This document shows, in pieces, positions 1 through 47,978 of a stretch of DNA of 47,978 nucleotides (positions are counted from its first letter, which is position 1; every line of letters starts with the position of its first letter). A program made the translations under genes and the position numbers. The notes beneath the pieces are model-generated. The model did no database searches. It worked only from the letters and a program-made list of their open reading frames with translations, and had not been told where the DNA came from. The stretch is from a virus, in IMG/VR virus record IMGVR_UViG_3300034631_000075, positions 1 through 47,978 of that record. One strand, given 5' to 3'.

Positions 1-450
1 CTAGCGCAAAGAACCATTCCACGAGCGCGCTCTCCTGAATGCCTTGAGAACGTCGAGCGCACTGCGGGCTGTGTTGAAAATATCGGCAGCGGTAAATCCA
101 AGAGCCAGAACCATGCCCAGAGGCGGGCCATGTTGGTTCCAACTAAGCGAATAGCCGGCAGCAATTGAACCAAAGAGCCCAATGCCACAGATCGCGACCA
201 GGCACCGGACAGGAGCTGATATCGTCGGCTGATGTCCGTTCAGCACCAAGGCGCCAATGCGCGCAGCGCCGAGCAGCAGCCCGGCCGCCACCCACATGCC
301 AACCGAGGCTATACTCTCGAAGCCAGATAGGCCCGCCCGCTCGAAGGCCGTTGGAAACGCAACGAAGTAAAGGCCGATGAGGATCGTCACCAAGCCAGCC
401 AGCCACTCGGGAGCACGCAGCGGCACTCTTTCGCGGATGCGAACCCACAT
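1..450 (-). CDS. Small multi-pass membrane protein, lysis-region end
   Basis: This 149-residue protein has about four hydrophobic stretches (roughly residues 17-35, 47-67, 80-100 and 105-122) and a basic N-terminus, so it is probably an inner-membrane protein. Its ATG overlaps the TGA of the Rz1-like lipoprotein gene by one base (TGATG), which makes it the last gene of the lysis cassette. No family was recognised. An extra holin or antiholin, or a lysogenic-conversion protein, would suit the position, but that is inference. The stop codon TAG is the first three bases of the window. Confidence 0.6.
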   Translation of the reverse strand: MWVRIRERVPLRAPEWLAGLVTILIGLYFVAFPTAFERAGLSGFESIASVGMWVAAGLLLGAARIGALVLNGHQPTISAPVRCLVAICGIGLFGSIAAGYSLSWNQHGPPLGMVLALGFTAADIFNTARSALDVLKAFRRARSWNGSLR

Positions 451-677
451 CAGGCACGTCCTCCGCAGCGATCGAGTGCATCGTAGTGCCGACTAAGGTT
501 AATCACCCAGCCCTCCGTCTCCGGATCACGCTGAGCTGTATCCTCGAGCGCATCCAACGCCGCCTCCGGCGGCGCCGCTAGGTCAGGGCAAGCGCCGATC
601 GATAGAGCGGGCCTTGGACCGCTCGCGCAGCCCGCCAAGAGCATCGTCGAGATTGCGGCCGTCAGAATGGATTTCAT
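450..677 (-). CDS. Rz1-like outer-membrane spanin lipoprotein
   Basis: The 75-residue product begins with a lipoprotein signal peptide (MKSILTAAISTMLLAGC) with the lipobox LAGC and cleavage expected before the cysteine. It lies out of frame over the 3' half of the Rz-like gene, the classic nested Rz/Rz1 arrangement. Outer-membrane spanins pair with an inner-membrane partner to fuse the envelope at the end of lysis. The start was chosen at the signal peptide; a longer open frame upstream encodes only non-signal sequence antisense to nothing useful. An ATG one codon earlier is equally possible. Confidence 0.72.
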   Translation of the reverse strand: MKSILTAAISTMLLAGCASGPRPALSIGACPDLAAPPEAALDALEDTAQRDPETEGWVINLSRHYDALDRCGGRA

Positions 678-837
678 CATAGTCCTCGCGCAGGGCGTCC
701 GCCTGCTCCTCCAGTTCACGCTGCACCTCGGCCCGGCCTTCGATCCGTCCCTGATGCTTGTTGAGCCAGCCCGAAAGCATGGCCTTGAGCAGGCCGAGCA
801 AAGCTCGGCCCACCATGGCAACAATGGCGCTACCCAT
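583..837 (-). CDS. Rz-like inner-membrane spanin candidate
   Basis: The 84-residue protein has an N-terminal hydrophobic or amphipathic segment (residues 3-25) followed by a charged, probably coiled-coil region rich in Glu, Arg and Leu (residues 30-60). That matches the layout of i-spanins. It contains the start of the Rz1-like lipoprotein gene in another frame, and its own start overlaps the stop of the holin-like gene by eight bases. The membrane segment is less hydrophobic than in typical Rz proteins, so the assignment rests mainly on gene arrangement. Confidence 0.6.
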   Translation of the reverse strand: MGSAIVAMVGRALLGLLKAMLSGWLNKHQGRIEGRAEVQRELEEQADALREDYDEIHSDGRNLDDALGGLRERSKARSIDRRLP

Positions 838-1378
838 TGGAGGAAGCTGGTTCGCTGAAGAGGATCGTGGTCTCAGCCTGCTTTGCGGCTGCAGCTTTCA
901 GGATCCAGTTGTCTGTAGGCTTCAGCGTCTTGACCGCATCAGGCACGGAATCAATCACAGACTGAATGACATGCGCCGCCGCCGGCGAGCCAACATCCAG
1001 CTGCAGACCAGATCCGTACTTGCTCACTGCGGAGCCCAGACCAGTCGCCACGGCGGAATGGAGCGCTTCTCGGTGCCGCGCTTCAACCGCGCGATACGCA
1101 GCCTCTAGGTCAATCTTCCACTTGTCGCGCAGAAGCTTGACCAGCCACAGCCCTGCCAGGCCGAGCACGGTCAGAACGATCTCGGCAGCGATCGGCACAA
1201 GCGCCTGAAGCGGCGCAAGGAAGTCGACGGTTGAGGACGCTGTCTCCACCAGTGCTTGGGCGAAGGCGAACGGCGTGAGAACTAGCGCCCAGCAGGCAAT
1301 TGCGAGGCCAAAGATAATCCACCCTCGGGGGATAGAAAGGGCAAGCGGTCGCACCGCCTGCAGAATGTGCAGTCGCAT
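830..1378 (-). CDS. Holin-like two-TM membrane protein
   Basis: The 182-residue product has two strong transmembrane segments (about residues 20-42 and 57-80), then a basic amphipathic region (KLLRDKWKIDLEAAYRAVEARHREAL) and a soluble C-terminus. The pattern of hydrophobic segment plus a helix with HREALHSAV-type sequence resembles LLH-type phage holins known from memory. It lies directly downstream of the amidase and upstream of the spanin pair, where a holin is expected. The match to the LLH family is by eye only. Confidence 0.55.
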   Translation of the reverse strand: MRLHILQAVRPLALSIPRGWIIFGLAIACWALVLTPFAFAQALVETASSTVDFLAPLQALVPIAAEIVLTVLGLAGLWLVKLLRDKWKIDLEAAYRAVEARHREALHSAVATGLGSAVSKYGSGLQLDVGSPAAAHVIQSVIDSVPDAVKTLKPTDNWILKAAAAKQAETTILFSEPASSNG

Positions 1379-1408
1379 TGGAAAGTCTCCTTGGTGATGA
1401 AGGACGGA

Positions 1409-2170
1409 TCAGACGATGGCGCCGAGCTGATCGAGGCTCACGTCGAAGGAAGGACACGCCTTGGCAGCGTACTGATTGTGTCCGGTGACCTTGCGGACAC
1501 CGGTATGCTTGGCGACGAGCTCGCGCACGAGCCAGAGAAGAGAAGATCCCTGCCGATCGGTGCGGGTGTCCTTGGCAGTACGGCCGTCAGCAGTGACACC
1601 GCCGACATAGGCGATACCGATGGTGCCGGTGTTGTGCCCGGCAACGTGCGATCCGATCTGGCCAACTGGTCGGCCGAGCATCACACGGCCGTCTCGATAG
1701 ACGACATAGTGATACCCGATATCGGTCCAGCCTCGCTGCTTGTGCCAAGCGCGGATATCATCAACGGTGAAGTCCTTGCCTTCTGGTGTCGCCGCACAGT
1801 GCACGATGATCTCGGAAACCGGCCGGGCCGTCCCCAGCAAGTTCAGTGCGGCAACGTTCGGCGGCGCTTTGGCGGACACGTGGTCTGTGGGCGCACCGCT
1901 CACGCCCTCCTGCATCGCCGCTTTGTCAGGTTCGGGGCGCCCTGCGAACACCGGCTCGCTGGCGCGGCGCAATGCGGTCATTGTCTGGGGACCTGCGATA
2001 CCGTCGACGACCAGCTCTAGCCGCCCCTGGGCAGCCCGGACGGCTGTCTCGGTGGCCGGGCCATAGTCGCCATCGATCAGCACACGTGGCGATGTGCCGA
2101 ACTCGTTCAGCAGTTTCTGTAGGGTACGAACGGCAGCACCGCGCGACCCCCGCTTGAGCAGCGTAGGCAT
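1409..2170 (-). CDS. Endolysin: N-acetylmuramoyl-L-alanine amidase with peptidoglycan-binding domain
   Basis: The 253-residue enzyme has an N-terminal PG_binding_1 domain (residues 5-70, with DGDYGPATETAVRAAQ and VDGIAGPQT) and a C-terminal Amidase_2 domain of the T7 lysozyme type. Zinc ligands are visible as H124 (IIVHCAATP), H231 (VTGHNQY) and C239 (ACPSFDV). There is no signal peptide, so export would rely on the holin. The start is the ATG preceded by AGGAGA; a longer frame upstream runs through a terminator hairpin and is not credible. It cuts the amide bond between muramic acid and the stem peptide to lyse the host. Confidence 0.93.
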   Translation of the reverse strand: MPTLLKRGSRGAAVRTLQKLLNEFGTSPRVLIDGDYGPATETAVRAAQGRLELVVDGIAGPQTMTALRRASEPVFAGRPEPDKAAMQEGVSGAPTDHVSAKAPPNVAALNLLGTARPVSEIIVHCAATPEGKDFTVDDIRAWHKQRGWTDIGYHYVVYRDGRVMLGRPVGQIGSHVAGHNTGTIGIAYVGGVTADGRTAKDTRTDRQGSSLLWLVRELVAKHTGVRKVTGHNQYAAKACPSFDVSLDQLGAIV

Positions 2171-2195
2171 CACATTCTCCTGAGGGTTGAAAAGC

Positions 2196-2218
2196 AAAAG
2201 CCCCGCACGGGCGGGGCT
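2196..2218 (-). terminator. Rho-independent terminator, leftward
   Basis: An 8-bp perfect stem (AGCCCCGC/GCGGGGCT) with a four-base loop is followed on the minus strand by TTTTGCTTTT. It lies just upstream of the endolysin start, so leftward late transcription coming through the recombinase region should stop here and the lysis genes may need their own promoter. The stem is identical to that at 16076-16095. Confidence 0.8.
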
Positions 2219-2342
2219 GTTAACCTTGGGGATCGACCAGGCTTTTAGGGCGTGGGGTGTGAGGCCTACAAAGACGAACGCACCGGACCCGTTGCAGGGG
2301 TCGCGGCGCGCTCTAACCAACCGAACTTAAGGAGAGTTCAGG

Positions 2343-3206
2343 ATGGCTGATGCTGTCACACCATTTTTCTTGCCCAATCGCAATGGGCCTACCTTCGCCA
2401 TGGCCGCCCAGAGCTATCTCGGAAACGGCGGCGAACGGCGCTACCTTCCCCGCATTCTCGACCATATGGGCGAAGTGCCCGTCGCAGAGATCACGCCCTA
2501 TGCCATCTACGAGATGGCCAAGGCGCTTTTCCCCACGCAGTCGGGGGCGACCCGCAATCGTCAGGCACTCTCCCCAGCCAGGGCCGTGATGATCCATGCT
2601 TATGAGCGTGGTTGGTGCCCGCTAATCCGGGTTCGCCGCTTCAAGGAAGAACCCCGCCGACGCAAACAGCCCGCCTCACAGGCATGGCTGCATGTCTTCT
2701 GCCGCCAGCGTGACAAGGATGGTCTTTCACACCTCGCCGCATTGGTGATCTTCATGAGCCACACGGGCGCCCGGGTAAGCGAAGCCACACGCCTCCGCTG
2801 GTCCGAGGTCGACCTGGTCGGCCGCAAGGCCGTGCTGCTCCGGACCAAGACGGAAACCAACTCGGTCCGTCACCTGACCGACGAGCTGGTTATGCGACTG
2901 CATCAGCTGAAAGAGGAAGCTGACCTCGACGAGCCGGTCTTCCGCTATCGCTGCCGGTTCAGCGTCAACGAGCGGATCGCAGCCGTCTGCCGCCGCGCCG
3001 AAATTCCGTACAAGTCGAGCCACGCATGCGGGCGGCACAGCTTTGCCACCAACGCGATCGGCTTCGGCATGGACGTGCGCACTGCCATGGACGCTGGTGG
3101 CTGGAAGAGTTCATCGATCTTCATCGAGACCTATGTGCACTCGAGGAATGCCGGGCGTCTGGTAGCAGACCGGTTCAACGCCTATCAGTTCTCAGTCGAG
3201 CTTTAG
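2343..3206 (+). CDS. Tyrosine recombinase (second, tail-region copy)
   Basis: This 287-residue tyrosine-type site-specific recombinase has a short SAM-like N-terminal domain (to about residue 110) and a catalytic domain. Visible active-site residues are R144 (HTGARVSEATRLRW), K169 (LLRTKTETN), the HACGRHSFAT box with R231, W254 (AGGWKSS) and nucleophile Y264 (IETYVHS). The box carries one residue more than the usual HxLRH pattern, a variant I recall from related recombinases. AAGGAGAG precedes the ATG at good spacing. It is convergent with late gene D (4-base overlap) and on the opposite strand to its neighbours. It is distinct from the integrase at the right end. Confidence 0.9.
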   Translation: MADAVTPFFLPNRNGPTFAMAAQSYLGNGGERRYLPRILDHMGEVPVAEITPYAIYEMAKALFPTQSGATRNRQALSPARAVMIHAYERGWCPLIRVRRFKEEPRRRKQPASQAWLHVFCRQRDKDGLSHLAALVIFMSHTGARVSEATRLRWSEVDLVGRKAVLLRTKTETNSVRHLTDELVMRLHQLKEEADLDEPVFRYRCRFSVNERIAAVCRRAEIPYKSSHACGRHSFATNAIGFGMDVRTAMDAGGWKSSSIFIETYVHSRNAGRLVADRFNAYQFSVEL

Positions 3207-4231
3207 GCTGCGGGCGTGCGGGCATCCTTGCCCGCACCGCCACCGGGCTGCTTGAGTTCCAACGAAGTGGTGGAGCCGCCACTCCGGTCCGCCTTGTGGG
3301 TGACGCTGACAATGCGGTAACTGCCATCAACCCCGGGACGCGCCCCGGTGAGAAGAAACGTACCCTCCGCCTGAGCAGCCACCTCGAGGTCAAGATCAAC
3401 TGACCCCTCCCCGCCTTCGCGCTCGCTTTCTGACTTGCGCCCCTCAGCCACACTCTGAGCCTGATCGGCATCTGCAAAAGGAGCACGCACCTCATTGGTC
3501 GCCTCGGCGCCCTCTATGCCGGTATCTACTTCCGCCTGCTTGTAGCTCGCGGAGGGTCGGTCGAAGTAACGCGCCACCGCCTTGGCAAACTTGCGTCTAC
3601 TGGTGATTGGAGCAATGTCGAGCGAGATGACGTTCCGGCCGACTTGGCCGACGATAGCCGGCATAGCCGCGCCAGTTGCACTTTCCCCTTTGCCGCGCTG
3701 TGCCAACACTGCCTTGTCGCCGCGGATCTTGAACGTGCCATTGAGCTCGCGCGCGATTTGTTGTCCGATATGGAGAAAGCTCTCCGCATCTGCCGACCAA
3801 TAATCGCGCCGAATACCAGCAAAGGCAGGGTCGATAAGGATTCCAGAAAGCCCGGCCTTCTCCGCCGCCTTGCCCAGGAATGTCTCAAGGGGTGCATCGT
3901 CCATGTGATGCGACTGCGGCTCCTTGATCTTGCCTTTGGCGTCGAAGCCTTTTGCATTCACCTGGAGCACGCTGCCGGCGTCGCGCGACAGGGCGAAACG
4001 GACGTTGTCCACCGTGCCGAAGAAAATCGGCACCCCTTGTAGATACACCTGCACTTTCGCCCCGTCAGACGGCAGCTTCACCTGACCCCCTGCATCGTCG
4101 AAGCTGAGGCTGCAGGTGTCCCCAGCCGTTCCATCCTTATCGGACACGCTGATGCTGAGCAGGTACGGCTCCATGGCGGCAGTCATATCCCGACCGTCGA
4201 CGAAGACCTTCCACTGAACTTTCCACGCCAT
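3203..4231 (-). CDS. D: Baseplate hub / late control protein D (P2 gpD family)
   Basis: The 342-residue protein matches P2 gpD and phage late-control D proteins: an N-terminal hub fold (DGRDMTAAMEPYLLSISVSD, GTAGDTCSLSFDD), a central domain (GKAAEKAGLSGILIDPAF) and a C-terminal beta region (TGARPGVDGSYRIVSVTHKADRSGGSTTSLELK). It forms the trimeric hub that holds the tail spike at the end of the tube. It is last in the T-U-X-D tail cluster, as in P2, and converges with the plus-strand recombinase. Confidence 0.92.
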   Translation of the reverse strand: MAWKVQWKVFVDGRDMTAAMEPYLLSISVSDKDGTAGDTCSLSFDDAGGQVKLPSDGAKVQVYLQGVPIFFGTVDNVRFALSRDAGSVLQVNAKGFDAKGKIKEPQSHHMDDAPLETFLGKAAEKAGLSGILIDPAFAGIRRDYWSADAESFLHIGQQIARELNGTFKIRGDKAVLAQRGKGESATGAAMPAIVGQVGRNVISLDIAPITSRRKFAKAVARYFDRPSASYKQAEVDTGIEGAEATNEVRAPFADADQAQSVAEGRKSESEREGGEGSVDLDLEVAAQAEGTFLLTGARPGVDGSYRIVSVTHKADRSGGSTTSLELKQPGGGAGKDARTPAA

Positions 4232-4236
4232 GCTGA

Positions 4237-4461
4237 CTATCCGAACAGTGAAACGACGGGCCGCGAGGACAGCGCGCTACCGACCGGCCGGTCGGGAATT
4301 GTGACAGTGGTGCCGAGCGGGATGATAGGCCCTAGATCTGCAAGGCCGGGGTTGATCCCGAAAGCGATCTCGAGCAGGTCGCGGCCGCTCGGTCCATAGG
4401 ATTGGAAGAGCAGCAGATCGAGCGTCAGGCCTTCGCGGCGAATGGTAATCGTCTGTGCCAT
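4237..4461 (-). CDS. X: Tail protein X (P2 gpX, LysM-like)
   Basis: The 74-residue protein has the gpX pattern: a short basic start, LDLLLFQSYG, then NPGLADLGPIIPLGTTVTIPD, which is the LysM-like fold typical of tail protein X. It lies between U and D in the standard P2 order, two bases from the U stop. A longer frame upstream exists, but the ATG used here starts at the conserved beginning of the family. Confidence 0.9.
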   Translation of the reverse strand: MAQTITIRREGLTLDLLLFQSYGPSGRDLLEIAFGINPGLADLGPIIPLGTTVTIPDRPVGSALSSRPVVSLFG

Positions 4462-4463
4462 TG

Positions 4464-4901
4464 CTACCGCCCGACCGCATTGAACAGGGAGAGGATTGTT
4501 CCAAGGATGTTCGGTGACGCCCCTTCCGGCCCGACCTTGATAAGGCTGATGGAGTGCTTCACCACGAAGCCCACGCCATTGCGCATCAGTTCGGAATGAC
4601 TTTCCTCGACACTTTCGATGGCGAACCATCCGTACATCTTCCCATCTCCGCGCATGACGGGGAGCCGTTGACCGGACCGGCGGAATTCATGGGCCATGTC
4701 GAGCTCGGTGAGCCCCCCAGTCTTGAAGGGCAGCAGCTGCCCTGAGAGCGTGATCTTGTCGTCACCCTCCCCCATAAATTCGCGACCCGGCAGAGTTCCG
4801 ATCAGAGATTTGACGGCGAAGTCGGCGCCGGCCGATCGCCCCATCTCATCAGCGTTGAACGGCCTGGTGTCCAAAGTGAGAGAGCCAATCTGGTACAACA
4901 T
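4464..4901 (-). CDS. U: Tail protein U (P2 gpU family)
   Basis: The 145-residue product resembles P2 gpU: a beta-rich N-terminus with SLIGTLPGREFMGEGDDKITLSGQLLP, then DMAHEFRRSGQRLPVMRGDG and a C-terminal helix. Its ATG overlaps the T stop (TGATG). P2 gpU is needed for tail completion and lies near the tail tip or baseplate. Confidence 0.9.
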   Translation of the reverse strand: MLYQIGSLTLDTRPFNADEMGRSAGADFAVKSLIGTLPGREFMGEGDDKITLSGQLLPFKTGGLTELDMAHEFRRSGQRLPVMRGDGKMYGWFAIESVEESHSELMRNGVGFVVKHSISLIKVGPEGASPNILGTILSLFNAVGR

Positions 4902-7228
4902 CAGACCACCCCAAACTCGGTATCGGCCTGAATACTGGCGAATGCTTCCCGCAATTGCCGGCCAAACTCCTGTCCGATCTGCTGCGGCGTGGCATTGGCA
5001 CCACCCTGGATGATGATGTTCCCAAACGAGACAGACCCAATGCCGCCGCCAAATCCAGCCCCGGACATACGCCGCGTGTCAGCCGCAGTGTTCACATGAC
5101 CGGAGCGGCTTGGTGTGATCAGCTCCGGGCCTTCCTCTCCGACGAGGTAGGTTTTGCCGCCGGCGATCGGACCGCCCGCTGCCCTGGTGCCGTCCACGAC
5201 AGCTTGCGCCGCTGCCGGGCCGCCACCAAACCAACCCTCAAAGGGGTTGCGGATGGTGAACATCTTCGTCAGCTCGGCTTTGACCCAAGCAGCCATGCGG
5301 CCAAACATTGTTTGGATGCCCTGCCATAACTGAGTAATCATGTCCGAGCCGATCTGTACCCAATCAATGCTCGTGAATATGCCTGCGATCTGGCCAGGGA
5401 GAGCCATGAGCTTGCTGGGGATCGCCTGCAGAAACTCCACCAGCCGCGAGACATTTGCCGCGGCTGTCGCAACAAGACCGCCGATGGCAAGGCCCGCCTG
5501 CGCGCCCCACTGCGTCCACTTGGCACCGTCGAGCTCGCCGGTTAACCCGGTAAATATTCCAAGCAACTGCCCGGTGCCGTCGAGGACAGGCTGGAGCATT
5601 GGAGCCAGCGGTCCGATGGCGGCCATGAATGCCGTGCCGAAAGCGTTGAACATCTCACCAATGCCAGACCAGTTGTTGAAGATAAACATGCCAGCAGCCG
5701 CGATACCGACCAAAGCCGCGCCTATGCCGGTTCCGATCACTGCCACCTTCAGAGCGTGCATAGCCGCCGTGGCGAGCCGGAGAGGATTGAGAACCGCAAG
5801 GGCGCTCTGCCCAATGATCTGCAGGGCCGCGCCCTTACCGGCGATAGACGCCGCCATTGCATAGGCGATAAGCGCGGTTCGAGCCGCTTTCATCCGGGTG
5901 GCGAGAAGGCCGAAGGGCGCCGCTGCTGCTGTAGTAGCGGTGCCCAGCCCCTTCATTCCGGCAATTGCTGAAAATAGGTACGCACCGCCCATCCACGTCA
6001 TCGCGAAACGAGCGGCAAGCGATGCTACACGGAAGGCAACCAGAGCCGTCGTGGTCCCCACGATTGCAGCCGTTAGCCTCGGATTGGCCTGCGCGAAGGC
6101 GATCATTTGGTCCACAATCGGGATCAGCTTGTCAGCAACTGCCGTCATCGCCGGCAGGAGCGCTTCACCGATAGTGGTGGACAGAAGGTCGAACGCCGAC
6201 TGGAGCCGCTTCACGGTTCCCCAGAAACCTTCCATGCGAGCCCTCGCCTGGTCAGCGGCACTAGTGTTTGCAATGATGGCCTGAAGGTTCTCGAACTCCC
6301 GAGATCCAACCTCTGCCAAGGCGATCGCGGTTCGGATGGCGTCAGTGCCGAAGATGTCTTGGAGAGCCGCGTTCTTGGCTTCATCGCTGAGGCCGTCCAG
6401 CCCGTCCCTCAATTCCTGAGAAATTTCCGCCATCGACTTCATGTTGCCGTTGGCGTCAAAGAACTCGAGGTTGAGTTCTTGCATTGCTTCTGCTGCGGGC
6501 GTCGAGGCAGGCACGAGCCGCTGAAGGAAGGTCTTGAAGCTAGTGCCAGCATCCGAGCCGCTGGCGAAGTATGACGAGGTGGCCGCGATCGTGGTGTTGA
6601 AGTCCTCCAGTGTGACGCCCAAGCCACCAGCCACCCCACCAGCCTGACCGAGTGCCAGGCGATAGTCTTCGATGTCGAACTTCGACTGGACGAGCACGCC
6701 GGAAATGCCGTTAGCGGCATTGGCCAGATCCTCAGCCCGCAGCTTGAAGTTGGCCATAATGTCGGTCGTGATGTCGGCCGCGGTCGACAGATCAGCGCCG
6801 CTGGCAGCCGCAACGTCCATCGACGTCGCAAGAGCGCCTCCGAGGATGGACGCTGCATCAAGTCCGTTCTTGGCCAGCATCTCGATCGCCAAGGCAGAGT
6901 CGTTCACCGAGAACTGCGTCGTCCGACCCATATCCTTGGCCAGAGCGGTGAGCTTTTCCATCTCCGTATTCGTGGGACTCAACGCCGCCCCGACGCGGTT
7001 CATGGATGCTTCGAAGTCCGCAGCAGCCGTGATCGGTGCCGACAGCCCACGGAAAAGCGCATAGCCTACCGCTGCCGCATCGATCATCTGGCCGCGCATG
7101 GCGGCCATCTGCCGGTTGTTGGCTTCTAGGCGACCCTGCAAGCCCTGCACCGCGCCAGCAATACCGCGAGCGGGTGCCGTGACGTGATCGATAAGCGAAA
7201 GTATCAGGGAGGATTTGAGTGTGGCCAC
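4901..7228 (-). CDS. T: Tail tape measure protein (P2 gpT-like)
   Basis: The 775-residue protein carries the TP901-type core (FEASMNRVGAALSPTNTEMEKLTALAKDMGRTTQFS at about residues 70-105), then helical and hydrophobic segments (residues 380-560) and a glycine-rich C-terminus. Its length sets tail length. The start is not certain: the frame opens with TTG at 7237, but the GTG at 7228 has AAGG at better spacing and was used. The moron promoter candidate overlaps this start region on the other strand. Confidence 0.93.
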   Translation of the reverse strand: MATLKSSLILSLIDHVTAPARGIAGAVQGLQGRLEANNRQMAAMRGQMIDAAAVGYALFRGLSAPITAAADFEASMNRVGAALSPTNTEMEKLTALAKDMGRTTQFSVNDSALAIEMLAKNGLDAASILGGALATSMDVAAASGADLSTAADITTDIMANFKLRAEDLANAANGISGVLVQSKFDIEDYRLALGQAGGVAGGLGVTLEDFNTTIAATSSYFASGSDAGTSFKTFLQRLVPASTPAAEAMQELNLEFFDANGNMKSMAEISQELRDGLDGLSDEAKNAALQDIFGTDAIRTAIALAEVGSREFENLQAIIANTSAADQARARMEGFWGTVKRLQSAFDLLSTTIGEALLPAMTAVADKLIPIVDQMIAFAQANPRLTAAIVGTTTALVAFRVASLAARFAMTWMGGAYLFSAIAGMKGLGTATTAAAAPFGLLATRMKAARTALIAYAMAASIAGKGAALQIIGQSALAVLNPLRLATAAMHALKVAVIGTGIGAALVGIAAAGMFIFNNWSGIGEMFNAFGTAFMAAIGPLAPMLQPVLDGTGQLLGIFTGLTGELDGAKWTQWGAQAGLAIGGLVATAAANVSRLVEFLQAIPSKLMALPGQIAGIFTSIDWVQIGSDMITQLWQGIQTMFGRMAAWVKAELTKMFTIRNPFEGWFGGGPAAAQAVVDGTRAAGGPIAGGKTYLVGEEGPELITPSRSGHVNTAADTRRMSGAGFGGGIGSVSFGNIIIQGGANATPQQIGQEFGRQLREAFASIQADTEFGVV

Positions 7229-7230
7229 GA

Positions 7231-7260
7231 TGGACAACCTTCGGTTTTGAGTCTTATTGT
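7231..7260 (+). promoter_or_regulatory. Candidate promoter of the moron cassette
   Basis: TGGACA (7231-7236) and TATTGT (7255-7260) are 18 bases apart and match sigma-70 -35 and -10 boxes at five and four of six positions. They face the plus-strand membrane protein/lipoprotein pair and lie at the 5' end of the oppositely oriented tape measure gene. Confidence 0.5.
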
Positions 7261-7286
7261 TCGGCTCATTACTTGGAGGGACTTAC

Positions 7287-7640
7287 ATGCAAAAGGCAGG
7301 CGGGATCATCGCCATTATTGCTGGCGTATTCGGCGTATTTGCTGCGGGAATTACTTTGCTCGTCGGCGGGATAAGTACAGCTATGGAGGCGGAAGGCGGC
7401 AACACGGTTGTAGCGCTAGGGTGGGGTGGCGTAGCCTTTTCCTTCCTGTGCATTGTGTTTGGCTCAGTCGCCATTGGCGCGCGGTCTAAGTGGCCGGGAT
7501 CACTCTTGATACTCTCCGCAGCTGCTGGCGCGATTTTGGGTGGGACACTGGTGGCAGTGTTCATGGCTTTGGCGTTTATCGGCGGTGTCTTGGCACTTTT
7601 CACGAAGAAGCAGCCCGTCACCCCGATGGTGTCGGCATGA
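7287..7640 (+). CDS. Moron: four-TM small membrane protein
   Basis: The 117-residue protein has about four transmembrane helices (residues 5-28, 42-62, 68-85 and 86-104). Glycine and alanine are abundant, and the layout faintly recalls DUF4064-type proteins. GGAGGG lies seven bases before the ATG; a longer frame upstream lacks this. The gene is on the opposite strand to the tail operon, between T and E, and its TGA overlaps the start of the lipoprotein gene (ATGA). A role in lysogenic conversion or superinfection exclusion is inference from position and membrane location. Confidence 0.75.
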   Translation: MQKAGGIIAIIAGVFGVFAAGITLLVGGISTAMEAEGGNTVVALGWGGVAFSFLCIVFGSVAIGARSKWPGSLLILSAAAGAILGGTLVAVFMALAFIGGVLALFTKKQPVTPMVSA

Positions 7641-8302
7641 TCGGGAGAGTCGTCATTGTCGGTGCTGTCGCGGTAGCTCTTGCCGCCTGCAAAGCAGACA
7701 ACGTGGAGATCCGCGTCAGCACAAGTGATATTCAGGAGGCGCTAGGCGGGGATGATGTGACTGTACCGTTCGTGGCGCGCTTTTCGATGTTCAGCGACCT
7801 GGATGAAGAGCAAAAGGCACAGTTGCGTGCGATTGAGGATATCGTAGAGAGGTTCCTTGTAGTCGACGACTATCAAATCACATCGTCGGACTACACTACT
7901 GACGTGACCATAGAAGGTGAATTGCCGATCGTGGTTGGGGACGTGGGCTCGGGAGAGGATGCCTTCGCCCTCTACGTCTCTCCGGCTAATGTAGAGTCCT
8001 CCCTTTCAGGTTTCGATCAGAGGGTTGAGCTTGGGACCGGGCGAGCTTTCTCCCAGATGGAAAGTCAGATGCAGGGCATCAACTTCATGTTGGCTGCCGA
8101 TGCGGTACATCCTGTTTCTTACAGATTGAGGAACGATGCCGGCAGCCCGGTAAACATACTTGCCGGCGGGGTTCAGATTGACGGAGATAGCCACGCTATC
8201 GCGGCTCTATCTCTGGGCGACGGCGATCGGACCACCATGCTGTTTAGCGGCGGGCCCTACGACCAAGTGATGGGGGCTTTCCTGATGTCGGGGAAAGAGT
8301 AA
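7637..8302 (+). CDS. Moron: phage lipoprotein
   Basis: The 221-residue product has a lipoprotein signal (MIGRVVIVGAVAVALAAC; cleavage before the cysteine at about 18) followed by Lys-Ala-Asp, and a mainly beta mature domain. Start and stop are coupled to the preceding membrane protein (ATGA). The mature part resembles small phage lipoproteins I recall under DUF7424, but that is a weak impression. A surface lipoprotein expressed from its own transcription unit in a tail operon fits the definition of a moron; blocking of receptors or DNA entry is a hypothesis. Confidence 0.75.
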   Translation: MIGRVVIVGAVAVALAACKADNVEIRVSTSDIQEALGGDDVTVPFVARFSMFSDLDEEQKAQLRAIEDIVERFLVVDDYQITSSDYTTDVTIEGELPIVVGDVGSGEDAFALYVSPANVESSLSGFDQRVELGTGRAFSQMESQMQGINFMLAADAVHPVSYRLRNDAGSPVNILAGGVQIDGDSHAIAALSLGDGDRTTMLFSGGPYDQVMGAFLMSGKE

Positions 8303-8308
8303 GTTGCT

Positions 8309-8766
8309 CTACTTGCCCGGGGGTTGCCCCCGGGCTTTTGCCCGCTTGAGGCGCTTGGCAGCCGTTTGGGAGTAGCTTACCAGCTTATCGATGTCCCAGT
8401 CTTCAACGGCATCCACTCCTGAGCCGCTTTCGATCCCCATGGCGTAGATCAGGTCGCGCCATTGTATGGGCTGGACGCCTTCTTCTGCTTGTCCATGGCG
8501 GCCGCTGCGGACTTTCCCATCAGGGGGATGATCGCCTCCCCGATCTTCTCCAGGTCTTCGATGTCGAGCTCTTCGATAATCTGAACATCGACGCCAGCGA
8601 GAGCCGCATACAGGAGGTAGCCGGCCTTGGCTTGGTTGGTTTCGCCTTCTGCTACAAGGGCATCCTTTGCCTTCATGCGGCGGAATGAGAGGCTTTTTAC
8701 TTCGCGCCCCTCGTGCTCGAAAGGGTATGCAAGATCGACAGTTACAGACCGCTTGGTTTCGCTCAT
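8309..8766 (-). CDS. E: Tail assembly chaperone E+E' (-1 frameshift product)
   Basis: A -1 slip at GGGAAAG lets ribosomes leave the E frame at residue 85 and continue to the TAG at 8309-8311, giving a 152-residue fusion. The extension contains WRDLIYAMGIESG and WDIDKLVSYSQTAAKRL, which resembles the E' part of P2-type chaperones. In P2, E and E+E' are made by the same -1 mechanism and assist tail tube assembly around the tape measure protein. The open -1 frame has no stop for 67 codons after the slip site. Confidence 0.82.
8315..8339 (+). terminator. Rho-independent terminator of the moron
   Basis: A perfect 9-bp stem (GCCCGGGGG/CCCCCGGGC) with loop TTG is followed by TTTTG on the plus strand, 12 bases after the lipoprotein stop. 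The same bases encode the C-terminal residues of the frameshifted tail protein E+E' on the minus strand, so one DNA segment serves both uses. Confidence 0.85.
8449..8766 (-). CDS. E: Tail assembly protein E (P2 gpE, Phage_TAC_7-like)
   Basis: The 105-residue unshifted product has the usual gpE pattern: VTVDLAYPFEHEGREVKSLSFRRMKAKDAL, a helical middle and an ALAGVDVQIIEELDIEDLEKIGEAI region. It lies between tube FII and tape measure T as in P2, although the moron and an unknown gene now separate them. It is the abundant partner of the frameshifted E+E'. Confidence 0.88.
   Translation of the reverse strand: MSETKRSVTVDLAYPFEHEGREVKSLSFRRMKAKDALVAEGETNQAKAGYLLYAALAGVDVQIIEELDIEDLEKIGEAIIPLMGKSAAAAMDKQKKASSPYNGAT
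8512..8518 (-). other. -1 ribosomal slippery heptamer GGGAAAG
   Basis: Read on the minus strand in the E frame the bases fall as G GGA AAG, which fits the X XXY YYZ rule. The same heptamer is used by phage lambda for the G/GT tail chaperone frameshift. It lies before the E stop and enters the open E' frame. Confidence 0.85.
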
Positions 8767-8801
8767 TGCGTTTCTCTATGCGTTAAAGTTTGTTGCGACC
8801 G

Positions 8802-9182
8802 TCACCAGCCGTAATCGACGGCCACGATCTTCCCATCCAGGAAGCCGTAGCTGTCAGGCTTATGTTCGACATTCAGGGTATACTCAGTATTGAAGACTCC
8901 GGGATCGAACTGCTGGAACTGCACCTCGTTCATGATCTCGACGCGAGGCATGACCACCAGCAAGCCACCAGGCAGCGACCAGAGGATCGGGCACCGCCCC
9001 GGCAGGTGATGCTCACGAGCCTCATTCATGTTGTTGAGCAGGCCGAACAGAAAGTCCTGCCAACTCGACAGCGCCGGGAACTTGAACGCATACCGCCGCG
9101 TCAGGAGCACCCAGCGATTACAGCCCTTCCGGTTGAGCGCGAGGAGAGGCGCTGCCTCCCCCCGTCCACAAAGCGTCTGCAT
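8802..9182 (-). CDS. Unknown protein between tube and chaperone genes
   Basis: The 126-residue protein is not assigned to a family. It has patches such as NRWVLLTRRYAFKFP, SWQDFLFGLLNNMNEA and ILWSLPGGLLVVMPRVE, which I recall as a conserved pattern in proteins next to tail genes of alphaproteobacterial prophages. Its ATG overlaps the TAA of tube gene FII (TAATG), so it is translated with the tail genes. A role in tail assembly or virion composition is inferred only from coupling. Confidence 0.7.
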   Translation of the reverse strand: MQTLCGRGEAAPLLALNRKGCNRWVLLTRRYAFKFPALSSWQDFLFGLLNNMNEAREHHLPGRCPILWSLPGGLLVVMPRVEIMNEVQFQQFDPGVFNTEYTLNVEHKPDSYGFLDGKIVAVDYGW

Positions 9183-9697
9183 TAGGCCCCGAGGGCGCGG
9201 CGATCGTCGGCAAAGAGGTCCACCCCGTCGCGGCGCAGCACCCGCTCCCAGAAGTCGAAGTAGAAGAACTCCTCCCCATCCAGAGTGAGCTCGAAGTGCG
9301 TCACCTCGTTGAAGGCGTGATTGCAGCCCTGGAACTCGGCCGGGTCACTCTCGTCAGGCTCCCACTGCGTGATCGCGCCCTCGATGATGCCGCGAGCCGC
9401 CATGGGGCGGTTCGTCTTCTTGTCCCGGTAGGAACTGGCGAAGGTCCAGCGGTCCGAGATACCCAAGCCGCGGAAAACATCGCGGTCGAGGCCCTTCGCA
9501 GAGAAGGCGGGTTCCAACGCCTCGATGCGTGGGAGAGTGAAGTTCACCGCCCCGACACCGCCGCCGGGCGAATGCTCGGCGGTGACGAAGTTCACAGCCG
9601 GGATGGTGAGGGTCGAGATGGTGGTGGCGCGGGAGGTTCCCGCCTCCTCCGCCCGTCGGACGTCGACGGCGGTCAGGATGAGTAGCGGCTGCTGCAT
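9182..9697 (-). CDS. FII: Major tail tube protein FII
   Basis: The 171-residue product matches P2 FII: a short helical start, VGAVNFTLPRIEALEPAFSAKGLD, a beta-sandwich core and the C-terminal HFELTLDGEEFFYFDF region that corresponds to YYKLTLDGEEL of other tube proteins. It stacks as rings to form the inner tube of the contractile tail. AAGGA lies upstream of the ATG. The sheath gene precedes it directly. Confidence 0.9.
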   Translation of the reverse strand: MQQPLLILTAVDVRRAEEAGTSRATTISTLTIPAVNFVTAEHSPGGGVGAVNFTLPRIEALEPAFSAKGLDRDVFRGLGISDRWTFASSYRDKKTNRPMAARGIIEGAITQWEPDESDPAEFQGCNHAFNEVTHFELTLDGEEFFYFDFWERVLRRDGVDLFADDRRALGA

Positions 9698-9708
9698 GGT
9701 GTCGGTCC

Positions 9709-10938
9709 TTATGCGACGGCGTTGAGACGGGCGATGATGTCGGCAACCAGGCCCTCGACGGCCGGGCGGAAGCGGCGCACCTCGTGATGCGCAACTTTGA
9801 AGGCGGGAGCAGGCTCGATGCCGAGATTGACCGTGAGGTGACCCAGCCGGATCTGCTCGGGGCTGTTCTTGTCGGCGCGGAAATCGACCTCATAGCCAAG
9901 GATGTCGTCACCAGCCTTGTGATCGCGCAGCATGAACTTGATGGAGTTGAGCCACGCCTCGACCAGGTCGAGCGTGATCTTCTTGCCCAGGAACGTGCGC
10001 GTGATCTCCATCATCTTGACGGTGAGATAGTCAGCACCGCGCACCTGGTGGATTTGCTTCCAGAGCTCGCCCGTCGTGGCATTGTCAGTGCCGATGAAAA
10101 TGAAGCCGCCGTCAGCGACGGCACCGTCCACGCCGCTTTCGCCTGCCGCGACGATCGACACTTCGCTCTCGAGCATCTGCTGGCCTTCAGTCGCACCGTC
10201 GAGCAGCGAGAACGGGATCTTGCGGGACAAGCCAGCCAGCCCATAGATGGTCCTGTTCGCGATCGGATCGAAGGGCTCGCCCTCGTTCTCATTGTCGACG
10301 CGCATGAACAGACCGATCACGCGCGGCCCCATCGGGCAGGTGACCAAAGTTTCCCCCTCATAGACGCGCGCGGCCACACCGACCGGCAGCAGGCGCTCCG
10401 AATTCATGGTCTCGCGAGCATCGATCGCGTTCGTGGCTGACGTGTCATCGACATCCACCACGGCAATGGCCAGCAGACGCTCGGCGGCAATGTGGAGTGC
10501 CGCAACCACCGGGCTGGTGGTGTCCAGATCGACGCGATAGGCACTCCGGCCAGCCCAGATCAGGCGCGGTGTAGCGTTCACCAGCGAAGGAATGGCTGCA
10601 ATCTTTTCTGGCGCCAGCTCTGCTGCGATGTTGGCGGCTGTTGCAGCTGCATCCACACCTTCCGTCACACGAACGACCGTTACGTCGCCGCCGGCATTGA
10701 GCCCGGACAGCTGCGCGTTGATCGCGTTGACAGCGTCCCGGAGCGCGCCGGTACCGAGCTTTGCCACCATCGTGGCGTCGGAGGTGGAAAAACGCACCGG
10801 TTCGCCGATCGGGAAGGCGGTTGCGTCGGCATCGGCCGAGCTCTCGATCAGGAGCGCCTTTGAGAAGTCGGCGCCAAGCACCGGTACCGGCTCGTCGTGC
10901 GGCCGAGAAAACGTCATGCCGAAAACCGGTGTGGTCAT
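9709..10938 (-). CDS. FI: Contractile tail sheath protein FI
   Basis: The 409-residue protein is a P2 FI-type sheath. Recognisable parts are the N-terminal PVPVLGADFSKALLIESSADAD, the central RDAVNAINAQL and DARETMNSERLL segments, and the conserved C-terminus with FLGKKITLDLVEAWLNSIKFMLRDHKA and VNLGIEPAPAFKVAHHEVRRF. The start is the ATG with AAGGAGAT upstream; a 56-codon extension without a ribosome site was rejected. Sheath contraction drives the tube through the host envelope. Confidence 0.94.
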   Translation of the reverse strand: MTTPVFGMTFSRPHDEPVPVLGADFSKALLIESSADADATAFPIGEPVRFSTSDATMVAKLGTGALRDAVNAINAQLSGLNAGGDVTVVRVTEGVDAAATAANIAAELAPEKIAAIPSLVNATPRLIWAGRSAYRVDLDTTSPVVAALHIAAERLLAIAVVDVDDTSATNAIDARETMNSERLLPVGVAARVYEGETLVTCPMGPRVIGLFMRVDNENEGEPFDPIANRTIYGLAGLSRKIPFSLLDGATEGQQMLESEVSIVAAGESGVDGAVADGGFIFIGTDNATTGELWKQIHQVRGADYLTVKMMEITRTFLGKKITLDLVEAWLNSIKFMLRDHKAGDDILGYEVDFRADKNSPEQIRLGHLTVNLGIEPAPAFKVAHHEVRRFRPAVEGLVADIIARLNAVA

Positions 10939-10997
10939 CGGGTATCTCCTTAATGTGAGGGTAAGAGAAGAGACCGGCCCGATTGGCCGGGTAGAAG

Positions 10998-11249
10998 TCA
11001 GGGCTTGTCGGCGCGCCGCGCCTTCCACCACCAGAGCCAGCCCCCGGCTGTCAGGCCGAGCAGCATGATAAGAGCAGCCAGGCCGTTGCCGGTCTGAGCC
11101 ACGCAACTTGCGAGTTCGAGATCGATCAGGACCTTGTCGCCGCCCAGCGTGTAGGCCAGGTCATGGGCATCGCAGCAGTGCCGCCAGTTTCCATCTGGAA
11201 AAAGGGTGCAGCCATCACCACTCGGACTGGACATCGAAAGCAAGGACAT
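10998..11249 (-). CDS. Small phospholipase A2-like protein with C-terminal TM
   Basis: The 83-residue product carries GDGCTLFPDGNWRHCCDAHDLAY, in which CCxxHDxxY matches the catalytic helix of secreted phospholipase A2 (His-Asp pair plus paired cysteines), followed by LELASCV and a membrane segment (residues 58-75) ending in basic residues. A lipid-hydrolysing or lysis role is inference; activity would need a calcium loop that is not clearly seen. The gene overlaps the stop of the fibre-assembly gene by 35 bases. A start five codons later is possible. Confidence 0.65.
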   Translation of the reverse strand: MSLLSMSSPSGDGCTLFPDGNWRHCCDAHDLAYTLGGDKVLIDLELASCVAQTGNGLAALIMLLGLTAGGWLWWWKARRADKP

Positions 11250-11727
11250 CGTCGATTTCCGTCATGGCGAGCAGCTCGGCGGTGAGCGCCGCTTCGCGAT
11301 CAAAGGCGGACTGCACATGCGCGCTGATAGCGTCACCAGCGGCGATGATCGTGGCAGCGTCGAGAGGCGCGAACACCCCGTCGGAAAACTTCCAGTTCGG
11401 GATCTGGAAAGCCGGGTTTTCCTTGGCCTTCACATAGGCGGCGGTGATGATGGAGGCGGTTTGCCGGTCAGTCTTGAGGGGCACTCCGTTGAAGATAATC
11501 CCCCCCTCCTCAACAGCCCGGCGCTTGCGATCCAGTTCGCTGAACTTGGCGGCAAGCACCTCTGCCAGTGTACTGGACGACGCTGTATCAGGTGCGGCGA
11601 ATTTCCCTCCCGCATAGGTCCACCCTATTCCCACATGATCAGCGCAAGGAACGGTACCGAAGTCACCCGGACGCTCTACGATGATGATGTTGGCAACTTC
11701 CCCGTTCCTGATAACTGCGCCCAGCAT
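11215..11727 (-). CDS. DUF4376-type tail fibre assembly protein
   Basis: The 170-residue protein has a C-terminal half typical of DUF4376 (KRRAVEEGGIIFNGVPLKTDRQTASIITAAYV, then WKFSDGVFAPLDAATIIAAGDAISAHVQSAF). Such domains are found in fibre-assembly or fibre-associated proteins of phages. Its ATG overlaps the TGA of the glycine-rich fibre gene upstream, which supports joint production. Confidence 0.75.
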   Translation of the reverse strand: MLGAVIRNGEVANIIIVERPGDFGTVPCADHVGIGWTYAGGKFAAPDTASSSTLAEVLAAKFSELDRKRRAVEEGGIIFNGVPLKTDRQTASIITAAYVKAKENPAFQIPNWKFSDGVFAPLDAATIIAAGDAISAHVQSAFDREAALTAELLAMTEIDDVLAFDVQSEW

Positions 11728-12803
11728 CAGACGTACTCCTCAATTATAATGACGCCAGGGGTTCCGGCTGCGCCGGAGTAGTTGGCGGCATTCAGTCCGC
11801 CTACTGAAGCAGGACCGGCGCCCGCGCCGTAACCTGAGCCTGACACACCTACATCGGACCCATTGGAATGACCGGGCCCGGGCACTCCCAACGGAGACGA
11901 TCCCGGTTTTGACCAGGACACAAATTTACCATCTACGAGATAGCAGGAGACAGCAGGGTGCGAGGCAAGAGCAAGCCCGACAAAGCCAATTAGAGAGGCG
12001 GTTCTAACCGGTCCTGTGGGGCCTGCCTCTGCGGAAGAGGACGTGGCTTGCATACCTCTGCCACCCGCCCCCCCTTGAGCGGTCGCGGTCTTTGCTCCAT
12101 CCGAAAAGCTTGTAGTTCCCCCGGTGCCGCCGTCCCCGCCTGGCGAAACGGAAGATCCCGCCGTTCCTCCTGCCCCTATTACACATTCGTAGCTGGCGGC
12201 AAGATCACCACTAGGGATGAAGATATCGAAGTATGAACCGCCGCTGCCGCCGCATGAAAATGCGCGTTGACTTGACCCACCCAATCCGTCAACCCCGCCC
12301 GAACCTCCCCCGCCACCGCAACCCCGGACGCGGATCGCCTTCACCCCCGGTGCAGGCGTATAGGTGCCGGATGTCGTGTGGTAGAGAATGCGGGAGAGGT
12401 TGCCGACCCGCTTTTGCAACTCAGCCTGAAGCCCATCAATCGCTTCGATATTATGTTTATGATTACCCAAGGCCGCATTCGCTGCTTGCGCAAGCCAAAC
12501 GTCACCAATCTTAACGAGTACATATCCATCTGGCGCTTCCTCAGCGCCTTCAACGTCATTTAGATCGGCTAGGTGGAACGTCTGACTAATGGGCATTTTC
12601 CCGGCCAAAGCGGTCGAGAGTCCGGTGACGTGAGCAATCTCGTGAGGATGGCTGAGGGAGGCCTTACCCGCGAGAGCCTGCGAGAGTGAATGGACATCAA
12701 GGTCCACCATCGGCAGCACACTTTGCAGAAGATTGTAGAATTCCTCTGCTACCGTGCGTTGCTCATCGGGCAGTGGGTATTTCCGGTGTGCAGTGCTTGC
12801 CAT
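11727..12803 (-). CDS. Glycine-rich tail fibre / receptor-binding protein
   Basis: The 358-residue protein has an N-terminal helical part, repeated phage-fibre linker motifs (SQALAGKASLSHPHEIAHVTGLSTALAGK, NHKHNIEAIDGL) and a C-terminal glycine-rich domain (residues 170-358) with runs such as CGGGGGSGGVDG and GGDGGTGG, ending in PGVIIIEEYV. The same ending is common in glycine-rich tips of tail fibres. It probably binds the host surface; the glycine-rich tip is usually the variable, specificity-giving part. Confidence 0.82.
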   Translation of the reverse strand: MASTAHRKYPLPDEQRTVAEEFYNLLQSVLPMVDLDVHSLSQALAGKASLSHPHEIAHVTGLSTALAGKMPISQTFHLADLNDVEGAEEAPDGYVLVKIGDVWLAQAANAALGNHKHNIEAIDGLQAELQKRVGNLSRILYHTTSGTYTPAPGVKAIRVRGCGGGGGSGGVDGLGGSSQRAFSCGGSGGSYFDIFIPSGDLAASYECVIGAGGTAGSSVSPGGDGGTGGTTSFSDGAKTATAQGGAGGRGMQATSSSAEAGPTGPVRTASLIGFVGLALASHPAVSCYLVDGKFVSWSKPGSSPLGVPGPGHSNGSDVGVSGSGYGAGAGPASVGGLNAANYSGAAGTPGVIIIEEYV

Positions 12804-12804
12804 T

Positions 12805-15800
12805 TTACATCACCCCCAGCCCGAAATCGCTGGCGCGCGGGCGCGCCGCCGGACCACCTGTCAGCGTGATCCTGATGCGCATCTGTGTTCCCGCTATCGA
12901 ATCTTCCCGGTGGTTCTGCTCGACCCAGGCAGGATCCGGAGATATCTCCGTCGCCTCGAGAGGCAGCGGCAGGAATGCTCCATTGTCGATCTGATAAGCC
13001 ATAGCCATCGTCGATCCTGAGGGTAGCGCCAACTTGAGATAGGCTGAGATGCGATCCGCCGCGCTGATGTCAAAAGCGCGGGTTACATAGATCGCTTCCG
13101 TAGCAATCTCGCCAGCAATGAGCTCCACCGGTGCGTAGAGGATCGGCGAGAGCGTGTTAGTACCGGTCAGCACCGCCCGAAGGGTCACCGTCTCGGTGAT
13201 AAACTCCGAGAGCTGCAGTACCTGGAAGGGCAGCAAGCGGTAGACCGTGCCGTTCGTGCGCTCCACCTCGAACACCACAGAACAGGCCGCGCTCGGCAAT
13301 TCGACGGCCGCACGCACCTGCAGGTCGCTGCAGTCGATCAGGTCGAACTCTCCGAGCTCCACCACCTTTGTGGTCACCGGAAAGCGCGCTGCGATCAACC
13401 GGAAGGCCAGTGCCTCTCCCTGATGCGGCGACCAGGTCCGGGCATTGACCGAGGAGAGGCGGGGACCGATGGGATAGGGATGCGTCGTGACCGGCTTCTG
13501 TTGCGCCACATCGAACCCGCCAAGCGCTGCAATCGAGATGGCATGATCGCCGTCATCAGTCTTGATGACAAAGGCATGGTCCCGATCGTTTGTCGTGGTG
13601 ACCGGCAGACGATACCTTCCCGACTTCCAGCCGATCACCGCCCCTCCCATTGGCACAAAGGCCTCAGCTTCAAGATCGACAGTTGGTATCCCGTTCTCTA
13701 CCGCGACCTGGTGCACCAGCACGTGATTGCCAGTGTCACCGATCGCGCAAAGATGGAAATCAACCCCGACCAGCTGCCGGGTCTGTGGCAACAGGAAGAT
13801 CTGAGCCTGAGGGTCGAGAGAATCCATGCTCCCGTCCCAGGTGCCGGTGTTCCCCCCGTCTCCACCCCCGCCACCGGTGTCCGCCACGACGGGCGGCGGC
13901 GCTACCCAGCGGCTGATTGTGGTCACCCGGCGCATCAGGCTGACTTCGAGAGTGCCACGACCGGTGAACAACGCCTCTGCTTCGGTGCCGCCCATCCCAA
14001 CTGCACGAACCGTCTTGGTACCGGCCGTGATGTTGGCTGGAATGACGAAGTTGCCAGATATCTCCCCGTCGGCGTCAGCGGTTTGTGCCCCTGCCGGCTT
14101 GACGCTTCTCCCGTCGAAGGTGAGCGCCTCAAGGATTTCTCCAGGAAAGAACCCGGAGATGGTGAAGGCGACGGACCGTTGCCGCAGAAAGGGCAGCGTT
14201 TGGTTGCGGTTGCCCAGCTGCTCAGTTGACGTATCGCGGGTGACCAACGGCCCGCCCCACGACTGCACGCCCCGCTGGAACTCCAACGTCATTGGGGAGG
14301 TCCATTGCGTGGTGCGCTCCGTCCAGAAGTCGGCCGCCGGCGTGAGCCTCAGGTTGCCCGGCATAGGCGTGAAGTTCTGGTAAGGGTTGATCTTCTCGCA
14401 GCCAGTCCTGAGGCTCTGCTCGACTAGTACTTCTTCTACCCAGTCGAGCATCACCGGCTCGACCAGATCGGCGTCGTAGAAGGTCGGCGTGATCGCCAGT
14501 TGCAGAATGCCATTGCCCACGGCGCCAGTCTGCGCAATGCCCGCATCGCGAAACTCGTCACTGGTGAATGGATCGACAAACATATTTCGCTTCGCCGTGG
14601 GGTCGCGGCGATCAACTTCGCTGCGCAGCCGTTCCAGCTGGATGAGCCGGGAATGATCCTCGATGACGTTGAGGTGCCGACGGAGCTCCGACCAAGTCGG
14701 CATGCGCACTCCTGTGCGCACCCCGTCGGCAATGATCGTTGGGGCGCCAAGCCAGTCATTATGCACCTCACACAGCGGCAGCACGTTGCCCGGCGGGATC
14801 GGCATAACCGGATTGGCCCGGGCAGAGATGCCGCGCACATAGATGGGCGCCCCTGTTGGCAACAGGCCGAGGATGTCGATCCGGGGCAGCTTCCAGGTGT
14901 AAGCCACGATGATGTCGCCACCGGTGGCACCACCAGAGACGGTGAGGGTCCGCTGATCGAAACTGTCGGCAGCCACGCTGGCGCGGTAGCGATAGGTTAC
15001 GTTGTAGGAGGAGCCCACAGCAGGCTCCGGGCCAACCGGTGCCCAATCCACGCCGTTGCCGGTGCGGATATAATCCGTCGTTTCGGTGTAGGTGGTTCCG
15101 CCCTGGACGACTGAGACAATGTCGATCACGGAGGTATCCGGCAGGCCGTCGATGCCATTGGCGAGCGCACCCCGGGTGAGGGTGACCGTCTTCTCCTTGG
15201 TCAGCAGAATCGACGTGATCGCGTCGATCGGGAACTGCGCGAGTTCGATCGTCTGGCTGGCGCCGCCAGCATAAGTGTGCGTCTCGCCTGGAACCGCACC
15301 GACATCCCAGTTCTCTGTTTCGGCGTAACGGAGCGATGCATGCCGCACAACCTTGCGACCGAGAATGTTGGCCTCGCCCTCCTCGATGGAGAAGATGCGC
15401 TTGCCCGCCTCCAAACCCAACGAGGAGACCCGGTGCCCGGAGACGATGTAGTGGCCATGCGGACGATCGTAGAGCGCGAGCGCCTGCATCATGCCGTCGA
15501 GCGCGGGAGGCGGCGTCTGATCGAGAATAGTTCCATCCTGCAGCAGGTAGACCTGGAAGAACTCCCCCGCCCCGCCGTCATCAACAATTGCCCAGGCGAT
15601 CGACGCCACTTCACGCGCAGCGCCGTCCTCGCCTTCCGCCAGGGAACCTGGCACCAGGCCGCGCAAATTGGGATCATCCTCGGCGGTAATCCACTGCCGC
15701 AGCAGGCGCACGCCGATCTCAACACGGCCCGCCATCGGCACATTTGCGAGCACCGCCTCGGCAACGGGAAACACATCGCCAGAGATGTAGATCTTGCCGG

Positions 15801-16044
15801 CCGTCAGCGTGACGGTTTCGGCGTCGATATCGACCACGGCGAATGCGCTCTCGACCCGATCGCCGTCCTGCGCCACCAGGCGCCCGAGGCGGTTGTGCCG
15901 CCCCCGGATGATTTCCTGCAGGTCGACGAGCTCGGCGCCCTGGATCAGCGGACGCGGGCCATAGAAGACCACGCTCTGCAGGTCCTGTCGCCCCTGCACG
16001 CGATCATAGGCATGGGGCAGTCCACTCTCGTGCTCGAAAGCCAT
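12805..16044 (-). CDS. Large DUF4815-type tail/baseplate protein
   Basis: The 1079-residue protein begins with YDRVQGRQDLQSVVFYGPRPLIQGAELVDLQEI, which fits the start of DUF4815 phage proteins as I recall them. It continues with a beta-rich body, a glycine linker (GGGGGDGGN near residue 685) and further beta domains to the C-terminus. Length and position among fibre genes suggest a structural component joining fibres to the baseplate. The start at 16044 has GGAG six bases upstream; an ATG four codons earlier lacks one. Confidence 0.75.
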   Translation of the reverse strand: MAFEHESGLPHAYDRVQGRQDLQSVVFYGPRPLIQGAELVDLQEIIRGRHNRLGRLVAQDGDRVESAFAVVDIDAETVTLTAGKIYISGDVFPVAEAVLANVPMAGRVEIGVRLLRQWITAEDDPNLRGLVPGSLAEGEDGAAREVASIAWAIVDDGGAGEFFQVYLLQDGTILDQTPPPALDGMMQALALYDRPHGHYIVSGHRVSSLGLEAGKRIFSIEEGEANILGRKVVRHASLRYAETENWDVGAVPGETHTYAGGASQTIELAQFPIDAITSILLTKEKTVTLTRGALANGIDGLPDTSVIDIVSVVQGGTTYTETTDYIRTGNGVDWAPVGPEPAVGSSYNVTYRYRASVAADSFDQRTLTVSGGATGGDIIVAYTWKLPRIDILGLLPTGAPIYVRGISARANPVMPIPPGNVLPLCEVHNDWLGAPTIIADGVRTGVRMPTWSELRRHLNVIEDHSRLIQLERLRSEVDRRDPTAKRNMFVDPFTSDEFRDAGIAQTGAVGNGILQLAITPTFYDADLVEPVMLDWVEEVLVEQSLRTGCEKINPYQNFTPMPGNLRLTPAADFWTERTTQWTSPMTLEFQRGVQSWGGPLVTRDTSTEQLGNRNQTLPFLRQRSVAFTISGFFPGEILEALTFDGRSVKPAGAQTADADGEISGNFVIPANITAGTKTVRAVGMGGTEAEALFTGRGTLEVSLMRRVTTISRWVAPPPVVADTGGGGGDGGNTGTWDGSMDSLDPQAQIFLLPQTRQLVGVDFHLCAIGDTGNHVLVHQVAVENGIPTVDLEAEAFVPMGGAVIGWKSGRYRLPVTTTNDRDHAFVIKTDDGDHAISIAALGGFDVAQQKPVTTHPYPIGPRLSSVNARTWSPHQGEALAFRLIAARFPVTTKVVELGEFDLIDCSDLQVRAAVELPSAACSVVFEVERTNGTVYRLLPFQVLQLSEFITETVTLRAVLTGTNTLSPILYAPVELIAGEIATEAIYVTRAFDISAADRISAYLKLALPSGSTMAMAYQIDNGAFLPLPLEATEISPDPAWVEQNHREDSIAGTQMRIRITLTGGPAARPRASDFGLGVM

Positions 16045-16072
16045 CCGAGGCTCCATCTGGGAAAGTCAAAAG

Positions 16073-16095
16073 AAAAGCCCCGCAGAAGCGGGGCT
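16073..16095 (-). terminator. Rho-independent terminator, leftward
   Basis: An 8-bp stem (AGCCCCGC/GCGGGGCT), loop AGAA, is followed by TTTTCTTTT on the minus strand. It lies between the secreted-protein gene and the DUF4815 gene and has the same stem as the terminator before the endolysin. It could reduce expression of downstream tail genes unless transcription is antiterminated. Confidence 0.75.
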
Positions 16096-16148
16096 GTGCT
16101 GAATGAGTGGAAGGTCGCCGTAGCAAAGCCTTGCCGATGTTCGACGCC

Positions 16149-16634
16149 CTAAGGTGTCAGATTTCCAACTTCGTAGAGATCGACAAAGTCGCAGTCCGCA
16201 AGACCAGCGTCGGAGCGGCTATCACAGAGCCAGACCAGCAGACCGATGCGCCAGTACTCAGCGGTTTTTAACAATCGCTCCTGATGCGCGGAGCATGCCT
16301 CGATTGAGTAGCTGTCGTTGCACACGAGAATGATCGCCGGCCTGATGCTCGACAAACCTCTGCGGCCGCGCGCTGATAGCTCCGCAGAGCGCTCCCCTTG
16401 CACCCTGGCATAATGCAGAGACTGGCCGATTGCTGCTGCCCAGTGGTCGGAGAAATCGACCTCTATTGCGAGATCGCCATCGAGACAGTCCACTATGCTC
16501 CCGTCGGCGAGACGAACACCCGTCGGCATTCCTGCACAGTAGCGATCCTGCATCTCGATCTCGCGAAACGCAAAGGCCGGCTGCGACAGCAAAGCGGCGA
16601 CTACACCGACCAGGACAAGTTTCATACCCCGCAT
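16149..16634 (-). CDS. Secreted PD-(D/E)XK-like protein
   Basis: The product of about 161 residues has a Sec signal peptide (KLVLVGVVAALLSQPAFA) and then VRLADGSIVDCLDGDLAIEVDFSDHWAAAIGQSLHYA. That pattern (RxDC, AIEVDF, KWxEAIGQSLHYA-like) is known from a family of bacterial exported proteins with an endonuclease-like fold; six cysteines would suit a periplasmic protein. Start choice is uncertain (GTG 16643, ATG 16634, ATG 16625). It lies in the tail-fibre region with its own terminator downstream and looks like cargo. Nuclease activity is unproven. Confidence 0.65.
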   Translation of the reverse strand: MRGMKLVLVGVVAALLSQPAFAFREIEMQDRYCAGMPTGVRLADGSIVDCLDGDLAIEVDFSDHWAAAIGQSLHYARVQGERSAELSARGRRGLSSIRPAIILVCNDSYSIEACSAHQERLLKTAEYWRIGLLVWLCDSRSDAGLADCDFVDLYEVGNLTP

Positions 16635-16643
16635 CGCCACCAC

Positions 16644-16913
16644 CTACGCCGACAATCGAGAATTTGCTTTGGTCCACCCGGATATCTTGTTCCCGATGGT
16701 CGCCAGTATACCCAAAGCCACACCGACAACGAACAGGATCAGCCCCTGGTTGATCGCTGCGACACTTCCGCCGCGTCCCAGGTAGCGCGCTGTCATGGCA
16801 GCCCTGATGTCGGCATCGCCCTGGCTCGCGACATAGAAGCCCAGCCCAAACTGCATGATGCCAAGGATCAGCGCTAACCAAGCGACAACAATGCCGAGCC
16901 GAATAAAGAACAT
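16644..16913 (-). CDS. Small two-TM membrane protein
   Basis: The 89-residue protein has two transmembrane helices (about residues 5-28 and 52-74) with a short polar loop between them. Its stop is one base before the frame of the secreted protein gene, so the two form a pair. No family recognised. Together they may form an envelope-acting cargo unit (inference). Confidence 0.6.
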   Translation of the reverse strand: MFFIRLGIVVAWLALILGIMQFGLGFYVASQGDADIRAAMTARYLGRGGSVAAINQGLILFVVGVALGILATIGNKISGWTKANSRLSA

Positions 16914-16996
16914 AAGGAGCCCCCTAGTGATGAGGGATCCTTATGCCAACCCGGGAGCCGATCATCCACCCCACAGATGATGTTAGGGTGTGGGGT

Positions 16997-17365
16997 CTAG
17001 ACCATCCCGCTCAGCACAGGGCTAAGCGCCACCACGCCATCAGGCATTGGCACCGGCTCTCCAGCCTCCCAAGAAGCCACAATTCGCGGTTCTATGAGGT
17101 TCGGCGGCTCGCCATCCTGAATGCTGGCGATGAACCATGCACCCGGCGCGAGAACAGCTTCTGAGATTACCGTGGGAACGCCCTCTGCATCCGGCTCGCC
17201 ATAGACCGCTTGAGCCTCGTAGGCAGTGGTTGGGATGAGGTCGCACCATGTTGGCGGCGTGGTCGCGGGGATGCCGTCCACCATTGTAACCCAGCCCACC
17301 GCCGCCGCGTCGGTAATGCCCTGCTCTTGAGAGGGGGCTTGAAGAAGGAAATAGCGCAGGGTCAT
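16997..17365 (-). CDS. Unknown tail-fibre-region protein
   Basis: The 122-residue protein is acidic and proline-rich, without a signal peptide or membrane segment. Its ATG overlaps the TGA of the fibre gene upstream (ATGA), a position usually taken by fibre chaperones in P2-like phages. No family was recognised, so a fibre-assembly role is inference. Confidence 0.65.
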   Translation of the reverse strand: MTLRYFLLQAPSQEQGITDAAAVGWVTMVDGIPATTPPTWCDLIPTTAYEAQAVYGEPDAEGVPTVISEAVLAPGAWFIASIQDGEPPNLIEPRIVASWEAGEPVPMPDGVVALSPVLSGMV

Positions 17366-18570
17366 GCTAAAGCCTCCGCCTGTGCATAGACCTGATCGAA
17401 CAGGGCTTGGTTGATGGGGCGGTCGGGAGTGCCGAAGATCAGGCCGAGTTTTTTGGTGAACTGGTAGGAGTTGGCGATGCCGTCATAACTGTTCCCGCCA
17501 ATTGCAAGTTGTGAAAGTGAAGGCATCGTAGAACTGCCTGGAGCGGGAGCCGCCCCGCCCACCCTGCGGCCCATTTGGAACCCCGGCCCACAAGCGAAGG
17601 CAAGTGTCACTTCATCCACTACAGAGGGTCCGAGTGAGAGGAATGCACCTGTGCTGGTGGACAGCACCCACGCCCCTGCCGAACTGGAAATGCGGAATGA
17701 TTGTGCCCCCGTTCCGCTAGAAAAGTTGAATGCGCGAGGGAAAGCTGCCGCATCGATGCCCCTCAAATCCACCTTCACAAACCCTGCCACGCCGTATTGC
17801 AGCTTCCCCGTTAGGTCGATCACCTGACGGTTGCCGGTGCGGGTGACTGCGGAGCCAGAGGTTACGATTGGGGGAGTGGCGAAGGAGCCTTCCTCAAGCT
17901 GGTTGAGGATTACGTAGACAGTGCGCCCTGCCCGGACGTAGAAGCTTAGTTGGCGTGTTGTAGCGGTCGGGTTTATTACTGCTGAAACGCGGCGATAGCT
18001 ATCGCTGGCAGGGAAGTCATAGGCACCATCTGCGCCTGTGGTCGCGTATATTCTTGCCTCTGAACCACGCACGAAAGCACTGACGATATGCGTATTGGTG
18101 TTACCCACCTGTCCAGACACAATTAGGAAAGCGTCTCCGGTTCCCGCGCTGTTGTCGAACTTGTAGACCTTGCCGCTAGTGCAGATGCCTGAAAGGCCCG
18201 CAGCCGCTAGGGCCGCAACATCATCAACAACGGACAATACTGCCGCTGCATCACCGGCCTTTGAGACATTCGTCAAATCTACCGGATTGGCATTCCGGTT
18301 GGTGCACTTGTTCACCCGCGTCGGCACTGTCTGCAACCCAAGGGCTGATCGTGCCAGCACATTGGCCGCTACGCTGGTGTAGCCGGTGGGGGTTTGGACG
18401 AGGCCACCGGACCAAGTGTCGGTCAGCCCGTTGTAATCCGCGAATTTGGACCGACCAGCCTCGAAATCGTACCAATCGTCAAAGCGGGACTGCCACCCCC
18501 CGCCCTTTCCTCTGTTGGCAGTGGCGCCCAGCCGCCCGATACCACTGCCAATCGTGCCGATGCCGAACAT
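17362..18570 (-). CDS. Tail fibre / lectin-like structural protein
   Basis: The 402-residue protein has an N-terminal attachment-like part (WYDFEAGRSKFADYNGLTDTWSGG), then beta-rich sequence with the phage-structural motif LNQLEEGSFATPPIVTSGSAVTRTG near residue 235, which usually closes a carbohydrate-binding module. The C-terminal region (residues 250-350) looks like a concanavalin-type beta sandwich. It probably binds host surface glycans. Followed directly by the gene coupled through ATGA. Confidence 0.75.
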   Translation of the reverse strand: MFGIGTIGSGIGRLGATANRGKGGGWQSRFDDWYDFEAGRSKFADYNGLTDTWSGGLVQTPTGYTSVAANVLARSALGLQTVPTRVNKCTNRNANPVDLTNVSKAGDAAAVLSVVDDVAALAAAGLSGICTSGKVYKFDNSAGTGDAFLIVSGQVGNTNTHIVSAFVRGSEARIYATTGADGAYDFPASDSYRRVSAVINPTATTRQLSFYVRAGRTVYVILNQLEEGSFATPPIVTSGSAVTRTGNRQVIDLTGKLQYGVAGFVKVDLRGIDAAAFPRAFNFSSGTGAQSFRISSSAGAWVLSTSTGAFLSLGPSVVDEVTLAFACGPGFQMGRRVGGAAPAPGSSTMPSLSQLAIGGNSYDGIANSYQFTKKLGLIFGTPDRPINQALFDQVYAQAEALA

Positions 18571-18572
18571 GA

Positions 18573-18836
18573 CTAGCCCCGGATAATGGTGATGGCGCCC
18601 GCATCGCCAGCGGCGGCGCGGGCATAGATCTTCTCGCCGGTGAGCCCATCGAGAGCCACCGAACGATCGCCGTCATGAGCCAGCACGATGTGCGGCGCAT
18701 CTTCGGCCGGCGCGGCCGCCCCGACATGCACGGCCACCACGGCAACCGACTTGATCTGGGCAATGAAACGGGCGTCGCCGTCGCTGACCAGCAGCCAGGC
18801 GCCGGTCAGGGCAACATTCTCAGTGGTCAGAGCCAA
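18573..18836 (-). CDS. Small beta-rich structural protein
   Basis: The 87-residue product has alternating hydrophobic residues typical of beta strands (AWLLVSDGDARFIAQ, AITIIRG at the end). The start is TTG, chosen because AGGAGG lies six bases upstream; no ATG is available. It lies two bases from the fibre gene and may be a trimeric cap or decoration of the tail. No family recognised. Confidence 0.65.
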   Translation of the reverse strand: MALTTENVALTGAWLLVSDGDARFIAQIKSVAVVAVHVGAAAPAEDAPHIVLAHDGDRSVALDGLTGEKIYARAAAGDAGAITIIRG

Positions 18837-18877
18837 GCCTGCCTCCTGCGTCGTGATGAGAGGTGAGTGAAGCGGCC

Positions 18878-19270
18878 TTAGGCGACCGCAACGATATGGA
18901 GGAAACCATCCTCGCTGTCGCGAATGGTGGCGATGCGCTGACCCGAGGTGATCCGCAGGTGGAACTTTTCGCCAGCCTCAAGCGGGATCGCAGCGTCTGC
19001 GGTGATCACATCCGCCTCGCCGTCAACGACCAGGACGTACTGCTTGACCGAAGCATGCAGCATGACTTCACCCGCAGCAATCGGCGCACTGACGGTGGTC
19101 ACTGCTGCGGCAGCGATACGGGTAGCAGCACCATAGGCGCGGGTGCCGACGCCCTGGATGGCCGCAACGGTCGCATCCTGCTTGGCGCCCTTGGGGGGAT
19201 CGTCGTTCGGCGTGAACGTCTGGACGACACCATTGGCGTCCTTGATGGCATAAAATTCCGGATCCGGCAT
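18878..19270 (-). CDS. Unknown tail-region protein
   Basis: The 130-residue protein starts with an ATG overlapping the TGA of gpI (TGATG). The N-terminal segment FYAIKDANGVVQTFTPNDDPPKGAKQDATVAAIQ resembles small phage virion proteins; the C-terminal half is predicted beta. Likely a minor virion or fibre-connecting protein by position; no firm family. Confidence 0.65.
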   Translation of the reverse strand: MPDPEFYAIKDANGVVQTFTPNDDPPKGAKQDATVAAIQGVGTRAYGAATRIAAAAVTTVSAPIAAGEVMLHASVKQYVLVVDGEADVITADAAIPLEAGEKFHLRITSGQRIATIRDSEDGFLHIVAVA

Positions 19271-20463
19271 CAGATCGCCTCACTCAGCAGGGGCAGGTAT
19301 TGGCTGTTGCTCGACCGCGAGAAGGTAAGCTCGGGGTCAGGCAAGGTGTTGTCGAAGTCCACCACGAACTTGATCCGTTCGCGCACGGTTCGGCGCAGCG
19401 GGATCGAAACCGACTGGACCGCGATCGGCTCGCCCTCCACCAGTTGATCCGGCTCGAGCCAGAGCAGCCCAGGCTTGAGACCCGGCGCCAGCTGCGCGTT
19501 GACCACGAGTGCAACCTCGGTGCAGACCACGCCGTCGGCATCGTCGAACTGCGTCAGCGCCTCGGCATAGAGCCGCGTTCCGGCCGGGGCGGGCGCATAC
19601 CTGGCCGAACCCAGGGCATAGGCGCCCTGAGGCGCCGAGAGCACGGCATGGACGGCACGGCAGCGGCGATAGCCGATGACACCATCGGCGCCGCTGAGGC
19701 GGACCCAGAGCACGCGGTTGACGAACCAGCCGGCCATGGCGGCGCTTCGCTGCAGATCCGGGCTGTCAGCCCAGAGGAAGTTCGCCTCCGCCCAAAGGGT
19801 GTTGAGATTGGCCCAGAGCAGGCCGGTTTCATCAACCGGGTCCACCCAATTGCCGATCGCGAGACCCTCGGCCTCGGTCATCAGGTGCTCGAACTCGTGC
19901 ACCCGGCCGAAAGACCAGATCGTCCCGGCTTGCGTGACGGCAATGCCGCTCTCCACATCGAGCATGGAGCCATCGAGGCGCGAGTGATCGCCCTCAAGGG
20001 GACCGACATCGTACTGGTGCACGCCGCGGCGCAGAATGGAGCGCTTGGGCACCGACAGCCCGGTGATCCCTTCGATGCGCTCCAGATCCGGCAAGTCACG
20101 GGGCGGCAGCTCGGGGAAGCGCAGCTGGAAGGAATTCCAGAAGCGCCGACCGGTCCAGGCCTCCTCGAGTTCGGCAGTATAGCCGATCCAGGCGAGACCA
20201 ATGGCGATCGCGCTCACCGTGCCGCGCAACCGCTGCCAGCGGACGCCCTCATCGATCAGCGTGTAAAGGTTCGGCACATAAGGCGTGAGCTCGCCCAGCC
20301 CGTATTCCCATACGAGGAACGGCAGCATGGACGGGCGCGGCGAGACATACTTGACCCGCCGCATGGCACCGATCGCGCTCTGCACCGCGCCGGCGGGCAC
20401 CATGGCGTCGGCAACAGCGCGCTCCCAGGGGGTCGCATTCTGCGGCAGCAGGGACGAAGTCAT
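19270..20463 (-). CDS. I: Baseplate protein I (P2 gpI family)
   Basis: The 397-residue product has the gpI core near the N-terminus (SMLPFLVWEYGLGELTP, then YTLIDEGVRWQRLRGTVSAI) and an unusually long C-terminal part compared with P2 gpI (176 residues), including WFVNRVLWVRLSGADGVIGYRRC and a C-terminal beta region. gpI is a baseplate wedge part. The start used is the ATG; a TTG four codons earlier opens the frame. The extra C-terminal domain may hold fibres. Confidence 0.85.
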   Translation of the reverse strand: MTSSLLPQNATPWERAVADAMVPAGAVQSAIGAMRRVKYVSPRPSMLPFLVWEYGLGELTPYVPNLYTLIDEGVRWQRLRGTVSAIAIGLAWIGYTAELEEAWTGRRFWNSFQLRFPELPPRDLPDLERIEGITGLSVPKRSILRRGVHQYDVGPLEGDHSRLDGSMLDVESGIAVTQAGTIWSFGRVHEFEHLMTEAEGLAIGNWVDPVDETGLLWANLNTLWAEANFLWADSPDLQRSAAMAGWFVNRVLWVRLSGADGVIGYRRCRAVHAVLSAPQGAYALGSARYAPAPAGTRLYAEALTQFDDADGVVCTEVALVVNAQLAPGLKPGLLWLEPDQLVEGEPIAVQSVSIPLRRTVRERIKFVVDFDNTLPDPELTFSRSSNSQYLPLLSEAI

Positions 20464-20531
20464 GAACCCACCCAATGGTCAGCGGAGGTGTAGGCGGTTA
20501 GTCTCTCGTCCCCACAACAGCGGAGAGCAGC

Positions 20532-20819
20532 ATGACCGACCCAATGGAAAAGATGACAGAGCTGCTTGGCATGATCGCCGAGCAAAAAGTGAACGCCGCC
20601 ATGACGGCCAACCTGATCGTTCTCTCAGAGATCGTGAATGTTCTGATCGATAAGGACCTGCTGACACGCCAAGAACTGCTCGAAAAGCTGCGTAAACTCG
20701 ATGTCGCCGCCTCCCTTCAGCAATCGAAATCTCCCGACATCGCAAAGTCCATCACGCACATGACGCTGCTACTTCGGGAAGCATTTCAGCTGGACGATTC
20801 CGGCACCAAGCCGAGCTGA
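20532..20819 (+). CDS. Small plus-strand helical protein
   Basis: The 95-residue protein is mostly alpha helical with a leucine-rich middle (LIVLSEIVNVLIDKDLLTRQELLEKLRKLD). GGAGAG lies before the ATG. It is on the opposite strand to the baseplate operon, between I and J, and its 3' end overlaps a small minus-strand gene by 34 bases. No family recognised; it may be another moron. No clear terminator was seen. Confidence 0.55.
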   Translation: MTDPMEKMTELLGMIAEQKVNAAMTANLIVLSEIVNVLIDKDLLTRQELLEKLRKLDVAASLQQSKSPDIAKSITHMTLLLREAFQLDDSGTKPS

Positions 20820-20932
20820 CGGAACAGCCCCAGGTGCTGCCGGAGCAGCTGACGACACTGGTCGGCAAGGCGACGCTGCCGTTCCGCGCCAGCTTCGATG
20901 ATGTAGAGAGTTGCTTCTGGTCGGACTGCCAT
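20786..20932 (-). CDS. Short 48-residue protein coupled to gpJ
   Basis: The ATG shares one base with the TGA of J (TGATG). The frame encodes a helical, Arg- and Gln-rich peptide (MAVRPEATLYIIEAGAERQR at the start, QLLRQHLGLFRQLGL in the middle). Coupling and protein-like composition support it, but it is short and overlaps the plus-strand gene at 20532-20819. No family recognised. Confidence 0.5.
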   Translation of the reverse strand: MAVRPEATLYIIEAGAERQRRLADQCRQLLRQHLGLFRQLGLVPESSS

Positions 20933-21792
20933 CAGTAATTGCGCCCCATCTTAGCAAGGGTGACCGCGCCAAGCGCGGCCGCCCGGTTAAACGGAATTGA
21001 TATGTCGCTCGTCGGCGCCACGAGCTCGACACGCTGCACGCCATCGACCTGCAGTTTTGCCATCAGCCAGGACCGGGAAAGATCGCGGCCGAGCAGCATG
21101 TCGCGCGACCAGGCCGCGCGCAGATTGGTCACCATATCGGCGAGAACCGATTCCGGAGCCTGCGGTAGCAGCCACACATTGGCGGTGACGGCGATCGCCT
21201 GCTGGGCGGCGGCAGCAACGACGATCGTGTCATTGACCATGCGAACGGTCGGAGCCTGCAGTGCTGCGCCGACCTTGGCCAGGAGCGCCGCGTCGGCGAC
21301 GCCGCTGTTGTCGGTCGAAAAGACCGCCACATGCACCGTGGGATCACGCCCGACGGTATAGACCGCCACGTCAGCCACCCTGCTGTCGGTGTTCAGGGCA
21401 ATGGCCCGGTATCTGGCCTCTGTGCCACCGGTTGATCGTCCGCGGATGTTTTCGACGATACGCCGGCGGAGAGCATCGTCAGTCTCCCCGGCCAGCCTGG
21501 CCACATCGTACCATTGCGCCAGGACATCAAGGTCGCCGCTGGCGGCATAGGCCAGAAACCACGACTGGATGGCTTCATTGATGCGGACCCGCAGATTGCC
21601 GTCGATGTAAGTGGCGACCCGGATCAGCACCGCGGCGGGATTGGCGTTGAGGTCGCCTACTTCGAAGGGAATGCCAGCAGCGTCGAATTCCTGCTGCAGC
21701 CAGGACATGAACCGGAGCCGCGCCGTTTCGAAATCAAGCTCTTCGATCAGTGACGGCGGCGGCAGGTTCTCCAATTCGCTCGGCAGGGCCAT
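20932..21792 (-). CDS. J: Baseplate wedge protein J (P2 gpJ family)
   Basis: The 286-residue product matches baseplate J proteins: an N-terminal ELDFETARLRFMSWLQQEF, then YIDGNLRVRINEAIQSWFLAYASGDLDVLAQWYDVARLAGETDDALRRRI and GRSTGGTEARYRAIAL in the middle, and a C-terminal beta domain. It lies between W and I as in P2. Confidence 0.93.
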   Translation of the reverse strand: MALPSELENLPPPSLIEELDFETARLRFMSWLQQEFDAAGIPFEVGDLNANPAAVLIRVATYIDGNLRVRINEAIQSWFLAYAASGDLDVLAQWYDVARLAGETDDALRRRIVENIRGRSTGGTEARYRAIALNTDSRVADVAVYTVGRDPTVHVAVFSTDNSGVADAALLAKVGAALQAPTVRMVNDTIVVAAAAQQAIAVTANVWLLPQAPESVLADMVTNLRAAWSRDMLLGRDLSRSWLMAKLQVDGVQRVELVAPTSDISIPFNRAAALGAVTLAKMGRNY

Positions 21793-21799
21793 AGGAACC

Positions 21800-22204
21800 T
21801 CAAGTCTGACGCTGGGCTACGCGGACGAACCCGCTGACGAAGGAGAGGCCGAAGGTGCGGACACCATCGACGGTTGGGTCGCCCAGATGGGCACGAGGAC
21901 GCCAGTCGACCTCGATGGCAAAGCCGGCCGAGCCGAGCCTGACCTCATCCACCGTGCCGGTCAGTTCAACCCGGCGCACGCGGAAGCGAGGCTCCCAGAG
22001 ATCGATGCCGGCGGCGATCAGGATCTGAAAGGCAGCAAAGAGCGGCGGCGTCATCAGGCGACCGAGCAGATCGGTGATCCCTGCCCCGAATTCGCGGAGC
22101 AGGATCATCTCGCCGATGCGCGTCGTGAAGATCATCTCCACCGACTGCAACGCCGATGCGTAATTGCCGATCACCTGCCCCGTTCTGCGATCGATATCGG
22201 CCAT
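21800..22204 (-). CDS. W: Baseplate protein W (P2 gpW / gp25 family)
   Basis: The 134-residue protein begins MADIDRRTGQVIGNYASALQ and has the gp25-type core IFTTRIGEMILLREFGAGITDLLGRLM. gp25-like wedges bind the sheath end and trigger contraction. The longer frame upstream is basic, low-complexity shadow sequence and was left out. The J start is seven bases downstream. Confidence 0.9.
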   Translation of the reverse strand: MADIDRRTGQVIGNYASALQSVEMIFTTRIGEMILLREFGAGITDLLGRLMTPPLFAAFQILIAAGIDLWEPRFRVRRVELTGTVDEVRLGSAGFAIEVDWRPRAHLGDPTVDGVRTFGLSFVSGFVRVAQRQT

Positions 22205-22205
22205 G

Positions 22206-22397
22206 TCAGTCGGCGGCCTTGTCGGCGCTGCCGGAGCTGGCCTTGAGCTTGCTCGACTTGCTCTCCGGCGTGATCCGCCCAAGACCGAGATCGTAGCTGG
22301 CTTCCGCCGCCGTGAGCTCGACCTTGCGGCTCTTGGGGGTCTTGGCGCCGTTCACCCAGGCAACGCCCTCGGCAACGTCATAGATCTGCTTTTCCAT
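22206..22397 (-). CDS. Small unknown protein between V and W
   Basis: The 63-residue product starts MEKQIYDVAEGVAWVNGAKTP and ends in a Lys/Ser/Ala-rich tail. Its stop is one base from the W start, and it is in line with the baseplate operon. No family was recognised. The layout (short conserved start, loose charged tail) resembles the 53-residue protein near the capsid gene. Confidence 0.65.
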   Translation of the reverse strand: MEKQIYDVAEGVAWVNGAKTPKSRKVELTAAEASYDLGLGRITPESKSSKLKASSGSADKAAD

Positions 22398-22406
22398 GGT
22401 TCTCTC

Positions 22407-22940
22407 CTAGTCGACGGCCGAAACGACCGAAGATCCTTCCACGATGGGCCACAGCCCCGAAGAGGAGCCCGACCCGACATTGACCATGTCCCCGATGCGG
22501 GCGACCGGCTTACCGCCCTCCCCGCCCAATGACACCTTGGGTGCGTTCACGACGACATGCGCATCGGCCGTGATGTGCAGCACGCCATCCTTGATCTGGA
22601 GCCGGACGCCGGCGTCATCGAAGACGTTGGCGTCCATGTCCTCGTTGGGCGACGGGTTGTCGTCGGAATACCCGGCCCGAAAGATCATGCCCTGGCGCGG
22701 ATCGCCTGACGGATTGATCACGCCGACCACCTGGCCGACCTTGAGTGGCACGCTGGTCTTGCCGGTCTCCGGATGCGGGTAGAACGGCGACAGGAACGGC
22801 TCCGCATCCGTGCCGCCCAACCGCAGCCGGTATCCCTTCTGCGCATCCACCACGGCCACTGGGCCGACCTTGAGCGCATTGCCAAAGGCGGACTTGAGGA
22901 ACTCAAGATCCGCCTTCATGCCCACGAGCTCGGCAATCAT
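22407..22940 (-). CDS. V: Baseplate spike protein V (gpV-like)
   Basis: The 177-residue protein has the gpV layout: a short N-terminal helix, an OB-like domain (GPVAVVDAQKGYRLRLGG, PLKVGQVVGVINPSGDPRQGMIF) and a C-terminal beta-helix part (GVRLQIKDGVLHITADAHVVVNAPKVSLGG). The last 35 residues (KPVARIGDMV, GLWPIVEGSS) recall a PAAR motif. The HxH iron site of P2 gpV is not seen. It forms the puncturing needle held by D. Confidence 0.87.
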   Translation of the reverse strand: MIAELVGMKADLEFLKSAFGNALKVGPVAVVDAQKGYRLRLGGTDAEPFLSPFYPHPETGKTSVPLKVGQVVGVINPSGDPRQGMIFRAGYSDDNPSPNEDMDANVFDDAGVRLQIKDGVLHITADAHVVVNAPKVSLGGEGGKPVARIGDMVNVGSGSSSGLWPIVEGSSVVSAVD

Positions 22941-23734
22941 TGGCTCACCTCGACTGTTGTCAGGCCGTCGACCTCGATCGCCGCAGCGCCGACCTCACCA
23001 GCATCAGCTGCCGCGGGACCATGGCCCAGAGCGAGTAGCTCGGCAGCGGTCATGCCGTGTCGACGCTGCAAGGTCTCCCATGGCTCGTTGCTGCCGGTCA
23101 GCAGCTGCCGCATGGTCGCGGCCTGTGTCTGGTAAATCGCGTCATCCGACGCCTCAAGCAGCGCCAGGAACTTCGCGAATGGGTCGTCAGCGTCGAGCTC
23201 CTCACCCGCAACCGGGTCATCGGCAAGCTCGAGCGAGATGCGCATCTGATGGCCGGCCAGGCGCTGCCCATCGTCGGTGTTGCGGGCGCCGGCGTATTCA
23301 ATCTTGACCACACGATAGTGGAGCCCGCGATATATCTCCGCCCATGCATTGGCCGGGTCGTTCAGCGCATCGGCGATCTGCCGCTGCACAATGTCGAGAA
23401 AAAACTCGAAGCTGCGATCGGTCGCCGGAACCGCAATGCCGACAATGGTCGTGGCGCCGGTCTCCTGGTTGACCTCGGTCATGGCCATGGAGATGCCCAT
23501 TTCGAAGACGATGTCGCAGACACCGTTCTCGATCAGGCTGCGGCCCGTGATGTTCTCCGCCTTGCCCTGGTCGGTGTAGACGCTGATGAACGGCCGCTCT
23601 TCATTGGTACGAAGCGAACCGTCCGCCTGGATGTCGAGCGCCCCGTTTGGCGTATCCATGACGCGCTCTGCCAGCGTCCTACCCTTGAGGGCTTCTACCG
23701 CAGCGATCCGCAGGGCTATGCGCGTAAGGCTCAT
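22937..23734 (-). CDS. Head-tail junction or tail completion protein, unknown family
   Basis: The 265-residue protein has an N-terminal SLTRIALRIAAVEALKGRT that I recall at the start of a conserved protein in alphaproteobacterial P2-like prophages, then a domain with FEMGISMAMTEVNQ and a long acidic C-terminus. It starts inside the adaptor gene (ATGA-type overlap) and lies between capsid and baseplate genes, where tail terminator genes are usually found. The function is inferred from position. Confidence 0.65.
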   Translation of the reverse strand: MSLTRIALRIAAVEALKGRTLAERVMDTPNGALDIQADGSLRTNEERPFISVYTDQGKAENITGRSLIENGVCDIVFEMGISMAMTEVNQETGATTIVGIAVPATDRSFEFFLDIVQRQIADALNDPANAWAEIYRGLHYRVVKIEYAGARNTDDGQRLAGHQMRISLELADDPVAGEELDADDPFAKFLALLEASDDAIYQTQAATMRQLLTGSNEPWETLQRRHGMTAAELLALGHGPAAADAGEVGAAAIEVDGLTTVEVSQ

Positions 23735-24120
23735 ACTTCGCTCAGCTCCAGCACCAGGCGGGTCTCACCCCGATCATCGACGCGTTCGACGTTGAACCAG
23801 GGCTGGCCACGCCGAGAGAGCGCCCGGACGCGATCGCCCGAACGAATTGCTGGCCCTTCGTAAAGGGCTGCATTGATGTGCAGCTCGGCCTTGCCGGCGG
23901 CCAGCTGGGTGCGCCAGGACTGGGCGTAGCCACCGGCCATGTTGCTTTCGTCACCGCCGCCAACCCTCAGGACGGCGTCGATCTGGATTGCAGTGCGGGC
24001 AGAATCCTGCTCTCCGCTCTGACTGTTCAGAAAAGAGAGCAGGACCGGCTCGGCAAAGGTCTTGTCGACGCCCGCTAACACGCGGTCACGGGCAGCGTGA
24101 TAGCGGGCGGCGATTGGCAT
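23731..24120 (-). CDS. Head-tail adaptor-like protein, unknown family
   Basis: The 129-residue protein has a short helical start (MPIAARYHAARDRVLAGVDKTF) and a beta-rich C-terminal part ending in RALSRRGQPWFNVERVDDRGETRLVLELSEV, a pattern seen in small head-tail joining proteins. Its start overlaps the preceding stop (TAATG). The role is inferred from size, fold pattern and position. Confidence 0.65.
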   Translation of the reverse strand: MPIAARYHAARDRVLAGVDKTFAEPVLLSFLNSQSGEQDSARTAIQIDAVLRVGGGDESNMAGGYAQSWRTQLAAGKAELHINAALYEGPAIRSGDRVRALSRRGQPWFNVERVDDRGETRLVLELSEV

Positions 24121-24281
24121 TACTTCTTGTCGCTCGCCTTGGCAGGCTTCGACTTCTCAGCCTTGACCTTGCCGTCGCCGTCGACGTTGACGAACTCATG
24201 CGTGCCGGCGCCAACGGCATCAGTCGCCGGACCGTGCCGCATGGTTTCGACCTCGCCAGACTTCTTGTTTTTCAGAAGCAT
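24120..24281 (-). CDS. Short 53-residue virion-region protein
   Basis: A 53-residue frame starts at an ATG with AAGGAGA upstream and reads MLLKNKKSGEVETMRHGPAT, then a lysine-rich tail. Its TAA overlaps the ATG of the adaptor gene, and it lies directly after the capsid gene. Strong ribosome site, coupling and the KNKKSGEV motif (recalled from small capsid-adjacent phage proteins) support it, although it is short. Function unknown. Confidence 0.75.
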   Translation of the reverse strand: MLLKNKKSGEVETMRHGPATDAVGAGTHEFVNVDGDGKVKAEKSKPAKASDKK

Positions 24282-24294
24282 TGGAATCGTCTCC

Positions 24295-25329
24295 TTAGTT
24301 GCTGCTGGTCAGCTTCACGAGAAGCTTGGGACGCTTGACCATCGGGAGCGGGTTGGACTGACTGTGAATCTTCACCCACCGCTGGAACTCAGGGTCCACA
24401 GCGCTGCGGACATAGATTTCTTCGCCCAAGGTGTTCACGGTGTCGATGAAATCGGCAGGTGCCCAGTATGTCCGGAAGGTGTCAGTTGTGCCGATCGGGA
24501 ATGCAATCGCCTCCCCGGCTGGGATGAAGCGGCGGTTTGCGTAGGTGCCGTCTTCCTGCAGATATTGGGCGGAACCGCGATACTCTTCGATGGTGAGACC
24601 ATGGAAGGGGAAGCCGCGGCGAACGTCCTGCCGCAACGGATTGTTCTGCCCGTCATAATATCGGTAGATCTCTTCCACCTTGTCGTGGCCGATAAACTTC
24701 TCGTACCACTCCGGCGACGCAAGGACATGGACGCCGCTCATGGTCTCCCCCATGAGATTGTCTTCCATGTAGGACACGACTGAGCGGGCCTTGGCCTTAA
24801 CGTCGGTGCTTGCTGTGCCAAGCACAAAATCGACCGTGTGCTGGGTGACGCCGAACTCGTTGAAGAGGTTCAGCAGAGAGGAGCCGTCGCTGTCGAGGAT
24901 CTCGCCGCGCAGCGCCGACATCCGCAGGTGCTCCAGCGTGATCGCGTGCTTGCGGCGCATCGTGACTTCCTTACGGGTCACAAGACCTGCCACGCTCTCC
25001 AGCACCGCATCATCGGCCACGCGGGAGACGATGTTCTGCACATCATCGGCCAGTACGAAGTCATCATGCGGGATGTGGAACGTACGGAAAGCGCGAACGC
25101 CCCGCTTTTCCGGCATGCCCAAGGAAGGCGGAGCCCCGCGTTCACGCGTCGGCAGCAGGTTCAGCGTGCCGTTTGCATACTGCACCGCAACCGTGGTCGT
25201 GGTCAGCGGCTCGCTTTCGAACAGCCCCAGTTCGCGAACGCGGCCATAGTCGTTCGGGACGATGTTGATAGCCTGTGTCAGCGCCGTCGAACTGAAGGCT
25301 GCATTGTTGAAGATATCCAGGATGTTCAT
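24295..25329 (-). CDS. E: Major capsid protein (lambda gpE family)
   Basis: The 344-residue protein fits Phage_cap_E: N-terminal MNILDIFNNAAFSSTALTQAINIVPN, AFRTFHIPHDDFVLADDVQNI in the middle, GVHVLASPEWYEKFIGH, and a C-terminal part with EAIAFPIGTTDTFRTYWAPADF and RSAVDPEFQRWVKIHSQSNPLPM. It forms the icosahedral shell. The decoration protein gene is three bases upstream. (The name clashes with tail gene E, which follows P2 nomenclature.). Confidence 0.95.
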   Translation of the reverse strand: MNILDIFNNAAFSSTALTQAINIVPNDYGRVRELGLFESEPLTTTTVAVQYANGTLNLLPTRERGAPPSLGMPEKRGVRAFRTFHIPHDDFVLADDVQNIVSRVADDAVLESVAGLVTRKEVTMRRKHAITLEHLRMSALRGEILDSDGSSLLNLFNEFGVTQHTVDFVLGTASTDVKAKARSVVSYMEDNLMGETMSGVHVLASPEWYEKFIGHDKVEEIYRYYDGQNNPLRQDVRRGFPFHGLTIEEYRGSAQYLQEDGTYANRRFIPAGEAIAFPIGTTDTFRTYWAPADFIDTVNTLGEEIYVRSAVDPEFQRWVKIHSQSNPLPMVKRPKLLVKLTSSN

Positions 25330-25332
25330 GGA

Positions 25333-25722
25333 TTACGCTCCTTCGCGCACGATGATCGGCGGATTGAGCGCGCCGAGCGCTGCAACGACTGCTGCCCGCT
25401 CGGCCGACGTATTGATGTCGGCGCCATAAAGCAGGCCCTGGTGAACCACGAGGGCATCGCGAGCGATGATCACGGCGGACTTGTCGGCGGAGGTTGCGTC
25501 AACGCCGAACAGCACCACGCCGGCGGCATCTTCGCTACCGTCGGTCGCGGCAGCGGTCACCGGCGCATACTTGCCCGAAGCGGTGATCTTGCCCACCACT
25601 GTGCCCGACTGCACCACGCCGATACCCGAGGCGATGATCACCTCTTCCCGGGAGAAGTGACTGTCGGCTTCCCGCTTCAGCCAATCACTGGCATAGCGGC
25701 CTTCAGTAATCTCGGTCGCCAT
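25333..25722 (-). CDS. D: Head decoration protein (lambda gpD family)
   Basis: The 129-residue product has the HDPD fold pattern: SHFSREEVIIASGIGVVQSGTVVGKITASGKYAP, then DAAGVVLFGVDATSADKSAVIIARDALV. It trims the capsid threefold sites after expansion. The gene lies between protease/scaffold and capsid, as in lambda. Confidence 0.93.
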   Translation of the reverse strand: MATEITEGRYASDWLKREADSHFSREEVIIASGIGVVQSGTVVGKITASGKYAPVTAAATDGSEDAAGVVLFGVDATSADKSAVIIARDALVVHQGLLYGADINTSAERAAVVAALGALNPPIIVREGA

Positions 25723-26112
25723 TTAAGCGGCCCCCTTTCCAATTTGCTTGCGCATGGTGTCGACCAGGAGGGTCGGCGCAGATTTACCGCTGCCCGCGGC
25801 TGGCTTGCCACTAAGACCCGCCCCATTGAGGCGGCTCGCCTCGAGAGTGGCCGCATCCGTTTGGCTGTCGGACTGGGTGGACTTCGGCGAGACCGCCAAG
25901 GTGGCCTTGGCTTCGTCTACGCTCTTGCCGGTGAGGTAGAGGTGTTCAGCCAGAGGCTCACGGCCTGCTGTCTCCTCAAGGGCCATGATCGCAGCGCGGC
26001 GGTCGCGGTCGGCCTTCACGGCGGTGTCGCCCGAAGCCGTTGCAGCTTCGAGGTCAGATTTCAGCTTGGCATTTTCGGCGGCAAGCTGATCCGCACGTTC
26101 TTTGTCCGTCAT
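25723..26112 (-). CDS. Nested scaffold protein (lambda Nu3-type internal start)
   Basis: An ATG inside the protease gene (MTDKERADQLAAENAKLKSD) is preceded five bases upstream by GGAGG, giving an in-frame 129-residue protein that is helical and charged. Lambda makes its scaffold Nu3 from an internal start in gene C in the same way. The sequence just before it is low-complexity linker (AAAAAPSPPNGGS), which fits a domain border. Confidence 0.78.
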   Translation of the reverse strand: MTDKERADQLAAENAKLKSDLEAATASGDTAVKADRDRRAAIMALEETAGREPLAEHLYLTGKSVDEAKATLAVSPKSTQSDSQTDAATLEASRLNGAGLSGKPAAGSGKSAPTLLVDTMRKQIGKGAA

Positions 26113-26775
26113 GGAACCTCCATTGGGGGGACTTGGCGCGGCGGCTGCCGCCTTGCTGGTCGGGAGTGACCAGTTCTTCTTGCTCGCGAGCGCCTTGAGG
26201 CGCTGCGGTGCATTTTCGAGGATGCGGTAATCAAAGGCAGCAACCGGCTCGGCTTTGAGTTCGGTTGTCTCGTCGGCAAACCCTTCAGCAACCGCCTGAT
26301 CGGGCGTGAACCAACGTTCTGCCTTCATGATCTCACGGCACTCTTCGGCCGTTTTGCCCGACTTTGCCGCGTAGACCCGCGCATAAGCAGTGGCAAGCGC
26401 CTCAAGGCCTTCGATGGTTTTGGAGTGATCCTCGGAGGTGCCCCAGGTCATGCCTGAAGGATCGTGGATCATCATCACGGCGCCGGCGGACATGATCACC
26501 GTGTCACCAGCCATGGCGATGAGCGAGGCCGCCGACATAGCGATCCCCTCGACAACCACATCGGTCGTACCATTGCGCGCCTTCAGAAGCGCATGGATGG
26601 CAGCGCCCTCGGACGCTATCCCGCCGGGCGAGTTGATGTGGACCACCAGCTCTTCCTCGTCGGAGATCTGCGCCAGGGCGAGAACCACATCGTCCGAACT
26701 GAAGCCATCCTCATAGTAATAATCGCCGACATAGCCGGAGAGCCGAAGCCTTCCGTCTTCCAAAATTGCAGCCAT
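25723..26775 (-). CDS. C: Capsid maturation protease, S49/ClpP-like, with scaffold C-terminus
   Basis: The 350-residue protein has an N-terminal ClpP/S49-type protease domain (residues 1-205): INSPGG, catalytic Ser in GIAMSAASLIAMAG and catalytic His in MMIHDPSG. The C-terminal part is charged, helical scaffold-like sequence. It corresponds to lambda gpC, which cleaves head proteins and itself during assembly. The start was taken at MAAILEDGRL; the 34-codon extension is basic shadow sequence overlapping the gpW-like gene. Confidence 0.92.
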   Translation of the reverse strand: MAAILEDGRLRLSGYVGDYYYEDGFSSDDVVLALAQISDEEELVVHINSPGGIASEGAAIHALLKARNGTTDVVVEGIAMSAASLIAMAGDTVIMSAGAVMMIHDPSGMTWGTSEDHSKTIEGLEALATAYARVYAAKSGKTAEECREIMKAERWFTPDQAVAEGFADETTELKAEPVAAFDYRILENAPQRLKALASKKNWSLPTSKAAAAAPSPPNGGSMTDKERADQLAAENAKLKSDLEAATASGDTAVKADRDRRAAIMALEETAGREPLAEHLYLTGKSVDEAKATLAVSPKSTQSDSQTDAATLEASRLNGAGLSGKPAAGSGKSAPTLLVDTMRKQIGKGAA

Positions 26776-26785
26776 GTTTGGTTCC

Positions 26786-27046
26786 TTAGTAGGGCCGGAG
26801 CATCCGACCGCGGATCGCATAGCGGGTGCGCCGCGGCTTCCCCCCCCGGCTGATCTGGCAATTCCGGATCGCTTCACTTAGTGCGCGCTGCACCTGGTCC
26901 AGAGAGGCATTGGAATAGCGGGCCATGTCAGCGCCGAAGCGAGCCTCGGTGATCATCTCGCCCATCAGGAGGGCTTCTTCGACCTTCCGCAGGTTGGCCG
27001 CCCGGGCACACCAATCGATTGCTAGGGGGTCTAGTTCATCAGGCAT
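26786..27046 (-). CDS. W: Head-tail joining protein W (lambda gpW-like)
   Basis: The 86-residue protein has two helices with the gpW pattern (KVEEALLMGEMITEARFGADMARYSNASLDQVQRALSEAI) and a basic C-terminus. gpW closes the filled head before tail joining. It overlaps the portal stop by eight bases and lies before the protease, as in lambda. Not to be confused with the baseplate W gene. Confidence 0.82.
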   Translation of the reverse strand: MPDELDPLAIDWCARAANLRKVEEALLMGEMITEARFGADMARYSNASLDQVQRALSEAIRNCQISRGGKPRRTRYAIRGRMLRPY

Positions 27047-28700
27047 CAGCAGCTACCCCTTCAGGCTCTCTATTGCCGTCGGCAGCAGCGCCGTTCGGTC
27101 CGGCGCCATTGCCACCACGCAGCCTGCCATGCGGAACCGCCACCCCGATCTGCTCGAGCTTGGCTACTTCCTTGCCGATCTGCTCGATCTCTTCTTCCCA
27201 GTCCTGCCCCTTGGCGGCATAGATCCGCTGCAGCGACGTGGAGCCGGTCTCCAGATCGACCTTGCGGGACATCGCGTCCTTGTAGGGATCGGCCGAGGGC
27301 TGCTCAGGCCCGCGCCACTCGGCCCATGCCACACGAGACCTATTCGCCTGGAAGGCAGCGAGACCGCCCCTAAGCGGCACTCGACCCTCCGCAATAGATT
27401 CCTCGAGCCAGGGCTCGTAGGCTGCCTGGGCAAAAGGCGCCGCAATGCGCTCGCGCCGGCGCATGACGATCGGCCAGATGGACGCAACAGCCATACGAAC
27501 TGAAGAATAGGTCGCATCCGAATGGTCCATCGTGAAGCTCTCGACGGTGACGCCGAGACGGCGCGCCATCTCCCGATGAAGGTTTTTCGAGAACGGCAGG
27601 TACTGGCTTCCCGGCGTCGCAGCCGTGTGCATGTGAAACTCTTCACCCGGTCCAAGATGATTGATCCGGGCTGGATCGTTCATCGAGACGCCTTTTTCCT
27701 TTAGCGCTTCGATCCGCATGCCCCAGATGTCCACCAGGTCCTGCGCGATACTGCCAATGTGCTCCGCCCAGCTGCCCTGTGTCCGGTCAAAACCATTAGG
27801 CTCAGGCATGTCCGAGAGCGTCTGGATGGCCTCGAATGCCTGGTCGCTGGCTTCCGGGCTTTTGATGGTGGCGGCGAAAGCGGTCTGCAGCAGCGCCGTT
27901 GCCAGCGTGGCATCCGCCAGCTGATCGGACTGCGCGATGACCTTCAGGATCGGAGCGAAGACAGAGATACCGCGCGCACTGCCCGGGTTCTCGCCGCGGT
28001 CCATGACGTGGATAACGTTGCGGGCGTCGATGTCGGCATCGACCTCGATCCCGGTCTCGCGTCGGCGAAAACGGTATGCAAGAGCCCGGCCGCGGGCGTC
28101 GTGGTAGATGCCCTGGTCGAGACCCTCGAATTCCCGGGTCCTACGCGGCAGACGATGCGACGGCACCAAGGAAATCTTGGTGCCTGTTTCGATTCCCATG
28201 CGGAGGCGCGCTGCGCGGGGAATGAAATCGAGAACGCCAAATGCCTCACCTGCAGCGAGGTACGAGCGAACAACTGCGTCGAGCATCTCCGGGATAGTAG
28301 ACTTACCGGCCAGATCGCACTCATTGCGGTCCCAAGCCCAGCGGCGCCACTCCCGCTCCACCAGTTTGGCCCAGTCCGATTGTTCCTTGGCATCGTATCC
28401 GAGCCGCGACAGATCAGGGCGGGCGTTTAGCTTGAGCTCGATCCCGACGGTGTCGGCAACCACCTGGTCGGCCGCGCCGGCGAGCCATCCCGAGTTGTGC
28501 ATGAAATCGAGCGCCAGGGCCGCAGCACGGTCGGCAGCCTCTATGACATCATAACGAGCATCCCGGGTGACCGCTCTGCGCATGGCCAGGATGCCTGAAT
28601 TGTCGGAGCGCAGGTATCGAGCTGTCGCCTGCCGGGTCGGCGCAGCCGGGGACGCTACGGCCCCCGCTTTCACGCGGACCCGAGGCTTCATCTCAACCAT
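27039..28700 (-). CDS. B: Portal protein (lambda gpB family)
   Basis: The 553-residue protein matches lambda-type portals: SGWLAGAADQVVADTVGIELKLNARPD near residue 70, REWRRWAWDRNECDLAG, VVRSYLAAGEAFGVLDF, VIHVMDRGENPGSARGISVFAPILKVI and the C-terminal REMARRLGVTVESFTMDHSDATYSSVRMA. It forms the dodecameric entry ring. AGGAA lies seven bases before the ATG. The terminase gene ends ten bases upstream. Confidence 0.95.
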   Translation of the reverse strand: MVEMKPRVRVKAGAVASPAAPTRQATARYLRSDNSGILAMRRAVTRDARYDVIEAADRAAALALDFMHNSGWLAGAADQVVADTVGIELKLNARPDLSRLGYDAKEQSDWAKLVEREWRRWAWDRNECDLAGKSTIPEMLDAVVRSYLAAGEAFGVLDFIPRAARLRMGIETGTKISLVPSHRLPRRTREFEGLDQGIYHDARGRALAYRFRRRETGIEVDADIDARNVIHVMDRGENPGSARGISVFAPILKVIAQSDQLADATLATALLQTAFAATIKSPEASDQAFEAIQTLSDMPEPNGFDRTQGSWAEHIGSIAQDLVDIWGMRIEALKEKGVSMNDPARINHLGPGEEFHMHTAATPGSQYLPFSKNLHREMARRLGVTVESFTMDHSDATYSSVRMAVASIWPIVMRRRERIAAPFAQAAYEPWLEESIAEGRVPLRGGLAAFQANRSRVAWAEWRGPEQPSADPYKDAMSRKVDLETGSTSLQRIYAAKGQDWEEEIEQIGKEVAKLEQIGVAVPHGRLRGGNGAGPNGAAADGNREPEGVAADA

Positions 28701-28710
28701 GGATCAATTC

Positions 28711-30717
28711 CTATCGGTAAGAGCCCCATCTGGAGCGCTTCTTTGCTACCGGCTTTGCCGGGCTTGTCGAAGGTGGCGGCTTTGGCTCTTCCTGCGGATC
28801 ACCGCGCGCAGCGATCGTTTCGCTTTCCGTCGACAACAGATCGACAGGCTCCGCCGGAACAATCCGGGACTTAAGCTGAGCCCAGCCGTCGCTGGTCAGC
28901 TTCGAAAGCCCGAGGAGCTCGGCCATTGCCATTGCGTAGATACGAACGTCGAGCCAGTGATTGTCCCGGCGAAGCTTGTCCCAACCCTCGTGCAGCTTCC
29001 CCTTCACCAGCTTGCGGACGAAATACTCCGCCGTCAGCTGCTTAAAGTATCCTTCATCGTGCCACTCGGCGAAGTGGCAGTACCCGCCAGGCACCGTCGT
29101 GAGGCCATCATCTCGGATGATCTCCTTGTGGAGATTGCCCATCAACTCGCCCTTGAGCGCCCAGGTGCCGACGGGCCAGACCTTGGCACTGCCGGCGCGC
29201 TGCCTCTTGCCGCTCTTTCGGACCGTCACCTTCTGCGGCAAGCCGATCGCCGGAACGCCACGGCCCTGCATACCCTTGATCGCATGCGTCAGCGGGCGCC
29301 GGGCGCACCAGCTGTAAACTTGCGTCGTGCGCAAACCGTCACCGGAATCGACGGCCAGAGCCTCGATCCTGCGCTCCTGGCCAAACACGTCGATGATAGG
29401 CTTGCGGTAGAACTCGTCTAGTTTCGCCCAAGCACCAGCATTTATGTCGTCGGTAGGCCCTTCCAGATGCTGGACTTCAACTGACCAGGTCTGACGATCC
29501 TCACCGAAAGCAACGATCTCGACCATGATGTTATCGTGGTGCACGTCGGCACTGGCCGTGACGATCAGGCCATCGGCAGGGACAACGCCACGACGGTAAG
29601 TCTCCCGTCTCTCGATCAGTCGCTTATAGTCCGGCGCGTCCCCCTTCATGGCGTAGGGCAGACCTAACACCAGGTTGGTGAAGCCCTTGGCCCCTTCTTC
29701 GCCCTTGTTCTCGCGGTCTAGCCACTCCTCGGCAATGGCCTCATAACTCATCATCAGCGAGATAAAGGCGTCCACATGGAAGCCCGGGTGCCGCCCCTCG
29801 CCATCCGCCGTTGCAATGAAGCGGCCCGCCCGCACGGCAGGAACGCGCTCCATTTCGCTCAGCTGGTGCGAGCAATGCGGGCACTCATAGGTGCTGCGGT
29901 GTGGATGCCGCCGGTCGAGGACGAAACCGTCCATCGTCTGCGCGAACTCGCCGTGGCACTCCGGACACTCAATGTTCCAGAAGCGCTGATCGGAGCGCCG
30001 GAAAGAGCGATCAACCCGGCAGTGCCCGGGATCATCCCCTAGCGGATCACCGCTATCGAGCTCGGGGGTCGACAGCTCCAAAATCTTCCACAGCTTGAGG
30101 CGGCGGAATGCCGTGAAGCGACCGAAATAGAGGACTTCGGGATCGTCACCATTGGGCGAGTTCTGCCATTTCGAGACCTCATCTTTGACACCATAGCGCG
30201 TCGTCTTACCGGACAACTCCATGACGGAGTTGGCATTGGCCAGACTGATTGTGCCCCCAGCGAAGCGTTTTTCGTAAATCGTCGATCCCGCGCCGGAGCG
30301 GCTGACGGATGGCAAGATGATCCGTTTGCCCGACTTCGCCTGCCAAGCGTCGATCATTGGCTGCAGCTTCTTGCCGTTCACATCCTGCAGAGCATCGATG
30401 CCCGGTACGCCGTAGAGGACGTTGTCGGGCGCAACCTCCGCCAGATACAGAGACCAGGCCAAGGCCAGAATGGAAACTCCAGTCTGCTGGCTCTTTCGCA
30501 CAGTCACCAGATTGGCAGGATGATCGATGTCCAGTGCATCGGCAATCGGCCCCAGATAGGGAGCATCCGCCTCAGCCCAAAACTCCTCTTTCTTCGGACC
30601 GTCCACCAGGACGATGTTCTTTGGCAGCCATTGGCGAAACGGCACCGGCGGCACCGGCCGGATTGCATCCGCAAGCGCTGACGCCACCAAGCGCAATGCG
30701 CCGAGGTGATAGTTCAT
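28711..30717 (-). CDS. A: Terminase large subunit (lambda gpA family)
   Basis: The 668-residue packaging motor has an N-terminal ATPase with a variant Walker A (RKSQQTGVS, residues 74-82), a four-cysteine zinc-ribbon-like patch (IECPECHGEF ... YECPHCSHQ, about residues 245-275) and a C-terminal nuclease domain (VTASADVHHDNIMVEIVAFG, about 390). GpA-type terminases usually cut at cos sites. The ATG overlaps the small-subunit stop (ATGA). Confidence 0.95.
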   Translation of the reverse strand: MNYHLGALRLVASALADAIRPVPPVPFRQWLPKNIVLVDGPKKEEFWAEADAPYLGPIADALDIDHPANLVTVRKSQQTGVSILALAWSLYLAEVAPDNVLYGVPGIDALQDVNGKKLQPMIDAWQAKSGKRIILPSVSRSGAGSTIYEKRFAGGTISLANANSVMELSGKTTRYGVKDEVSKWQNSPNGDDPEVLYFGRFTAFRRLKLWKILELSTPELDSGDPLGDDPGHCRVDRSFRRSDQRFWNIECPECHGEFAQTMDGFVLDRRHPHRSTYECPHCSHQLSEMERVPAVRAGRFIATADGEGRHPGFHVDAFISLMMSYEAIAEEWLDRENKGEEGAKGFTNLVLGLPYAMKGDAPDYKRLIERRETYRRGVVPADGLIVTASADVHHDNIMVEIVAFGEDRQTWSVEVQHLEGPTDDINAGAWAKLDEFYRKPIIDVFGQERRIEALAVDSGDGLRTTQVYSWCARRPLTHAIKGMQGRGVPAIGLPQKVTVRKSGKRQRAGSAKVWPVGTWALKGELMGNLHKEIIRDDGLTTVPGGYCHFAEWHDEGYFKQLTAEYFVRKLVKGKLHEGWDKLRRDNHWLDVRIYAMAMAELLGLSKLTSDGWAQLKSRIVPAEPVDLLSTESETIAARGDPQEEPKPPPSTSPAKPVAKKRSRWGSYR

Positions 30718-31322
30718 TCTTCCGGAACCTCGGTCAGCGCCTCGTCTCGCTCAGGAGCCTCTGCGGCGATTTTAGCTAGCGCATCGGCTGCCCGTTCGTT
30801 GATCTCGTCTGCAATCTTCCGCAACGCCATCCGTGCACCGCTCGTGCCCTCTTTCGAGACCGCCAGGGCAATGTCGTCGGCTCTATTGGCAAGGCGTCCG
30901 ACTTCCGACTGGATGGTGCGAGCTGCGGCCGCTAGGGCGTCGCGAAGCAGATCCGATCGCACGAGTAGGCCAGCCTCCTTCGCATCCTCAAGGCGCTGAC
31001 GGCGAACTTCCATCCAAGCCTTCTGGCGCAGCGCCTCGTCGCGAGATTCTGACTGCGACTGAGGGCGAACGTCTACTGGCGCCTGCTCTCCCCGCGCATC
31101 CTGAACCGACGATCCAAAGAACGCGCGGTGATGGTCATAGTCCGCCACACTGACCAGCTGCACCCTGCCTCGGCCGTCGCGCGTGACCGGCAAGTCATGG
31201 TCGCGGATCAACTTCGCCACCATCTTGCTGACAGCAGGCTTCGAAATACCGTCTCGCTCGGCGATCTGGCCTATCGACCACATGACCAGGTGGCCGTCGG
31301 CGCTGTTAACCGCATTGGCCAT
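30714..31322 (-). CDS. Terminase small subunit (Nu1-like)
   Basis: The 202-residue protein has an N-terminal winged-helix motif (WSIGQIAERDGISKPAVSKMVAKLI), a linker and a helical C-terminus (EVRRQRLEDAKEAGLLVRSDLL) that should bind the large subunit. Small subunits recognise the packaging site. No clear ribosome site precedes the ATG; three GTTAACCG repeats surround the start. Position directly before gpA supports the call. Confidence 0.82.
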   Translation of the reverse strand: MANAVNSADGHLVMWSIGQIAERDGISKPAVSKMVAKLIRDHDLPVTRDGRGRVQLVSVADYDHHRAFFGSSVQDARGEQAPVDVRPQSQSESRDEALRQKAWMEVRRQRLEDAKEAGLLVRSDLLRDALAAAARTIQSEVGRLANRADDIALAVSKEGTSGARMALRKIADEINERAADALAKIAAEAPERDEALTEVPEE

Positions 31323-31342
31323 GTTGTTAACCGTGTTAACCG
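31305..31342. repeat. Three GTTAACCG repeats at the terminase start
   Basis: Direct repeats of GTTAACCG occur at 31305-31312, 31326-31333 and 31335-31342, astride the small terminase start. Repeated 8-mers in this place could be binding sites for the small subunit (part of a cos/pac site) or for a regulator of late genes. Inference from position. Confidence 0.45.
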
Positions 31343-31432
31343 TTCGTTTTCAGCAGTATGACTGGCGATATTTCGGGCCGCATCCGCACCGCAGCCGAGC
31401 CGAAGGCCGGTACGGTCCCTGAACCGGGGGGG

Positions 31433-32020
31433 TCAGCTGAGTGCACCCCCCGTGATGCGGTTGAGCTCATGTTCGAGGCGACGCGGCAGGTTCTGCTGCA
31501 CCGACCTCTCGAAGGCCAGAGCCGTCGCACCCTTCACCATCTCGGCTGGGATGATCACGCCGGACCGCGCCCGCTCGATTGGCAGGCGAGAACCTCCCGC
31601 GCGGAAGAATGCATGCCCACCCGCGATCAGTCCGGTACGACCGCCGGGCCATTCACCACCGGACAAGAACGTCGCGGGAAAGATCGTGGACTTGCCGAAC
31701 GGCTTGGCGCGAACGCCTGCCTCCGTTTCCTTGGGTGCGAAATACTTCAGCGACACGTCGCCGCCTTCGGTTTTCATCTCATAGCTGAGATCGCCCCAGT
31801 TCGCCCGCTTCGGCTTGCCGATCGCCTTGACGATGATGCCGCGCTTCAGTCCGGTCTGCTTGGACAGAGCCCTGGTGACTTGTGTCTTGGCCATGTCGCC
31901 GGATCGGTTGATTGCAGCGGCCGAAGCCTTCTGCATCTGAGGGCCGCCGAGCGCCTTGAGCATGTTGTCGAAACGGCGCAGCCCATCGATATCGCCCCAG
32001 GAGATCGAGATCCCAGCCAA
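31433..32020 (-). CDS. Minor tail protein Z (GPZ-like)
   Basis: The product of about 195 residues has ISISWGDIDGLRRFDNMLKAL, then AINRSGDMAKTQVTRALSKQTGLKRGIIVKAI and a C-terminal domain with LIAGGHAFFRAGG, as in prophage minor tail protein Z. GPZ-type proteins join or complete tails. The likely start is TTG with GGAGGGG upstream; a GTG seven codons earlier opens the frame. It is unusual to find it before the terminase genes rather than in the tail operon. Confidence 0.72.
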   Translation of the reverse strand: MAGISISWGDIDGLRRFDNMLKALGGPQMQKASAAAINRSGDMAKTQVTRALSKQTGLKRGIIVKAIGKPKRANWGDLSYEMKTEGGDVSLKYFAPKETEAGVRAKPFGKSTIFPATFLSGGEWPGGRTGLIAGGHAFFRAGGSRLPIERARSGVIIPAEMVKGATALAFERSVQQNLPRRLEHELNRITGGALS

Positions 32021-32041
32021 GGCGTTCCCCTCCCGAAACAC

Positions 32042-32070
32042 AAAAGGCGCCCCGGTTTCCCGTAGCGCCT
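32042..32070 (-). terminator. Terminator-like hairpin at the early/late border
   Basis: AGGCGC/GCGCCT arms (32045-32050 and 32065-32070) with a 14-base loop are followed by TTTTG on the minus strand. It lies after the last early gene and before the minor tail and terminase genes, so it could block early transcription from entering the late region. Confidence 0.6.
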
Positions 32071-32112
32071 GTCTGAAGACCTGTTTTGTTGTGGTGAAGC
32101 TACGTCAAACTT

Positions 32113-32727
32113 TTACCTCACGTCAACCGATTCGAAACCGACATAGTGGATTACCCTTGGAGCATCGTTCCAAGGCTCAGCCGAGCGGCACGGCCCGGTC
32201 ACGTCCCAACCGACGAGACGCCCCTGCAATCGACGCTGCAGATCCTTCAGCGCCTCCCACCAGGTCACATATTGCATGCGGATCAGATCTAGATCGCTCG
32301 GCATGTAGCCCTGATAGATGTACTCCCAGCCGAGCAGGCCCCGACATTGTGCCGGATCCTGCCAGCGCTTCTTGTGGTTGCCTTTGCGATCAAGCACCGG
32401 CACCCATTGGCCGATGCCATCCTCACCCCACTCTATCGGCGCCATGCTGCGCCCAGCGGCGACCACCAATGCGGCCGCCTCGATCGGCAACGCATCAATG
32501 GCTGCTGCAACTCGCTGTGCGTCCGGTGACACTTTATGCGAGGAGCTGCCGCCACCATCCACCCGGGTACCCATCGACAGATAGGCCTCCACCCGTTCCG
32601 TTGCCGACATGCCACCCGCCAACTGGCGCAACTCCCTGGCAATGCCACTGCCCCGGCTGACATCGGCATGCTGCTTGGCCAGTGCCCACACCACCAAGTT
32701 CTCTATGTCGATCTTAACCTTAGCCAC
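32113..32727 (-). CDS. Unknown protein at the early/late boundary; candidate late regulator
   Basis: The 204-residue protein starts at a GTG with AGGAG eight bases upstream (an ATG at 32763 lacks one). I recall similar sequences in alphaproteobacterial prophages: VAKVKIDIENLVVWALAKQHAD, ALPIEAAALVVAAGRSMAPIEW, then GQWVPVLDRKGNHKKRWQDP and LLGWEYIYQGYMPSDLDLIRMQYVTWWEAL. No function is known to me. Being last in the early operon and directly before a terminator matches the place of lambda Q, so a late activator or antiterminator is a hypothesis. Confidence 0.7.
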   Translation of the reverse strand: MAKVKIDIENLVVWALAKQHADVSRGSGIARELRQLAGGMSATERVEAYLSMGTRVDGGGSSSHKVSPDAQRVAAAIDALPIEAAALVVAAGRSMAPIEWGEDGIGQWVPVLDRKGNHKKRWQDPAQCRGLLGWEYIYQGYMPSDLDLIRMQYVTWWEALKDLQRRLQGRLVGWDVTGPCRSAEPWNDAPRVIHYVGFESVDVR

Positions 32728-32744
32728 GGCGTCAGCTCCTCTTA

Positions 32745-33095
32745 GAGGGTTAAGAGGTTCCATTCTGACCCTCTCTCGAAGAAAAGAAGAACAGAACCAT
32801 AGGGATAAAGAGGGAGAAGAGGGTGCAGAGGGTGGCCTATAGCGCATAGGTCGAAAGGCACACCCCCAGACCCCCTTCCATATATAGACGAGCATGAACC
32901 CTCTCGACCCTCTCAATTTCAGGGTAAGCCATTGTTTTTGCTGTTGTAATCGGACGCAGAGGGTTGCACTTCACCCTCTCGCAAATCTCTCGACCCTCTA
33001 TCGCAGCGCGCGAGCGCTGAGAGGGTCGAGACTTCTGCTTTTCTGTTCTGGTGAGGGGGTGCGGGGCGCGGCGCGGGTGGCGATTCGCCACCCTC
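32745..33095. repeat. Array of GAGGGT/ACCCTC repeats, candidate origin or operator
   Basis: This gene-free stretch (32728-33127) holds 11 copies of one hexamer: GAGGGT at 32745, 32819, 32828, 32959 and 33021; ACCCTC at 32768, 32898, 32907, 32973, 32993 and 33090. Extended copies read (T)CGACCCTCT. Chance would give well under one. AT-rich patches (TATATAGACG near 32880, ATTGTTTTTGCTGTTGTAAT near 32940) lie between copies. Iterons next to a helicase gene suggest a replication origin; a regulator array for the next gene is the alternative. Confidence 0.75.
32991..33028. repeat. Cruciform-like inverted repeat in the array
   Basis: Arms CGACCCTCT (32991-32999) and AGAGGGTCG (33020-33028) enclose CAGCGC (33004-33009) and GCGCTG (33014-33019) around a GCGA loop. 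The outer arms are two iteron copies facing each other. No T-run follows, so it is not a normal terminator. Confidence 0.65.
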
Positions 33096-33127
33096 TATGG
33101 CCATCCTCTTGGCGAGGTCAGGCCTGC

Positions 33128-34960
33128 CTAGAAGCCGGGATCACTAGGGTCGCGCGGAGGAGGTTCGCCAATGCCGGTGGCGCGGCCGGGGACATCGCGC
33201 AGGCGCACATCGAGATAATAGTAGAAGGCGCCGCGCTGCTTCTTGAAGCCGAGGTCGTTGAGCCGGTCGCCGAAACTGCGCTGGGTGGCAGCGCGCATGC
33301 CGTTTGCCTTGCACCAGGCCTCATAAGCCTCGTAGACCTGCCCGGCTTTCACCTTCTCTTTTTCGACGTGCTCGATGCAGGCCTCGGCAAACACACCGAC
33401 ATTGTCGCGCTCCTCGCGATAGTCCTGGGCGAAGGCCTTGGCCTCGGGTGGCGTGTAGTAGTCCAGCCCATTGGTGAGGTAGAGCAGTGCGCCCTCGATC
33501 AACCAGTTGAGCACGCCCGATCGCTCGGCATCGAGCTTGGCCGCCAAGAGGGTCGGCGCCATGCGCTCCCCCTCAGGGATCCGAACGCCCCAAAGGACGA
33601 ACAGGAAGCGGCGCCAGATACCTTCATCGGAGCCCGAGATTGCCGGCTTGTTGTTGCCCGAGAGCATGGGCGTAAACTGCGGCATGAACTCGAAGAAGTC
33701 CTTGTTGAGGAAGCGCGCCAGAATCTTGGTGCCGCCGGTGAGCGCCTTGATCAGCTCCTCTTTTAGCGGCGTGTTCTTGGGCAGCTCCTCGATCGTCACC
33801 AGGCGTGCATTGTGCAGCCGAGCGATATCGGGGTTGGCCTGCTGGCCAGTGCGCTGCCCGTCGCCCGTGATGGTTTCGGGCGAGGCGATCTGACGATAGT
33901 CACCGGCGAGGCGACCGATCAGCTCGAAGAAGGCCGACTTGCCGTTGGCGCCGGTGCCGTAGTGATAGAACAGCCGCTGCTCGTCATTGCCACCGAACAA
34001 CAGGGCAACAGCCGTGGCCACCTGCAGGAAGGTGCGCCAGCGTTCTTCCGGTTGCACCTTGGTCAGGAACACATCCTCGAAGAAGGTCCGATCGGCATCG
34101 GCGTGATACTCGACCTCAGCCATCTTGGTGATCAGGTCATTACGATCATGGGGACGGAACTCGAACCGGCCGATCTTGCGCTCGCCGCCTTCGGGTTGGT
34201 CTGGATCCAGCTCGCGCCAGAAGCGCAGCGTGCCATTGGCCAGGTTGAACAGCATGTGGTCGGCGTCGAGCTTCTCGATCGCCAGCGATTTCAGGGACTG
34301 CGCCTGCTGCAGCATCGCCGTGGTCTTGCCGGCATTGCCTGAGGTCACCGCCCAGGAGCGGCGCGAAGATCGCTTCTTGCTCAGCTGCTTGCGGACATCG
34401 ATCGCCTTGGCCATGACGTTGCGATCGGCGGCAGTGATCTTGTCGTCATCTTTGGCCATCGCGTCTTTGGCCAGGTCGAGGATCCGCTTCTGCGGGTCAG
34501 TTGCCTCGATCTCGAATGCCTCGAGCTTGATCTTGTCGACGATCTCCTGGGCGAGCAGGCGCACATAGAGGTCGGCCTCATCGCGCAGCCAATGGGTGCC
34601 GCGCCAGACGAGCCAGCCTAACCCTGTGACATAGACCAGGTGATCGCCGAACCAGGCGACCAGGCGCCGACCATTGTCGCGATCGTTCTGGTCCATGGCG
34701 GCACACCAACGGATGATGATGCGCTCGTTCTCCGAGATCCCGTCCGGCGGCCCGCCTTCACCATCATCATCGACTTGGGGGATGTCATCATCGTCCGGAC
34801 CCGGATCGTCGGGATCCTGCGCCGGCGGCGCTTCAGCCTTGGGCTTGGCTTCGTCCTTGCCGCCATCGATGACCTTGAAGTCGGCCTTGATCGGCCGCTT
34901 CTTGTCCATGGCAGTTTTGACGGCCTTCTTCTTGTCGTCGTCGTCGGGTGTATCAGTCAC
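33128..34960 (-). CDS. Replicative helicase, P4/D5-type superfamily 3
   Basis: The 610-residue protein has an acidic N-terminal tail (DPDDPGPDDDDIPQVDDDGEG), a D5_N-like domain and an SF3 helicase domain with Walker A GTGANGKSAFF near residues 335-345, RLVTIEELPKNTPLKEELIKALTGG and ARFLNKDFFEFMPQFTPMLSGNNKP. It has no primase domain of its own; the separate CHC2/Toprim gene supplies it. The start GTG overlaps the previous stop (GTGA); a GTG five codons earlier is possible. Confidence 0.92.
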   Translation of the reverse strand: MTDTPDDDDKKKAVKTAMDKKRPIKADFKVIDGGKDEAKPKAEAPPAQDPDDPGPDDDDIPQVDDDGEGGPPDGISENERIIIRWCAAMDQNDRDNGRRLVAWFGDHLVYVTGLGWLVWRGTHWLRDEADLYVRLLAQEIVDKIKLEAFEIEATDPQKRILDLAKDAMAKDDDKITAADRNVMAKAIDVRKQLSKKRSSRRSWAVTSGNAGKTTAMLQQAQSLKSLAIEKLDADHMLFNLANGTLRFWRELDPDQPEGGERKIGRFEFRPHDRNDLITKMAEVEYHADADRTFFEDVFLTKVQPEERWRTFLQVATAVALLFGGNDEQRLFYHYGTGANGKSAFFELIGRLAGDYRQIASPETITGDGQRTGQQANPDIARLHNARLVTIEELPKNTPLKEELIKALTGGTKILARFLNKDFFEFMPQFTPMLSGNNKPAISGSDEGIWRRFLFVLWGVRIPEGERMAPTLLAAKLDAERSGVLNWLIEGALLYLTNGLDYYTPPEAKAFAQDYREERDNVGVFAEACIEHVEKEKVKAGQVYEAYEAWCKANGMRAATQRSFGDRLNDLGFKKQRGAFYYYLDVRLRDVPGRATGIGEPPPRDPSDPGF

Positions 34961-35949
34961 TCGCAGGCACCCCACGCAGTACAGCTGGTGCCCATGTCCG
35001 CGAGGAGCAGCTCGTACTGCTTGCCACCCCGCCCAGTCCGGCTCCAGTCCACCACTGCGCGCACGTTGGGTGAAGGAAGGCTCAGATCCAGTTTGTGTGG
35101 CCCGGGTGTCTTGTCATGCGAGAAGAAGCTGGAGACACCCCGCTTGGCCACCGAGCCGACAATGGCCTCCCACTCCTCGAGGCGATCTATCGCGCCGGGG
35201 AATCGTTGGGCGATCGCAAGCAGCTCATCCTTGCTAACCATGATGCAGGGGAAGCAACCGACGCGGTGCATGCCGTTGTCGTAGAGAGGATTCCACTCGA
35301 TGCCGTGTCGGGTGTGGAACTCGAACACCTCATGCGTGAGCCATGCGATGAGCGGCCGATAAGCAAAGGCGCGCCAGCCCTCAGCGAGAGCATGGATCTT
35401 CTTCGGCATACTGTACGGCACCGGATTCAGGCGCTGCCACTTCGGCAGATCCGCCCGAGCCAAGCTCTCCTCTGCTCGGACACCCTGCCATGAGATCAGA
35501 GTGAGGCCAGCCTCCAGCAGAGGGCGCTGGACACCGACAAACATCGGCATGATCTTCAGGAAATCGGTGCAGAAGCGTCGACCAGAGGAAGGGAACCGAC
35601 CCTTCATCATGCACAGGTCGAGGAAGGGATTGCCGGTGGGATGCAATAGCTCGACCGCCCGGTCTACCTGCGCTTGCGGCACTCCTTCTGCCGGCCAAAC
35701 CCTCGACATGTACTCCCGCTTGCGAGCCATATCGGTCGAGAAATCAGCTTTGACCCAAATCGGCTCTGGGCCACCAGTTTTGCCCGCAAGAGCGCGGACA
35801 AAGTCGTAAGTCCATTCATGTTCGTGGCCCGTATCAGCGAACACGGCGATGAAGTCGCGGCCGGTGCGCTCCCGGCGTTCCATCGCCAGAAGGTAAGTGG
35901 CAGTGCTGTCCTTGCCTCCCGAGACGGAGACGACATGTTCCCAATTCAC
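34957..35949 (-). CDS. PAPS-reductase-like (DndC-related) protein
   Basis: The 330-residue protein has the ATP pyrophosphatase P-loop SGGKDS (residues 10-15), VFADTGHEHEWTYDFV, and three cysteine patches (LDLCMM/FCTDFLK, VGCFPCIMV, SCTAWGACE) that could bind an iron-sulfur cluster. Similar phage proteins are common, and DndC of DNA phosphorothioation belongs to the same superfamily. Substrate and role are not known; a part in DNA modification or sulfur metabolism is possible. It is coupled (ATGA) to the primase gene. Confidence 0.85.
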   Translation of the reverse strand: MNWEHVVSVSGGKDSTATYLLAMERRERTGRDFIAVFADTGHEHEWTYDFVRALAGKTGGPEPIWVKADFSTDMARKREYMSRVWPAEGVPQAQVDRAVELLHPTGNPFLDLCMMKGRFPSSGRRFCTDFLKIMPMFVGVQRPLLEAGLTLISWQGVRAEESLARADLPKWQRLNPVPYSMPKKIHALAEGWRAFAYRPLIAWLTHEVFEFHTRHGIEWNPLYDNGMHRVGCFPCIMVSKDELLAIAQRFPGAIDRLEEWEAIVGSVAKRGVSSFFSHDKTPGPHKLDLSLPSPNVRAVVDWSRTGRGGKQYELLLADMGTSCTAWGACE

Positions 35950-37133
35950 GCGCTCACCCTCACCAGGTCATTGAGGTCCTTGCCGTCGCCGATCGGCTCG
36001 ACGAGTGCGCATTCGAGTGCCAGCAGCGCGGTATTCGTAGAGCGCGCCTGCTCGCGCGACGCTTGGGCGCGAGCGAGGCCACGCGTCACCTTCTCCACTG
36101 TCTTGGTCTCCGGCTCGTCGCTGTCGCAGAGATAGACGAGCTCGGTGCACCAGTCGGGCGGCAGGAAGCAGTCGGTATCGTCGAGATCCGGCCGCTCTTC
36201 GTGCCGGTGGTTCTCGATATCGCGATAGGCCTTGCCGGCCATGTTGCCGAGGTCGACGCCGGCCCAGTAGGCAGTGCCCGGCTCGAAATTGTGCGCCATG
36301 GCTGTGAGCGTGGTTTCGATCCCCTCGCCCATGACGATGCGGTGCACGGTCTTGGGGGTGTAGAGCCGGATGGCGCCACCCTTCTTGGAGCCGCGCACCT
36401 TCTTGGCAGGCAACTGCAGGGGCGCGCCCTTTTCGAGCTTGGTCGGGTGGGTCAGCGCCACCTTACCTTTGGGGTGATCGAGGTCGAGCCAGGTCTGGTG
36501 CACGGCGCCAAAGCTGTTATTGGGCAGCACCACGGCGGCGATCATGGCCGGACCGGAATGGATAGTCTCCCAGCGGCGGCGCTCGCCATCGGTGACTTCG
36601 ACGACATAGTCGAGGCTGGCGACCTCCCGCAGGCCGATCTTGTCGAACTTGAGCGATTCCGGCAGGCCGCGCAGCTGCAGGTACCGCGCAACGGCGCCGC
36701 CCGGCTGCGGTTCTGCCGAGCGGTTCCAGACAGATAAACCTTCAGAGATCGCGCGCAGCCGGCGCTTTTCTTCCTCAGCCGCTCGCTCCCGCTCACGCTG
36801 CTCGGCAGCCAGGGCGATGCGGGCCACTTCTTCGGCCGAGATCGGATCGGCGACCGTGCGCCCAGTGATGAGCTCGCAGGCTTGGACGAAGCCGACCTTG
36901 TCGGTTTTCATCACCAGGTCGATGACGCCACCGCCGGCGAGGCCGCACTGGCGACAGTTGAAGGTGTTCTTGCCGGTGTGAATGGCGAACCGATCGGTGC
37001 CACCGCAATTGGGGCATGGACCAGCTTTGTCGAGCCCCGGCCCGAGCTTCCAACCCTTGAAGTTGGCCCAGCTCCAACAGGTGACGGCCAACGCGTCTTG
37101 CTTGAGGCTTTCGAGTTCCGGCGGCAGGCTCAT
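35946..37133 (-). CDS. DNA primase with CHC2 zinc finger and Toprim domain
   Basis: The 395-residue protein has a four-cysteine zinc finger (C40, C43, C60, C63 in CPNCGGTDRF ... NCRQCG), a charged helical linker, and a Toprim domain (IVMGEGIETTLTAM near 270, LVYLCDSDEPE near 345). It should make RNA primers for phage replication with the helicase two genes downstream. Start and stop overlap the neighbours by four bases (ATGA). Confidence 0.92.
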   Translation of the reverse strand: MSLPPELESLKQDALAVTCWSWANFKGWKLGPGLDKAGPCPNCGGTDRFAIHTGKNTFNCRQCGLAGGGVIDLVMKTDKVGFVQACELITGRTVADPISAEEVARIALAAEQRERERAAEEEKRRLRAISEGLSVWNRSAEPQPGGAVARYLQLRGLPESLKFDKIGLREVASLDYVVEVTDGERRRWETIHSGPAMIAAVVLPNNSFGAVHQTWLDLDHPKGKVALTHPTKLEKGAPLQLPAKKVRGSKKGGAIRLYTPKTVHRIVMGEGIETTLTAMAHNFEPGTAYWAGVDLGNMAGKAYRDIENHRHEERPDLDDTDCFLPPDWCTELVYLCDSDEPETKTVEKVTRGLARAQASREQARSTNTALLALECALVEPIGDGKDLNDLVRVSA

Positions 37134-37372
37134 ACGTGAGCCTCGACGATCTCATAGGCGATCTTCTTTTCGGGGCCGCAGTGAGCCGAGGTAGCCCAAG
37201 CATCCTCGAAACTGTAAATCCCAGCCTGCGTGATATCGTCGGTGTAGCCGCGAGACTCCGGACGCCACCAAGCACTCCACTCGCCGGACCAGATGCGAAC
37301 CGTCCTGCCAACGAACTTTGCCTTGGTGCGCTCGCCGCCTTTCCGGCGCATGGATGTCAACAGACCCCTCAT
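37130..37372 (-). CDS. Small unknown early protein
   Basis: The 80-residue product contains GRTVRIWSGEWSAWWRPESRGYTDD and SFEDAWATSAHCGPEKKIAYEIV, a tryptophan-rich pattern I recall in early regions of related prophages. GGGAGGCGG precedes the ATG. It is coupled on both sides (ATGA). No function known; the fold may be a small beta barrel. Confidence 0.7.
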   Translation of the reverse strand: MRGLLTSMRRKGGERTKAKFVGRTVRIWSGEWSAWWRPESRGYTDDITQAGIYSFEDAWATSAHCGPEKKIAYEIVEAHV

Positions 37373-37845
37373 GCTGGCACCGCCTCCCGAAAGTAGCCCT
37401 CTTCCTGCAGCAGCTTGAGGAGGCGCCGAGCCTGCTTCTGCGCCGACGCATCCACGGCAGCGACGGCCGTCCACTCAGCCACGGCCGGCAGGATCTCATC
37501 GAGCGCGCGATCGAGCGGTCCACCCTCCTCCAGGTGAAAGAGGCCTTGGTCGCGCAGCATGTGGAGCAGGTAGAAGACCACCAAGCCGAACTTGCCGGCC
37601 TCGATCTGCTGCCGCTCAAACTCGGTGACCGCCTCCTGGTAGATCCGGCGCGACCGCCGCAGGATCTTGCTGCGCTGCTCAGACGTGAGACCCACCAGCT
37701 CAGCTTCTATGGCTTCGTCGAGCAGGCTGATGATTGCCTTGCTGTGCGGCGCATCAGGGTCAGCGACGCCATTGACCATCACGCTCCAGAAGAACGAGCT
37801 GGGCAGGGTCGCCTCGGTGATCTGCCGGTCGGAGCGATAGGTCAT
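37369..37845 (-). CDS. Unknown early helical protein
   Basis: The 158-residue protein is mainly helical with MVNGVADPDAPHSKAIISLLDEAIEAELVGLTSEQRSKILRRSRR and YLLHMLRDQGLFHLEEGGPLDRALDEIL. The start was set at the ATG overlapping the stop of the RegA-like gene. No family recognised. It lies in the replication operon. Confidence 0.65.
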   Translation of the reverse strand: MTYRSDRQITEATLPSSFFWSVMVNGVADPDAPHSKAIISLLDEAIEAELVGLTSEQRSKILRRSRRIYQEAVTEFERQQIEAGKFGLVVFYLLHMLRDQGLFHLEEGGPLDRALDEILPAVAEWTAVAAVDASAQKQARRLLKLLQEEGYFREAVPA

Positions 37846-38060
37846 TGCGCGCCGCTCCCAGGTGTCGCTTTGGGTTTGGGCGCCTTCTTGAGCAGCATGC
37901 GCTGCAGCGTCCGGCGATGCATGCCCAGGCGCCGGGCGGCTTCCGATATACATCCGTCGCACTCCTCGAGCGTGGCGCGCACATAGTGGAACAGCACCTC
38001 GCTTGGAGGCGCGTCGAGGGTCACCAGAATGGAGCGGAGGCGGGTTTGGTGATCGCTCAT
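37842..38060 (-). CDS. RegA/ActR/PrrA-like DNA-binding domain, stand-alone
   Basis: The 72-residue protein has a Fis-type helix-turn-helix: LFHYVRATLEECDGCISEAARRLGMHRRTLQRMLLKKAPKP. MHRRTLQR is nearly the recognition helix of RegA/ActR/PrrA response regulators of Alphaproteobacteria. It has no receiver domain or phosphorylation site. It could regulate phage genes or reach host RegA targets. Start and stop both overlap neighbours by four bases. Confidence 0.82.
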   Translation of the reverse strand: MSDHQTRLRSILVTLDAPPSEVLFHYVRATLEECDGCISEAARRLGMHRRTLQRMLLKKAPKPKATPGSGAQ

Positions 38061-38440
38061 GATCGACCCTCGATCCGCGCCTGCGCTTCCACATCGAGCA
38101 GCGCGTCCAGCAGGCTTCCTGCCGGTGATTGCGCGACCTCGACGATCTTGCCCAGAAGGTTGACCTCGCCTCGCGACATGGCGCTGCTGAGCTCCGTGAG
38201 CGTGGCGCCGCGCTGCAGGGCAATCGAAACGATGATGCCGATATCGTGCCAGAGCCCGATCGAACGCTCGCTGCGCCGGTTCTCGCAATTGACGAACACT
38301 TCGCCGATGCGGCCGTCGGGATAGCGGCTATAGCTGACGATCATGGTCTCGACCTGCTCGGCTGCGGTGCCACGGCTATGGTAGTGATCCACCAGCAGCG
38401 TCTCGCCCTCGCGCCGCTCGGGGAGCTTCTCGCGGCTCAT
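38057..38440 (-). CDS. TSCPD-like domain protein
   Basis: The 127-residue protein has GRIGEVFVNCENRRSERSIGLWHDIGIIVSIALQRGATLTELSSAMSRG, which fits the TSCPD domain at the C-terminus of B12-dependent ribonucleotide reductases, and a short N-terminal LPERREGETLLVDH motif. Stand-alone copies are common in alphaproteobacterial prophages as I recall, with no known function. A tie to nucleotide pools is conjecture. Confidence 0.72.
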   Translation of the reverse strand: MSREKLPERREGETLLVDHYHSRGTAAEQVETMIVSYSRYPDGRIGEVFVNCENRRSERSIGLWHDIGIIVSIALQRGATLTELSSAMSRGEVNLLGKIVEVAQSPAGSLLDALLDVEAQARIEGRS

Positions 38441-40269
38441 TCAGCAGCCTCCTGCAAATTGGCAGCCGCTCCTGGACCGTCATAGGCCTTGCTGCGCAGC
38501 GCCACCGGCAACCAGCCATGCTCCATAGCAAGCTTGGCAGTAGTCGCAGCCATGTCTGCCTTCTTGCCGTCTTTGATGGCCTCGCCGGTGATCTCCTTGA
38601 AGGCCGCCGCGATCAGCGGCTTCTTGACCCCCTCGAAGTAGGCGATCGTGTCGAACTCGGGGAAGTCGCGTGGTTCGACGATCTCAACCAGTTCTTCGAT
38701 AAGGCTTCGCTGTGTGGCAGCCCCCATGTATTTCGAGCCGAGGAAGCTGTCGGAAACGTCGACCGAGTTGGCGAACATGCGCGCGATCGACGCGAGCAGC
38801 GTCTCATCATCCATCTCATCGAAGTAGCGGAAAGCCTCAGTGATCCCGTGCTTTGAATCCGCCGTGCGGCCTGCCGTGGCATGGCCGAGCGACATGTGCG
38901 CCGGGAGCTGCTTGCCGTTTTGGCTGGCTGCCATGAACGCGGCCAAAAGCGGAAGCGCCAGATCAGGGTCAGCTCCGATTTCGGTCCGAAGTGAATCCGA
39001 TAGAGCAAGCGACAGTGTCTGGGACACGTTGGCTCCAACGGCCGCGGGGTCCTCTGGGGGTAGCTGTTGTTTCTTGCCAGTTTCCGGTGCCCCGGCCGGT
39101 TCTGCTCCAGCTTTGGCGGTGTCGATGACACCAAAGACGGCTTCGCCATTGGTGTAGTAGACCACTCCGGAGCCAGCCTTTTCCTCGGCGGTGAACATCG
39201 GCAGGTAGCGCGCGCGGATTGTTTCGATCTCCTTCGCCAAAGCGGTATACTCGGCGCGCTGCTCGGCTGTTGGCTCAGCATCGCCGGCGGCATCCTCCAT
39301 TTCATCGATCGCTGCTTCTAGGGCATCACAGCGGGCCTGATCGGCTTCGCCAAGCGCGGGTGTTTTTGGGTAGTGCCGACGGTAGTTCCAGATGTTGGAA
39401 TACTCACTTTCGTGAGCCACCCATGCCCAGCCGTCAGCAAGCCAGGCGGCCTCTTGTTCGGCGAACCGCTCGCGAGTGAGGCGCTCGACGATATCCCCGC
39501 TGGTCCAATAGACCAGCTCGGCGAACAGATCGGTCACGATCTCACCGCCAGCTGCAACATATGCCGTTTCGCCGATCAGCTTGGCCAAAGGCGAGGTCGC
39601 AGCTAGGTGCGTTTCCGTCATGGCATGACGAATGTCCCGCGGCTGCAGCAGCCAGGTCCGCTGGCTTTCTATGGCCTCCCGTAGGTAGGCGGCTTGCCGA
39701 TCCGGATCGGACTGGACCGTGAACGCAGCGGCGGCATCGAGGGTGATCTTACCCTCCTCGAGCGCGTGCAGAATGTCCGGGTGTAGTGCTGCGAGCTTTA
39801 GCCGCTGCTGCACTCGACGGATCGGAACGCCGAACCGCTCGGCAACTTCATCGACACTCTTGCCTTCGGCATGTACCCGAGCAAATGCGCGGAACTCGTC
39901 GACTGCAGACACTGGTACCCGCTCAACATTCTCAACGACGCTCAGCTCGTGTGCCGCCGCATCGTCGATCACACCAGCGATCACCGGGACCGAGTAATCT
40001 GGCTCGATCTTGCCCTCGTTGAGGAGGCCCTGCAGCGCGAGGAGCCGGCGGTTTCCGGCGATGACCTCGTAGTGAGTGTTGTCAGCAGCCAAGCGAACGC
40101 GCAGCGACTGGACGACACCATGCGCAAGGATCGACGCCTTGAGCTCGTCTAGCGAGGTATCTCGGCCGGTGCGGCGGGCATTGATCGCGTCGCCGGAGCG
40201 CAACTGGTTGAGCGGCACCGTCTTGCTGATTGCCTGGGGCAAGCAGGCGCTTTTTTTCTTCGCGCTCAT
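38437..40269 (-). CDS. ParB-family protein
   Basis: The 610-residue protein has a ParB/Spo0J N-terminal domain (SKTVPLNQLRSGDAINARRTG, GVVQSLRVRLA, YEVIAGNRRLLAL, ELSVVENVERVPVSAVDEFRAF) and a helix-turn-helix (KSVDEVAERFGVPIRRVQQRLKLAAL at about 135-165). The long C-terminal part (residues 200-610) is not recognised. Such phage ParB-like proteins may partition plasmid-like DNA, bind origins or nick DNA. No ParA gene is present. Confidence 0.88.
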   Translation of the reverse strand: MSAKKKSACLPQAISKTVPLNQLRSGDAINARRTGRDTSLDELKASILAHGVVQSLRVRLAADNTHYEVIAGNRRLLALQGLLNEGKIEPDYSVPVIAGVIDDAAAHELSVVENVERVPVSAVDEFRAFARVHAEGKSVDEVAERFGVPIRRVQQRLKLAALHPDILHALEEGKITLDAAAAFTVQSDPDRQAAYLREAIESQRTWLLQPRDIRHAMTETHLAATSPLAKLIGETAYVAAGGEIVTDLFAELVYWTSGDIVERLTRERFAEQEAAWLADGWAWVAHESEYSNIWNYRRHYPKTPALGEADQARCDALEAAIDEMEDAAGDAEPTAEQRAEYTALAKEIETIRARYLPMFTAEEKAGSGVVYYTNGEAVFGVIDTAKAGAEPAGAPETGKKQQLPPEDPAAVGANVSQTLSLALSDSLRTEIGADPDLALPLLAAFMAASQNGKQLPAHMSLGHATAGRTADSKHGITEAFRYFDEMDDETLLASIARMFANSVDVSDSFLGSKYMGAATQRSLIEELVEIVEPRDFPEFDTIAYFEGVKKPLIAAAFKEITGEAIKDGKKADMAATTAKLAMEHGWLPVALRSKAYDGPGAAANLQEAAE

Positions 40270-41150
40270 TCTGCCGCCTCCATTCCGAGTGCAGCGTCGG
40301 GGCCCGACATGCGCTGTGGAAACGCTTTGTCGAGAGCCTCCCCGATCTCAGCCGACGCGATGTCGTGGCGTGAAATCCCTGTATAGCCCTGCCGCCGCTT
40401 TACTTTCACGTACTCCACGGCCCGGTCCAGGGCGCTGTAGAGGTCGAAGTCGTCGATGAATGACGAGAGATCTACTTCGGCTTGGACCAGCCAAGGGCGG
40501 TCAACAACTGCCATGAACCAGGGCTTCAGAATCTCATTGGAGTACGCCTCAGGAGATTGCCCAAACTCCGAGCGACGGATGCCGGAGAGTGCTGCGGTCA
40601 CAGCTTTGGAATGGCCACCGTCAACCAGCTGGCGGACTAGCGCCACGCAGAAGACTTCCCCGAAGTTCTTGGTTTCGGAAGCCTGGTGATAAGTCATCAG
40701 TCGGCATCCGGCGTCAGCACAGGCTTGTTGGGCTGCGAGAGCCCAAGGTTCGCCTGCAGCCAGAGCTGCCTTGAAAATCTGGAACAAAGTCACCTTTGTT
40801 ACTGTGCCGTTAACGGCGGCGAAGCTCGCGGCCTGTTCTGCTTGGCTCATATGCACAACTTGGCACGGCACCTCCTCAAAGCCGCACAGCGCTGCGGCAT
40901 GGGTGCGGTGTTGCCCATCGATGATCGCAAATTTGCCGCCGGCGACCGGTGCAACGAACACCGGCGAAAAGCGAGACCACTGAAAGTGTTCGGCGATATT
41001 GCGGATCGCGGTCCAGTTGGCGCGCTTGAGATCTCTCTGATAGCTGTCATCGACAACAAGGTCAGCGACTTTGATCCACTGCAACATCGGCGCAGGACCA
41101 GGGCTCACTGCCCCCGGCACTTTCTGCCCGGCGACGTCAATCAATCTCAT
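40266..41150 (-). CDS. DGQHR/ParB-like domain protein
   Basis: The 294-residue protein has LVVDDSYQRDLKRANW, KFAIIDGQHRTHAAALCGFEEVPCQVV and AEQAASFAAVNGTVTKVTLFQIFKAAL. IDGQHR is the hallmark of DGQHR and ParB-like proteins, DndB among them. The rest is helical and not recognised. It forms a coupled pair with the large ParB gene. Confidence 0.8.
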   Translation of the reverse strand: MRLIDVAGQKVPGAVSPGPAPMLQWIKVADLVVDDSYQRDLKRANWTAIRNIAEHFQWSRFSPVFVAPVAGGKFAIIDGQHRTHAAALCGFEEVPCQVVHMSQAEQAASFAAVNGTVTKVTLFQIFKAALAAGEPWALAAQQACADAGCRLMTYHQASETKNFGEVFCVALVRQLVDGGHSKAVTAALSGIRRSEFGQSPEAYSNEILKPWFMAVVDRPWLVQAEVDLSSFIDDFDLYSALDRAVEYVKVKRRQGYTGISRHDIASAEIGEALDKAFPQRMSGPDAALGMEAAE

Positions 41151-41389
41151 AGGAATCCTCCCAGGGGTACGGTGCGTCGGTTGTGAAAATCAGGCCCGCC
41201 GTCCGCCTGAATCGTGATGGAGCGGAACTGCTCGATCGCCTGCTCGAGCTGCTTGATCTGCCCAGCGTCGTAGTCAGCAATCATCAGACCGCCGTCGGTC
41301 TCGACCACCAGGCGATGATCGCCCGAGGGGTCGAGGACCACGCGCACGTCGACAATGGGAGCATGGTAGCGGGGTGGCCTGCGGCTCAT
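41147..41389 (-). CDS. Small unknown early protein
   Basis: The 80-residue protein has a basic N-terminus (MSRRPPRYHAPIVDVRVVLD) and a beta-alpha pattern (RLVVETDGGLMIADYDAGQIKQLEQAIEQFRSI). Coupled by ATGA on both sides. No function known. A longer upstream frame is shadow of the methylase gene. Confidence 0.65.
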   Translation of the reverse strand: MSRRPPRYHAPIVDVRVVLDPSGDHRLVVETDGGLMIADYDAGQIKQLEQAIEQFRSITIQADGGPDFHNRRTVPLGGFL

Positions 41390-42888
41390 GCCTCGGCCCT
41401 CCGGCGGTTCGATGCGGCAACGGCCTCGCGCTGCCGATCGCGGCTGGACAGTCCCAGGGTGCGGCGCCGGCCCTTGACCTGGTTGAGCGTCAGGCCTGTT
41501 CGCTCGACGATCTGCGCCAGCGGTGCCTTGGCGGCATCGCCCTCGCGAATGATGGCGTCGATCTCGGGAGTGAAAGGGGATACCGTCTCTCCGGCTGTCA
41601 CGTCCGGCACACCGCCGACGTTCGCGGGTTGGCTTCTCTGGTCGCCTCCGTCTCCCCCAGTTCCTCCGCATGAAAAAGGCGCTGCAGCTACTGGAAACCC
41701 GCCCACCTTCTCGCACGCCGTCGCCGGCGAATGATCTGCGTCGGAGCCGGCGCCGACGCTCGCCCTACTCACCTCTCCCGCCACGCTGTCGGCTGGCACC
41801 TTGCCCAGCTCGGTCGCGCCGCCGTCCACGGAGGTTTTCGCTTGGGATTCTTCCGGAGCCTCATAGCCCCAGCGCGCCCAGCCCAGCCGCGCCACGCGGG
41901 CGTTGAGCTCGATCTTGGGCAGGCTGGGGAAATAGGCTTCGATGATCTCGTAGAACTTGTGCGGCTTGGCCGAATGCTCGCCTAGCGGCGCTTCGATCAC
42001 TGAGGCGAACTGGTCGCCCATGGCGGGCGCCGGCACATGGCCGCGCGTGCCGATCAGCAGCAGCTCATGCTTGTTGCGCACCCAATAGCCAGTGCCGATC
42101 CGGTCCTTGTGCCAGGAGAAGTGCGACTTGTAGGCAAAGCCCCAGGCCTTCATCACCTCAAGCGCTTCCACCAGCATCGGCACGGTGGCCCAAAGAAACA
42201 GCACGCAATCATCGGCGGCGAGCGAGCCGACATCGCGGCCCTTGATCGTCTCGAGATCCGAGGTCGGATAGTGGTTGTCGGCCGACCGGTCCATGCCGGT
42301 CTCTTCCGAGTAGGTTTGGAACTTCCATTCCGGATCGGCATAGATCACGCCGAACTTGGCCTCCGGCAACGCCGCCTGCTTCTTGCCTAGCGCGGCTTCC
42401 CGCTCTACCCGCTTCGCCTTCTTGCCAGCGGTCGAAACGTCCTTGAGCGGGTTCACCATCACGGCGTCGCCGCTGATGATCTTGTCGCGCGCGATCTGCA
42501 TCGCCGCCTCGAACGCGGTCTCGTCGAGCGCCGCCAGCTTCTGCGACTTGGCGGAGAGCTTCTTGCTGATGCCAGCTTCTTCCAGCGTCACCCGCTGAAA
42601 CGGTTCTGGGGGGGTACCGTTTTCCGCCTCATCACCGGCAACATTCGATCGGGCGGGACGGCCGATGCCGAGCTGCCCGCTCTCATGCGCAGATTTCAGC
42701 AGCTCACCGAGGCGACGTTCTGCCCGGGCGATGATCTCGCTGGCATCGGCAATGATCGTGCGATCCCGCGCCTGCTCACCATAGAGGCGCATGCGGACAG
42801 CCTGGTCGCGGATATCTTTGACCTCGTCGGTGCGCCGGGCCTCCGCAAGCGCTTCCTTGGCGACGGAAAAGAGGGCGAGCTCGGTCAT
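41386..42888 (-). CDS. MT-A70 adenine methyltransferase with GcrA-like C-terminus
   Basis: The 500-residue protein has an N-terminal helical part, an MT-A70 domain (residues 176-345; FGVIYADPEWKFQTYS, with DPEW in place of the usual DPPW; VLFLWATVPMLVEALEVMKAWGF; RNKHELLLIGTRG; HSAKPHKFYEII) and a linker leading to a C-terminal FTPEIDAIIREG ... LTLNQVKGRRRTLGLSSR segment. The last aligns by eye with GcrA, a regulator that reads adenine methylation in Alphaproteobacteria. It probably makes N6-methyladenine in DNA. A longer frame upstream is shadow. Confidence 0.86.
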   Translation of the reverse strand: MTELALFSVAKEALAEARRTDEVKDIRDQAVRMRLYGEQARDRTIIADASEIIARAERRLGELLKSAHESGQLGIGRPARSNVAGDEAENGTPPEPFQRVTLEEAGISKKLSAKSQKLAALDETAFEAAMQIARDKIISGDAVMVNPLKDVSTAGKKAKRVEREAALGKKQAALPEAKFGVIYADPEWKFQTYSEETGMDRSADNHYPTSDLETIKGRDVGSLAADDCVLFLWATVPMLVEALEVMKAWGFAYKSHFSWHKDRIGTGYWVRNKHELLLIGTRGHVPAPAMGDQFASVIEAPLGEHSAKPHKFYEIIEAYFPSLPKIELNARVARLGWARWGYEAPEESQAKTSVDGGATELGKVPADSVAGEVSRASVGAGSDADHSPATACEKVGGFPVAAAPFSCGGTGGDGGDQRSQPANVGGVPDVTAGETVSPFTPEIDAIIREGDAAKAPLAQIVERTGLTLNQVKGRRRTLGLSSRDRQREAVAASNRRRAEA

Positions 42889-43364
42889 GCGTCGTCGCTC
42901 CCTGCTGCTTCGGCTTCGACCTGCAGCTTGAGCAGCGCTAGCTTGGCGATCGCGCCATGGATCTCGTCGAGAATTTTGAGGGCGTCTTTGCCGCAGATCT
43001 GACCATCCGCCCGGGCGGCGCCCAGCGCGACGAACACGTCGCCCATTTCTTTGAGGGTTTCGGCACTGATCCGATCGAGGCACCCTCCCTCGACCAGGGC
43101 AACCGCCGGCAGTGGCACAAGAATGTGGTTGCAGAGGAGCGCCAGCTGCTCGGTGACGACGGGACCTGCCTCGGCTTCGAGGTCCGCCACGACGTCGATC
43201 GGCATAAACAGCTTGTGCGCAGCCTGCCCGTATTCGCTCAGCTGTTGCTGCCGCACCCGGGTAGCACCAGCCGCCTTTGGCCCACGGCCGGAAGCCGCGA
43301 CTAGTTGGCGGGTAGCCCCTTTGAGCGCGTAATAGTCTGCTGCAGGGAGTTGGCGCCCGATCAT
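42885..43364 (-). CDS. CII-like phage regulator
   Basis: The 159-residue protein has YYALKGATRQLVAASGRG, TRVRQQQLSEYG and FMPIDVVADLEAEAGPVVTEQLALLC, a pattern like the Phage_CP76/CII regulator family as I recall it. Such proteins set early gene expression and the lysis-lysogeny choice. It is coupled to the methylase gene and lies downstream of the Cro-like gene. Confidence 0.68.
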   Translation of the reverse strand: MIGRQLPAADYYALKGATRQLVAASGRGPKAAGATRVRQQQLSEYGQAAHKLFMPIDVVADLEAEAGPVVTEQLALLCNHILVPLPAVALVEGGCLDRISAETLKEMGDVFVALGAARADGQICGKDALKILDEIHGAIAKLALLKLQVEAEAAGSDDA

Positions 43365-43390
43365 GGCGTAACCCCACCGACATATACCGG

Positions 43391-43612
43391 ATGACGGCCA
43401 TGCTTTGGACGTGGGACCAAACTGTCATGAGCAACGCACCAGACGACGAGATCAGTCCCGAGCTGCGCGAGGCGGTCACCGCCCTGCGTCGGATGAAGCG
43501 AACTGCCCGCACGGAGCTGAGGGAGGGCATCCCGCGCGGGCAGAGTACGGGCGCGCCGAGGGAGGAGGAGACCCCCGTTATGGGCAGCACGCCCGATGGG
43601 AAGATACAGTGA
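43391..43612 (+). CDS. Doubtful small plus-strand protein
   Basis: A frame of 73 codons (or 61 from the ATG at 43427) encodes acidic-to-basic helical sequence (NAPDDEISPELREAVTALRR). It is in the 253-base gap between two leftward early genes and against their direction, without a good ribosome site. No minus-strand alternative in the gap looks better. Kept as a low-confidence gene. Confidence 0.3.
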   Translation: MTAMLWTWDQTVMSNAPDDEISPELREAVTALRRMKRTARTELREGIPRGQSTGAPREEETPVMGSTPDGKIQ

Positions 43613-43617
43613 GCCGG

Positions 43618-43845
43618 TCATGGGCGTTCACCCGCATGTCCGGTGTTGGGCAGCGTGTGCGACCGCCTGGGCAGGCGCTTGGCCATTCCGATGGGCAGAT
43701 AAACGTCACGGGGCATTTGCCGGATCGAAAGCCCCATACCGCTGCGCACGGCGCGAACGGGGCTGCCATCAGCGATCATGTGGCGCAATGCATCAAGCCG
43801 GGCGCGGCGGTCGGCAGCGGTTATGAGATTGGGGCGGCGGCTCAT
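43618..43845 (-). CDS. Small early basic protein
   Basis: The 75-residue protein (MSRRPNLITAADRRARLDAL, GMGLSIRQMPRDVYLPIGMAKRLPRR) is strongly basic with a helical start, perhaps DNA-binding. Its ATG overlaps the TGA of the Cro-like gene (ATGA). Family unknown to me. Confidence 0.6.
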   Translation of the reverse strand: MSRRPNLITAADRRARLDALRHMIADGSPVRAVRSGMGLSIRQMPRDVYLPIGMAKRLPRRSHTLPNTGHAGERP

Positions 43846-44048
43846 TCGACCGCTCCAGCATGTTCCGGTGCCTTGTCGAGAAAGGCGACAACTGCCGAGA
43901 AGGTCCTCATGTTGAGCGAACCGCCAGCGCGAAGTCGGGAAACCAGCTTCCCGTCGTTGACGGCCAATCGACCGAAGGTGCTCTCCGCGATCTTCTCGCG
44001 AGAGCAGTATGCTTCGATGCGGGTGATGAGCAGTGCGATCTCGTTCAT
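43842..44048 (-). CDS. Cro-like early regulator
   Basis: The 68-residue protein (MNEIALLITRIEAYCSREKI, then AESTFGRLAVNDGKLVSRLRAGGSLNMRTFSAVVAFL) has a helix-turn-helix of the lambda-repressor type. It is first in the leftward operon, facing away from the repressor, as Cro is. ATGs at 44060 and 44117 give longer forms. If the promoter at 44056-44084 is used, the message would start almost at the ATG (near-leaderless). Confidence 0.75.
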   Translation of the reverse strand: MNEIALLITRIEAYCSREKIAESTFGRLAVNDGKLVSRLRAGGSLNMRTFSAVVAFLDKAPEHAGAVE

Positions 44049-44055
44049 GCACATA

Positions 44056-44084
44056 GGCATGATGGGCTTTTGCCCACGAGTCAA
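44056..44084 (-). promoter_or_regulatory. Leftward early promoter with repressor operator
   Basis: On the minus strand TTGACT (44084-44079) is followed by a 17-base spacer that holds TGGGC-AAAA-GCCCA (44063-44076), then CATGCC at the -10 place. The spacer palindrome would let a bound repressor block RNA polymerase. The -10 is weak. The same layout is found at 45204-45232. Confidence 0.72.
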
Positions 44085-44103
44085 TGGGCTATTTCCACCG
44101 TGC

Positions 44104-44118
44104 AATGGGAAGCCCATT
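44104..44118. promoter_or_regulatory. Operator next to the repressor start
   Basis: AATGGG-AAG-CCCATT is a perfect 6-bp inverted repeat ending 16 bases before the repressor ATG. An additional TGGGC half-site is at 44085-44089. Its spacer is shorter than in the other two operators. It probably serves autoregulation of the repressor. Confidence 0.65.
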
Positions 44119-44134
44119 CTGAAATGGTCTCACC

Positions 44135-44800
44135 ATGGCAAGTGAAGAAGTTGAGCGCGTTCGCGAGCTCATCAAGGCGAACAACTTGAATATGAAGGCG
44201 GTTTCGGTGGCGGCCGGGCTGGGGGAAACCTATGTCCGCGATATGCTCAAGCGCGATCGACAGCCCACCATCGAGAACTACAGAAAAGTGATCGATGCGA
44301 TCGCCCGGCTAAGCGGCCGAGTTCAACTGGATCCGCCCCCCACCGAAGTGACGCCGGCGGACCTCGAGCGCCCCTACCGAAACCAAATGACGCGCGACGT
44401 GGACGTCCTCGGGGCCGCTGCAGGCTCGGACCTAGCTGCAGGCTCGTTCCAGTTTTCTATGGATCCTATCGACCGGGTCGCGCGGCCACCAGGTCTCGTC
44501 GGAGTAAAGGGCGTCTACGCGGTCTTCGTAGAGAATGACTCCATGTACCCCATGTACCATGCGGGACAGCTCGTCTACGTCAGCCGGCACCGACCACCAG
44601 CGCCTGGTGACACGGTGGTCATTCAAAACATCAGCGAAGATGCTGACGATTTCTCGGGCTTTATCAAGGTCCTGGTAAGGCGCACGGCCGAATGGGTCGA
44701 GTGCAAGCAGTTCAACCCCGAAGGCCCTCTCAAGTTTCGGAACCACCCCGGCCTTGTGCTTCATCGTGTTTACACGACGAACGAGTTGTTCGGTCTTTAG
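44135..44800 (+). CDS. CI/LexA-type phage repressor (HTH plus S24 peptidase)
   Basis: The 221-residue protein has an XRE-like helix-turn-helix (NMKAVSVAAGLGETYVRDMLK, residues 19-39) and a C-terminal S24 domain with catalytic S136 (VENDSMYPMYHAGQ) and K178 (FIKVLVRR). An Ala-Gly cleavage site may lie at LGAAAG (92-97). DNA damage should trigger RecA-aided self-cleavage and induction. It maintains lysogeny by binding the TGGGC/GCCCA operators on both sides. It converges with the next gene (4-base overlap). Confidence 0.92.
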   Translation: MASEEVERVRELIKANNLNMKAVSVAAGLGETYVRDMLKRDRQPTIENYRKVIDAIARLSGRVQLDPPPTEVTPADLERPYRNQMTRDVDVLGAAAGSDLAAGSFQFSMDPIDRVARPPGLVGVKGVYAVFVENDSMYPMYHAGQLVYVSRHRPPAPGDTVVIQNISEDADDFSGFIKVLVRRTAEWVECKQFNPEGPLKFRNHPGLVLHRVYTTNELFGL

Positions 44801-45099
44801 TGGACCGTTCTGGCGCAGGGGCGAAACGCCTCTAGTGCCTGCTTGATCTCGTACAGCACCGAAGGCTCCGGATCTGCGAAGTCGCCTGAGCTTGTGCCGT
44901 CGCCGATGGAGCCAACCACCGGGACAACAACAAACCCCATGCCTTCGCCATCCTGACTTACCAGGCTAAAGCGAAAGTCCGGAAAGGCGCTGTTCAAATA
45001 CGAGCGCAGCTGAGCGCGGATCTCGACGAGATAATCATGCACTTCAGGGCCGCTGATGATGACAAACTCCGTCACTTTGGTGTCCCGCTGTACAGCCAC
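44797..45099 (-). CDS. Unknown protein convergent with the repressor
   Basis: The 100-residue protein starts at GTG with GGAGAG at good spacing and contains VTEFVIISGPEVHDYLVEIRAQLRSYLNSAFPDFRFSLV. It is beta-alpha in pattern and acidic at the C-terminus. It lies between repressor and second operator cluster, on the minus strand, and may be expressed from the lysogen. Family unknown to me. Confidence 0.6.
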   Translation of the reverse strand: MAVQRDTKVTEFVIISGPEVHDYLVEIRAQLRSYLNSAFPDFRFSLVSQDGEGMGFVVVPVVGSIGDGTSSGDFADPEPSVLYEIKQALEAFRPCARTVH

Positions 45100-45178
45100 G
45101 TTCTCTCTCCGTTCACGTCTGAATGGATTCCAGAGATCGCTACAGGAGTCGAGTCGAATCATTAACGGGCGGCGGTCA

Positions 45179-45226
45179 GCCCATCGTCTGCCCATTAGCC
45201 CAGTTGACTAATGGGCAGAAGCCCAT
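45179..45226. promoter_or_regulatory. Operator cluster with five half-sites
   Basis: GCCCA occurs at 45179, 45190, 45198 and 45221, and TGGGC at 45212. Two symmetric sites result: CTGCCCATTAG/CTAATGGGCAG (11-bp arms, 45188-45218) and ATGGGC-AGAA-GCCCAT (45211-45226). They match the operators left of the repressor gene. Confidence 0.78.
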
Positions 45227-45232
45227 CATAAG
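45204..45232 (+). promoter_or_regulatory. Rightward promoter with operator in the spacer
   Basis: TTGACT (45204-45209), a 17-base spacer containing TGGGC-AGAA-GCCCA, and CATAAG (45227-45232) form a good sigma-70 promoter for the operon leading to the integrase. The -35, spacer and following CAT agree with the leftward early promoter nearly base for base. Confidence 0.8.
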
Positions 45233-45282
45233 AACGTCTCATGAACGGCTCGCCGAAGTGGCTTGCCGAGGAGTGAGACCCG

Positions 45283-45723
45283 ATGCTTTCCGAACAAACA
45301 GGTAATCTGCAACCCGCCGCAGCAGCCGTCTGCCACGGCCAGATCAACTCCGATCCCGAGATCTTTGAGCCGATGGTGGAGGCGCTCGCCCAGGCGATGC
45401 GCGACCAATTCCCCAATTGTACCGAGGAGACGCTGCAGGTCGTAGGTTTCCCGCTTTCGTTCCAGCGTCAGTACGGCGACGCTGCCCGCAAGCTTGCCAG
45501 CAAGACATTCGTTCGCCAGTTGGCGACACCCGAAGAGCGCGCCGGCCGTGTCGAGAAGGCCGCCAACATGGCCGCGGGTCTCGTCGCCCATGACGCCATC
45601 GCCAGCTACCTCCTCGGCAACGGCTTCCGCCCGCGCGAGCTCGGCGACATCATGCCCGACGTGATCAGCCGCATGTGCGAGATTGTCGTTGGCCAGGCCA
45701 ACGAACCAGCTCGGGTGCAGTGA
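45283..45723 (+). CDS. Unknown first protein of the rightward operon
   Basis: The 146-residue protein has PEIFEPMVEALAQAMRDQFPNCTEETLQVVGFPLSFQRQYGDAARKLASKTFVRQ and is largely helical; no family was recognised. GGAG lies before the ATG. It directly follows the repressor-controlled promoter and should be made on induction. Its stop overlaps the zinc-finger gene (TGATG). Confidence 0.68.
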   Translation: MLSEQTGNLQPAAAAVCHGQINSDPEIFEPMVEALAQAMRDQFPNCTEETLQVVGFPLSFQRQYGDAARKLASKTFVRQLATPEERAGRVEKAANMAAGLVAHDAIASYLLGNGFRPRELGDIMPDVISRMCEIVVGQANEPARVQ

Positions 45724-45911
45724 TGGGGGCCCGTACAAGCAAGCGCAGCCGCTCCGGAGCCCAGGAGAAGTGCCCCCATTGCGGCAAGCAGCTGCGGGGA
45801 GCCAAGGGCCTCAAGATGCACATTGCCGAGGCGCACCCCGCGCCTGATCGCAGCATCGATGATCGTCTGCTGGCGTCCGTCGCCTCCGCCATCGGTGAGG
45901 CCAACCGATGA
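45723..45911 (+). CDS. Small C2H2 zinc-finger protein
   Basis: The 62-residue protein holds CPHCGKQLRGAKGLKMHIAE followed by AH: a C-x2-C-x12-H-x4-H zinc finger, after a basic N-terminus (GARTSKRSRSG). Small C2H2 proteins bind nucleic acid or protein. Coupled to both neighbours (TGATG and ATGA). Confidence 0.75.
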   Translation: MGARTSKRSRSGAQEKCPHCGKQLRGAKGLKMHIAEAHPAPDRSIDDRLLASVASAIGEANR

Positions 45912-46024
45912 ATTGGCTTGTCCGCACCGCCTGCTGGCTCGCCACCGGCGACAACGCCTTTGGCGTCGCCATCATGATCTTCGTCCCGCCGCTCATGGCC
46001 ATTACCGCAATCGGGTTCTTCTGA
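45908..46024 (+). CDS. 38-residue membrane peptide
   Basis: The frame starts with ATGA overlap on the zinc-finger stop and encodes one hydrophobic helix (GVAIMIFVPPLMAITAIGFF at the C-terminus) after MNWLVRTACWLATGDNA. Short, but coupling on both sides supports it. Function unknown. Confidence 0.55.
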   Translation: MNWLVRTACWLATGDNAFGVAIMIFVPPLMAITAIGFF

Positions 46025-46065
46025 TGGCCCCGGCCCTCACCCGCACGCCGGAGTTCTGCAAGTGA
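46024..46065 (+). CDS. 13-codon coupling peptide
   Basis: ATG at 46024 overlaps the preceding TGA, and the 13-codon frame (MAPALTRTPEFCK) ends in TGA that overlaps the GTG of the next gene (GTGA). It may only carry ribosomes to that GTG start, which otherwise has no good ribosome site. Confidence 0.4.
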   Translation: MAPALTRTPEFCK

Positions 46066-46649
46066 CCCTGCAACACGTCTTTACTCGCCCTACCGCCAGC
46101 GGTGTGGCCTTTAGCTATGCCCGCGTCGCGCCCGATATGATCAACGAGCGGGATCTCGTGCACCATATGAGCCGTCGCGAATGCTGGGGCGGCAATACCG
46201 ACTTCTCCAGCTACAGCGTCGCCCAGCACGCCCTGGTCACCATGTCGGCCTGCCGCCTGCCCGAGGCCCGCGTCTATGCCCTGCTCTCCGCTGCACCGGC
46301 TGCCTATCTCGGCTGGATGGATCCGGCGCTCAAGCTCTGGCTGGCCGAGGGCGGAAACGACATCATCGGCCTCGAGCACCGCATCTTTACCGCTGTCCTC
46401 GAGCACTTCGACGTTACGCGCCCATCCGCCGAGATCTACGCCGATGTGCACCAGGCGGAGCAACGGGCGCAGGCGACGGAGTGGCGCGACGTGGTGCGAG
46501 GCCGCATCGATAGGTGGGCGCCGTCGGGTAAACCGCTCGCGGCCGTGATCCGCTTCAAGCCACAGCCAAAGATCGAGGACGAACTCGCCGCCGCACTGGA
46601 GCGCGAGCTGCGTCCCTTCCGCGAACGGACGGCGGAGCGGTCCAAATGA
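46062..46649 (+). CDS. HD-phosphohydrolase-like protein lacking the HD residues
   Basis: The 195-residue protein resembles phage YfbR-like HD hydrolases: WGGNTDFSSYSVAQHALVTMSACRLPEARVYALLSAAPAAYLGWMDPALKLWL aligns with SVAQHSxLV ... ALLHDAxEAYLGDIxxPLK. The first His is kept, but HD is replaced by SA and the later GD by GW, so catalysis on nucleotides is doubtful. It may be a pseudoenzyme or bind nucleotides without cutting. The start is GTG in a GTGA overlap. Confidence 0.75.
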   Translation: MTLQHVFTRPTASGVAFSYARVAPDMINERDLVHHMSRRECWGGNTDFSSYSVAQHALVTMSACRLPEARVYALLSAAPAAYLGWMDPALKLWLAEGGNDIIGLEHRIFTAVLEHFDVTRPSAEIYADVHQAEQRAQATEWRDVVRGRIDRWAPSGKPLAAVIRFKPQPKIEDELAAALERELRPFRERTAERSK

Positions 46650-46915
46650 GCTCGAAGCTGGCAGCATCGGAGATGCCGTACTGGCCTGCCGCCATGACCC
46701 AGCAGATGGCGGCGGCATATTGCGGCCTATCGGTGGACACCTTCACTGAAGTCTGCCCGGTTGTCCCCATAGTTATCACCAAGTCCAAGACGGGAAAGCG
46801 CTACTTGCGAACCCGGCTGGACGAATGGTTGATCTCCCTTGACAATCCCGGCCCGGCGAAACGCCAGGGCATGGGAGCAATGTGGCGTGGCAAAAGTGAA
46901 GCTCAGAGGGCTTAA
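46646..46915 (+). CDS. Excisionase-like DNA-binding protein
   Basis: The 89-residue protein has a MerR/AlpA-like helix-turn-helix (YWPAAMTQQMAAAYCGLSVD, then GKRYLRTRLDEWLISLD). Such proteins direct the integrase to excision. It precedes the integrase, overlaps its start by 29 bases and overlaps the preceding stop by four. Confidence 0.75.
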   Translation: MSSKLAASEMPYWPAAMTQQMAAAYCGLSVDTFTEVCPVVPIVITKSKTGKRYLRTRLDEWLISLDNPGPAKRQGMGAMWRGKSEAQRA

Positions 46916-47978
46916 CATCCGCCGGAACAAGGTCGGGAAGTGGTACGCCTCTCTTCGTGCTACCGGCAAACTGCTGGCAACTGCCAACAGCCGGGAAGAA
47001 CTCGACGCCGTGATGAGCGGAGCCTCCTTTCTCCATTCCTACGCCACCGCCGAGCGCAAGCGACAGAAGGTCTATGCATCTGGAACTTTCGGCGCGCTTA
47101 TAGAGCGATACCGTACCAGCAAGGTGTTCGGCGAACTCGCCGCCCGCACCCAGGAAGACTACCGCAAGGTCCTGCTGTTTCTTGACCGTTGGTCCGATTA
47201 TCGCGCCGAAGATATCGAGACCGTGGATGTCGTCGAGGTGCGCGACATCGCCGCCGAGGAAAAGGGCGACAAGTTTTCCGACTTCGTAGTTGCTGTCATG
47301 TCGAACATCTTCCGCGAAGCCATGGAAAAAGGGCTGATGAAGTCCAATCCGGCTTTGGGCGTCCGGAGACTCTACAGAGCTAATAAGGATGCCAACCGTC
47401 GGTGGTCCGAGAAGGAATGGGTGAAGGCGTTTGTGGCAGCCCCTCCCCATCTGCGCGGTGTCCTCGCGATAGCCAAGCATTGCGGCTTGCGCGGCCAGGA
47501 CATCGCCGCCCTCACCTGGGAGAACTACCGCGATGACGCCGACATGGGTCGAGTCCTGGCGCTCACGCCAAAAAAGAACGGCGACAAGGTCGGCGAGATT
47601 ACGATCGGTGTCCCCGCCGAGCTAAAAGCGGTGCTCGACAAAATGAAGGCCGGAGACGGGGTGGTGCAGCCAGCAAGCAACGCGCCCATCTGCCGTAACA
47701 GTCTCGGGAAGCAATATCCCACCGAAAACGCAATGCGCAAAGCCTGGCAGGACTTCAAGGCGTCCGATGCTTTTACAACGGCACTACCCAACAGCGGCGA
47801 CCTGACCCTTCATGGTTTGCGGGTGACCTTCAGCAGCGAGCTGCGCGAGGCCGGCTTCTCCGATCGGGAGGTCGCGGACATGCTCGGCGATCTGTCCGAG
47901 GGCATGGGAAAGCGTTACAGTCGGGGCGCTGAGATGCGCAAAACAAGCGTCCGCGTCTTCAAGAAACTGGCTCAATAA
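46887..47978 (+). CDS. int: Phage integrase, tyrosine recombinase
   Basis: The 363-residue protein has an N-terminal arm-binding part, a SAM-like core-binding domain (FGALIERYRTSKVFGEL, about 65-85) and a catalytic domain with R202 (HCGLRGQDIAALTW), Lys in LTPKKNGDK, H309 and R312 (LHGLRVTFSSEL), Asp335 at the place often held by His (DMLGDLSEG) and nucleophile Y344 (GKRYSRG). The GTG start was chosen at VAKVKLRGLN; a TTG 16 codons upstream opens the frame. It should insert the phage into the host chromosome. The stop is the last base triplet of the window. Confidence 0.93.
   Translation: MAKVKLRGLNIRRNKVGKWYASLRATGKLLATANSREELDAVMSGASFLHSYATAERKRQKVYASGTFGALIERYRTSKVFGELAARTQEDYRKVLLFLDRWSDYRAEDIETVDVVEVRDIAAEEKGDKFSDFVVAVMSNIFREAMEKGLMKSNPALGVRRLYRANKDANRRWSEKEWVKAFVAAPPHLRGVLAIAKHCGLRGQDIAALTWENYRDDADMGRVLALTPKKNGDKVGEITIGVPAELKAVLDKMKAGDGVVQPASNAPICRNSLGKQYPTENAMRKAWQDFKASDAFTTALPNSGDLTLHGLRVTFSSELREAGFSDREVADMLGDLSEGMGKRYSRGAEMRKTSVRVFKKLAQ

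Follow-up and report, generated by a model that had tools for sequence, protein, structure and literature searches.

In this study, we describe an array of short repeats in a temperate phage and propose, by analogy with characterised systems, that it is the replication origin, which would be bound by the C-terminal winged helices of the adjoining helicase, open at an AT-rich segment and be served by the neighbouring primase; we put the probability of this reading at roughly 0.84. A replication origin had been one candidate of the original prediction for this segment, and it is now supported by the helicase-linked conservation of the array, by homologous phages whose annotated origins occupy the equivalent position and by a predicted winged helix that resembles an origin-binding domain. 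An iteron origin next to its own helicase gene is of a kind already known from other mobile elements, and the part that may be new is a strictly conserved bulged DNA hairpin. What computation established is the presence and conservation of the array, the way it co-varies with the helicase and the predicted fold of the putative binding domain.

The window, by which we mean the whole analysed stretch of 47,978 nucleotides, is a viral record, and we regard the phage as temperate because it encodes a repressor with peptidase S24 and HTH domains (44135-44800) and an integrase (46839-47978). On the minus strand, genes for a methyltransferase, two ParB-like proteins, a small protein, the primase, a PAPS reductase-like protein and the SF3 helicase precede the array, and a small gene with no known function follows it, together with genes for a minor-tail-like protein, the small and large terminase, portal, protease and major head protein, so that the array separates the early replication operon from the packaging genes. 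The helicase matches D5_N (PF08706, 9e-20), Pox_D5 (6e-9), DUF5906 (4e-8) and phrog_1156, and the primase gene is present in nearly all loci with enough flanking sequence. The PAPS-reductase-like gene (34957-35949) lies between the primase and helicase genes, and a relative is also found near the primase of Rhizobium phage RR1-A. The features of the region are:

35946-37133, minus strand: primase with zinc ribbon, Toprim-like, the partner gene
33128-34975, minus strand: SF3 helicase of the D5_N / DUF5906 / Pox_D5 family, proposed initiator, probable start near 34960
33200-33418, minus strand: C-terminal winged-helix domain of the helicase (residues 520-592, recognition helix at about 565-574), from domain matches and predicted structure
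32744-33096, no strand assigned: iteron array with 11 AGAGGGT in both orientations, proposed replication origin, from repeat counts and retention in relatives
32988-33031, minus strand: hairpin whose arms are iterons, interrupted on one side by the 4-nt bulge CGAY, from covariation in relatives
32958-32979, no strand assigned: second pair of inverted iterons, AGAGGGT and ACCCTCT, flanking a short loop
32914-32957, no strand assigned: AT-rich segment in which CAACAGCAAAAtCAAT (minus strand) is conserved, a candidate for the unwinding element
32871-32913, minus strand: core of tandem iterons 9 bp apart, then TATATA and a G-rich run, kept in relatives
32818-32833, plus strand: opposed tandem iterons, 9 bp apart
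32739-32756, no strand assigned: iteron in the near-palindrome CTCTTA-GAGGGT-TAAGAG, just before the downstream gene

Eleven GAGGGT/ACCCTC copies in both orientations had been predicted at 32745-33095, right after the SF3 helicase gene and with AT-rich patches among them, and all three points held: the hexamer occurs 41 times in the window, with exactly 11 occurrences in that interval, and the noncoding gap (32728-33127) that contains the array of about 350 bases starts, in minus-strand reading, directly 3' of the helicase stop codon. We take the repeat unit to be the heptamer AGAGGGT rather than the hexamer, because the 5' A is present on 11/11 array copies. The heptamer is found 14 times in the window, compared with 4.0 +/- 1.6 (maximum 8) in dinucleotide shuffles, and 11 of the 14 lie within 32744-33096 in both orientations; when 14 points were placed at random in 200,000 runs, never more than five fell inside 353 bp. 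Two tandem iteron pairs (32818/32827 and 32898/32907) share a 9-bp spacing, and this register is extended by the near-copies AGAGGTT at 32753 and AGAGGGA at 32809. The element between the iteron groups is 64% AT (columns 171-210 of alignment A4, 17 relatives) versus 38% for the window, and the 60-bp segment with the highest AT content anywhere in the window (32750-32809) also falls in the array stretch but outside the central core. A core-like element is present in phage A2 and in L060, which is 39% identical, and by inspection some hairpin form of the inverted pair at 32958-32979 is kept in relatives. In addition, two conserved runs, CCCCGCACCCCC (33050-33070, before the hairpin on the minus strand) and GGGGGTGTGGGG (32860-32880, after the core), are nearly complementary and could serve long-range pairing or form a G-rich element. 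GC skew showed no clear switch at the array site.

About 20 related sequences, both viral contigs and prophages of Devosia, carry the same array 3' of the helicase gene; some relatives sit in Devosia genomes, and 10 of 75 Devosia genomes carry a relative of the helicase. In 15 helicase relatives taken with their flanks, the gap after the gene aligns throughout and the iterons occupy matching positions. All relatives examined have the array after the helicase gene, and the sole displacement is in L010, which was considered as an array-less relative and then ruled out, the intact array being found about 1.4 kb farther on, behind inserted genes that include one antirepressor-like gene. A small gene and an antirepressor-like gene separate the helicase gene from the array both in L010 (6839-8160) and in RR1-A (L041, 4656-6457), and the same insertion pattern thus arises in distant phages. 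The iteron itself changes by clade, with most copies changing together:

AGAGGGT: the window, L002-L004, L012, L015, L016, L021 and L056
AGACAGT mixed with AGAGGGT: L006, L008, L009 and L011
GGACNGT/GGGAGGT: L005, L010, L013 and L014
CGAGGGT: L018, L032, L057 and L058
CGACCGT: L059
TTGCGGGT, its 7-mer core present 14 times: L060

Such concerted change of scattered copies is as expected if one shared sequence-specific protein binds them all. A search of the array DNA against isolated phages gave no match, and a limited literature search found no description of the array sequence.

The position of the array, at the very junction of the early replication operon with the packaging genes, and the near-palindromic iteron just before the next gene would also suit a regulatory region at which a phage protein on the repeats activates packaging and late genes and silences the early operon. 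We consider this improbable, since a search for a sigma-70-like promoter and a terminator found neither, the downstream gene varies among relatives while the array persists, and in named phages the array stands before quite different genes or, in RcapNL, at the genome end. The counterpart of the near-palindrome in L015/L016 is CCTCTTAGACCCTCTAAGAGG, and their version is a perfect palindrome, CCTCTTAGA-CCC-TCTAAGAGG; the protein that binds the array could, through this palindromic iteron, control downstream genes too.

The hairpin at 32988-33031 pairs over 18 bp, closes with a 4-nt loop and carries a 4-nt bulge on one side, and its DNA fold has an energy of -20.6 kcal/mol (z -5.4). An alignment of 14 sequences gives 238 cells over 17 pairs, every one of them Watson-Crick and none G-U, and 9 of the 17 pairs show double-sided changes while none shows a one-sided change; slid controls reached at most 60% pairing. 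Over 18 distinct hairpins, a single G-U was found in 325 pairs, located in the alternative fold of L056, and the bulge CGAY is constant in nearly all of them. A compound hairpin or cruciform had been predicted at 32991-33028, of which the iteron arms stood and the covariation proved real; the structure is slightly longer and better called a bulged hairpin. Compensatory changes of this strength would favour a structured RNA, either a leader or a small RNA with the repeats as helix arms, but we regard this as very unlikely. RNA helices normally tolerate G-U, and its near-absence therefore points to selection on the hairpin as DNA rather than RNA. Direct-repeat copies outside the helices also change in concert, and Rfam gave no match at the gathering score, only sub-threshold ones. 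Two inverted binding sites account for the outer stem, yet the inner stem is not an iteron and still covaries, which suggests that the hairpin itself forms. We tentatively raise the possibility, which we hold to be somewhat doubtful, that this hairpin, with its bulge and iteron arms, acts within the origin as a DNA structure, extruded in single-stranded form and recognised in that form for loading of the helicase or for priming. If true, it would be a structural origin signal undescribed for D5_N-helicase replicons, and the hairpin allows testing whether origin DNA structure, beyond sequence, is selected.

Arrays of other sequence but the same plan, with iterons in both directions and an AT-rich core, follow the homologous gene in Rhodobacter, Aurantimonas, cyanobacterial, Bacillus and Mycobacterium phages. 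Among named phages with homologous helicases, picked by similarity as a sample rather than a census, ten carry the most frequent 7-mer of their locus 3' of the helicase gene. It follows the gene immediately, in both orientations and with mostly different sequence, in RcapNL, AmM-1, Pan4, A2, phi105, Taquito, the Methanoculleus virus, Sc-Yong805-1 and Pthi1 (under short annotated ORFs in the last two), and in RR1-A it comes two genes later, behind the antirepressor. By simple count, the most repeated 7-mer of R4C, RcRhea and Sfi21 lies outside the gap adjoining the helicase gene; RcRhea has 9-bp repeats in a later gap, and the Sfi21 gap holds opposed GTAACT-type repeats around an AT-rich core. 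The gap after the helicase gene is annotated as rep_origin in the A2 record and as 'origin of replication, 302 bp non-coding region, phage inhibitory sequence' in that of Sfi21, and a passage in a later article cites the Sfi21 element as a replication origin giving phage resistance in multicopy (PMC6356513). In Mycobacterium phage Taquito (L047, 3360-3590), about ten GGGGACA, often 10-12 bp apart and in both orientations, follow the primase/helicase gene; on this sequence the stretch is likely an origin, and it is un-annotated as such in the part of the record covered. These observations suggest that an iteron array after a D5_N helicase gene is a general origin marker, by which origins would therefore be predictable in many phages.

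The neighbourhood also bears on a packaging start, that is, a pac or cos region recognised by the small terminase, whose gene is about 1.4 kb away. The array of Rhodobacter phage RcapNL (L040, 4662-4982) abuts the cohesive end of the genome, where origin and packaging site may be neighbours. A packaging role is nevertheless highly unlikely here, as the annotated origin and cos of Sfi21 are about 6 kb apart and it is the helicase gene, and not the terminase, that the array accompanies.

As to which protein reads the repeats, comparison of the loci suggests that the iteron tracks the helicase, and best its C-terminal domain, rather than the downstream gene or the ParB-like proteins. L018 keeps a 96% identical downstream (32113-32727) protein and an 82% identical smaller ParB-like protein but has a helicase of only 51% identity and the iteron CGAGGGT, a pattern that aligns the array with the helicase side; the 32113-32727 product, which had been suggested as a binder, is disfavoured by this locus. 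The helicase of L015/L016 is chimeric, resembling the GGACNGT group in alignment columns 161-220 (77-81% versus 47-49%) and the AGAGGGT group in columns 581-640 (67% versus 47-58%), and the iterons of these loci are AGAGGGT. Across 17 loci, iteron distance correlated with the winged helix at 0.54 versus 0.40-0.50 for other segments, a modest margin, and linkage may explain part of this co-variation since the helicase C-terminus adjoins the array on the DNA. That the array is instead a centromere or spreading site of a ParB-like protein from the same operon, an earlier option prompted by the two ParB-like genes upstream, is scarcely credible given the smaller protein and different iteron of L018 and given that, in records that may be incomplete, the larger protein (38437-40269) has a homologue in 1/12 related records and the smaller (40266-41150) in 3/12, L018 among them, so that, in contrast to a parS site conserved jointly with its ParB, the array occurs without ParB homologues in most records.

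The helicase C-terminus has the features of a DNA-binding domain, matching Pox_D5 in 18/18 cases and the Cdc6 winged helix in 16/18. The full-length model reached a pLDDT of only 46, and the C-terminal domain of the window's helicase was remodelled alone for comparison, being predicted as a winged helix with a pLDDT of about 90 over the core. The origin-binding domain of phage P4 (1ka8) aligned with this prediction at Z 9.6 and an rmsd of 1.9 A over 77 residues with 21% identity, and the best-ranked solved phage origin binder is a member of the same helicase superfamily. Other top matches were the RFX DNA-binding domain on DNA, the C-terminal domain of a D5-like primase-helicase and the Orc1/Cdc6 winged helix on origin DNA. 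A fold in common with the P4 domain need not mean a common function, and the binding of the iterons by this domain is putative.

We infer binding, melting, hairpin extrusion and origin activity, taking binding, opening and replication from SaPI Rep, Cch2 and P4. The SF3 (D5_N-type) helicase encoded immediately upstream would bind AGAGGGT through its C-terminal winged helix and assemble on the two opposed iteron clusters, melt the AT-rich segment beside them and then unwind outward, after which the primase of the neighbouring gene would prime. The iteron-armed hairpin probably forms on strand separation and may aid loading or priming. The array provides a concrete candidate origin for a group of temperate phages with relatives in Devosia, and about 20 aligned origins in which iteron and initiator C-terminal domain vary together make a recognition code of D5_N helicases directly testable.

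Phage P4 alpha is a primase and a helicase fused in one protein. Its system, with ori/crr iterons, is similar to ours in having an SF3 helicase with a C-terminal origin-binding winged helix (here a predicted fold), but the primase (35946-37133) and helicase (33128-34975) are separate genes in our phage and the iteron sequences differ. The Sfi21 and A2 origins likewise combine a homologous helicase/primase with a noncoding gap right after it, bidirectional repeats and an AT-rich core, whereas their repeat sequence, base composition and spacing differ and an equivalent hairpin is not established there. A precedent is the D5_N helicase Cch2, whose C-terminal domain binds direct repeats situated 3' of the gene for this helicase, and SaPI Rep behaves in the same way (PMC7581432). 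Both SaPI Rep-ori and the putative SCCmec Cch2 origin thus resemble our system in having a self-loading helicase, D5_N-like in Cch2, with short iterons directly 3' of its gene (PMC7581432). Their iteron sequences are unlike those described here; moreover, the Cch2 region has three iterons and inverted repeats that are dispensable for binding, whereas 11 iterons, facing either way, make up our array, which also includes a bulged hairpin that is strictly conserved. In the manner of an iteron origin of a self-loading SF3 (D5_N) helicase, the region combines an adjoining D5_N gene, downstream repeats, an AT-rich element and a C-terminal winged helix of predicted fold.
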